Under the pieces are notes generated by a model. It made no database searches and was not told the DNA's origin. It saw only the letters and a list, made by a program, of their open reading frames with translations. The translations under genes and the position numbers were made by a program. From Stutzerimonas stutzeri (GTDB lineage Bacteria > Pseudomonadota > Gammaproteobacteria > Pseudomonadales > Pseudomonadaceae): 42,120 nt of DNA. The stretch is taken from NCBI RefSeq assembly GCF_024448895.1, contig NZ_JAMOIC010000029.1, positions 1 to 42,120 of the forward strand, in the 5' to 3' direction. Below, one piece after another: positions 1-42,120 of this stretch; the first letter of the stretch is position 1; each line of letters starts with the position of its first letter.

Positions 1-26
1 ACATGGGCGTGAGCTAGTCCTGTCGC

Positions 27-110
27 CGTAGGATGGTGTTGAGCGAAGCGAAACCCATCAAGAGTGTGCGGCCAGGATCGATGGGTATCGCAGGCTCAAC
101 CCATCCTACG
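27..110. repeat. Imperfect inverted repeat (GTAGGATGG family)
   Basis: The left arm at 27-44 reads CGTAGGATGGTGTTGAGC. The right arm at 94-110 is the reverse complement of CGTAGGATGGGTTGAGC. They differ by one small indel or mismatch. Shorter internal arms, AAACCCATC near 51 and GATGGGT near 80, pair as well, so the whole 84 bp can fold into one long hairpin. No coding potential is evident. A related unit is at 10064-10089. It looks like a non-autonomous intergenic repeat of the REP/BIME kind. Confidence 0.7.
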
Positions 111-123
111 TGCTGGACCCGTT

Positions 124-268
124 GGGCGAATGAATTCGCCCCTACAGGTTATCTCACCATGCCCAGGCTCTGTGCCCAATCCGGCAGCGCTGTGTCGTGC
201 GGGTGGTGCGGGTAGTGCGGGCCGGCCCGCACTACAGGGCAATCCTGTAGGGGCGAACTTGTTCGCCC
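124..268. repeat. REP-like pair in inverted orientation around a perfect palindrome
   Basis: A 25-bp unit at 124-148 and its inverted copy at 244-268 share the core CCTGTAGGGGCGAA and each carry GGGCGAA/TTCGCCC arms. Between them, 212-235 is a perfect 24-bp palindrome with half-site GTAGTGCGGGCC. A further short inverted repeat (CTACAGG/CCTGTAG) spans 232-250. The head-to-tail REP arrangement is that of a BIME. It lies directly downstream of the minus-strand phosphodiesterase gene and may protect or terminate that transcript. With 27-110, it accounts for most of the gene-free first 330 bases. Confidence 0.7.
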
Positions 269-330
269 GCAGTGGTTGGGCCACTCGCCGTGCCGCCCGA
301 TGGATCCCCCTAAGCTCGCGTTTCCTTGGC

Positions 331-786
331 CTAACCCAGCGTGACCAGTTGCGCGCGTGGCTGGCCGTCTTCGATATCCAGCAACGCCAGGCTGATCGGC
401 AGCTTGAATCGGCGGCGGCCGGCGCTACCCGGGTTGAGGTAGAGCACGCCGTCCGCCTGTTCGATCTTCGGCTGATGCGAGTGTCCGGCGATCACTACGT
501 CGACGTGCTCTGCGGCCGATTCGAACCCCATCGTCTTGATGTCATGGGTGACGTAGACGCGCAGCCCGCCGATCTGCAGGTCGAGCGTTTCGGGGATCGC
601 CGCAGCCCAGTCGCCGCTGTCGACATTGCCCCGAATCGCGTCGAGCGGCGCCAGTCTGCGCAACCCGTCCAGCACCTCGGGTTTGCCGATGTCGCCGGCG
701 TGGATGATGCGCTCGCAACCCTGCAGCGCAGCGATGGCTTCAGGGCGCAGCAAACCGTGGGTGTCGGATATGACGCCAATGCGCAT
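331..786 (-). CDS. YfcE/MJ0936-family metallophosphodiesterase
   Basis: This is a 151-residue cytoplasmic calcineurin-like phosphoesterase of the small YfcE/MJ0936 family. The metal-binding motifs appear in order: SDTHG near residue 6, HAGDIG near 39, GNVDSGD near 63 and GHSHQP near 111. NPGS follows in the C-terminal third. Family members hydrolyse phosphodiester bonds with Mn2+ or similar metals, and the physiological substrate is usually unknown. The ATG at 786 is preferred over the upstream ATG at 825 because GGGAG lies just before it and the family begins at M-R-I-G. It diverges from the FAD oxidoreductase that starts at 891. Confidence 0.85.
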   Translation of the reverse strand: MRIGVISDTHGLLRPEAIAALQGCERIIHAGDIGKPEVLDGLRRLAPLDAIRGNVDSGDWAAAIPETLDLQIGGLRVYVTHDIKTMGFESAAEHVDVVIAGHSHQPKIEQADGVLYLNPGSAGRRRFKLPISLALLDIEDGQPRAQLVTLG

Positions 787-890
787 GGTGGCTCCCGTTT
801 TGATGAGTGTATGGGTGTTGGGCAAGCGAGGCTTGGCCGCGGTTCGATCTTGCGGCAGTCTGACGCTCGCCTAATTGCAGGGGAACGGGA

Positions 891-2009
891 ATGGAGCAGG
901 TCGATTGCGTAGTCATCGGCGCCGGTGTGGTGGGGCTTGCGGTCGCGCGGGCACTGGCCCAGGCCGGACGCGAGGTGTTGATACTGGAGGCCGAGTCAGC
1001 CATCGGCACGGGCACCAGTTCGCGTAACAGCGAGGTCATTCATGCCGGCATCTATTATCCGCAGGGCTCGTTGAAAGCGCGGCTGTGTGTGGCCGGGCGC
1101 GATGCGCTCTATGCGTTCTGCGACAGTCACGGCGTCCCTTACCAACGCTGCGGCAAGCTGATCGTCGCCACCGACGCATCCCAGTTGGCAGGGCTCGACG
1201 CGCTGCAGACTCATGCCATCGCTAACGGCGTCGATGATCTGCAGCGGCTTGATGAGGATGAAGTGAAGGCGCTGGAGCCGCAGCTCAATGCCGTGGCTGG
1301 CCTGCTCTCGCCCAGCACTGGCATCGTCGACAGCCATGCCTTGATGCTGGCGCTGCAAGGCGATGCCGAGGCCGCAGGCGCGCTGTTGGCATTGCATGCA
1401 CCGGTCGAGGCAGTCGAGGTACTGGGCAACGGCTTGAAGGTGGAAGTCGGCGGCGCTGAGCCGATGACACTGCTCGCCACGACGCTGATCAACTGTGCCG
1501 GGCATGCCGCACCGGCGATTGCCGCCCGTACCACAGGGCTGTCTGCCGACAGGGTGCCGGCGCGCTATTTCGCTAAGGGCAGCTATTTCAGCTTGGCAAC
1601 CGCGACGCCATTCCGCCATCTGGTCTATCCGCTCCCGGAGCCCGGTGGGTTGGGCGTGCACCTGACGCTGGACCTCGGTGGTCAGGCGCGTTTCGGCCCG
1701 GACGTAGAGTGGGTTGACGGTGTGGATTACACGATGGATGAGAGCCGCGCGGACGGTTTTTATGCCGCAATCCGCCGTTACTGGCCGGGATTGCCCGATG
1801 GTGCGTTGCAACCGGCATACACCGGCATTCGCCCGAAAATCAGCGGCCCCGGCGAGCAGGCTGCGGACTTTCGCATCGACGGCCCTGCCGACCATGGCGT
1901 CGCGGGGCTGGTGAATCTGTTCGGCATCGAATCGCCAGGGCTTACCGCGGCCCTGGCGATCGCCGATGAGGTCTGCCGGCGCTTAACCCAATGCCCTCGC
2001 GCCGGTTAA
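891..2009 (+). CDS. FAD-dependent oxidoreductase, L-2-hydroxyglutarate oxidase-like (LhgO/YgaF family)
   Basis: This 372-residue flavoprotein has an N-terminal dinucleotide-binding motif, [14 protein letters not shown], at about 7-20. It also has the family-typical [15 protein letters not shown] segment at about 43-57, found in L-2-hydroxyglutarate oxidases and dehydrogenases. The C-terminal FGIESPGLT matches the end of the DAO fold. LhgO oxidises L-2-hydroxyglutarate to 2-oxoglutarate and passes electrons to quinone. No csiD or gabDTP partners are nearby, so the exact substrate is inferred only from the family. The start follows a GGGAACGGGA purine run. It converges on the purine permease, with no space between the two stop codons. 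Confidence 0.82.
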
Positions 2010-3398
2010 TCAGGCCGCGTCCTGCTCCGCGCTGGCAGGCGACTCGGGCAGGAACCAGTTCATCACCAGGGCACAAATGCCGCCGGTGGCTACGCCCGAC
2101 TCCAGCACGTTGCGCAGCGCTACCGGCAGATTGGCAAGGAACTCCGGCACCTGAGAAAAGCCCAGGCCCAGCGCCAGCGAGACGGAGATGATCAGCAGCG
2201 CGCGGCGGTCCAGCTTGATGCCCGCGAGGATGTTGATGCCCGCAGCCGCCACCGCACCGAACATCACAATTGCGGCGCCGCCAAGCACTGGCTCGGGCAC
2301 CGCTTGCAGCACGCCGGCAACCGCCGGGAAAAGCCCGAGAATCACCAGCATGACCGCGATCCACATGCCGACGTAGCGGCTCGCAATGCCGGTGAGCTGG
2401 ATGATGCCGTTGTTCTGCGCGAATACCGAGCTTGGGAAGGTGTTGAAGAAGCCTGCCAGCAGCGAGTTGGCGCCGTTGACCAGCACGCCGCCCTTGATGC
2501 GCTGCATCCACACCGGGCCTTCCACCGGTTGGCGTGAAAGCTTGCTGGTGGCGGTGATATCGCCAATGGCTTCGAGCGAGGTGACCAGATAGATCACCAC
2601 CATGGGAATGAACAGACTCCAGGAGAAGCCGAGGCCAAAGTGCAACGGCATTGGGATCTCGAACAGCTCGGCTTCGTGCATCCCGGTGAAACTCAAGCGC
2701 CCCAGCCAGGCCGAGAGCGCATAACCGATGGCCAGCGCGATGATGATGGCGCAGCTGCGCATCCACTGCACCGGCAGGCGGTTCAGCACGACGATGGCGC
2801 CCAGCACCACGCCGGACAACAGCAGGTTTTCGCGGCTGGCAAAAGTCCCGTCGCCCATGGCTGCGTAGCCGCCGCCCATGCTGATCAGCCCGACCTTGAT
2901 CAGCGTCAGGCCGATCATCAGCACCACGATGCCGGTCACCAGCGGTGTAATCAGGCGCTTGATGAACGGCAGCACGCGAGAGACGCCCATTTCGATAAAG
3001 GATCCGGCAATCACCACGCCGAAGATTGCCGCCATCACGCCTTCAACCGGCGTGCCCTGCTTGACCATCAACACACCGCCGGCAATCAGCGGGCCAACGA
3101 AGTTGAAGCTGGTGCCCTGCACGATTAGCAGCCCTGCGCCGAGCGGGCCGAAGCGCTTGCACTGAACGAAGGTGGCGATCCCGGAAATCACCAACGACAT
3201 GGAGACGATGATGTTGGTGTCCCGTGGCGATACCCCGATGGCCTGGCAGATCAGCAATCCCGGCGTGACGATCGGCACGATGATGGCCAGCAGATGCTGC
3301 AGCGCGGCGAGAAAAGCGATCCAGGGGCGGGGCCGGTCGTCGAGTGCGTAGACCAGGTCGTTACGAAGCTCATCAGGGGAGGATTTCAGCGCGCTCAT
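2010..3398 (-). CDS. NCS2/NAT-family purine (xanthine or urate) permease
   Basis: This is an inner-membrane nucleobase:cation symporter of about 462 residues with 12-14 hydrophobic segments. The family hallmarks are the QHLLAIIVP segment near residue 34, an ESIGD-like stretch (SLEAIGDITAT) near 275 and the NAT signature QNNGIIQLTGIASR near 328. That version of the signature is typical of xanthine and uric acid transporters rather than uracil-specific UraA. The ATG at 3398 is chosen because GGAG precedes it by six bases. The in-frame ATG at 3410 and the region upstream overlap the promoter. Xanthine specificity is inferred from the motif. Confidence 0.85.
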   Translation of the reverse strand: MSALKSSPDELRNDLVYALDDRPRPWIAFLAALQHLLAIIVPIVTPGLLICQAIGVSPRDTNIIVSMSLVISGIATFVQCKRFGPLGAGLLIVQGTSFNFVGPLIAGGVLMVKQGTPVEGVMAAIFGVVIAGSFIEMGVSRVLPFIKRLITPLVTGIVVLMIGLTLIKVGLISMGGGYAAMGDGTFASRENLLLSGVVLGAIVVLNRLPVQWMRSCAIIIALAIGYALSAWLGRLSFTGMHEAELFEIPMPLHFGLGFSWSLFIPMVVIYLVTSLEAIGDITATSKLSRQPVEGPVWMQRIKGGVLVNGANSLLAGFFNTFPSSVFAQNNGIIQLTGIASRYVGMWIAVMLVILGLFPAVAGVLQAVPEPVLGGAAIVMFGAVAAAGINILAGIKLDRRALLIISVSLALGLGFSQVPEFLANLPVALRNVLESGVATGGICALVMNWFLPESPASAEQDAA

Positions 3399-3424
3399 GG
3401 CATGCTCCATAAAAAAAGAGCGCG

Positions 3425-3430
3425 ATTCTA
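3425..3430 (-). promoter_or_regulatory. Probable sigma70 -10 element for the purine permease
   Basis: On the minus strand TAGAAT lies 27 bases upstream of the chosen permease start and is followed by CGCGCTCTTTTTTT. No good -35 hexamer is seen. The short leader this implies leaves no room for an aptamer-type riboswitch. Confidence 0.45.
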
Positions 3431-3683
3431 CGCGCCGCCGCCGATGGGGCACAGCTGAACCGGTCGGCTGGCGAGGCGGCCATCCATTCAATGATCAGCG
3501 ATTGGCTGTAAGCGTAGGCGGCGAGACGGTGCCGGCACATCTGAAACGCAACCACCGATCCAGTCACAGCCCGGCGGGCCTTGCGTTGCGGTGCCTTGGG
3601 GCGGCTCACATACTCGGCCTCCTGGAGATTCACTCGGCGCCGCCTTGCTGCCAAACGGCTAGCAACGACAACTGAAGGACATC

Positions 3684-5417
3684 ATGCAAAAAGTAATTGA
3701 ACAGCGAACCCTGGCGGTCTTCATGTCGTTGGGGCTCCTGCAAGGACTGACGCTATGGCTGGCCAGTGAAAGCTGGCCGCACGGGTCGCTCTGGCGCACT
3801 CTGTTTTCCGCGCTGATCGTCCTCGTCGTGGTCGGTGGCTGGCAGCTGCAGATGCTCTGGGGCCAACTGCGCGAGGCTGAGCGCTGGAAGCTGCTGCTGC
3901 CTGCTGTTCTGTTGCCCGCCGTGTTGGCGGCGTGGCTTGGGGCTCAGTTCGATCAGCCCCGCTGGTATTACTTCGATGAAACGACCGGCACGCTGCTGCT
4001 GTGGAGCCAGCTGGCGCTCGCCTACATCCTCACGCCGTTTATCCAGGCGCGGGACTCTGCTCATCGCTGGCGCTTCGACTACAGCGCGCTTTATCGGAAC
4101 GCCTGGAACAACGGGCTGCTGCTGTTCATGGCGTCCGTGATGCTTGGGGTTTTCTGGCTGCTGATCTGGCTCTGGTCGGGCCTGTTCAGCATGCTCGGGG
4201 TCGATCAGTTCAAACGGTTCTTCAATTCGTCCGGCTTCATCTGGGTTGCCAGCGCTACCGTAATTGCTGCCGGGCTTGGCATTGGGCAGAAACGTGGCCA
4301 GGTCATCGATGCATTGCGCAACGTGCTGCAGGCGATGTGTCGTTTTCTGCTGCCGTTGACGGTGGTGATCCTGCTGCTGTTCGTGGTCTTCCTGCCGTTC
4401 ACTGGCCTGACCCCGCTCTGGGCGACACGCCACGCCACGCCGATCCTGCTGGCGCTGGTGTTCGCACATATCGCATTGCTCAATGGGGTCGTGCAGGACG
4501 GCCTGCAGGCGTCCCATTACCCACGCCCCTTGCGGCTGCTGGCCGACGCCAGCTCGCTGTGCCTGCCGCTGCTGGCGGGGCTCGCGATGCATGCGCTGTG
4601 GCTGCGTATCGACCAATACGGACTGACGCCGGATCGCGTATTGGCCGCGCTCCTGGCGCTGGTCGCGCTGGTCCATGGCCTTGCACTGGTGAGGGCGGTG
4701 CTCCGGCGTGATCCCGCCTGGCTGAGCGGGCTTCGGCAGAGCAACCCGCCGCTGGCGCTGTTCGCCGCATTTGTGCTGGTGTTGATGCATGTACCGATGC
4801 TGAGCCCGCTGCAACTTAGCGCCGCGAATCAGTACCAGCGGCTGATCAATGCCACGCTACCAGCCGAACGAACCGATCTCGGTGCGCTGCGCTTTCAACT
4901 TGGCGAACCGGGGCGGCGATATCTGCAAGCGTTGCGTGAAGCGCTGGGCGAGCCTTGGGAGGACGACGCGCTGCGCATGCGACTGCAGGGCGATCTGCAG
5001 CGACTGGATGGCGCGGAGCACTACTGGGCCTGGAGGAGGGAGCAGGAAGTGGCTGCTGCGCCGCCAGTGCCCTGGATTGGGGAACCAGTGGCGGATGACG
5101 ACGGATCACTGGCGCGTGCGGTCAATTATCAGGGGTGCGTAGACAAGTGCCGATTGTTCGCTGTTGATCTGGACCGGGACGGCCAATCCGAGGTGCTGCT
5201 ACTTCGCGCCGAGCCCTGGGTGGTGCCGGTGTTCGGGCAGGCTGCTGCGGGGAGCTGGGGCAGGATTGGTCAGCTACGCGTCACTGTAGGTGTGCTCCCG
5301 GACAGCGACGTGCTCAGCGAGATTTTGCAGCGCAGTGAGTTCGAGTTGGTCGCGCCCCGATTCAATGCGATCGAGATCGATGGCGTCCGCCTGGAACCGG
5401 CCATCGGCGAGCCATGA
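3684..5417 (+). CDS. DUF4153-type integral membrane protein
   Basis: This 577-residue protein has an N-terminal half rich in hydrophobic helices, roughly residues 10-370, and a polar C-terminal domain of about 200 residues that probably lies in the periplasm. The overall pattern resembles DUF4153 proteins of Pseudomonas, which have no established function. The C-terminal part contains a DLDRDGQSEVLLL stretch like the DxDxDG repeats of FG-GAP or EF-hand-like folds. The ATG follows a GAAGGA ribosome-binding site. It converges on ilvD and shares a bidirectional terminator with it. The family assignment rests on overall resemblance, not on a decisive motif. Confidence 0.7.
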   Translation: MQKVIEQRTLAVFMSLGLLQGLTLWLASESWPHGSLWRTLFSALIVLVVVGGWQLQMLWGQLREAERWKLLLPAVLLPAVLAAWLGAQFDQPRWYYFDETTGTLLLWSQLALAYILTPFIQARDSAHRWRFDYSALYRNAWNNGLLLFMASVMLGVFWLLIWLWSGLFSMLGVDQFKRFFNSSGFIWVASATVIAAGLGIGQKRGQVIDALRNVLQAMCRFLLPLTVVILLLFVVFLPFTGLTPLWATRHATPILLALVFAHIALLNGVVQDGLQASHYPRPLRLLADASSLCLPLLAGLAMHALWLRIDQYGLTPDRVLAALLALVALVHGLALVRAVLRRDPAWLSGLRQSNPPLALFAAFVLVLMHVPMLSPLQLSAANQYQRLINATLPAERTDLGALRFQLGEPGRRYLQALREALGEPWEDDALRMRLQGDLQRLDGAEHYWAWRREQEVAAAPPVPWIGEPVADDDGSLARAVNYQGCVDKCRLFAVDLDRDGQSEVLLLRAEPWVVPVFGQAAAGSWGRIGQLRVTVGVLPDSDVLSEILQRSEFELVAPRFNAIEIDGVRLEPAIGEP

Positions 5418-5418
5418 A

Positions 5419-5444
5419 AAAGCCCGACGCGGTGGTCGGGCTTT
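5419..5444. terminator. Bidirectional rho-independent terminator
   Basis: A perfect 10-bp stem, AAAGCCCGAC / GTCGGGCTTT, encloses the loop GCGGTG. An A-run on one side and a T-rich run on the other let it serve both the DUF4153 gene and the converging ilvD. It starts two bases after the DUF4153 stop codon. Confidence 0.9.
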
Positions 5445-5467
5445 CTTTGCCGCAATAAACCGAACGA

Positions 5468-7306
5468 TCAGCCGTCCAGCATTGCCTTGTTGCGCACTGC
5501 GCCTTTGTCGGCGCTGGTTGCGAGCAGGGCGTAGGCCTTGAGCGCAGTGGTCACCTTGCGCGGGCGTGGGGCGGCGGGTTTCCAGCCTTTCTTGTCCTGC
5601 TCGATGCGGCGGTGGGACAGTTCTTCATCGCTGACCTGCAGCTGAATGCTGCGGTTGGGGATGTCGATCACTACCTTGTCGCCGTCGCGCACCAGGCCGA
5701 TGGCGCCGCCGGCGGCGGCTTCAGGCGAGGCATGGCCGATGGACAGGCCCGAGGTGCCGCCGGAGAAGCGGCCGTCGGTGAGCAGCGCGCAGTCCTTGCC
5801 CAGGCCCTTGGATTTCAGGTATGAGGTTGGATAGAGCATTTCCTGCATGCCCGGGCCGCCTTTCGGGCCTTCGTAGCGAATGATGACGATGTCGCCGGCC
5901 TTCACTTCGTCATTGAGGATGCCCTTAACAGCGCTGTCCTGGCTTTCGAAGATCTTGGCGGTGCCTTCAAACACGTGGATGGATTCGTCCACGCCCGCGG
6001 TTTTCACCACACAGCCATCGAGCGCGATGTTGCCGTAGAGCACGGCCAGGCCGCCTTCCTGGGAATAGGCATGCTCGACGCTGCGGATGCAGCCTTCGGC
6101 GCGGTCCAGGTCCAGGGTGTCCCAACGGGTCGACTGGCTAAACGCCGTCTGCGTCGGGATACCGGCCGGGCCGGCCTTGAAGAAGGTGTGTACCGCTTCG
6201 TCCTGGGTCTGGGTGATGTCCCATTGGGCGATGCCTTCCGCAAGCGTCCGGCTGTGCACGGTGGGCACGTCGGTGTGCAGCAGGCCGCCACGGGCCAGCT
6301 CACCCAGAATGGAGAAGATACCGCCGGCGCGGTGCACGTCTTCCATGTGGTACTTCTGGATGTTCGGCGCAACCTTGCACAGCTGCGGCACCTTGCGTGA
6401 CAGGGCATCAATGGCGCGCAGGTCGAAATCGACCTCGGCTTCCTGAGCCGCAGCCAGCAGGTGCAGGATGGTGTTGGTCGAGCCGCCCATGGCGATATCC
6501 AGGGTCATGGCATTTTCGAAGGCGCGGCGGCTGGCGATATTGCGCGGCAGAACGGATTCGTCGCCCTCGCCGTAATAGCGCTGGCAGAGCTCTACGATGG
6601 TGCGGCCAGCCCGCAGGAACAGCTGCTCGCGGTCGCTGTGCGTAGCGAGGGTCGAACCGTTGCCGGGCAGGGCGAGGCCAAGGGCTTCGGCCAGGCAGTT
6701 CATTGAGTTGGCAGTGAACATGCCGGAGCAGCTGCCACAAGTCGGGCAGGCGCTGCGCTCGTATTCGGCGACCTTCTCGTCCGAGGCGCTTTCATCGGCA
6801 GCGATGACCATGGCGTCGACCAGGTCCAGGCCGTGGCTGGCCAGCTTGGTCTTGCCGGCTTCCATCGGGCCACCGGAAACGAACACCACAGGGATGTTCA
6901 GGCGCAGGGCGGCCATTAGCATGCCGGGGGTGATCTTGTCGCAGTTGGAGATGCAGACGATGGCATCGGCGCAATGCGCGTTGACCATGTATTCGACCGA
7001 GTCGGCGATGATCTCGCGCGAAGGCAGCGAATAGAGCATGCCATCGTGGCCCATGGCGATGCCGTCATCGACCGCAATGGTGTTGAATTCCTTGGCGACG
7101 CCGCCGGCCTTTTCGATCTCGCGGGCGACCAGCTGGCCCAAGTCTTTCAGGTGCACGTGGCCGGGCACGAACTGGGTGAAAGAGTTGGAAATGGCGATGA
7201 TCGGCTTCTTGAAGTCTTCGTCCTTCATGCCGGTGGCACGCCACAGCGCGCGGGCGCCGGCCATGTTGCGGCCGTGCGTGGAGGTTTTCGAGCGGTAATC
7301 GGGCAT
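5468..7306 (-). CDS. ilvD: Dihydroxy-acid dehydratase
   Basis: IlvD dehydrates 2,3-dihydroxy-isovalerate and 2,3-dihydroxy-3-methylvalerate to the 2-keto acids of valine and isoleucine synthesis. At 612 residues it has the usual length of the bacterial enzyme. The iron-sulfur cluster cysteines are visible in [11 protein letters not shown] at about 118-128 and [19 protein letters not shown] at about 190-210. The start [19 protein letters not shown] is the conserved N-terminus, and AGGA lies six bases before the ATG. It is transcribed alone, towards the DUF4153 gene. A dyad at 7355-7385 lies upstream of the start and could be regulatory. Confidence 0.97.
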
Positions 7307-7780
7307 GACGGTTCCTGCGGCTAATCAGCGGTTCGAATAGTGCTTATGGTGAGCGTCACCTGTGCCGCGTGCAACGGCAGGTGACCGTGCGTGCGGAGGG
7401 GCCGGCTCGAGGCGGGGTATCGCTCGGGCGGCCTGGGCTCATGGCCCGCCGGGGGATGGTGGCGAGGAATGTGCCAATTCTACGCCCGTTCCCTCTGGCG
7501 AGCCAAACGGCACGATTACTGGTGCTCATCCTACGTTGAGTCAGGCGCATCAACACCGAAGCTAATGATGAATTATTCAGGTGGAGCGAAGCGCGGCCGT
7601 TCGTCCGCTGCAAGGGCGCTTCCAGTGGCGCGGTGGTTTCAGCTGGCTAGGGTTGATTCGGGCCGACTGGCCACCCGCGTCGTTGACGGTCGGGGATATA
7701 GGAGGTGCAGTGCGCTCGCCTCGCATGGCGGGCTGGCGCGAACGTCCATACACATAATCAGAACAACAAGAGGAATGCAC
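7307..7780. other. 474-bp gene-free spacer between ilvD and the cutinase gene
   Basis: The spacer must hold the divergent promoters of ilvD (minus) and the cutinase gene (plus). I see one strong dyad at 7355-7385. Around 7529-7595 there are fragments resembling the GTAGGATG repeat family: CATCCTACG, and GGTGGAGCGAAGCG near 7580. No convincing small gene was found. An open frame running into the cutinase gene from 7391 lacks a ribosome-binding site and does not look like part of the protein. Confidence 0.5.
7355..7385. promoter_or_regulatory. Hairpin or dyad upstream of ilvD
   Basis: GTCACC-TG-TGCCG and CGGCAGGTGAC form an 11-bp imperfect stem with a 2-base bulge and a 7-base loop. It lies about 50-80 bases upstream of the ilvD start. 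No T-run follows it towards ilvD, so an operator or leader structure is more likely than a terminator. The role is unknown. Confidence 0.4.
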
Positions 7781-8629
7781 ATGCTGGACATCAAACTCGG
7801 CGGCATTGCCGCTGCGCTGAGCTTGGCGATTTGCGGATTTGCCATGGCTGCACCACTGCCGGATACGCCCGGCACGCCATTTCCAGGCGTGTCCAACTTC
7901 GACCGCTCCGGCCCCTACGCCACGACCAGTCGCAGCGAAGGCCCCAACTGCCGCGTTTATCGTCCCAGTAACCTGGGGCAGAACGGCGTCCGACATCCGG
8001 TGATTCTATGGGGTAACGGAACCGGGACTGGGCCGACCGCGTATTCGGGGCTGTTGTCGCACTGGGCCAGCCATGGCTTCGTCGTTGCGGCGGCAGAAAC
8101 GTCCAATGCCGGCACCGGACGGGACATGCTGGCCTGCCTCGACTACCTGGTTCAGGAGAGTAATCGCACCTTCGGCACCTATGTAGGCGTGCTCAATACG
8201 GGCAGGGTCGGCACGTCTGGGCATTCCCAGGGTGGCGGCGGTTCTATCATGGCCGGGCAGGATGATCGCGTAAGCGCAACTGCGCCGATTCAGCCTTACA
8301 CCATCGGCCTGGGCCACAACCCGGCGTCCCAGCGGAACCAGAAGGGGCCGATGTTTCTGATGTCAGGCGGAGCCGACACCATCGCGTTTCCCTACCTGAA
8401 CGCGCAGCCGGTCTACACGCGAACTAACGTGCCGGTGTTCTGGGGGGAGCGGCGCTATGTCAGCCACTTCGAGCCTGTCGGTGACGGTGGCGCCTACCGC
8501 GGCCCGTCGACCGCCTGGTTCCGCTATCACCTGATGGAAGACGAAACGGCGCGCAGCACCTTCTATGGTCGCTTCTGCGGGTTGTGCACCAGCGTCTTGT
8601 GGACAGAGCAACGCAAGGGCATCGAGTAA
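7781..8629 (+). CDS. Secreted cutinase/polyesterase (Pseudomonas mendocina cutinase family)
   Basis: This 282-residue alpha/beta hydrolase has a clear Sec signal peptide (residues 1-23, cleavage AMA|APLPD). From memory it closely resembles the cutinase of Pseudomonas mendocina/pseudoalcaligenes, which hydrolyses cutin, triglycerides and polyesters including PET. The nucleophile is Ser149 in GHSQGG, with Asp199 in GGADTIAFP and His229 in YVSHFEP. Numbered from the mature N-terminus these are 126, 176 and 206, the triad positions I recall for that enzyme. Cys57/Cys119 and Cys266/Cys269 could form disulfides, the last pair within CGLC. The start at 7781 is six bases after AGAGGA; an ATG two codons earlier overlaps that spacing. 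The gene stands alone. Confidence 0.92.
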   Translation: MLDIKLGGIAAALSLAICGFAMAAPLPDTPGTPFPGVSNFDRSGPYATTSRSEGPNCRVYRPSNLGQNGVRHPVILWGNGTGTGPTAYSGLLSHWASHGFVVAAAETSNAGTGRDMLACLDYLVQESNRTFGTYVGVLNTGRVGTSGHSQGGGGSIMAGQDDRVSATAPIQPYTIGLGHNPASQRNQKGPMFLMSGGADTIAFPYLNAQPVYTRTNVPVFWGERRYVSHFEPVGDGGAYRGPSTAWFRYHLMEDETARSTFYGRFCGLCTSVLWTEQRKGIE

Positions 8630-8637
8630 CGCCCGAC

Positions 8638-8671
8638 GAAGCCCCGCACGCGTCATTGGTGCGAGGGCTTC
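8638..8671. terminator. Probable terminator hairpin between converging genes
   Basis: GAAGCCC-CGCAC pairs with GTGCGAGGGCTTC, a 12-bp stem with one bulged base and a 9-base loop. It sits between the cutinase stop codon and the rlmI stop codon. A long T-run is absent, so it may be a weak terminator or a transcript-end stabiliser. Confidence 0.55.
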
Positions 8672-8687
8672 GGTTAGTCGACGCTGA

Positions 8688-9884
8688 TCAGCTGTTAGGC
8701 AGGATGCGGCAGGTGATGCTCTTGATGTAGCGCGTTTCCGGGATCGCAGGATGCACCGGGTGGTCCGGGCCCTGGCCGCCGCGCTCAAGCAGCTGAATGT
8801 TGCGATCCAGATGACGCGCGCTGCCGAGCAGGATGTTCTGCAGGTTGTCTTCCTCCAGGTGCATCGAGCAGCTGGCGCTGATCAGGATGCCGTCCTTGTT
8901 CAGTAGGCGCATGGCGGCTTCGTTCAGACGACGGTAAGCGGCTTCGCCGTTCTTGATGTCCTTCTTGCGCTTGATGAAGGCGGGCGGGTCGGTGATGACC
9001 ACGTCGAAGCGCTCCTCGGCGTTCTTCAGCTCCTTCATCGCTTCGAAGGCATCGCCCTCGACACAGGTCATCTTCTCCGCTACGCCATTGAGCGCGGCAT
9101 TGCGCTCGACGCCGTCCAGGGCGAAGGCTGAAGCGTCGACGCAGAACACCTCGCTGGCACCGAAGGCCGCGGCCTGTACACCCCAGCCGCCGATGTAGCT
9201 GAACAGGTCCAGCACGCGCTTGCCCTTCACATAGGGCGCCAGACGCGCGCGGTTCATGCGGTGGTCATAGAACCAGCCGGTCTTCTGGCCCTGCAGAACC
9301 GGGGCTTCGAATTTCACGCCGTTCTCTTCCAGCGCAACCCATTCCGGGACCACGCCGAACGCAGTATCGACGTACCGCTCGAGACCTTCGGCATCGCGGG
9401 CGCTGGAGTCGTTTTTCCATAGCACGCCGCGCGGCTTGAGCACCTGAACCAGCGCTTCAAGCACGGCATCCTTGTTGCGCTCCATGGTGGCCGAAGCCAG
9501 CTGCACCACCAGATGATCATGGAAGCGGTCCACCACGAGCCCCGGCAAAAGGTCCGAGTCACCATAGATCAGGCGATAGCAGGGTTGATCGAACAGACGA
9601 TCGCGCAGCGACAGGGCGACCTGAATACGGTGCACCAGCAGTGATTTGTCCAGACTGTGCTTGAGGTCGCGGGACAGTAAGCGCGCGCAGATCAGGTTGT
9701 TTGGGGAGACGCCGACAATGCCCAGCGGTTTGCCGCCAGCCGCTTCGAGGATCGCCTGATCACCGGCAGCAAAACCGCTGAGCGGCGTGGCGGCGGTATC
9801 CACTTCGTTGCTGTAGACCCACAGATGGCCGGCGCGCAGGCGGCGATCGGCGTTGGCTTTGAGGCGCAGGCTGGGCAGGCTCAT
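8688..9884 (-). CDS. rlmI: 23S rRNA m5C1962 methyltransferase
   Basis: RlmI methylates C1962 of 23S rRNA using S-adenosylmethionine. The 398-residue protein has an N-terminal PUA domain (about 1-75, with RLRAGHLWVYSNEV). The Rossmann-like methyltransferase domain follows, with the SAM-binding DLFSYIGGWGVQAAAFGA near 226, the TDPPAFIKRKKDI motif near 297 and the catalytic-region SCSMHLEEDN near 340. Length and domain order match the E. coli enzyme. The start codon and the first motif agree with family N-termini. It converges on the cutinase gene. Confidence 0.93.
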   Translation of the reverse strand: MSLPSLRLKANADRRLRAGHLWVYSNEVDTAATPLSGFAAGDQAILEAAGGKPLGIVGVSPNNLICARLLSRDLKHSLDKSLLVHRIQVALSLRDRLFDQPCYRLIYGDSDLLPGLVVDRFHDHLVVQLASATMERNKDAVLEALVQVLKPRGVLWKNDSSARDAEGLERYVDTAFGVVPEWVALEENGVKFEAPVLQGQKTGWFYDHRMNRARLAPYVKGKRVLDLFSYIGGWGVQAAAFGASEVFCVDASAFALDGVERNAALNGVAEKMTCVEGDAFEAMKELKNAEERFDVVITDPPAFIKRKKDIKNGEAAYRRLNEAAMRLLNKDGILISASCSMHLEEDNLQNILLGSARHLDRNIQLLERGGQGPDHPVHPAIPETRYIKSITCRILPNS

Positions 9885-10063
9885 CGGGAGGGCTCCGGGA
9901 AAAGGGCGGGATTATAGGGGAGCGGGCGGACAAAAGCGCTGGCTGGTTGAGCTCTGGGCGATGGCCGAGGCTGGACGGAAGGGCGTTGGAACGGGTTCCT
10001 GTGCAGAGGGTCGCCGGCGATTGGTTGCACCCTCAGCCTCAACGAGCTCCGAATCCGTGTTTC

Positions 10064-10089
10064 GGTGGATCGATGAAGCGCGATCCACC
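10064..10089. repeat. REP-like hairpin (GTAGGGTGGATCG family)
   Basis: GGTGGATCG and CGATCCACC form a perfect 9-bp stem around the loop ATGAAGCG, and CCTACG follows. Read on the minus strand this is CGTAGGGTGGATCG-type sequence, with the GAAGCG element also present in the repeat at 27-110. It lies just past the end of the minus-strand PfpI-like gene (10114), in the spacer before rlmI, and may act at the 3' end of that transcript. Confidence 0.65.
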
Positions 10090-10113
10090 CTACGTTCGGC
10101 CACCAGCTTTCCG

Positions 10114-10653
10114 TCAGGCTGCGAGGGCTTTGACCAGGGCCTGGCTAAAGGCCGGGATATCGTCCGGGTTGCGGCTGCTGATCAGATTGCCATCGACCAC
10201 CACCTGTTCGTCGACCCAATTGGCGCCGGCGTTTTTCAGATCGTCGGTGAGCGATGGGTAGCTTGTCATCCGCTTGCCTTGCACGAGCTTGGCTGAAATC
10301 AACAGCCATCCACCATGGCAAATGACCGCTATCGGCTTGTTGGCCTGGGCTGCTTCGCGCACCAGCTGCTGCGCTTTTTCATCGGTACGAATGGTGTCGG
10401 AGTTCACCACGCCGCCGGGCAGCACCACGGCATCGTAGTCACTCATTTTGATGCTTTCGAAGGTGTTGTCGACATGGAACTTGGTGTCCGGAGTGATGTG
10501 GTTCCAGCCGGTCACTTCACCGTTCGAGGATGAGATGATCTCGGCGACCGCGCCGGCTTTTTCCAGCGCTTCCTTCGGGCCGGTCAGCTCGACCTGCTCG
10601 AAACCTTCGGTTACCAGGATCGCTACACGTTTGCCTTTCAGGGAATCGGCCAT
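10114..10653 (-). CDS. DJ-1/PfpI-family protein (YhbO/PfpI type)
   Basis: This 179-residue cytoplasmic protein has the DJ-1/PfpI fold. Glu16 in TEGFEQ and the nucleophile-elbow Cys112-His113 in AVICHGGWLL are both present, so the active site is intact. Related proteins (PfpI, YhbO) have been described as intracellular proteases, glyoxalases or deglycases and are linked to stress survival. The true activity is debated and cannot be decided here. The ATG at 10653 follows AGGAGG at a seven-base spacing, better than the in-frame ATG at 10725. It is divergent from the HDOD gene. Confidence 0.9.
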   Translation of the reverse strand: MADSLKGKRVAILVTEGFEQVELTGPKEALEKAGAVAEIISSSNGEVTGWNHITPDTKFHVDNTFESIKMSDYDAVVLPGGVVNSDTIRTDEKAQQLVREAAQANKPIAVICHGGWLLISAKLVQGKRMTSYPSLTDDLKNAGANWVDEQVVVDGNLISSRNPDDIPAFSQALVKALAA

Positions 10654-10771
10654 TTCGTTTCCTCCTCGTCGGATTGCAAAGTTATCTACTTGAAATCCGA
10701 CCATGAACTCGGCCAAAGTTCGCACTCTTTTCTTAGTGGCCTTGTGCTATCCGCCAGGCCGGGCTGCCTCC

Positions 10772-11635
10772 ATGTCCATCGAACTCACCGACGAGCAGAT
10801 CCGCAGCGTGCTGCAGGGGATCAGCGTTCCTCCGCAGCCGCAGATCATGGTCGATCTACAGATGGAGCAGGTCATGCCTGATCCTGACCTGCGCGCCATC
10901 GCTCGGTTGATCAGTCAGGATCCCGGCCTCTCAGGTGCCTTGCTGAAGACGGTCAACTCACCGTTCTTCGGCCTCGCCAATCGCATCGCCTCGATCCAGC
11001 AAGCCGTCAACCTGCTGGGCTGCCGTTCGGTGATCAACCTGATCAATGCACAATCGATCCGCGGCGAGCTGACCGATGCGGCCATCGTCACGCTCAACCG
11101 CTTCTGGGATTCCGCGCAGGACGTAGCCGGCACCTGCCTGGCTCTGGCCAAGCGCATTGGGCATCCAGCACCGGACGAGGCCTACACGCTCGGTCTGTTT
11201 CACAACTGCGGCATTCCGCTGATGCTGACTCGCTTCCCCGGATACATGACAGTGCTGGAAGAGGCCTATGCCAGCGTCGGGGTCGAGACGCGCATCACTG
11301 ACATTGAAAACTGGGTGCTCAACACCAACCATTCCGTCGTGGGTTATTTTGTCGCGCGCTCGTGGAAGCTGCCGCAGACGCTGTGTGAGGCCATCGCCAA
11401 TCACCACAACGCGCTGGCCCTGTTCAACGATGAGTGGAGCGATCCGCAGGTCAAGACGCTGCTTGCGATTCTGAAGATGGCCGAGCACATCTGCGCCTGC
11501 CATCGCGTACTGGGCGAGCAGCCGGAGGACCACGAATGGGCTGCCGTGGCGCAGCTGGTACTGGAATACGTTGGCCTCTCGGAATACGATTTCGAATGCC
11601 AGCGCGACATCATCCGGGAGCTGGGTGTCGGCTGA
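10772..11635 (+). CDS. HDOD domain protein
   Basis: This 287-residue protein has an HDOD domain over most of its length, with the typical LPPQP-like start (VPPQPQIMVDLQ near 17-28), ISQDPGLSGALLKTVNSPFFG near 49-69 and the NHSVVGYFVARSWKLP and ITNHHN-like (AIANHHN) segments near 190 and 210. HDOD proteins are catalytically inactive relatives of HD phosphohydrolases, often acting in signalling and second-messenger pathways. No output domain is fused, so its partner is unknown. The ATG at 10772 (M-S-I-E-L) fits the domain boundary better than 10703. Its ribosome-binding site is weak. Confidence 0.85.
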   Translation: MSIELTDEQIRSVLQGISVPPQPQIMVDLQMEQVMPDPDLRAIARLISQDPGLSGALLKTVNSPFFGLANRIASIQQAVNLLGCRSVINLINAQSIRGELTDAAIVTLNRFWDSAQDVAGTCLALAKRIGHPAPDEAYTLGLFHNCGIPLMLTRFPGYMTVLEEAYASVGVETRITDIENWVLNTNHSVVGYFVARSWKLPQTLCEAIANHHNALALFNDEWSDPQVKTLLAILKMAEHICACHRVLGEQPEDHEWAAVAQLVLEYVGLSEYDFECQRDIIRELGVG

Positions 11636-11691
11636 CCCGGCCTCGCGTTAACTGCTAAGGTCGCCTCCCGGTCCACTACCGATCTGCCTGT

Positions 11692-12504
11692 ATGCCCGAA
11701 CTTCCAGAAGTCGAAACCACCCGTCGCGGCATTGCCCCGCACCTTGTCGGCCAGCGTGTTAGCCAGGTCATCGTGCGCGAGCGCCGGTTGCGCTGGCCGA
11801 TTCCAGATGACCTTGACGTGCGGCTGTCCGGCCAGCGTATCGAGTCGGTTGAGCGGCGCGCCAAGTACCTGCTGATCAAGGCCGAGGTCGGCACCCTGAT
11901 CGCGCACCTCGGAATGTCCGGCAGTCTGCGGCTGGTGCCGCCGGATTTGCCGGTGGGCAAGCACGAGCATGTCGACATCGTGCTCGAGTCCGGCATGGCG
12001 CTGCGCTACACGGACCCGCGTCGCTTCGGCGCGCTGCTCTGGAGCGATGATCCGTTGAGCCACGTGCTGCTCGCCAGCCTCGGCCCGGAGCCGCTAGGCG
12101 ATGCGTTCGACGGTGAGCGGCTTTACCAGATGTCGCGGGGACGCAGCATGGCGGTCAAACCCTTCATCATGGATAACGCGGTGGTCGTGGGCGTTGGCAA
12201 TATTTACGCGAGCGAGGCGCTGTTCGCTGCCGGGATCGACCCTCGTCGCGCCGCCGGTGCGGTATCGCGAGCGCGTTATATGAAGTTGGCCGTCGAGATC
12301 AAACGGATACTGGCCTACGCCATCGAGCGCGGCGGTACCACGCTGCGCGACTTCGTCGGTGGCGACGGCAAGCCGGGTTACTTCCAGCAGGAGTTGTTCG
12401 TCTACGGTCGAGGCGGGGATCTGTGCAAATGTTGTGGCTCGACTTTGCGCGAGATTCGGCTGGGCCAGCGAGCCAGCGTCTATTGCGGACGCTGTCAGCG
12501 ATGA
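11692..12504 (+). CDS. mutM: Formamidopyrimidine-DNA glycosylase
   Basis: MutM (Fpg) removes 8-oxoguanine and formamidopyrimidines from oxidised DNA and cleaves the abasic strand. The 270-residue protein starts MPELPEVE, where Pro2 is the catalytic nucleophile and Glu3 its partner. It has the conserved NIYASEALF helix near 170 and ends in a zinc finger with four cysteines (CKCCG and YCGRC). The usual QRASVYC form is intact. It follows the HDOD gene on the same strand by 56 bases. In Pseudomonas this gene is regularly close to coaD, as here. Confidence 0.97.
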
Positions 12505-12628
12505 CGAAACGATCTGCCATGCACTGCGCAGGCATTGACGGTGTTCACGATCAACAATCGGCGGCCACTGCTATAGTGACCCTCACCACAATCATCTGCC
12601 TCGCTTCGCCCAGCTGAAGGACCACACC

Positions 12629-12970
12629 ATGAATCTGTTTCGCTCCACTGCTGTTGTCTTGGCCCTGACCACAGGTCTGCTGACGATGCCTGTGCAGGCG
12701 CAATCGGTACAGCAGAACGCCAGCGGCGATCCCATGTACACCGTAGAAGCCCCCAAAGCCTTTTCCATCGTCGGCGATCTGCTGATTGCCCGGCCGTTGC
12801 TCATCGCAGCGACCGCTATTGGTGCCGGCCTGTTCGTCGTCAGCTTGCCGTTCAGCGCTATGGGTGGCGGCATCAAGGAAACCGGTCAAGCACTGGTCGT
12901 CGAGCCAGGCGCTGCCGCCTTTGCCCGTTGCCTGGGTTGCACCCGCGTCGGTTACAACCGCCAGGACTGA
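12629..12970 (+). CDS. Small exported or membrane protein of unknown function
   Basis: This 113-residue protein has a clear N-terminal signal sequence, [20 protein letters not shown], with probable cleavage at VQA|QS. One strongly hydrophobic segment follows (about residues 51-75, [21 protein letters not shown]). The C-terminus has a CLGC pair. I know similar small Pseudomonas proteins, sometimes loosely called multidrug transporter subunits, but no function is established. TATAGT at 12572 is a likely -10 box. The gene lies alone between mutM and the converging ferredoxin gene. Confidence 0.75.
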
Positions 12971-13172
12971 TTCCGCGGTTCAGCTTCACTAGGTCGGATA
13001 GTCACTCGTTCCGCCGTCACGGCCTCGCCGCTTCATCGCGTGCGGGGCCGTGTCGTTTCCGGCCAGGGCTTCACATTTCGTTCATGCGCACGCGGGCCAC
13101 GGCCGTGCAGCTGTGTTTGTGCGTGTTGAGACATCGAAGAAAAGGCGGCGCCAGTCTCGCGCAGCTGAAGCT

Positions 13173-13195
13173 GACCTCGGCTTCAAGCCGAGGTC
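13173..13195. terminator. Hairpin downstream of the ferredoxin gene
   Basis: GACCTCGGC and GCCGAGGTC form a perfect 9-bp stem with a TTCAA loop, eight bases past the fdx1 stop codon on the minus strand. No T-run follows on that side, so it is a probable but not canonical terminator. Confidence 0.55.
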
Positions 13196-13203
13196 GGGAG
13201 GGG

Positions 13204-13584
<381 letters not shown>

Positions 13585-13594
13585 CTAGGCCGCT

Positions 13595-14182
<588 letters not shown>

Positions 14183-14313
14183 TCACGCATTTTTCAGTCG
14201 TTCGATCAGTTGACTGGAGAGTTTCGCGGCGAGGCCGTAAATTGATAGCTATGGGTTCACGCCTATGCTGGTGGGAAATAGCGAGCCGTCATGGATCGAC
14301 AGATTTTCCAGCT
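14183..14313 (-). pseudogene. Decayed 3' end of a GMC-family oxidoreductase gene
   Basis: Read on the minus strand, 14252-14313 encodes LENLSIHDGSLFPTSIGVNP, the conserved C-terminal signature of GMC-type oxidoreductases. A TAG codon (14249-14251) replaces the Gln codon usually found there, and the frame then continues LSIYGLAAKLSSQLIERL to a natural TGA at 14183-14185. Immediately upstream the same frame has another stop and no recognisable family sequence. Only the last 40 or so codons survive. In PAO1, as I recall, an oxidoreductase gene stands here between coaD and the aldehyde dehydrogenase, so this looks like its remnant after deletion. Confidence 0.8.
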
Positions 14314-14367
14314 ACGGCGGGAAAAGGCGAGATTGGTAGGGTTCATTGTTGTAAGCGACCGCGCGCT

Positions 14368-15798
14368 TCAGCGTACGAAGAGCTTGTAGATCATGCGCTG
14401 CAGCGCCTTGCCGTAAGGCGGGTAAATCATCCGGGCTGCATTGAACCGCTGCTTGATGAACACGCCCTTGGCTTTGCTGAAGGTCAGGAAGCCTTCGTGG
14501 CCGTGGTAGTGCCCCATCCCAGAGGGACCGACGCCGCCGAAGGGCAGGTCGTCCTGGGCGACGTGAAGTAGGGTGTCGTTAAGGCAGACGCCGCCGGAAT
14601 GGGTGTGTCGCAGCACCTGTCGTTGCTCGGCCTTGTTGTAGCCGAAGTAATAAAGCGCCAGCGGACGAGGGCGTGCATTGACGTAGGCGAGCGCCTCGTC
14701 GAGTTCGTCGTAGGGCACGATGGGCAGAAGGGGGCCAAATATCTCGTCCTGCATGACCAGCATGTCGTCGGTGGTGTCGAGCAGCAGGTAGTGCGGCATG
14801 CGCCGGTCCTGACCAGTCTCGAACAGGGGGACGAGGCGCGCGCCCTTGGCCTCGGCATCGTCCAGATAGCCTTGGAGGCGTGCATGCTGGCGCGCGTTGA
14901 CGATGGAGGTGTAATCCGGGTTGTCCACCAGCTGCGGGAAAAAGCGCTGCACGGCGGCACGGTAAGCCGTCACGAAGTCGTCGAGGCGCGGCCTCGGCAC
15001 CAATACATAATCCGGTGCGACACAGGTTTGCCCGGCATTCAGCGTCTTGCCGAAGGCGATGCGTTCAACGGCATCGGCAAGCGGTACGGTGGCCGAGACG
15101 ATAGCCGGTGATTTGCCGCCCAGCTCCAGGGTGACCGGCGTCAGATGCTCCGCCGCCGCTCGCATAACCTGCCGTCCGACACTGGTGCTGCCCGTAAACA
15201 GAAGGTGATCGAAAGGCAGCTGCGAGAAGGCGATACCGGTATCGACGTCGCCCAGAACCACGGCGACCTGATCCTCCGGGAAGATCTCCGCCAGCAGATC
15301 CTTGAGCAGCCGCCCTGTTGCGGGTGTGGATTCGCTCATTTTCAGCATCACCCGATTGCCAGCTGCCAGCGCACCTATCATGGGGCCTACCGCCAGATAC
15401 AGGGGGTAGTTCCACGGCACGATGATGCCGACCACCCCAAGCGGCTGATACTCGACCTTCGCGCTGGCCGGCTGAAATGCCAGACCCACCCGGCGCCGAG
15501 AGGGTTTCATCCAGCGCTGAAGGCGACGCTTTGCATAGTGAATGCCGTGCAGGCTGGGCATGATTTCCGCCAACCGTGTTTCGTCCGCTGAGCGGTTGCC
15601 GAAATCGGCGCTGATGGCGTCGATCAAGGATTGTTGATTGCTGGCCAGGACATCGTGCAGCGCCTCCAGCCATTGCTGGCGATCCTCGCCGTTGGGGCTG
15701 GGATTGGCATGAAACGCCATGCGCTGTCGCTCGAACAGCGACAACAAACGATCAGCCTCTGTGCTGAGCTGATTCAGATACGCAACATCGCTAAGCAT
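14368..15798 (-). CDS. Coniferyl-aldehyde-type aldehyde dehydrogenase
   Basis: This 476-residue NAD(P)-dependent aldehyde dehydrogenase has the motifs PWNYP at 128-132, FTGSTSVG at 201-208, general-base Glu225 in LELGGKSP and nucleophile Cys259 in GQTCVAPDY. The last motif and the hydrophobic C-terminal tail (MIYKLF) place it near coniferyl aldehyde dehydrogenases (CalB) and the membrane-associated fatty-aldehyde group. Substrate is uncertain: aromatic or medium- to long-chain aldehydes are both possible. It is divergent from a TetR gene with a palindrome between them, so it is probably controlled by that regulator. The GMC remnant just downstream suggests it was once paired with an alcohol-oxidising enzyme. 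Confidence 0.85.
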   Translation of the reverse strand: MLSDVAYLNQLSTEADRLLSLFERQRMAFHANPSPNGEDRQQWLEALHDVLASNQQSLIDAISADFGNRSADETRLAEIMPSLHGIHYAKRRLQRWMKPSRRRVGLAFQPASAKVEYQPLGVVGIIVPWNYPLYLAVGPMIGALAAGNRVMLKMSESTPATGRLLKDLLAEIFPEDQVAVVLGDVDTGIAFSQLPFDHLLFTGSTSVGRQVMRAAAEHLTPVTLELGGKSPAIVSATVPLADAVERIAFGKTLNAGQTCVAPDYVLVPRPRLDDFVTAYRAAVQRFFPQLVDNPDYTSIVNARQHARLQGYLDDAEAKGARLVPLFETGQDRRMPHYLLLDTTDDMLVMQDEIFGPLLPIVPYDELDEALAYVNARPRPLALYYFGYNKAEQRQVLRHTHSGGVCLNDTLLHVAQDDLPFGGVGPSGMGHYHGHEGFLTFSKAKGVFIKQRFNAARMIYPPYGKALQRMIYKLFVR

Positions 15799-15834
15799 GG
15801 GGCGCGGCTCCGGTAGAACGGACGTTGCATGCTT

Positions 15835-15854
15835 ATTAGAGCAACTACTCTAAT
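15835..15854. promoter_or_regulatory. Palindromic operator candidate between aldehyde dehydrogenase and TetR genes
   Basis: ATTAGAG-CAACTA-CTCTAAT is a perfect inverted repeat with 7-bp arms and a 6-bp spacer. It lies 37 bases upstream of the dehydrogenase start and 80 upstream of the TetR start, the expected place for the binding site of a divergent, autoregulating TetR repressor. Binding is inferred. Confidence 0.65.
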
Positions 15855-15933
15855 CTGTCAATCGAGTGCACTGCCGGTGGTGTCGGGTTACCTTTGCTTT
15901 CAGGTCCAGCTCGATGGAAAAGCCTTCCCTGCA

Positions 15934-16575
15934 ATGTCTTCCAAATCAAAAACCCGCCAACGCATCCTTCAGGCTAGCCTCGAACTGTTTAACGACAAGG
16001 GCGAGCGCAGCGTGACCACTAACCACATCGCTGCGTACCTGGAAATTTCGCCGGGCAACCTTTATTACCACTTCCGTAACAAGCAGATGATCATCGCTGA
16101 GCTTTTTGGTCGTTATGAAGCGCAAGTCGATGGGTTTCTGCAGCTTCCCGAAGGCCGGCCCGTAACCATCGAAGACAAGACGCGCTATTTTGAATCGCTG
16201 TTTTCGGCGATGTGGGAATACCGCTTTCTGTACCGCGATTTGGAGCATCTGCTGAGCAACGACCGTGAGCTGGCAGACCGTTATCGCCTCTTTGCCAGAA
16301 GACATCTGCACAGTGCGCAGCGCATTTACCAGGGCTTCGTCGACGCCGGCATTCTCGTGATGACGCCGCCTCAGGTGGAAGCGCTCGCAGTCAACGCCTG
16401 GATCATCATGACGTCGTGGGTGCAGTTTCTCTGCACTGTCCTGACCAAACCCGACAACGAGCTCGATCGAGAGATGCTGCGCCGCGGTATTTTCCAGTTG
16501 CTTGCACTTGAAGAGGGGTTCGTCAGCGAATCTGCGCGATCAGGGTTTATCGAGCTACGCGAGCGACTGGCTTGA
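15934..16575 (+). CDS. TetR-family transcriptional regulator
   Basis: This 213-residue protein has an N-terminal TetR helix-turn-helix, with TRQRILQASLELFNDKG at about 7-23 and the recognition region YLEISPGNLYYHFRNKQMII at about 36-55. A ligand-binding C-terminal domain follows. The ATG at 15934 (M-S-S-K-S-K) is preferred, since the in-frame ATG at 15829 would put the operator palindrome inside the coding region. No strong ribosome-binding site precedes it. It is divergent from the aldehyde dehydrogenase and probably represses both genes until an aldehyde or acyl ligand binds. It lies 161 bases before pelA; there is no evidence that it regulates pel. Confidence 0.88.
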   Translation: MSSKSKTRQRILQASLELFNDKGERSVTTNHIAAYLEISPGNLYYHFRNKQMIIAELFGRYEAQVDGFLQLPEGRPVTIEDKTRYFESLFSAMWEYRFLYRDLEHLLSNDRELADRYRLFARRHLHSAQRIYQGFVDAGILVMTPPQVEALAVNAWIIMTSWVQFLCTVLTKPDNELDREMLRRGIFQLLALEEGFVSESARSGFIELRERLA

Positions 16576-16672
16576 GTGGCAGTTATCAGTGTTCGAAAAC
16601 GAGTGAAAAGACGTTTTATTGACGCCTGCTTTGCTGAGGGTCAACCACCCATCGCCAATGATGGCATTATGC

Positions 16673-16702
16673 TTGTATCGAGTAATGGCATATGGATTAA
16701 TA
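16673..16702 (+). promoter_or_regulatory. Candidate sigma70 promoter of the pel operon
   Basis: TTGTAT (16673-16678) and TTAATA (16697-16702) are separated by 18 bases and end 34 bases before the pelA ATG. The surrounding bases are AT-rich compared with the flanking genes. In P. aeruginosa, pel is controlled by FleQ and c-di-GMP. A partial FleQ-box-like sequence, GACGTTTTATTGAC, sits at 16610-16623, but only its right half fits well. Confidence 0.35.
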
Positions 16703-16736
16703 CCACCTGTAACAGCCGTTCTGTCTGGTGGAATTC

Positions 16737-19586
16737 ATGTGGGTTGCTCAAGCGCGAGATTACCGAACAACCCTGGCGGCTGTTTTTTACGGATACACGA
16801 CGTTTTGTGGGCGACTGATTTGCGCGGCGCTTTTAGCACTCTGCGGCGTGCTCGCACCTGTTCCAGTCGTCCAGGCTGACACCACAAACCCCGGCAGCGT
16901 AGCGTTTTGGTATGCCGCCAACCCCCCGCTCGCCGAACTCGCACAATTCGAATGGACCGTTCTGGAATCCGCACACCTGGAGCCCAAGGATGTGGCTTTC
17001 CTTCGCGAACAGGGCAGCGAGCCCTTCGCTTATCTTTCTGTCGGCGAATATGACGGCAACCTCGAGGCGTCTGACGCCGACGTAGCCTCGGGTGCCAGCG
17101 ACGTACGCAACCACGCCTGGAACAGCCAGGTAATGCTGCTCTCTTCCAGTGCCTGGAGAACGCATCTGCTACGACGTGCCGAGGCGCTTGCGGAGCAGGG
17201 ATATGCCGGTCTGTTTCTCGACACCCTGGACAGTTTTCAGTTGCTTCCAGAGGCAGAGCGAGAAGCGCAACGTATCGCTCTGCGTGATTTTCTCGCCGAG
17301 CTGAAGCGGCAGCAGCCCGCTATGAAGCTGATATTCAACCGTGGTTTTGAGGTACTGCCAGAGCTGCCGGGAGTGGCATCCGCCGTGGCTGTCGAATCAA
17401 TCCACTCAGGGTGGGATGCCAGCGGGGCGCGTTATCGGAAGGTGCCGCAGGAGGATCGCGACTGGCTGAACCTGCACCTCGACCCGTTGCGGGCCAAAGG
17501 CGTACCGCTGATAGCCATCGACTACCTGCCAGCTGATCGCCGCGCCGAGGCGCGTGAATTGGCTCGTCGGCTGCAGTCGGAAGGCTTTCTGCCCTTCGTG
17601 ACGATGCCCGATCTGAATTACCTGGGCGTGAGTAACGTTGAGGTTCAACCGCGCCGTATTGCTGTCGTCTATGACCCGCGCGAGGGGCCCCTGTCCACCA
17701 ATCGCGGTCACATGTTTCTGGGCGGACTGCTCGAGTACCTGGGGTATCGCACCGACTATCTTGCGGCAGACCAGCTTCCGGATGGTCCGCTTGGTGGGCT
17801 GTACGCGGGTGTAGTGACCTGGATGACCAGCGGGCCGCCGGTTGACTCAGTCAAATTCGATCAATGGCTTTCGGCACGTATCGATGAGTCCGTTCCGTTG
17901 GCAATTATGGCGGGCCTGCCGGTCTCAGATCAGAGTCTGCTGACTCGAATGGGGCTGCAGCGGGTTCGCCAGCAAGCCAAGCGGGAGGTCGGGATCGCCA
18001 GTCAGGACAAGGATCTGGTAGGCGATTTCGAGGCGCCGGTGGTGATTCGCTTGCGTGATCTGGTCCCGCTCAATGTCATCAATGGCAGCGCGACCCCCGC
18101 CCTTGCCCTTATCGACAGCGAAGAACGTCGCTATGTCCCTATTGCCACAGGTGCGACGGGCGGCATTGCGCTCAACCCTTACATCATCGAAGAAGGGCCG
18201 GACAGTCAGCGCTGGATTCTCGACCCGTTCGCCTTCCTCCAGCGTGCCCTGAGGTTGCCGGCCATTCCGCGGCCGGATGCCACCACAGAGAACGGCCGGC
18301 GTGTCGCGACGGTGCATATCGACGGCGATGGCTTCCTTTCAAGAGCGGAAGTGACCGGGTCTCCTTATGCAGGGAGTGAGGTGCATAAAACGTTCATCAA
18401 GCCTTATCCGTTGCTCACTTCCGTATCGGTCATCGAGGGTGAGATAGGCCCCAAGGGACGCTATCCGCATCTCGCCCGTGAGCTTGAGCCGATCGCACGG
18501 GAGATATTCGCGGACGCCAGGGTCGAGGTGGCGACTCACAGTTTCAGTCATCCTTTTTTCTGGCAGCCTGAGCGGGCTCAGCAGCGCGAAGGTTTTAATG
18601 CCGATTACGGGCTGTCGATGGTCATTCCAGGCTACGACAGGCTCGACTTCGAGCGGGAGGTCATTGGATCCACCGCGTATATAAACGAGCGCCTCACCAG
18701 TCCATCGAAGCCGGTCAAGATGATCTTCTGGACGGGCGACGCCCTGCCAGATGCCGCGACCATCAAGCTGGCCTATGACGCCGGGCTGGCGAACGTAAAC
18801 GGCGGCACAACGATATTGACCCATGCGCGTCCGTCGCTCACCGGTTTATCGCCGCTCATCAGGCCCACTGCGGGCGGCATTCAGTACTACGCGCCGATTA
18901 TCAACGAGAACCTCTACACCAACCTGTGGCAGGGACCGTACTACGGCTTTCGGGAGGTGCTGGACACCTTCGCGCTCACGGATGCGCCCCGCCGGTTGCG
19001 TGGTCTGCACCTGTATTACCACTTCTATTCGGCGACCAAGCAGGCCTCGATTAGGGTCATAACGGAGATCTACGAGTCGATGCTGGCTGAACAGCCGATC
19101 TCCCTATGGATGAGCCAATACATCACCCGTATGCATGGCTTGCACCAAGCAAGTCTGGCTCGGCTGGCCGATGGACGCTGGCAGGTTCGCGGTCTGGACG
19201 GCCTGCGTACGCTGCGACTGGACCCGGCGCTCGGCTGGCCGGATCTTGGACAATCAGTAGGGGTCGCGGGCGTTCGGGATCTGCCCCAGGGTCGTTACGT
19301 GCATCTGAGCTCACCGGTCGCGGTACTGGCGCTACGGACCGAGCGTGATCCACGTCCAGCGCTGGAGCAGGCAAACCTGCCGTTGCTGCGCTGGGATTAT
19401 GTCGATGAGCACAGGGTGAAGGTGTCGTTCGCCGGCGAAATGCCCCTGCGTTTCGCGGTACGTGCGGCAGGCCGTTGTTCACTAGACGTTGCCGGCAAGC
19501 GTCATCAGGCCGTGAAAGCGGATGGATTGTGGCGGTTCGATCTGCCAGGGAATCGAGTGATAGATGCGCAACTCCTCTGTCACTGA
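16737..19586 (+). CDS. pelA: Pel polysaccharide hydrolase/deacetylase PelA
   Basis: PelA is the periplasmic two-domain enzyme that cleaves and partly de-N-acetylates Pel, a polymer rich in N-acetylgalactosamine. The N-terminal hydrolase domain (about 50-300) has Asp162 in LFLDTLDSF and Glu220 in AVESIHSG, matching PAO1 Asp160 and Glu218. The C-terminal deacetylase has Asp529 in HIDGDGF and His601/His605 in THSFSHPFF, matching Asp528, His600 and His604. The length of 949 residues is close to PAO1 (948 by memory). The ATG at 16737 is favoured by this numbering; a GTG at 16728 is the alternative. The signal peptide is unusually long (about 47 residues, hydrophobic core LICAALLALCGVLAPV). The gene overlaps pelB by 23 bases. 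Confidence 0.97.
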   Translation: MWVAQARDYRTTLAAVFYGYTTFCGRLICAALLALCGVLAPVPVVQADTTNPGSVAFWYAANPPLAELAQFEWTVLESAHLEPKDVAFLREQGSEPFAYLSVGEYDGNLEASDADVASGASDVRNHAWNSQVMLLSSSAWRTHLLRRAEALAEQGYAGLFLDTLDSFQLLPEAEREAQRIALRDFLAELKRQQPAMKLIFNRGFEVLPELPGVASAVAVESIHSGWDASGARYRKVPQEDRDWLNLHLDPLRAKGVPLIAIDYLPADRRAEARELARRLQSEGFLPFVTMPDLNYLGVSNVEVQPRRIAVVYDPREGPLSTNRGHMFLGGLLEYLGYRTDYLAADQLPDGPLGGLYAGVVTWMTSGPPVDSVKFDQWLSARIDESVPLAIMAGLPVSDQSLLTRMGLQRVRQQAKREVGIASQDKDLVGDFEAPVVIRLRDLVPLNVINGSATPALALIDSEERRYVPIATGATGGIALNPYIIEEGPDSQRWILDPFAFLQRALRLPAIPRPDATTENGRRVATVHIDGDGFLSRAEVTGSPYAGSEVHKTFIKPYPLLTSVSVIEGEIGPKGRYPHLARELEPIAREIFADARVEVATHSFSHPFFWQPERAQQREGFNADYGLSMVIPGYDRLDFEREVIGSTAYINERLTSPSKPVKMIFWTGDALPDAATIKLAYDAGLANVNGGTTILTHARPSLTGLSPLIRPTAGGIQYYAPIINENLYTNLWQGPYYGFREVLDTFALTDAPRRLRGLHLYYHFYSATKQASIRVITEIYESMLAEQPISLWMSQYITRMHGLHQASLARLADGRWQVRGLDGLRTLRLDPALGWPDLGQSVGVAGVRDLPQGRYVHLSSPVAVLALRTERDPRPALEQANLPLLRWDYVDEHRVKVSFAGEMPLRFAVRAAGRCSLDVAGKRHQAVKADGLWRFDLPGNRVIDAQLLCH

Positions 19587-22500
19587 GCCTACTCGCCTGC
19601 TCAGCCCCTGGGCCCTGCTACTGGTGGTGGCGCTCATCGGCGCTCTGCTGGTGTTGACCTATACCGGCGAAGACGTATTCATGCCGAGTGAGAAACAGCC
19701 CGATGCCGTTTCCATCAGTTACGCCGAGCTTTTGCTCGAAGCGCACCCTGATGACACGAGTCTGCGCTTCAAACTCATCGAGCAGCTCGTCGAGCTGGGT
19801 GACCTCGCGCGGGCACGCTCGCATGTATTCAAACTGGGCGAACCTGAATCTGACAGCGTGCGCTTCTTTCTAGCCGAGCTGGCGGTGCTCGAGGCTCAGG
19901 CTGCGCCTGAAGGCATACCCCCTCCTGCGCTCAATGCCCTCCGCGATCAGCTAAACGCCGTAGAACGCGCAAGTATCTCTATCGAGCAGCTTTCGCGTCT
20001 CGCTCGTTATGCCCTGGCGCTTGGTGATCCTGCTTTGGCGGCACACGCCTATGGCGATCTGGCGATTCGAGATGAAGCTCAGCGCGAGCACTGGCTGATC
20101 GAGTCGGCGCAGGCCCACCTGGGAGCAGGGGAAACGCTGGCTGCTGCACGCATCTTTACCGATCTACTGGCCAGTACCGAGTCTCCCGTCGAACGTCGCG
20201 AATATTTGGCCAAGGCCTTCTCCGCGATGCTTGCGGCGGATCAGAGCGAGCAGGCAGCGGAGCTGATTCAGCGCAATCTCGATCTGATGAGCGCTGCTGA
20301 CGGAGATCTGTTTGGCATGGCCGCGCGCGCCGGGATCGGCAGTCATCGCTACGATCTGGCGATGGAGACGGTCGCCCGTTGGCGCAGGTTGAAGCCGGAC
20401 GATGCGTCCGCCGTAAATGCAGACTTGCAACTGCGGCTCGCTGCGGGGCAGCTGGAACAGGCGTGGGCGGCGGGACAGGACCTGTCAGCGCTTGGCCCGT
20501 TGGATGCCGGTAATCTGGAACTCATGGGCAAACTGGGCGAGTGGACAGGCCGGACGAATGAAGCGCTTGGCTTCTGGTTGCGCCTGGTTCAGTTACGCGA
20601 TGAGCCTGCGGTTCGTGAACATGCCTGGCGCCTCGCGTCGCAGCTGTTCGATTTCGATAACACCATTGGTTTGCTATCCGGCGCAGGAAAGCTTCGGCAG
20701 TTGTCCGACACCGAGTTGGATGCGCTCGTCTACAGCCATAACGCGCGCGGCACGCCCGAGCAGGCCGAGCGCTGGCTGCGTGACTATCTGCGAGTCTGGC
20801 CCGGGCATCAGCTCGGCTGGCTGCGCCTGCAGCAGATCCTCGAGCAAACCCATCAGCAGGTTGCATTGGTCGAGCTGTGGGCACAGATCGATCGTCGCTT
20901 CGGTCTTACGATCGATCAGCGGGTCGAGTGGGCCCTGGACCATTGGGAGCTGTTCGACCCCCAAGCTGCATGGCGCGTGCTCGAGGGCGTGGAGCTCGAC
21001 TCGGTGTCCGACCAAGCGTACTGGCTTCTGCGAGCCGAGCTAGCGTGGGAGCTGGAGCGAGACTCAGACACGCTCGACGCCTATCGCAGGCTGGCCGATC
21101 TGGGAGTGGTTCCGAACAACACATCCGAAGAGCGACTCATTGCACTCTATGAGCGTAATGAACCGACTCTGGCACTTGATGTGATGATCGCCAGTTGGGA
21201 ACGCAACCGCACGCCGTCGAATCTCACTCGCGCCCTGCAGTTGGCCATGGAGCTGGAGGATGCGAACCGGCTTGAAGCGTTGGTCAACGAAGGCCTCGAA
21301 CTGCCTGACGCTGAAAAAATTGCAGCTATCTGGAGTGCTCGCGCATTCATAGCCGCTCGTAATGGCGACCGTGCCGAAACCGAGCAGATCTACCTTCAGG
21401 CCGTGTCACTTTTCCCCCATACAGGGACGTTCCGCGAGCAGTTGCTCTGGCACTACATCGATCATGCTCAGCGTGACGCGCTGGCGCCGCTTCTGCGGCA
21501 ATGGGAGCCATTGGCTCGCAAGCAGAGCGGGCTGTGGCTACCCTTTGCAAGCGCAAACCTGATGCTCAATCGCAACGATCAGGTGTTGCGATGGTTCGAC
21601 CTTTACTTGCGAAAGGACTCAGACGACTTGCTGGTGCAGGCGGCATATGCCGATGCGCTGGACAGCGCCGGCTATGCGGATCGTGCACTGCGTCTGCGAC
21701 GTCATGTGCTGCGTAATTTCGAAATGCCTGTGGCCGGAGCCGACCTGGCGTTGTATCAAACCTACCTGCGGCTACTGACTTCAGGGGGCGCACGCATGGC
21801 CGCCGGTGAGCTGGCGCTGCGCTGGAGCGATGGCTCACAGCCCTTGTTGCAGTTTTGGTTCGACCAGTTCAGCGAGCAACTCGACGCGACCAACCAGGGT
21901 GCGCTCAAGGAGCAATGGTTGGCTTGGGCTCGTAGCAAAGGCCTGCGAATCAGTCGCTATGCCGAACTGCAACAGGCGTTGCAAGAGCAAAACCGCCAGA
22001 CTCTGGAGCGTCTGCTTGCTGAGGGCGGGTTGGATCCTGCGCAGCGTGTCGAGGCTTTGCAGCGCCTGGGCGCTACAGGCCTTGCCTTGGCGGAAGGTCT
22101 GCAGGCGCTCTCGGCCGAGCAGCCGGTTGCAGTGCAGCAGCAATTGCGCCGGCAGACGCTGGCACTGCAGGAGCGCAATCCTCAGGGCGTTCGGATAGGC
22201 ATGCGCCAACAGGACTTCGGGTCCCTCAAGCTGCAGGGGCAAACCGCGGAGATCGCGGGGCAACTTGACCATGATTGGCACGCGCAGCTGTCGCTTGGCC
22301 GCAACCGTTATTCCGGCAGCGCGCTTACTGCCCAGCCTGGAGAATTGACCCGCGATGCGGAGGATTTACGGCCAGGTATCGAGCGCTCAGCAGAATTGCG
22401 ACTGACCCGGGCCTTGGACGATGGGTCACTTGGCTTGGAGGTGGACACCAGCCGCCACGACGAGGGTGATCGTACCGGGTTGGGTATCACCCGCACTCTT

Positions 22501-23127
22501 CAGCTCAACAGTGGCGATACCCTGGAATTTCAGATGGGATGGCATCGTCAGGCCGAAGAGAGCGGCCTGCTGCGAGCCATGGGACGACGCGATTCGCTGG
22601 GCGTCAGCGGCATTCATTCCATCAGCGCTCGCGACCAGATCAGCTGGTCGCTCGCTCAGCAACGTTTCAGCACTTTGAGTGGTGAATCGGTTGGCAGCGG
22701 CCAGCAAGTCAGCCTTGAGCTGAGCCATGCCGTTTTCTTCGAGGGCCCGACATGGACGCTTCGCAGCGGACTCAGCTATGCAAAATATGGCACGTCGAAC
22801 GACGAGCTGCGTTCAGTCAGCGCGCCTGCGGCCGACTTACTACAGGACCGCTTCGGTCAGGCCTATATCGGTAGCACCTGGCGCCGCGGTTTTCCGGGCG
22901 CAATGAATCGCAGCACCGCGCAGTTCAGCTGGATCTTCGATGTGCTGGCCGGTTGGCAGTGGACCGAACAGCAAACCAACTACGCCATCAACACCGGCGT
23001 CGGCATGCAGGTGCTCGGCGACGATGAACTGGCATTCACCTTTGGCTATCAGTCCGCACCGAAGAATGGTGATGGCGAACCAGGTGGGACTTTGGGCATG
23101 ACTTACAGCGCTCGATTCGGGCGCTGA
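19564..23127 (+). CDS. pelB: Pel export outer-membrane porin with TPR scaffold PelB
   Basis: This 1187-residue protein has an N-terminal membrane anchor (about 13-31, LLSPWALLLVVALIGALLVL). A long helical tetratricopeptide region follows (about 50-860), recognisable from repeated A/L/W-rich helix pairs such as LGDLARARSHVFKLGE. The last 300 residues (from about 880) alternate polar and hydrophobic residues as in a beta-barrel. PelB is the secretion pore for Pel; its TPR region binds PelA in the periplasm and stimulates it. The length agrees with PAO1 PelB. The start lies inside the end of pelA, and the stop overlaps the region just before pelC, which fits translational coupling. Confidence 0.95.
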   Translation: MRNSSVTEPTRLLSPWALLLVVALIGALLVLTYTGEDVFMPSEKQPDAVSISYAELLLEAHPDDTSLRFKLIEQLVELGDLARARSHVFKLGEPESDSVRFFLAELAVLEAQAAPEGIPPPALNALRDQLNAVERASISIEQLSRLARYALALGDPALAAHAYGDLAIRDEAQREHWLIESAQAHLGAGETLAAARIFTDLLASTESPVERREYLAKAFSAMLAADQSEQAAELIQRNLDLMSAADGDLFGMAARAGIGSHRYDLAMETVARWRRLKPDDASAVNADLQLRLAAGQLEQAWAAGQDLSALGPLDAGNLELMGKLGEWTGRTNEALGFWLRLVQLRDEPAVREHAWRLASQLFDFDNTIGLLSGAGKLRQLSDTELDALVYSHNARGTPEQAERWLRDYLRVWPGHQLGWLRLQQILEQTHQQVALVELWAQIDRRFGLTIDQRVEWALDHWELFDPQAAWRVLEGVELDSVSDQAYWLLRAELAWELERDSDTLDAYRRLADLGVVPNNTSEERLIALYERNEPTLALDVMIASWERNRTPSNLTRALQLAMELEDANRLEALVNEGLELPDAEKIAAIWSARAFIAARNGDRAETEQIYLQAVSLFPHTGTFREQLLWHYIDHAQRDALAPLLRQWEPLARKQSGLWLPFASANLMLNRNDQVLRWFDLYLRKDSDDLLVQAAYADALDSAGYADRALRLRRHVLRNFEMPVAGADLALYQTYLRLLTSGGARMAAGELALRWSDGSQPLLQFWFDQFSEQLDATNQGALKEQWLAWARSKGLRISRYAELQQALQEQNRQTLERLLAEGGLDPAQRVEALQRLGATGLALAEGLQALSAEQPVAVQQQLRRQTLALQERNPQGVRIGMRQQDFGSLKLQGQTAEIAGQLDHDWHAQLSLGRNRYSGSALTAQPGELTRDAEDLRPGIERSAELRLTRALDDGSLGLEVDTSRHDEGDRTGLGITRTLQLNSGDTLEFQMGWHRQAEESGLLRAMGRRDSLGVSGIHSISARDQISWSLAQQRFSTLSGESVGSGQQVSLELSHAVFFEGPTWTLRSGLSYAKYGTSNDELRSVSAPAADLLQDRFGQAYIGSTWRRGFPGAMNRSTAQFSWIFDVLAGWQWTEQQTNYAINTGVGMQVLGDDELAFTFGYQSAPKNGDGEPGGTLGMTYSARFGR

Positions 23128-23153
23128 TGCGGCAATCACAGGGAGAAGCAAAG

Positions 23154-23672
23154 ATGTCATCCATTCGTAGCCTGGTAGTGCTGGCCATGGTCTTTTTAAT
23201 TGGCGGCTGCACCACCTTTACCGAGCAAAACGCACCCGTGTTACCGCGCGCAGCCGCGTGGGGATTGGTACCGGTAGTCAATTATTCTCAGGCGCCACAG
23301 GCGGGTGAGCGTGCCGAGCAGATTCTCCTTAGCGTGCTGGCCGAGCGCGGCCTCCAGCCACGTCACTATCCGGTGGTGGCGCAATCGGATCTGCCCATGC
23401 TTGATGATCGGGAGCGGCTGGCCAAGGCGCTTGCTTGGGCAAAAGCCGAGCGTCTCGATTACGTCATCAGTGGCAGCGTCGAGGAGTGGCAGTACAAGAG
23501 TGGCCTGGATGGCGAGCCCGCGGTTGGCGTGAGTCTGCAAGTGATCGAGCTTGCCAGTGGCCGCGTCGTCTGGAGCAAGAGTGGCGCGCGTGCCGGCTGG
23601 TCCCGGGAAAGTCTTGCTGGCACCGGGCAGAAGGTTCTGCGTGAGCTGGCCGGCGCGTTGCGTCTCGAATAA
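23154..23672 (+). CDS. pelC: Pel export outer-membrane lipoprotein PelC
   Basis: PelC is a small lipoprotein that forms a dodecameric ring at the inner face of the outer membrane, guiding Pel to PelB. The chosen start at 23154 gives 172 residues, the length I recall for PAO1. It places a lipobox (IGGC, Cys19) after a typical signal peptide, with GGGAG eight bases upstream of the ATG. An in-frame ATG at 23127 adds nine residues before the signal peptide and overlaps the pelB stop. The stop overlaps the pelD start in a TAATG junction. Confidence 0.94.
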   Translation: MSSIRSLVVLAMVFLIGGCTTFTEQNAPVLPRAAAWGLVPVVNYSQAPQAGERAEQILLSVLAERGLQPRHYPVVAQSDLPMLDDRERLAKALAWAKAERLDYVISGSVEEWQYKSGLDGEPAVGVSLQVIELASGRVVWSKSGARAGWSRESLAGTGQKVLRELAGALRLE

Positions 23673-25045
23673 TGGCACTCGGCTCGGCACATAAGGACTT
23701 CACGCTGGCCCCTCGCGCCAGCACCGCCGTTTCGTGGTTAGAAACCTGGCTCATCACCGGCTTGGCCATCGGCATTGGCTATTGGTTGATGCCTGGCGAT
23801 CCGCTGATGGTTGAAAACTCGTTTCCCTGGCCGGTACTCGCGCCCTTGCTGCTCGGCATGCGCTACGGCTTCATGCGCGGACTCGTCAGCGCAGTGTTGC
23901 TGATCCTCGCGCTGATTGCCTACCACAGGTTCGGCGACGGGCTATACGCGGAAATGCCAGCCTCCTTCATCGTCGGTGTGCTGGTCAGCGGCATGCTGGT
24001 AGGTGAGTTTCGCGATATATGGGAGCGGCGGCTCGAGCGCCTGGATCTGGCTAACGACTATCGGCAGCTGAGGCTCGACGAGTTCACTCGGGCGCATTAC
24101 ATCCTGCGTATTTCCCATGACCGGCTGGAGCAGCGGATTGCGGGTAATGATCAGAGCCTGCGCAGCTCGCTCGTTGGTCTGCGTAACCAGTTGCGCAGCT
24201 TGCCTCGGGGAGACGACCCGCTCGCCAAACTGGCCGATCCGGTGCTAAGCCTGCTTACGCAGTACGGCTCGTTCAGGTCGGCAGGGCTCTATCGCGTGAA
24301 GGAAGGTGTCGCCGTAACTGCCCCCTTGAGCGTGGTGGGTGACACAGCACCGATGGATCAGAACGACCTGCTGCTGCGTATGTGCCTGAAGCGCGGGGAA
24401 TTGGTCAGTATTCGCGAGGAGTTGCTCGAGCGCGGGGAGCACAGAGAGCACTCTCGTTACCAGCTCTGCGTCCCGCTTATTGATACCGACGGGCGCATTC
24501 TGGCCATACTTGCAGTCGAGCAGATGCCTTTCTTCTCGTTCAATGATCGGGTGTTCGGATTGCTTTCGATCCTTGCCGGACATATAGCCGACCTCATTCT
24601 GAGTGATCCCCAGACACTGCAGCTGCAGGACATGGACAGCCAGGTATTCAGCCAGAACCTGAAGCGCTCGTTGAGCGATGCCCAGTTTCATGGCCTCGAC
24701 GCCAGCCTGTTCATGCTGGAAGTCAACGCATCGCCCTACAGCGAAAAACTGCTGCGCCTGATAGAAGACAGCCGGCGCGGACTGGACCTGCAGCTCAGAG
24801 CAGTGAATCAACGCGGCAATACCTGTGTTCTGGTACTTCTGCCGCTGACTTCGGCCGAGGGCGCGCAGGGCTATCTGTTCCGCCTCAACATATTGCTCGC
24901 CGAGCGCTTCGGCGCCGATGAAACGCTGGAAAGCTTGCAGGTAAGGGTGCTTGCGCATGACATCGGCACCGCAAGGGGCCACGAATCGATACACCATTTC
25001 CTCTACAGCGAGTGCGCCCTGAATGATCAGCAAGTGGCTGTTTAG
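23672..25045 (+). CDS. pelD: c-di-GMP receptor for Pel synthesis PelD
   Basis: PelD is the inner-membrane c-di-GMP receptor that switches on Pel polymerisation. The 457-residue protein has four hydrophobic segments (about 22-110), a coiled linker (115-165), a GAF domain (about 180-310) and a degenerate GGDEF domain (320-440) with no GGDEF catalytic motif. The inhibitory-site RxxD is present as Arg369-Gly-Leu-Asp372, and Arg404 lies 35 residues after Arg369. PAO1 uses Arg367, Asp370 and Arg402 with the same spacing, so ligand binding should be retained. The start overlaps the pelC stop by one base, and the end overlaps pelE by 23 bases. Confidence 0.96.
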   Translation: MALGSAHKDFTLAPRASTAVSWLETWLITGLAIGIGYWLMPGDPLMVENSFPWPVLAPLLLGMRYGFMRGLVSAVLLILALIAYHRFGDGLYAEMPASFIVGVLVSGMLVGEFRDIWERRLERLDLANDYRQLRLDEFTRAHYILRISHDRLEQRIAGNDQSLRSSLVGLRNQLRSLPRGDDPLAKLADPVLSLLTQYGSFRSAGLYRVKEGVAVTAPLSVVGDTAPMDQNDLLLRMCLKRGELVSIREELLERGEHREHSRYQLCVPLIDTDGRILAILAVEQMPFFSFNDRVFGLLSILAGHIADLILSDPQTLQLQDMDSQVFSQNLKRSLSDAQFHGLDASLFMLEVNASPYSEKLLRLIEDSRRGLDLQLRAVNQRGNTCVLVLLPLTSAEGAQGYLFRLNILLAERFGADETLESLQVRVLAHDIGTARGHESIHHFLYSECALNDQQVAV

Positions 25046-26012
25046 CGGCGCTCTGCTGTTCGAGGTTGGCAGCTGGGCAGCCTTTCAAGAGCAGTTAAGC
25101 GTCGCCCAGGCGACTTCGCTTTACCTGGGGGCACATGCTCTGAGCAGCGCCCTGCTCGCCGGCGGTATCTGGCTGCTGTTGCCGCGACGTTACAAGTTTC
25201 CCCTGCCGTGGAGCCCTCTGTTTATTTTCAGTCTGGCTTTTTTCGTACCCGGACTGGGGGCCGTCGGCGTCGCTGCCGCGCTATTTCCGGCGCTCTATCT
25301 GCCTCGTCGACACAAGGAGCTGAGCTGGGACTCCATGGCGCTTCCCGAGCTGCCATTCCGCCCTCAGGTGCGCGGCAAGGAGCTGATGTTTAACGACGGT
25401 GGCCTGCAGGATGTGCTGCGCCACGCCCCTGATACCGAAAAGCGGTTGACCGCTCTGTTCGCCACTCGCCGTATGCCCGCACGGGAGGCAATCCCCATCC
25501 TCAAGGTGGCGCTGCGCGATCCGGCTGATGATGTACGGTTGCTCGCGTATTCGATGCTCGACAAGCAGGAAAGCGAGATCAACCTTCGCATCGAGACGTC
25601 GCTGCAACAGCTTGCCACCGCAGACGGGGCACACAAGGCCGCACTGCATGATGCGCTGGCGCGTTGGTACTGGGAGCTCGCTTATCTCGGGCTGGCACAG
25701 GGCAGTGTGCTCGAGCATGTGCTTGACCAGGCGCGGGAGCATGCGGAACGAACACTCGATGACGTCACTAATCCCTACGCGCATGTTCTGGCCGGCCGGA
25801 TCGCCCTGGAGCAAGGGCGACTGGATGCCGCGAAGATCCATTTTGACCATGCCGAGGCGGCTGGTGTCAGCAGGCCGACCCTGGCTCCATACCGTGCCGA
25901 AACGGCCTTTAACGAAGGTCGTTATGAGGAGGTCGCCCGGCAGCTGTCCGAGCTGCCCGAGCCTGTCCTTCAACGCCCCCCATTTGCTGCCCTCGCGAAG
26001 TATTGGTTGTGA
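25023..26012 (+). CDS. pelE: Pel synthesis inner-membrane protein PelE
   Basis: This 329-residue protein has about three N-terminal hydrophobic segments (residues 4-20, 33-53 and 65-93). A helical, TPR-like cytoplasmic domain follows (about 130-325), with repeated units such as YAHVLAGRIALEQGRLDAAK. PelE joins PelD and PelG in the inner-membrane synthase complex and is thought to recruit PelF. It is recognised mainly from its place between pelD and pelF and its domain plan. Its start lies inside pelD, and its TGA overlaps the pelF GTG in a GTGA junction. Confidence 0.92.
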   Translation: MISKWLFSGALLFEVGSWAAFQEQLSVAQATSLYLGAHALSSALLAGGIWLLLPRRYKFPLPWSPLFIFSLAFFVPGLGAVGVAAALFPALYLPRRHKELSWDSMALPELPFRPQVRGKELMFNDGGLQDVLRHAPDTEKRLTALFATRRMPAREAIPILKVALRDPADDVRLLAYSMLDKQESEINLRIETSLQQLATADGAHKAALHDALARWYWELAYLGLAQGSVLEHVLDQAREHAERTLDDVTNPYAHVLAGRIALEQGRLDAAKIHFDHAEAAGVSRPTLAPYRAETAFNEGRYEEVARQLSELPEPVLQRPPFAALAKYWL

Positions 26013-27529
26013 CCGAGCCCAATTCAGAAATCCCCGTTGCTGATGTCTGCCTGTTGCTCGAGGGCACATGGCCCTATGTGCGCGGAGGCGTCTCCAGCTG
26101 GGTCAATCAGCTGATCCTCGGGCTACCAGAGTTCACCTTTTCGGTGTTCTTCATCGGCGGCCAGCGAGAGGCTTACGGCGAGCGCCAGTACAAGATTCCC
26201 CCAAACGTGGTGCACATCGAAGAGCATTTTCTGGAGTGTGCGTGGCGCCCCGGTGATGCTGTGGAGGTTGCCCGGAGCCGCGGTTCGCGCGACAGCATGC
26301 GGCAGATGCATCAATTCCTGCATCATCCCGACGACCCCAGCGTCGCGCAGGGCGAGGCAATCCTCGAGCTTCTTGCATCGGGGCGGCTCAGTCTCGAAGA
26401 CGTACTGCATAGCCGGTCCAGCTGGGAAGCGATTACCGATGGCTATACCCAACATTGCAGCGATCCTTCGTTCATCAATTACTTCTGGACGCTGCGCACC
26501 ATGCATGCGCCGTTGGTCATGCTCGCCCAGGCGGCAGCGCGACTACCACGGGCCAGAGCGCTGCATTCAATCTCGACCGGCTATGCCGGCTTGCTCGGCG
26601 CAATCCTGCAGAAGCGCTGGCAATGCCCCTATATGCTCAGCGAGCACGGCATCTATACCAAGGAGCGCAAGATAGACCTGGCGCAGGCGAGCTGGATATC
26701 CGAGGGGTCGGACGAGGCTTTGCGCACCGGCCTGGATACCGAGTTCAGCTACATCCGCAAGCTCTGGATCCGCTTCTTCGAGCGTATCGGGCTGCTCACC
26801 TATCGCGCAGCCAATACGATTATTTCTCTGTACGACGGCAACCGCCAACGGCAGATAGCCGATGGCGCCGACCCGGAGAAGACTCAAGTGATACCCAATG
26901 GGATCGCGATGGCTGCCTGGGGCGACGCTCTACAGCGCCGGCCGGCGGGCATTGCGCCGGTAGTCGGTCTGGTTGGTCGCGTTGTACCGATCAAGGACGT
27001 GAAGACCTTCATCCGCGCCATGCGGGGTGTGGTCAGCGCAATTCCTGATGCGGAAGGATGGATAGTGGGACCCGAGGAAGAGGATCGTGCCTATGCCGCT
27101 GAGTGTCGCAGCCTGGTGATCAGTCTGGGGCTCGAGGGCAAGGTGAAGTTTCTGGGCTTCCGTCAAATTCATGAGCTGCTGCCCAATCTCGGCCTGATGG
27201 TACTTACCTCGATCAGCGAGGCGCAGCCCCTGGTGATTCTCGAGGCATGGGCAGCCGGCACGCCCGTGGTGACCAGCGACGTAGGCTCATGTCGTGAGTT
27301 GATCGAAGGTGCGCCCGACGAAGAGCCGCCATTGGGCTGCGCGGGCGAGGTCGTCGCGATTGCCGATCCGCAGGCCACTTCACGCGCGATCGTCAGCTTG
27401 TTGAGTAGCCCGGAGCGCTGGCGAGCGGCTCAGGCGGTAGGTCTGCAGCGAGTCAACCGTTACTACACCGAAGCGATCATGCTCGACCGCTATCGCACGC
27501 TCTATCGCAACGCCAAGGGAGAAATCTGA
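26009..27529 (+). CDS. pelF: Pel glycosyltransferase PelF
   Basis: PelF is the cytoplasmic GT4-family glycosyltransferase that polymerises Pel from UDP-sugars. The 506-residue protein opens with VADVCLLLEGTWPYVRGGVSSWV (about 9-31, glycine-rich donor-side loop). It has the GT4 C-terminal motif EAQPLVILEAWAAGTPVVTSD near 405-425, containing the retaining-enzyme ExxxxxxxE pair. The GTG at 26009 is chosen because it forms a GTGA overlap with the pelE stop and gives a start M-T-E-P like the PAO1 protein. A TTG two codons earlier is the alternative. It ends one base before pelG. Confidence 0.96.
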   Translation: MTEPNSEIPVADVCLLLEGTWPYVRGGVSSWVNQLILGLPEFTFSVFFIGGQREAYGERQYKIPPNVVHIEEHFLECAWRPGDAVEVARSRGSRDSMRQMHQFLHHPDDPSVAQGEAILELLASGRLSLEDVLHSRSSWEAITDGYTQHCSDPSFINYFWTLRTMHAPLVMLAQAAARLPRARALHSISTGYAGLLGAILQKRWQCPYMLSEHGIYTKERKIDLAQASWISEGSDEALRTGLDTEFSYIRKLWIRFFERIGLLTYRAANTIISLYDGNRQRQIADGADPEKTQVIPNGIAMAAWGDALQRRPAGIAPVVGLVGRVVPIKDVKTFIRAMRGVVSAIPDAEGWIVGPEEEDRAYAAECRSLVISLGLEGKVKFLGFRQIHELLPNLGLMVLTSISEAQPLVILEAWAAGTPVVTSDVGSCRELIEGAPDEEPPLGCAGEVVAIADPQATSRAIVSLLSSPERWRAAQAVGLQRVNRYYTEAIMLDRYRTLYRNAKGEI

Positions 27530-27530
27530 C

Positions 27531-28901
27531 ATGGCCGGGATTGGCTTCGAGCTGCGCAAGATCCTCTCGCGTGATTCCTACACGGCCACGCTGAGAGCCT
27601 ATGTATATGCCGGTCTGATCAGCTCCGGCCCGTGGGTCCTGTCGATCATCAGTGTGATGTTGATCGGGGTGATGAGCCTGGGCGTCGTCGTACCTGAGTT
27701 TTTGATACGACAGTTCCTGGTAAGCGTGACCTATCTGATGGCCTCCTCACTGATCGTCACCGGCGGGGCGCAGTTGTTCTTCACCCGCTTCATTTCGGAT
27801 CGTTTGTTCGAAAAAAAGCAGGAGGTGATCCTGCCGAACCTGATCGGGATACTCCTGGTCACCACCGTTTCGTCTGGTGTGCTGGGCTTTGTCCTGCTCT
27901 GGCTGCTGTTCGACCAGCCATTTCTCTACCGTCTGCTGATGCTGGCGAACTTCGTGGTGCTCTGTAACCTGTGGCTCACCATCATTTTTCTGTCCGGCAT
28001 GAAAGCCTACAACCGCATCCTGCTGGTCATGGCGGCAGGCTATTCGCTCATGGTCCTGTGTTCATTCCTGCTGCGCTTTCTGAAACTTGAAGGGCTGCTG
28101 CTGAGCCTGCTGATCGGGCATGCCAGCCTGTTCTTCATGTTTTTGTTCGACATCTTGCGCGAGTACCCGGCCAGGCAACTGGTGGCGTTCGACTTCTTCA
28201 AGCGTAAACAGGTGTTCCTCAGCCTGCTGGTGACCGGGCTCTGCTACAACCTGGGAATCTGGATCGACAAGATCGTGTTCTGGTTCAACCCAAGCACGTC
28301 CAGCCAGGTTATCGGTCCTCTGCGGGCTTCGATGCTTTACGACCTGCCCATCTTTCTCGCTTACCTGGCCATCATTCCCGGAATGGCGGTGTTTCTGGTG
28401 CGAATCGAAACGGACTTCGCCGAGTGGTATGACCGTGTTTACTCGGCCATACGCGGCGGCGAGACCCTGCAGCATATCGGTCAGCTCAAGCAGCAGATGA
28501 TCCTGGCGGTACGCCAGGGGCTGCTGGAAATATGCAAGGTTCAGGGGCTGACCGTTGTGTTGCTTTTTCTCATCGCGCCGCAGCTGCTGTCGTGGCTGGG
28601 CATATCCGCTTACTACCTGCCGCTGTTCTACGTCGATCTGATCGGCGTCAGCATTCAGGTGGTGTTCATGGCGTTGCTCAACGTGTTCTTCTACTTGGAC
28701 AAGCGCCGGATCGTCCTGGAGCTTTGCCTGATCTTCGTATTGCTGAACGCTGTACTGACCGTCGTCAGCCAGCAGATGGGGCCAAGTTTCTTTGGCTATG
28801 GTTTCACGCTGTCGGTATTGGCCTGCGTACTGCTTGGGTTGGTTCGACTCGCCAACTCGCTGGAAGATCTTGAGTACGAGACGTTCATGCTGGGGCGTTG
28901 A
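27531..28901 (+). CDS. pelG: Pel inner-membrane transport protein PelG
   Basis: This 456-residue polytopic protein has about 12 hydrophobic segments and a short cytoplasmic start, MAGIGFELRKILSRDSY, highly typical of PelG. It belongs to the MOP flippase superfamily and is thought to carry Pel across the inner membrane together with PelD and PelE. It has the same length as in PAO1 by memory. GGGAG lies seven bases before the ATG. It is the last gene of the operon and converges on the YheT-like gene only 13 bases away; no clear terminator is visible between them. Confidence 0.95.
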   Translation: MAGIGFELRKILSRDSYTATLRAYVYAGLISSGPWVLSIISVMLIGVMSLGVVVPEFLIRQFLVSVTYLMASSLIVTGGAQLFFTRFISDRLFEKKQEVILPNLIGILLVTTVSSGVLGFVLLWLLFDQPFLYRLLMLANFVVLCNLWLTIIFLSGMKAYNRILLVMAAGYSLMVLCSFLLRFLKLEGLLLSLLIGHASLFFMFLFDILREYPARQLVAFDFFKRKQVFLSLLVTGLCYNLGIWIDKIVFWFNPSTSSQVIGPLRASMLYDLPIFLAYLAIIPGMAVFLVRIETDFAEWYDRVYSAIRGGETLQHIGQLKQQMILAVRQGLLEICKVQGLTVVLLFLIAPQLLSWLGISAYYLPLFYVDLIGVSIQVVFMALLNVFFYLDKRRIVLELCLIFVLLNAVLTVVSQQMGPSFFGYGFTLSVLACVLLGLVRLANSLEDLEYETFMLGR

Positions 28902-28914
28902 GCCGACTCGACCC

Positions 28915-29940
28915 TCAGATTGCCGGCTCCACCAACCACCCTGGTATCCGCCGCTCCAGGTAGTAGCGCGGTCGTACGGGCGAGCCTTCGACGAAGCCAA
29001 CATGGCCGCCGGTGCGGTGCAGTTCCAGCGTCGTGGTTGCCGACAGCTCGTCGAGCTCGGGGACGCTGTGGCGGAACACGAAGGGGTCGTCTTCGGCCTG
29101 GATGAGCAGGGTCGGAATGCGGATATCAGGCAGGAAGTAGCAGCTCGATGCGCGACGGTAATAGTCACTAGCGTCGGCGTAGCCATGCAGTGGAGCGGTG
29201 AAGCGGCCATCGAAATCCCAAAAGGTGCGCATGCCCTCCAGCGAGCCGAGGCGCTGGAGCGCCGACAGATGTTCGCCGGCGCCCTGCTGGGTAAACAGGC
29301 GTTGTTTGTCCTTAACGTAGGCCACCATCTCACGCATGAAGTGCGCTTGATAAACCCGTGAAAACCCGAGGCCAATGCGGTCCGCGCATTGGTCTAGCCG
29401 GTACGGCACCGACACCGCCACCGCTCGCTGCAACGGAGCCGCCTCGCCGGTTTCGCCGAGATATTTGAGCAATACATTGCCACCCAGCGAGTAGCCCACC
29501 GCATAGAGCGGAGCCAACGGCCGGGCGCTCTGCAGATGGGCGATCACTTCCGTCAGGTCGTCGCTGGCGCCTGAGTGATAGGCGCGGGGGAGTAGATTCG
29601 GCTCGCCGGAGCAGCCACGCCAATTGATCGCGACGCTCGCCCAGTTGCGTGCTGCCAACTGATTCTGCAGGCCCAGCACATAATGCGAGCTGGACGAGCC
29701 GGTAAGACCATGCAGGACCAGAACCAACGGCGTCCGGGGTTCGTGCGGGCCGTGCCAGTCGAGGTCGATGAAGTCGCCATCGGCCAGCCATAGGCGCTCC
29801 CGACGACGGTCGAGCTTGAGTGCTCTTCTGAGAAACGGATTCCAGAGCGTTTGCAGATGGCCGCCTGGCAGCCACCGGGCCGGCACGAATGGATCTCGGC
29901 TGGAGGCTTCAACAAGCGGGTCGGGAAGGGTGACGGACAC
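28915..29940 (-). CDS. YheT-type alpha/beta hydrolase
   Basis: This 341-residue cytoplasmic alpha/beta hydrolase belongs to the YheT/AB-hydrolase-4 family. WLPGGHLQTLW near the N-terminus is the family opening. LVLHGLTGSSSSHY forms the oxyanion region, YSLGGNVLLKY holds the nucleophile serine, and an Asp (AEDDPF) and a His (TGGHVGFVEG) complete the triad. The natural substrate is unknown; esterase activity is likely. The GTG at 29940 with GGGG upstream is chosen. An in-frame TTG at 29997 would add 19 unconserved residues and is also possible. It follows rsmD on the same strand. Confidence 0.87.
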   Translation of the reverse strand: MSVTLPDPLVEASSRDPFVPARWLPGGHLQTLWNPFLRRALKLDRRRERLWLADGDFIDLDWHGPHEPRTPLVLVLHGLTGSSSSHYVLGLQNQLAARNWASVAINWRGCSGEPNLLPRAYHSGASDDLTEVIAHLQSARPLAPLYAVGYSLGGNVLLKYLGETGEAAPLQRAVAVSVPYRLDQCADRIGLGFSRVYQAHFMREMVAYVKDKQRLFTQQGAGEHLSALQRLGSLEGMRTFWDFDGRFTAPLHGYADASDYYRRASSCYFLPDIRIPTLLIQAEDDPFVFRHSVPELDELSATTTLELHRTGGHVGFVEGSPVRPRYYLERRIPGWLVEPAI

Positions 29941-30015
29941 TGGACGGCCCCATTGATTACTTGCTTCGGCGGTCTGTGGCCCGGCGGGCGTTTTCAATCC
30001 GCACGCCGCCGGGGC

Positions 30016-30621
30016 CTACGCCTCAGCGCTGCGCTCCCACAAGGCATAGTGCACTTTTCCAGCCTGCTTCTCGCGATGCAGGCGCCAGTTGCCCGGCAGG
30101 CCAAGGCCCGAGGGCACCGTTTCGCTCTCGGTGTAGATCCAGGCGTGCTTGGCCAGCCAGCCCTTTGTCTCAAGAAGCTCGCAAGTCGGTTGCAGCAGGT
30201 TCTTGTTGAACGGGGGATCGAGAAAGACCAAGTCGAATGCTGTTGGCGATTGGGTTTCCAGATAGCGCAGCGCATCGCTCTGCAGCAGTTGGCCCTGCCC
30301 GCACTTGAGCGTGTCGAGATGCTTACGCAGGCTGGCGATGGCATTGGCATTCACATCCAGCGCCAAGGCCATGCTCGCGCCCCGTGAAAGGGCTTCGAGA
30401 TACAGCGCACCGCTGCCGGTATAGGGGTCGAACACTCTGGCGCCGGACATATAGGGTGCGAGCCAGTTGAACAGCGTTTCCCGCACCCGATCAGGCGTCG
30501 GCCGCAGACCTTCGGCATCCGGGAAATCGAATCGCCGGCTGCGCCATTCACCACCAATGATGCGTAGCTGGCCCTGGCCACCGTGATTGTTGGAGGAAGG
30601 TCTGATAGGAGGGTTGGCCAT
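30016..30621 (-). CDS. rsmD: 16S rRNA m2G966 methyltransferase
   Basis: RsmD methylates G966 of 16S rRNA in the assembled 30S subunit. The 201-residue protein shows the early segment LRIIGGEWRSRRFDFP, the PTPDRVRETLFNWL motif, the SAM-binding DPYTGSGALYLEALSRGA and the catalytic LDPPFNKN. The ATG at 30621 overlaps the stop codon of the M16 lipoprotein gene in a TGATG junction, which indicates translational coupling. In Pseudomonas rsmD is usually next to these proteases and ftsY. Confidence 0.95.
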   Translation of the reverse strand: MANPPIRPSSNNHGGQGQLRIIGGEWRSRRFDFPDAEGLRPTPDRVRETLFNWLAPYMSGARVFDPYTGSGALYLEALSRGASMALALDVNANAIASLRKHLDTLKCGQGQLLQSDALRYLETQSPTAFDLVFLDPPFNKNLLQPTCELLETKGWLAKHAWIYTESETVPSGLGLPGNWRLHREKQAGKVHYALWERSAEA

Positions 30622-32162
30622 CAATGCTCCGGAACGCTGCTGGGTTGCTCTAGAGGCTTCTCGCTCGGCGGCGGCAAGAGTTTCTGCTCGACTTTCGGAC
30701 CGGCAGTGACGATCACGAATCCGTCAGCGCTGAGGTGCTTGTTCATCGCCTCCTTGACCTGTTCGACCGACTGCGCCTGGACCTGTTGCATGAAATCTTC
30801 GAGGTAGGTCAGCGGCAGGTTGTAGAAGCCAATGCTGCCTAGCTGCCCGACAATGTCGGAATTGCTGGCGGTCGAGAGCGGGAAGCTGCCGGCGATCTCG
30901 CGCTTGCTGCGATCCAGCTCGGCCTGGGTCGGGCCTTTTTCCAAGAACTCGCTGACCAATTGTTGAACCAGCGCCAGCGTCGCTTCGGAGAGGTCGGCGC
31001 GGGTCTGCAGGTTGATCATGAACGGACCATTGGTCTGCATCGGGCTGAAGCCGGAATAAATGCCGTAGGTGAGCCCACGCTTTTCCCGTACTTCTTCCAT
31101 CAAGCGTGTGCCGAAGCCACCGCCCCCCAGAATCTGGTTGCCCAGGTAGAGCGCGGCATAATCCGGGTCACCCCGCGGGATGCCCAGTTGCGCCAGCATC
31201 AGGTGGGTCTGGTTGGACGGGAATTCGATATGTTGCTGGCCCGCCGTGGGCGCACCCGGTGCAGGCGGCGCGGACAGCGCGGCACCCTGCGGCAATGCGC
31301 TGGAGACCCGTTCTGCAATCGCCTCGGCCTGCGCGCGGTCGAGATCACCAACCAGGGCGATCACCGCATTGCCAGCGGTATATGCCTTGCCATGAAAGTC
31401 GCGTAGCTGGGCGACGCCGATGCCAGGGATGGTGTCGGCGGTGCCTTCGCTGGGGTGCGCGTAAGGGTGATCCTGGTAAAGGTGCTCGAACAGTTCAAGA
31501 CTGGCCAGCTTTCCCGGATTCTGCTTCTGGAATTCGAAGCCCGCGAGCACCTGATTCTTGATGCGCTGCAGTGCATCTTCCGGGAAGGTCGGCTGGCCAA
31601 CCACCTGGCTGAACAGCTCCAGGGCTTGGTCGCGCTTGTCCTGCTCGCTCAGGCTGCGCAGGCTGGCGACCGCCATATCGCGATAGGAGCCGTTGCCGAA
31701 TTCGGCGCCAAGCCCTTCGAAGCCCTGGGCGATGGCCGTTACATCCTTGCCTTCAATACCTTCGTTGAGCATCGCGTTGGTCAACATGGCTACGCCGGGA
31801 ACGTCACCGTCCTGGCTGCTGCCGGCGGCGAACGTCAGGCGCAGATCGAACATCGGCAACTGGCGTGCCTCGACGAACAGCACTCGAGCACCGCCTTCGG
31901 TCTGCCAACTCTGGATGTCCAGCTCGCGTCGGGCCAGCGGCTGATCGCCAAGCTCGGCCAAGGATTCCAGGCGAGCCGCTTCGGCATTCTTTGCATTGGC
32001 AATGGCTTGTCCGGACTCGCCGGGTGTTGCGACGGTGCCAGCGGCGGGCGTGGGGAGGGCGGTAGCCGTCTCGCCGGTGTCGGCGTCACAGGCGGCGATG
32101 CCCAGGCAGGACGCCATGACCAGGCCGAGCAGGCCGCAACGCAACAGATTGCGATCACTCAT
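30621..32162 (-). CDS. M16-family peptidase-like lipoprotein lacking the zinc motif
   Basis: This 513-residue M16 (pitrilysin-type) protein carries an N-terminal lipoprotein signal ending IAAC (Cys25), so it should be membrane-anchored in the periplasm. The usual HxxEH is replaced by sequence around NAMLNEGIEG, so it cannot bind zinc. The Arg-Tyr pair that helps substrate binding is present in EEVREKRGLTYGIYSG. This is the pattern of the non-catalytic partner of a heterodimeric M16B protease, and the catalytic partner is the gene just upstream. The ATG at 32162 overlaps that gene's end by eight bases (ATGAGTGA). Confidence 0.9.
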   Translation of the reverse strand: MSDRNLLRCGLLGLVMASCLGIAACDADTGETATALPTPAAGTVATPGESGQAIANAKNAEAARLESLAELGDQPLARRELDIQSWQTEGGARVLFVEARQLPMFDLRLTFAAGSSQDGDVPGVAMLTNAMLNEGIEGKDVTAIAQGFEGLGAEFGNGSYRDMAVASLRSLSEQDKRDQALELFSQVVGQPTFPEDALQRIKNQVLAGFEFQKQNPGKLASLELFEHLYQDHPYAHPSEGTADTIPGIGVAQLRDFHGKAYTAGNAVIALVGDLDRAQAEAIAERVSSALPQGAALSAPPAPGAPTAGQQHIEFPSNQTHLMLAQLGIPRGDPDYAALYLGNQILGGGGFGTRLMEEVREKRGLTYGIYSGFSPMQTNGPFMINLQTRADLSEATLALVQQLVSEFLEKGPTQAELDRSKREIAGSFPLSTASNSDIVGQLGSIGFYNLPLTYLEDFMQQVQAQSVEQVKEAMNKHLSADGFVIVTAGPKVEQKLLPPPSEKPLEQPSSVPEH

Positions 32163-33507
32163 CGCTGGACTCCTCGGGCAGGACATGGGCAACGCTCATT
32201 CGCGAGCGCGTGAAATAGGTTCGAGCGGCTTGCTGAATATCGTCCGGGGTTACTGCTTCGAGGGCGCTGAGTTCTTCATCCATCAGGCGCCAGGACAGGC
32301 CGACGGTCTCTAGCTGACCGATGGTCGTGGCCTGCTGGGTGATGGAATCGCGCTCGTACACCAGGCCTGCAATGACCTGGGCGCGGACGCGCTCCAGCTC
32401 TTCCTCGGACGGCGCAGTCTGCTTGAGCTTGTCCAGTTCTTGCCAGAGGCCTGTTTCAACCTCTTCCAGGGTCCGGCCTTTCTGCATGTTGGGCGCGGCG
32501 CTGAGAGCGAACAGGGTGTCGCCTCGGGCGTAGGCGTTGTACCAGGCCGAGGCGCTGGTCACCAGCTCTTCGCCGCGCTCGAGTTGCTGCGGCAGACGGG
32601 CGCTGTAGCCGCCATCGAGCAGGGCGCTGATCAGGCGCAGGGCGTGGATCTGCCGCGGGCTGTCCGATGTGGCCAGGCTGGGCGTGTTGAACGCCATGAT
32701 CAGGCTCGGAACCTGGGTCTTCACATGCAGCTTCAGGCGCCGCTCGCCGGGCTCTTCAAGCTCCATCGGCCGTTTGGCGCTGGGTACCGCGCGGCTTTTG
32801 ATCGGGCCGAAATAACGTTCAGCCAGTTTGCGTACCTCGTCGAGCGTGACATCGCCAACAACTACCAGAGTGGCGTTGTTGGGCGTGTACCAGGACTGAT
32901 ACCAGCTGCGCAGCTCCTCGATGGTCATTCGGTCGAGGTCGGCCATCCAGCCAATGGTCGGGGTGTGGTAACCGCTGGCCGGGTAGGCCATGGCCTTGAA
33001 GCGCTCATAGGCGAGGGCGCTCGGCTTGTCATCGGTACGAAGCCTGCGCTCCTCCTTGATGACCTCGATTTCGCGAGCGAACTCGTCGCCCGGGAGCTTG
33101 AGGCTGGCGAGACGATCGGCTTCCAGCTCGAAAGCAACTGCCAGGCGATCACGCGCCAAGACCTGGTAATAGGCCGTGTAATCGTCGCTGGTAAAGGCAT
33201 TCTCTTCCGCGCCGAGTTCGCGAAGGATGCGGGAGGCTTCACCCGCGTCGAGCTTGCGGCTGCCCTTGAACATCATGTGCTCGAGGGCATGAGATAACCC
33301 GGTTTGGCCGGGCGACTCATAGCTGGAGCCAACCTTGTACCAGAGCTGCGACACCACGACCGGGGCGCGGTGATCTTCGCGGACGATGACCTTGAGGCCG
33401 TTGTCCAGGACGAATTCGTGAGTTGGCTGTGGCTCGGCCGCAATGACAAACGGTAAATACAGAGCGCCGATTAAGAGGGCCGCGGCGCGGCGTAGCATCA
33501 GGGGCAT
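32155..33507 (-). CDS. M16-family zinc metallopeptidase, periplasmic
   Basis: This 450-residue M16 peptidase has a Sec signal peptide (residues 1-24, ending VIAA|EP). The inverted zinc motif His73-x-x-Glu76-His77 sits in LSHALEHMMF. A third ligand, Glu152 or Glu153, lies in VIKEERR at the expected distance of about 75 residues. It should be the active subunit paired with the downstream lipoprotein. The start at 33507 gives a normal signal peptide; a longer frame to 33600 lacks support. It is divergent from ftsY, with a spacer of about 230 bases. Confidence 0.9.
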   Translation of the reverse strand: MPLMLRRAAALLIGALYLPFVIAAEPQPTHEFVLDNGLKVIVREDHRAPVVVSQLWYKVGSSYESPGQTGLSHALEHMMFKGSRKLDAGEASRILRELGAEENAFTSDDYTAYYQVLARDRLAVAFELEADRLASLKLPGDEFAREIEVIKEERRLRTDDKPSALAYERFKAMAYPASGYHTPTIGWMADLDRMTIEELRSWYQSWYTPNNATLVVVGDVTLDEVRKLAERYFGPIKSRAVPSAKRPMELEEPGERRLKLHVKTQVPSLIMAFNTPSLATSDSPRQIHALRLISALLDGGYSARLPQQLERGEELVTSASAWYNAYARGDTLFALSAAPNMQKGRTLEEVETGLWQELDKLKQTAPSEEELERVRAQVIAGLVYERDSITQQATTIGQLETVGLSWRLMDEELSALEAVTPDDIQQAARTYFTRSRMSVAHVLPEESSDE

Positions 33508-33674
33508 ATTCAGGGCTCGTTCAAGGATGAATTCCGCCACGGCGACGTCGGCAGGCGGGAACACGCAGGGCATGGTACTGGGGTGTCGGTGTGAGGGCAA
33601 AGCGGCGCAGCGCCATTTACGGCCGGCTCATGACGCGGGGATGAGCGCGCTTAGCGAAGGCGGTTGCGCAGTGC

Positions 33675-33680
33675 TAGGAT
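33675..33680 (+). promoter_or_regulatory. Possible -10 element for ftsY
   Basis: TAGGAT lies 61 bases upstream of the ftsY start in the spacer shared with the divergent M16 gene. The -35 region is poor, so this is a weak call. Confidence 0.3.
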
Positions 33681-33741
33681 AGCCCCCGTCTGGCTGGCGG
33701 CGTGGCCGCTGGCGTTTCGCCCTCTTGAGAAAATCTTCTCC

Positions 33742-35076
33742 ATGTTTGGTTCCAACGACGATAAGAAGACGCCGGCCGAGGCTGGCGAAAAGAAAGGCTT
33801 GTTCGGTTGGTTGCGCAAAAAGCCGCAGGCCCCGGCAGCCGAGCCACCGCCTGCCGAGCCGCTGGAAGACAGCCAGCCGTTCGCTGACGAGCCTGATGCC
33901 CTGATTCCCGACACTCAGCCAACCGAAGAGGCTCCGCGCGCCGAGTCTGTTTCAGCTGAGCCTGCAACCGAACCCGAACCCGAACCCGAACCCGAGCTAG
34001 CACCGGCCCTCTATGCCGAGCCTGAACCGGAGCCCGCACCGGAACTCGTTCAGCCCACCGAAGAACCTGAAGCGCCGGCTTTGGCTGAGATCGCCGTGGA
34101 GCCTGCGCCCAGTGCGCCAGAGGCTCCGGCAAAACTCGGCTTTTTCGCCCGACTCAAGCAGGGCCTGTCGAAGACCAGTGCCAGCATCGGCGAAGGCATG
34201 GCCAGCCTGTTCCTGGGCAAGAAGGCCATCGACGATGAACTGCTCGATGAGCTGGAGACGCGTCTGTTGACGGCGGATGTCGGCGTCGAGGCCACCACGG
34301 CGATCATGCAGAACCTCGCTCGCCGCGTGTCTCGCAAGGAGCTGGCCGACAGCGGCGCTCTTTACAAGGCGCTGCAGGAAGAGCTGGCCAGCCTGCTCAA
34401 GCCGGTCGAGCAGCCGCTGGTGATAGACAGCAGCAAGCGCCCATTCGTGATTCTTGTGGTTGGCGTCAACGGCGTTGGCAAGACCACTACCATCGGCAAG
34501 CTGGCGAAGAAACTGCAGCTCGAAGGCAAGAAAGTGATGCTGGCCGCCGGCGATACCTTCCGCGCGGCTGCCGTCGAGCAGCTGCAGGTTTGGGGCGAGC
34601 GCAACAACATCGCAGTGATCGCGCAGCATACTGGCGCCGATTCCGCCTCGGTGATCTTCGATGCGGTGCAGGCAGCCAAAGCCCGTGGCATCGACGTGCT
34701 GATCGCCGACACGGCAGGCCGACTCCACACCAAAGACAACCTGATGGAAGAGCTGAAGAAGGTCCGGCGGGTCATGGGCAAGCTAGACGATAGTGCGCCG
34801 CATGAGGTGTTGCTGGTACTTGATGCCGGAACCGGGCAGAACGCGATCAACCAGACTAAACAGTTCAACCAGTCGGTCGAACTCACCGGGTTGGTGCTGA
34901 CCAAGCTCGACGGCACTGCCAAAGGCGGGGTGATCTTCGCGCTGGCCAAGCAGTTCGGCACACCGATCCGCTATATCGGCGTAGGTGAGGGCATCGACGA
35001 CCTGCGCGCGTTCGAGGCGAATGCGTTCGTCGATGCGCTGTTCGCCGAGAAAGGGGCGGGCGGAGCCTCGTCATGA
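33742..35076 (+). CDS. ftsY: Signal recognition particle receptor FtsY
   Basis: FtsY is the SRP receptor GTPase that docks ribosome-nascent chain complexes at the inner membrane. The 444-residue protein has an acidic, proline-rich A domain (about 20-130) with tandem Glu-Pro repeats. The helical N domain and the GTPase G domain follow, with GVNGVGKTTT near 240, DTFRAAAVEQL, DTAGR and TKLDG in order. The ATG at 33742 (M-F-G-S-N) fits family N-termini, and a longer frame from 33664 would run across the likely promoter. It overlaps ftsE by four bases (ATGA). Confidence 0.97.
   Translation: MFGSNDDKKTPAEAGEKKGLFGWLRKKPQAPAAEPPPAEPLEDSQPFADEPDALIPDTQPTEEAPRAESVSAEPATEPEPEPEPELAPALYAEPEPEPAPELVQPTEEPEAPALAEIAVEPAPSAPEAPAKLGFFARLKQGLSKTSASIGEGMASLFLGKKAIDDELLDELETRLLTADVGVEATTAIMQNLARRVSRKELADSGALYKALQEELASLLKPVEQPLVIDSSKRPFVILVVGVNGVGKTTTIGKLAKKLQLEGKKVMLAAGDTFRAAAVEQLQVWGERNNIAVIAQHTGADSASVIFDAVQAAKARGIDVLIADTAGRLHTKDNLMEELKKVRRVMGKLDDSAPHEVLLVLDAGTGQNAINQTKQFNQSVELTGLVLTKLDGTAKGGVIFALAKQFGTPIRYIGVGEGIDDLRAFEANAFVDALFAEKGAGGASS
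33969..33996 (+). repeat. Hexanucleotide tandem repeat in ftsY
   Basis: The unit GAACCC is repeated about four to five times and encodes a Glu-Pro run in the acidic A domain. A second, less regular Glu-Pro stretch follows at about 34017-34044. A six-base unit keeps the frame when copies are gained or lost. Confidence 0.7.
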
Positions 35077-35744
35077 TCCGATTCGAGCAGGTCGGCAAGC
35101 GCTATCCCAACGGTCACACCGGGCTGCACGAGCTTTCCTTCCACGTGCAGCGCGGCGAGTTTCTCTTCGTCACCGGTCACTCCGGTGCAGGCAAAAGCAC
35201 CTTGCTGCGGCTGCTCCTGGCCATGGAGCGACCTACCAGCGGCAAATTGCTGCTGGCCGGGCAGGACCTTTCGCGAATCAGTAATGCGCAGATTCCTTTT
35301 CTGCGCCGGCAGATCGGCGTGGTGTTCCAGAACCATCAGCTATTGTTCGATCGCACCGTGTTCGACAACGCGGCGTTGCCGCTACAGATTCTTGGCTTGA
35401 ACAAGCGCGAAATCGGTCAGCGAGTGATGACCGCCCTGGAGCGAGTCAGCCTCAAGGACAAGGCGCTGCAATATCCTTCCGACCTTTCCACCGGGCAGCA
35501 GCAGCGCGTCGGCATCGCCCGCGCCGTGGTGCACCGTCCCGCGCTGTTGCTCGCCGATGAACCAACCGGCAACCTCGACCCGCGTCTGGCGGCAGAAATC
35601 ATGGGTGTATTCGAAGACATCAATCGTCTGGGCACCACGGTGCTCATTGCCAGCCATGACTTGGCGCTGATCGCCCGCATGCGCCATCGCATGCTAACCC
35701 TGCAGCGCGGCCGATTGATCGGTGACGGGGAGTCCGCCCGATGA
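35073..35744 (+). CDS. ftsE: Cell division ATP-binding protein FtsE
   Basis: FtsE is the ABC-type ATPase that works with FtsX at the division septum to control peptidoglycan hydrolases through periplasmic activators. The 223-residue protein has Walker A GHSGAGKST near 36-44, a Q-loop in VVFQNHQLLF, the signature LSTGQQQRVGIARA and Walker B LLLADEPTGNLD. The signature is LSTGQQ rather than LSGGQQ, which is common for FtsE. The start overlaps ftsY, and the end overlaps ftsX, each in an ATGA junction. Confidence 0.97.
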   Translation: MIRFEQVGKRYPNGHTGLHELSFHVQRGEFLFVTGHSGAGKSTLLRLLLAMERPTSGKLLLAGQDLSRISNAQIPFLRRQIGVVFQNHQLLFDRTVFDNAALPLQILGLNKREIGQRVMTALERVSLKDKALQYPSDLSTGQQQRVGIARAVVHRPALLLADEPTGNLDPRLAAEIMGVFEDINRLGTTVLIASHDLALIARMRHRMLTLQRGRLIGDGESAR

Positions 35745-36751
35745 GTAAGCCCGAGCAGAACCCGAATCCAGCAGAGCGCGCCGGCGGCGTGCGGAACAAG
35801 CCAGAGCAGCCGCGAAGCGACGAGCCCGACTTCAAGACGCTGTTTCATGCGTGGCTGGAAAGCCACCGTGCCAGCGTGGTCGATAGCGTTGGCAGGCTGA
35901 TCAAACAGCCGATTGGCAGTTTTTTCACCTGCTTGGTCATGGCGGTCGCCCTCAGCCTGCCCATGGGGCTTGCGCTGCTGCTCGACAACGTCGAGCGTCT
36001 GGGCGGGTCCTGGCAGCGCGCCGCGCAGATTTCCCTTTTCATGCAGCTCGATGTCAATGCACAGCGGGGGCAGGCGTTGCAGGAACAGATCCTGGCAATG
36101 CCCGATGTATCCGAGGCGAGCTGGATCAGCCGTGAACAGGCGCTGGAAGAGTTCCAGCAGCTGTCCGGCCTTGGTGAAGCGCTCCGCGAACTGCCGGAAA
36201 ACCCCTTGCCCGGCGTGATTCTGGTGACGCCCAGCGAAGTCGATCGCGACAATCTGGAAGCCCTGCGCCAGCGCCTGGCCGATCTCCCGGGTGTAGAGCA
36301 AGCTCAGCTTGATCTGCTGTGGGTCGAGCGACTCACAGCCATCCTCAAGCTGGGTGATCGTTTTGTCTTTGGCCTCAGCCTGCTGCTTATCGCGACGCTG
36401 CTGCTGGTGATCGGCAATACCATTCGTTTGCACATCGAGAACCGGCGCACCGAAATCGAAGTGGTGAAGCTGGTCGGTGGAACGGACGGCTATGTGCGTC
36501 GACCCTTTCTCTACATGGGGGCGTTGTACGGGCTGGGCGCCGGCCTGATCGCCTGGTTGCTACTGGCTTACGGCATTGGCTGGTTGAACGAGGCGGTCAC
36601 CGGGCTTGCAGGTCTCTATGGCAGCGATTTCGGCTTGGGCGGAGTGCCGACAGATGATGGGCTATCGCTAGTGCTTGGTGCGGTGTTGCTGGGTTACATC
36701 GGTGCATGGCTTGCAGTGGCAAGGCATCTAAGTGAACTGGCTCCTCGCTAA
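35741..36751 (+). CDS. ftsX: Cell division membrane protein FtsX
   Basis: FtsX is the membrane partner of FtsE. The 336-residue protein has a polar cytoplasmic N-terminus (1-55) rich in Pro, Glu and Arg. A first membrane segment lies near 65-85, a periplasmic domain spans about 90-200, and three more membrane segments lie near 210-235, 260-285 and 310-330. The plan is that of an ABC permease with the ECD1-type loop. It overlaps ftsE by four bases and lies 107 bases before rpoH, the same order as in E. coli and other Pseudomonas. Confidence 0.96.
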   Translation: MSKPEQNPNPAERAGGVRNKPEQPRSDEPDFKTLFHAWLESHRASVVDSVGRLIKQPIGSFFTCLVMAVALSLPMGLALLLDNVERLGGSWQRAAQISLFMQLDVNAQRGQALQEQILAMPDVSEASWISREQALEEFQQLSGLGEALRELPENPLPGVILVTPSEVDRDNLEALRQRLADLPGVEQAQLDLLWVERLTAILKLGDRFVFGLSLLLIATLLLVIGNTIRLHIENRRTEIEVVKLVGGTDGYVRRPFLYMGALYGLGAGLIAWLLLAYGIGWLNEAVTGLAGLYGSDFGLGGVPTDDGLSLVLGAVLLGYIGAWLAVARHLSELAPR

Positions 36752-36785
36752 GGTACTGTTTATAAAGAGCTTTATTGGCTGCAAG

Positions 36786-36830
36786 GAAACTTTTCCACAG
36801 GCTTGCAGTCTCATGCGGCAGTGCTAAACT
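36786..36830 (+). promoter_or_regulatory. Candidate rpoH promoters (sigmaE/AlgU-like and sigma70-like)
   Basis: GAAACTT (36786-36792) and TCTCA (36809-36813), with a 16-base spacer, resemble the AlgU consensus GAACTT-N16-TCTGA. Overlapping it, TTGCAG (36803-36808) and TAAACT (36825-36830), also with a 16-base spacer, could serve sigma70. rpoH of P. aeruginosa is known to have an AlgU-dependent promoter, which supports the first reading. Confidence 0.5.
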
Positions 36831-36858
36831 TCTGCAGCTTCAATTTTGGAGGATCTGC

Positions 36859-37713
36859 ATGACTACAAATCTGCAACCTGTTCAAGCCCTGGTCCCGGGA
36901 GGCAATCTCGAGGCCTACGTGCAGACGGTCAACAGCATTCCGCTGCTTACGGTCGAGCAGGAACGCGATCTGGCCGGGCGTCTGTTTTATCAGCAAGACC
37001 TTGAGGCTGCTCGCCAGATGGTGCTTGCCCATCTGCGCTTCGTCGTGCACATCGCTCGCAGCTACTCCGGTTACGGTCTGGCCCAGGCTGACCTGATTCA
37101 GGAAGGCAACGTTGGCCTGATGAAAGCGGTCAAGCGGTTCAACCCGGAAATGGGTGTTCGTCTGGTGTCCTTCGCGGTGCACTGGATCAAGGCTGAGATT
37201 CACGAGTTCATTCTGCGCAACTGGCGCATCGTCAAGGTGGCTACTACCAAGGCGCAGCGTAAGCTGTTCTTCAATCTGCGCAGCCAGAAGAAGCGTCTGG
37301 CCTGGTTGAACAATGACGAAGTCGAGCGGGTTGCCGACAGCCTCGGCGTTGAAGCCCGCGAAGTTCGCGAGATGGAAAGCCGCCTGACCGGGCACGACAT
37401 GGCATTCGATCCATCGGCAGATGCCGACGATGACAGTGCCTACCAGTCGCCGGCTCACTACCTTGAGGATCATCGTTACGATCCTGCACGGCAACTCGAA
37501 GACGCCGACTGGAGCGATAGCTCCAATACCAGTCTGCACGAGGCGCTGGGCACGCTGGACGAGCGTAGTCGGGACATCCTTCAGCAGCGCTGGTTAAGCG
37601 ACAACAAAGCCACTCTGCATGACCTTGCCGCCAAGTACGGCGTATCGGCAGAGCGTATACGTCAGCTGGAAAAGAATGCGATGAACAAGCTCAAGGGATC
37701 GATTCTGGCTTGA
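36859..37713 (+). CDS. rpoH: RNA polymerase sigma-32 factor (heat shock)
   Basis: RpoH directs transcription of heat-shock genes. The 284-residue protein has region 2 ([35 protein letters not shown] near 50-85), region 2.4 with [15 protein letters not shown], and the RpoH box (QRKLFFNLR near 133-141), which marks sigma-32 and is used in its control by chaperones and FtsH. Region 4 ends with the helix-turn-helix [19 protein letters not shown]. The ATG at 36859 has a strong ribosome-binding site, TTTTGGAGGA. A longer frame from 36775 has none and would cross the promoters. Confidence 0.97.
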
Positions 37714-37736
37714 GAGCCTGGTCCTAAGGAGTATCG

Positions 37737-37766
37737 AAAAGGCGCTGCGATTGCAGCGCCTTTTTT
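37737..37766. terminator. Bidirectional rho-independent terminator after rpoH
   Basis: AAAAGGCGCTGC and GCAGCGCCTTTTTT form an 8-bp GC stem (extended by A-T pairs) around the loop GATT, with flanking A- and T-runs. It terminates rpoH on the plus strand and can also serve the converging histidine kinase gene. Confidence 0.93.
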
Positions 37767-37811
37767 GTTGGTGTTGAGTTGCGGCGGGGCATTAGGAGCA
37801 ACCGACTGAGT

Positions 37812-40364
37812 TCAGGACGGGCGCCGGACACTTTCCAGGCCATCGGTAAGGGCAATTAGCAGCTGTGCAGCACTGATGGGTTTATGCAACCAGGTGATGT
37901 TGCTGTCATCAACATGTTGCTCAAACTGGCTGGCGGCGGAGATGACAATGATCGGCAAGTCTCGGGTCGCGGGATCACTTCGCACCTCGTCGATGAGATC
38001 GCGCCCGCTGCCGTCGGGCAGGTGCATGTCCAATGTCATGGCTTCGTAACGGGTGTTGGCAAGCTTGCCTCGTGCGGCATGCAGGCTTTGCACGCGGTCA
38101 ACGGCATAACCGGCATCGCGCAGCATCAGGTGCAGCAGTCGGCCGGTATCCGGCTCGTCCTCGATTACAAGCAGACGGGGCTGGCCTTGATCGGGCGTCA
38201 AGGTCGCTGATTCGACAACCGGCAACTCGCACCAGAATGTGGTGCCCTGTCCTTCGGCCGTATCGAAGCCGACCCGGCCCCCCATGCGCTCGATGAACTC
38301 CTTGGTGATCGCCAGCCCCAAACCGGTGCCGCCTTTCTGGCGGCTGTCAGACGCATCTGCCTGAGCGAATTTCTCGAACACTCGGGTCTGGAAGGTCGCA
38401 GGTATGCCTGGCCCCTGATCGGTGACGCTGATGCGCACGTGGTTTGCGTCGGGCCGGCTGCAGTGCAGGGTCACTTCACCGCCTTCGGGCGTGTACTTGA
38501 TGGCGTTGGACAGGAAGTTCGTCAACACCTGCTGCAACCGCAACCCGTCCACCCAAACGTTCACATTGGCCGGTTCGCGCAGCACGCAGTTCACGCCGTA
38601 ATGGGAGGCGAAGGCCTGATTGCTGGTCAGTGCTTCCTCGAGCAGACGGCGAAGCGAGTGCTCGCGCATGTCGAAGGTCATCTTGCCTGCCGTGATCTTT
38701 TCCATATCCAGCAGATCGTTGATCAGATAGCCCAGGCGCAAGCTGTTGCGGTGGGCGATTTCCAGCATTTGCTGGATGGCCGGAGGCGCTTCGCCAAGGG
38801 CGCCCGCGGTAATGAGGCCCAGGGCGCCGGTGATGGACGTCAGCGGTGTGCGCAATTCATGGCTCACCGTCGAGACGAATTCGTCCTTCATCTGTTCGAT
38901 GCGCTTGTGCTCGGTCAGGTCCATGCTGGTCCCGCTGATGCGCAGTGGCTGACCACTCCGGTCACGCTGGATATAACCGCGCACAAGTACCGGCGTAACC
39001 TTGCCGCACTTGTGCTGCAGGCGTAATTCAGTGGTGAAGTGATCGACCGCGGACAACATGGTGCGCGCCAGCTGGGCCCGGGCCTTGGGCAGATCTTCTG
39101 CGACCATGACCCGCTCCCAGAGCTTCAGATCCGAGCTGAGTTCGCCAGGCCGATAGCCGAGCATGTGCCATGCACGCGGTGAGGCGTAGAAGCTGCCAAT
39201 GTCCAGGTTCAGATCCCACAGCCCGTCGTTGCTGCCTTTGAGCGCAAGGCTCAAGCGTTCCTCGCTGAGCTGAAGTGCGCGCTTGTTCTCCAGGATATCC
39301 TCGGTCATCTGCTGCGCTAACGACTCTGCGCGACTGCGCCGGAGCGAAAGAGACAAGGTCAGGAAAAACAGCAGCGCGCTCAGCCCGGTACCCAAGCCGA
39401 CAATCAAGCCTTTATTGCTGTGGAAGAACTGATCGAAGGCCGGCCGGCTTTCGAGGCGCAGCGTCCAGGTCTGTCCATAAAGCTGCAGTTTGGCCACCTG
39501 GCTGTATTTGGGCTCTTGTGGGGTTCCGCCATCGCGACTGCCATAGATCAGCTGTTCGGGGGTTTCGCCCTCGCCTGCATAGATGTGCAGATTGAGGTTT
39601 TCGCTTGAACCGAGAATACCGCGCATCAGATCGTCCACCCGATAAGGGCTGTAAACGAAGCCATCGAGCGCCTGTATGCGCTGTGTTGGCGTGGCATGCG
39701 GCTCACCGGCTCGATACAGGGGCACGTACATGAGGATGCCCGCCTGTACCTCACCGAAGGTTTCCTGGCGAAGCGTCACTCTTCCCGTGATGCGGGTCTT
39801 TCCGGTCTCGGCTGCCGTGAGCATGGCCTGACGCCTGACGGGTTCGGCAAACATGTCATAGCCGAAAGCGGCGAGATTGCGTCCAGTGAAGGGTTCGAGA
39901 TAGAGGACGGGCGTATACAGCTCGCGATTGCCTGGCGGATAGAGGTCGTAGTCAGCAAATCCTTCGGCCCGGACCGATTGAATGTGAGTTGCGAGTTCTG
40001 TCTGCAACACCGCCTTGGCAAAGCCCACACCCTGGATTCCCGGATAGCGCTCGCTGAGTTGCAGGCGTTCGTTGTAATCACGCCATTGCGCGCGCGAGAC
40101 ACTTTCACTGGCTTCGAACAAGCCGGCCGCACCCAGCAGAATCTGCTCATGGTCAGTCATGCGCTTGTGGATGGCTTCGGTCGTGGTTTGCACTAGCAAA
40201 TCGAATTGTTTGAGCGCGGCGCGCTCTTCTTTTCGTTCGAGATGGTCAAGGAGGGCCAGCTGTACCAGCAGCGCGAACGCCAGCACCAGCCATGCAGCAC
40301 CGTTACGCCAGTGAAAGACTTGCCGCATCTTGTCGGACGATGCGTTGGATGCAGTTGCGCTCAT
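37812..40364 (-). CDS. CHASE-PAS hybrid sensor histidine kinase with receiver domain
   Basis: This 850-residue membrane sensor kinase starts with a hydrophobic segment (about 22-41) and a periplasmic CHASE domain (about 60-300, with YPGIQGVGFAK and EPFTGRNLAAFGYDM). A second membrane segment lies near 320-342, and a PAS/PAC region spans about 365-490. The HisKA domain carries His502 in VSHELRTPL. The HATPase domain follows, with N, G1 (TDQGPGIP) and G2 (GTGLGLAI) boxes, and then a C-terminal receiver with the phospho-acceptor Asp in TLDMHLPDG and Lys in LHKPIS. The ligand is unknown. No response regulator gene is adjacent, so it is an orphan. The start at 40364 has a weak ribosome-binding site; 40328 is an alternative. 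Confidence 0.92.
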   Translation of the reverse strand: MSATASNASSDKMRQVFHWRNGAAWLVLAFALLVQLALLDHLERKEERAALKQFDLLVQTTTEAIHKRMTDHEQILLGAAGLFEASESVSRAQWRDYNERLQLSERYPGIQGVGFAKAVLQTELATHIQSVRAEGFADYDLYPPGNRELYTPVLYLEPFTGRNLAAFGYDMFAEPVRRQAMLTAAETGKTRITGRVTLRQETFGEVQAGILMYVPLYRAGEPHATPTQRIQALDGFVYSPYRVDDLMRGILGSSENLNLHIYAGEGETPEQLIYGSRDGGTPQEPKYSQVAKLQLYGQTWTLRLESRPAFDQFFHSNKGLIVGLGTGLSALLFFLTLSLSLRRSRAESLAQQMTEDILENKRALQLSEERLSLALKGSNDGLWDLNLDIGSFYASPRAWHMLGYRPGELSSDLKLWERVMVAEDLPKARAQLARTMLSAVDHFTTELRLQHKCGKVTPVLVRGYIQRDRSGQPLRISGTSMDLTEHKRIEQMKDEFVSTVSHELRTPLTSITGALGLITAGALGEAPPAIQQMLEIAHRNSLRLGYLINDLLDMEKITAGKMTFDMREHSLRRLLEEALTSNQAFASHYGVNCVLREPANVNVWVDGLRLQQVLTNFLSNAIKYTPEGGEVTLHCSRPDANHVRISVTDQGPGIPATFQTRVFEKFAQADASDSRQKGGTGLGLAITKEFIERMGGRVGFDTAEGQGTTFWCELPVVESATLTPDQGQPRLLVIEDEPDTGRLLHLMLRDAGYAVDRVQSLHAARGKLANTRYEAMTLDMHLPDGSGRDLIDEVRSDPATRDLPIIVISAASQFEQHVDDSNITWLHKPISAAQLLIALTDGLESVRRPS

Positions 40365-40639
40365 AACTGTCGGCCGTGCGTTCGGTGGCAAATAACGAAG
40401 AGGTTGATACGCGCCTTGAAGGACAGCCCTTATTGCAGACCTTGCCCGTCTGCACTCGCAAGATGTGCGTTGAGCTTACTCGCTGCAGTGGCGCACTGCC
40501 ATAACGCTCCGTCAGGCCGTTCCGCTGTTCCGTGATCGATGCCTGAACCTTCCAAAGGTCGAATTGCTGTGGCGCCTAGGCTCCGGTTCAGTCGGCTGGC
40601 CCGGTCAGGACAACGAGCCAAGAGCGAGCTGATGGGCCA

Positions 40640-41350
40640 TCAGCGCGTATCGGTTTGCTGCAGTCGATTCAGGTAATGGCTTCCCCCCAGTTGGCGCATC
40701 TGCTGGCGAATCCAACTGGCGCGCTGGCGGACATGTGGACCGGGTCTGCCAGCATTCCACTCGCGTGGATTGGGCAGTACGGCTGCCAGCTGGCTTGCCT
40801 GGGTCGCTGAAAGATAGGAGGCGCCGATGCCGAAATGGTGCCTGGCGGCGGCTTCAGCTCCGAAAATGCCGTTACCCCATTCGACGCTGTTGAGATAGAC
40901 CTCGAGGATTCGCTGTTTCGGCCAGAGCAGCTCTATCCAGCCGGTGAACCAGACCTCCAGGCCCTTGCGCACCCAGCTTCGCCCCGACCAGAGGAACAGG
41001 TTCTTGGCGACCTGCTGACTCAGCGTGCTTGCACCGCGCAGCGACCCACCGCGCTCGTTGTGTGCGAAAGCTGCGCGTATCGCGGCCACATCGAAGCCCC
41101 AATGGTCAGCGAACTTCTGATCCTCCGCCGCAATCACCGCCATCTTCAGGTCATCTGGCAGCTCTTTCCAGGGCCGCCAGCTGCGTTGCAGGTCGATGCT
41201 GTCTCCACTGGTCCAGGATTCGATCTTGCGCTCGACCATCAGCCCGGTGAATGGCGGCGGCACCCAGCGAAATACCAGCACCACCAGCACGGACAATGCG
41301 GTCAGCCATAACAGCAGTTTAATGAATCGGCGCAGCAGAGCTCTGAGCAT
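40640..41350 (-). CDS. mtgA: Monofunctional biosynthetic peptidoglycan transglycosylase
   Basis: MtgA polymerises lipid II into glycan strands without a transpeptidase domain. The 236-residue protein has one N-terminal membrane anchor (about 10-28) and a GT51 domain. The catalytic Glu lies in AAEDQKFADHWGFD, RGASTLSQQVAKNLFLW follows, and the second Glu lies in KQRILEVYLNSVEWGNGIFGAEAAARHHF. All key motifs are intact, and the length matches E. coli MtgA. It is divergent from the DUF423 gene. Confidence 0.96.
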   Translation of the reverse strand: MLRALLRRFIKLLLWLTALSVLVVLVFRWVPPPFTGLMVERKIESWTSGDSIDLQRSWRPWKELPDDLKMAVIAAEDQKFADHWGFDVAAIRAAFAHNERGGSLRGASTLSQQVAKNLFLWSGRSWVRKGLEVWFTGWIELLWPKQRILEVYLNSVEWGNGIFGAEAAARHHFGIGASYLSATQASQLAAVLPNPREWNAGRPGPHVRQRASWIRQQMRQLGGSHYLNRLQQTDTR

Positions 41351-41418
41351 GGGCGTGGTCGCAACCAGGGGGAACGTGCATTATAACGGCGTCCATACCA
41401 CCTGACCGGAAGCGCCCG

Positions 41419-41793
41419 ATGATTCGTCCCTTTCTAATGCTTGCCGCCTTCTTCGGATTTACGGGCGTAGCGCTCGGCGCCTTTGCCGCCCACGCTCTGA
41501 AGCAGCGCCTCGGTGCCGACTACCTGGCGGTATTTCAAACCGGTGTGCATTACCAGCTTATCCATGCGCTGGCGTTGATCGGTGTTGCTCTGCTGGCGCT
41601 GCATGCGCCGAGCCGCCTGCTGACGGCGGCCGGCATCCTTTTCGCGCTTGGCGTCCTGCTGTTTTCCGGCAGTCTGTACCTGCTCACGCTTACGGGCATC
41701 AGTAAGCTCGGCATCATCACGCCCGTCGGCGGCACTGCGTTTCTGGCAGGCTGGCTCTGTCTGCTGCTGGCGGCCTGGAACCTGCGCGGATGA
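41419..41793 (+). CDS. DUF423 (YgdD/TMEM256-like) small membrane protein
   Basis: This 124-residue protein has four predicted membrane helices. The family-typical opening FGFTGVALGAFAAHALKQRL and the VFQTGVHYQLIHALAL segment are both present. Its function is not established in bacteria. It lies 106 bases upstream of thiS on the same strand, but a promoter-like sequence precedes thiS, so the two may be transcribed separately. Confidence 0.88.
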   Translation: MIRPFLMLAAFFGFTGVALGAFAAHALKQRLGADYLAVFQTGVHYQLIHALALIGVALLALHAPSRLLTAAGILFALGVLLFSGSLYLLTLTGISKLGIITPVGGTAFLAGWLCLLLAAWNLRG

Positions 41794-41840
41794 CCCGCTA
41801 GAGCCGCATCGAATGGAGATGAATGGCAGCGCTCAGCGCC

Positions 41841-41869
41841 TTGGTGGTCGGGTTCGATCGGGCTAGAAT
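41841..41869 (+). promoter_or_regulatory. Sigma70 promoter of thiS
   Basis: TTGGTG (41841-41846) and TAGAAT (41864-41869) are separated by exactly 17 bases and lie 31 bases before the thiS ATG. The short leader leaves no room for a TPP riboswitch. Confidence 0.6.
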
Positions 41870-41899
41870 GCTGGCCCCTTGGCGATGGTGGCGATCACT

Positions 41900-42100
41900 A
41901 TGCACATTCAGTTGAACGGCGAGCGCTACGAACTCCCTGACGGTCAGTCGGTGGCCGACTTGCTGCAACGCCTGGAACTGACTGGGCGTCGGCTGGCTGT
42001 CGAGCTCAACCGCGACATCGTACCGCGCAGCCAGCATGTCGCTACGGTTCTCGTTGAGGGCGATCATGTCGAAGTCGTTCACGCCATTGGCGGCGGCTGA
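41900..42100 (+). CDS. thiS: Sulfur carrier protein ThiS
   Basis: ThiS is the ubiquitin-like sulfur carrier that delivers sulfur as a C-terminal thiocarboxylate for thiazole formation in thiamine synthesis. The 66-residue protein ends in the required Gly-Gly (IGGG) and has the beta-grasp pattern (MHIQLNGERYELPDG, then VAVELN and VEVVHAIGGG-like strands). The ATG at 41900 gives the conserved start and has GGTGG eight bases upstream; an in-frame ATG at 41879 adds seven unconserved residues. thiG is expected directly downstream, beyond the window. Confidence 0.95.
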   Translation: MHIQLNGERYELPDGQSVADLLQRLELTGRRLAVELNRDIVPRSQHVATVLVEGDHVEVVHAIGGG

Positions 42101-42120
42101 CGAGTCAGTTCCCCGATAGA

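Follow-up and report, generated by a model that had tools for sequence, protein, structure and literature searches.

The window analyzed here, the whole stretch of 42,120 nucleotides of Stutzerimonas stutzeri DNA, includes a hydrolase gene positioned between ilvD, which encodes dihydroxy-acid dehydratase, and a gene for an RlmI-like RNA methyltransferase (Table 1). The 5.39-Mb host genome, assembled in 78 contigs, has a single copy of the hydrolase. Its start ATG at 7781 is directly abutted by a second in-frame ATG at 7775, and the 412-codon open reading frame that opens with GTG at 7391 extends this frame upstream. Pattern scans for promoters and terminators found one of each, against 0.4 and 0.8 expected, which is nothing clearly above chance. 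Where the hydrolase and methyltransferase genes converge, single-strand folding gives a hairpin (z -2.8; 5 of 200 shuffles fold equally well; no T-run) that was missed by the pattern scan and by an inverted-repeat search, and that is possibly a terminator common to both genes.

Table 1. Features of the hydrolase locus, in window coordinates.
Feature	Coordinates	Strand	Basis or remark
Predicted type III PETase / PmC-type cutinase gene	7781..8629	+	282 codons plus stop
Likely ribosome-binding site, GAGGA	7770..7774	+	read from sequence
Predicted signal peptide, residues 1-23	7781..7849	+
Nucleophile Ser149 (mature Ser126) in GHSQG	8225..8227	+	alignment
Asp199 (mature 176)	8375..8377	+	alignment
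His229 (mature 206)	8465..8467	+	alignment
Loop 3 insertion GLGHN, mature 153-157, type III mark	8306..8320	+	alignment
Cys57 (mature 34), expected partner mature Cys96	7949..7951	+	alignment and homologous structures
Cys119 (mature 96)	8135..8137	+	alignment
CGLC, mature Cys243-Cys246	8576..8587	+	alignment
ilvD (dihydroxy-acid dehydratase), left anchor	5468..7306	-	genus-wide comparison
RlmI-like RNA methyltransferase, right anchor	8688..9884	-	family matches all below curated cut-offs
Block on the ilvD side	7307..7488		has a match in 10 of the 13 short gaps of non-carriers
GC-rich hairpin between convergent gene ends	8638..8671		single-strand folding

The first-pass annotation described an exported alpha/beta hydrolase with a catalytic triad at the positions of the Pseudomonas mendocina cutinase and with four cysteines, including a CGLC motif near the C-terminus. 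The open reading frame and its coordinates are correct (282 amino acids), the triad is confirmed, its columns showing no variation across a 42-sequence alignment, and the mature protein has four cysteines, at positions 34, 96, 243, and 246. The triad is also identical in the alignment with the structure 2fx5, a P. mendocina lipase that we take to be PmC, the cutinase of that species. Similarity to 2fx5 is far above chance (E 6.4e-147), and the predicted fold superposes on it at 0.7 Å, with pLDDT below 50 for residues 1-21. The predicted cleavage point, AMA|APLP, lies exactly where the 2fx5 chain begins; cleavage before APLP is inferred from this chain start together with the site between residues 23 and 24 of the homologue R75estA. 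At E values up to 0.001, the sole Pfam models reported for the hydrolase are PF12740 (46.5 bits, cut-off 28), PF03403, and PF07224, the weaker matches being to PAF-acetylhydrolase and chlorophyllase. The fungal-type cutinase family was rejected since no match to Pfam Cutinase (PF01083) is among these models, and the BHET hydrolase equivalog NF051441 was rejected at 45.1 bits against a curated cut-off of 520.

Type III marks and nearest relatives

Turak et al. (2025) proposed a group of type III PETases comprising HaloPETase1-4, PmC, and dsPETase05. According to that paper (PMC12442448), the group is marked by the motif GHSQG, a subsite I of Thr, Gln, and Tyr with no aromatic clamp, a subsite II with conserved His and Phe and three variable positions, five extra residues inserted in loop 3, a loop 2 of reduced length, a loop 1 without an aromatic residue, and two disulfides at positions of their own, away from the active site. 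As read from the alignments, the hydrolase carries the type III marks of motif, both subsites, loop 3 insertion, and four cysteines: GHSQG occupies mature positions 124-128, subsite I consists of Thr58 (the loop 1 residue), Gln127, and Tyr150, and subsite II has His125 and Phe207, with Gly59, Thr60, and Ala64 at the variable positions. The loop 3 insertion aligns without gaps to 2fx5 and to 9hl5 (HaloPETase1), and cysteines stand at all four PmC and HaloPETase1 positions, where homologous structures predict the disulfide bonds. Thr60 and Ala64 are shared with R75estA and are not among the residues that PMC12442448 gives for the Halopseudomonas homologues. The type I and II PETases (e.g., LCC, IsPETase, and PHL7; Pfam PF12740) have their fold and triad in common with the hydrolase; assignment to type I, IIa, or IIb was rejected because Gln127 replaces the Met that follows the nucleophile and Thr58 is present with no aromatic clamp.

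Among 32 loci of at least 74% identity, Thr58, Gly59, Cys96, His125, Ser126, Gln127, Tyr150, Gly153, Leu154, Gly155, His156, Asp176, His206, Phe207, Cys243, and Cys246 are the same in every one; Cys34 is present in 31 (the exception being one stop or unread position), and Ala64 in seven (L002-L007 and L028). At about 52-70% identity (35 loci), Tyr150 and His156 are each found in 32. The 10 most distant loci (seven Amycolatopsis, one other Pseudonocardiaceae, and two metagenome-assembled genomes, or MAGs) all lack Tyr150 and the loop 3 residues (a gap in nine), and nine of them lack the first cysteine pair. These homologues of 40-47% identity (L069-L078, mostly Amycolatopsis) all retain Thr58, Gln127, the triad, and the cysteine pair near the C-terminus, but none has Tyr150 or the loop 3 residues and one has the first cysteine pair, which makes them a possible sister group to type III.

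Low identity to the cutinase group was not seen. The mature hydrolase and 2fx5 are identical at 206 of 258 positions (about 80%) with no gaps, and have in common the triad, the four cysteines, Thr58, Gln127, Tyr150, Leu154, His156, and Phe207. The first-pass annotation had placed their differences mostly in surface loops and at the C-terminal end; of this, the C-terminal clustering holds (15 of the 52 substitutions fall within the last 33 aligned positions, 226-258, versus 37 in the other 225), and the loop excess is only weak (29 of 52 differences in loops, to which 122 of the 258 positions belong; Fisher p 0.21, with loop versus helix or strand assigned on the predicted model). The hydrolase has Thr60, Ala64, and Asn157 where PmC has Ala, Thr, and Asp, CGLC where 2fx5 has CSLC, one extra C-terminal Glu, and seven acidic residues after His206 versus five. 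Equating 2fx5 with PmC is consistent with the 62.6% identity found here between 2fx5 and 9hl5 (159/254), against the 62.4% given for PmC and HaloPETase1 in PMC12442448. The loci nearest 2fx5 (L014, L015, and L068, at 90-93%) have ilvD upstream, as does the hydrolase; the methyltransferase is displaced in L014 and was not found within the fetched flanks of L015 and L068. On the strength of high identity and this common chromosomal site, as judged through these three loci, the hydrolase is assigned as a PmC-type cutinase orthologue.

R75estA of Stutzerimonas sp. R75 (GenBank MGR6587169.1), published in July 2026, is described in PMC13396203 as 80.4% identical to PmC over 281 amino acids and active on p-nitrophenyl (pNP) esters, olive oil, polycaprolactone (PCL), BHET, and PET microparticles; its optimum lies at 3 M NaCl. 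It resembles the hydrolase in its triad and disulfide positions, in Gly59, Thr60, and Ala64, in cleavage between residues 23 and 24, and in having nine Asp and seven acidic residues after His206; it differs in Asp157 versus Asn157 (loop 3 is GLGHD in both PmC and R75estA, and GLGHN here) and in having 10 Glu versus nine (PMC13396203). Compared through the residues named in that source, R75estA would fit the hydrolase's own subclade. A Stutzerimonas isolate that degrades PCL, with cutinase activity induced by tomato cutin, is reported in PMC13407619; beyond this isolate and R75estA, nothing further on the Stutzerimonas lineage was among the literature matches listed. The kind of enzyme is already known: its group has recently been given a name, and R75estA, from the same genus, has been characterised. 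The present analysis adds the history of the locus across the genus, with its carriers, short empty sites, and remnant.

HaloPETase1 (9hl5) and dsPETase05 (9k0h), both of Halopseudomonas type, are 66% identical to the hydrolase (169/254 for 9hl5) and like it in subsite I, loop 3, and cysteines. Over the aligned 254 residues, 9hl5 has a net charge of -6 versus +2 for the hydrolase, and 10 acidic residues after His206 versus seven. The hydrolase is a close candidate addition to the few type III PETases characterised so far, with natural substitutions around the cleft (Thr60, Ala64, and Asn157) and in the C-terminal acidic count; this count has been proposed to tune salt preference (PMC13396203). 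Near the Halopseudomonas copies, neither ilvD nor the methyltransferase was found within fetched flanks of at most 6 kb. The H. pachastrellae locus L046 matches the 9hl5 chain at 100% over 252 compared columns, and the 9hl5 record title gives a marine metagenome as the source.

Predicted export and catalysis

The hydrolase is very probably a serine esterase that is exported, belongs with the type III PETases, and is the Stutzerimonas counterpart of PmC. It would be exported by the Sec pathway, with the signal peptide cleaved after residue 23, and could then cross the outer membrane by a type II secretion system; such a system may be available, to judge from a match to the GspD secretin model in the host genome (532 bits, cut-off 351), and its use by the hydrolase is presumed. 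In an open cleft with no lid, Ser126, activated by His206 and Asp176, is predicted to attack ester carbonyls, and the backbone amides of Thr58 and Gln127 would form the oxyanion hole, an arrangement that is itself a proposal in the homologous enzymes (PMC12442448 and PMC13396203). Tyr150 and the inserted loop 3 (Leu154 and His156) would shape the binding site, replacing the type I/II aromatic clamp, and two disulfides, if formed as in homologous structures, would stabilise the fold.

The first-pass suggestion that cutin, aliphatic polyesters, or PET may be hydrolysed is well supported by homology. By analogy, the expected substrates are p-nitrophenyl esters and aliphatic polyesters such as polycaprolactone. 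Cleavage of BHET or amorphous PET would be slow, as expected from the R75estA turnover frequency on PET of 2 x 10^-2 per hour (PMC13396203). Rates may differ, given Asn157 and the substitutions at positions 60 and 64 relative to PmC and the Halopseudomonas enzymes.

The ilvD-methyltransferase site across the genus

The genus was represented by 56 genomes, including that of the host. Full-length or near-full-length copies are present in 26 (a count that leaves out three genomes with nothing but a 33% relative, and in which the G020 copy has an internal in-frame TGA), a remnant is present in one, and the hydrolase is lacking from 27 complete genomes and from two of 71-73% completeness. Both ilvD and the methyltransferase gene occur in all 54 genomes that are at least 90% complete, and the hydrolase lies between them in 26 of 26 carriers and likewise in the remnant carrier. 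The distance between the two anchors in the 27 non-carriers is 131-631 bases in 13 and 2.2-17.6 kb in another 13, with the anchors on different contigs in the last. Twenty sites were fetched, namely all 13 short gaps, the remnant, and six of the 13 longer gaps. The G048 site (L087) holds hydrolase coding remains in several separate matching pieces (E 9e-26); it is a decaying hydrolase gene and evidence for loss at the site. No coding remains were found in the other 19 fetched sites (best E 0.28). The block on the ilvD side finds no match in three of the short gaps. A distant hydrolase relative (31-33% identity), possibly another polyesterase type, lies elsewhere in the genomes of G037, G039, and G047 and accounts for second matches in G049 and G055.

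Scanning named genomes gave 85 relatives; the 80 retained represent 77 distinct loci. In all 32 loci of at least 74% identity ilvD lies upstream, and in 30 of these the methyltransferase is on the fetched stretch; in two it is displaced, by about 3 and 5 kb. Neither gene was found at the 45 more distant loci, where flanks were at most 6 kb and several contigs were short. The S. zhaodongensis locus (L002) is 95% identical to the window in the hydrolase, 98% in ilvD, and 99% in the methyltransferase. In a rapidly computed protein tree that covers 70 of the 80 rows and carries no bootstrap values, the hydrolase falls among Stutzerimonas sequences, 2fx5 groups with P. guguanensis, P. alcaliphila, and P. 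sp. ZH-FAD, and the two groups lie together inside one starred set of 27 rows. A copy from a Lysobacteraceae MAG (L032), with no ilvD on its stretch, is placed just outside this set, and one from Colwellia maritima (L058) among Halopseudomonas; these two placements indicate that transfer or misbinning does occur in the wider family. P. saliphila and P. profundi each have two wider-family copies on different contigs (L060/L041 and L061/L037).

Against nine full-length relatives, the hydrolase gene has dN/dS values of 0.044-0.105 (NG86) and dS values of 0.55-1.58, the larger of which are rough. Its G+C content is 63.4%, compared with 63.9% for ilvD, 62.7% for the methyltransferase gene, and 61.3% for the window.

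Age of the locus and native substrate

The pattern around ilvD, judged from gene presence and neighbouring genes, fits an old resident that has probably been lost repeatedly, and the locus data as a whole fit such a resident held under purifying selection, with a natural ester as substrate and PET activity incidental. The type III genes of the Stutzerimonas and P. mendocina lineages are likely to be old, confined to one chromosomal site, under purifying selection, and repeatedly lost, rather than a response to plastic. The patchy distribution in the genus, with full-length copies in 26 of 56 genomes, could also be read as the recent acquisition of a plastic-degrading gene with PET pollution as the selecting force, and wider-family copies in unexpected hosts (L032 and L058) point the same way, whether through transfer or misbinning. 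That reading was rejected as highly improbable, since the site is constant (ilvD upstream in every named locus of at least 74% identity, and the ilvD-methyltransferase site in every carrier), the G048 remnant indicates loss, the G+C content is like that of the neighbouring genes, and synonymous divergence is at least 0.55 to each of the nine relatives. The same remnant, together with the in-frame TGA in the G020 copy, would suit a non-functional relic retaining the motif alone, but the frame in the window is open, the catalytic residues and the cysteines are all in place, and dN/dS is low, which leaves that reading with next to no probability.

A different question is what the enzyme does in nature. 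It may act outside the cell as a general esterase or lipase on triglycerides or on esters of short and medium chain length, with a negligible natural polyester role and an incidental "PETase" label; this proposal overlaps with the type III cutinase assignment in fold and chemistry and differs in native role. It accords with the preference of R75estA for pNP-C4, its clearing of olive oil, and its slow PET turnover (PMC13396203), with a locus pattern and selection that fit a natural substrate, and with the lack of a clear terephthalate dioxygenase among the PF00848 oxygenases of the host. It has to be set against the reports of PmC and R75estA as polyester hydrolases (PMC13396203), the unchanged state here of the cleft residues that are important in those enzymes, and the PCL degradation and cutin-induced cutinase activity of the Stutzerimonas isolate (PMC13407619); the proposal is possible but falls somewhat short of being probable. 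For the PmC-type cutinase, a natural ester, for instance cutin or a lipid, is the probable native substrate. The history of the locus suggests that type III enzymes cut polyesters as a side effect of some older role in the environment. If the type III genes are indeed old residents, the carriers and their empty-site sister species form a natural set in which to seek the native substrate (e.g., cutin or another ester).

Growth of the host on PET is not supported, as no clear terephthalate dioxygenase was found among the three PF00848 oxygenases of its genome, as judged by family models and, for L109, by comparison with the PDB. One of the three scores above the cut-off as a glycine betaine monooxygenase, and the other two (L109 and L110) match aromatic-dioxygenase models below their cut-offs; in the PDB, L109 matches naphthalene dioxygenase first (228 bits), and terephthalate dioxygenase stands at the bottom of the 24 rows (92 bits). 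PF12740 has two further weak places in the host genome, at 30.1 bits (cut-off 28) and, under the cut-off, at 26.9. The genome also encodes one Tannase-family protein (L086; L107:7694-9508, at about 41.7-43.2 kb of G000:C18), whose best PDB matches are MHETase entries (E 1.3e-51) and for which no NCBIfam model was reported at E up to 0.001. The MHETase/Tannase family has the motif CS-D-HC. Where the MHETase rows have one cysteine ahead of the nucleophile and another following the catalytic histidine, this protein has Gly and Ala. It lies on a 16-kb stretch with two CoA-transferase subunits, a thiolase, alpha/beta hydrolases, an IclR regulator, and a Cache chemoreceptor, a set that resembles a beta-ketoadipate (pca) cluster, and is perhaps an esterase for aromatic plant esters. 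Elsewhere in the window, positions 16728-28901 hold a Pel-type exopolysaccharide operon with a GH114 domain protein, PelD, a PelF-like DUF3492 glycosyltransferase, and PelG.
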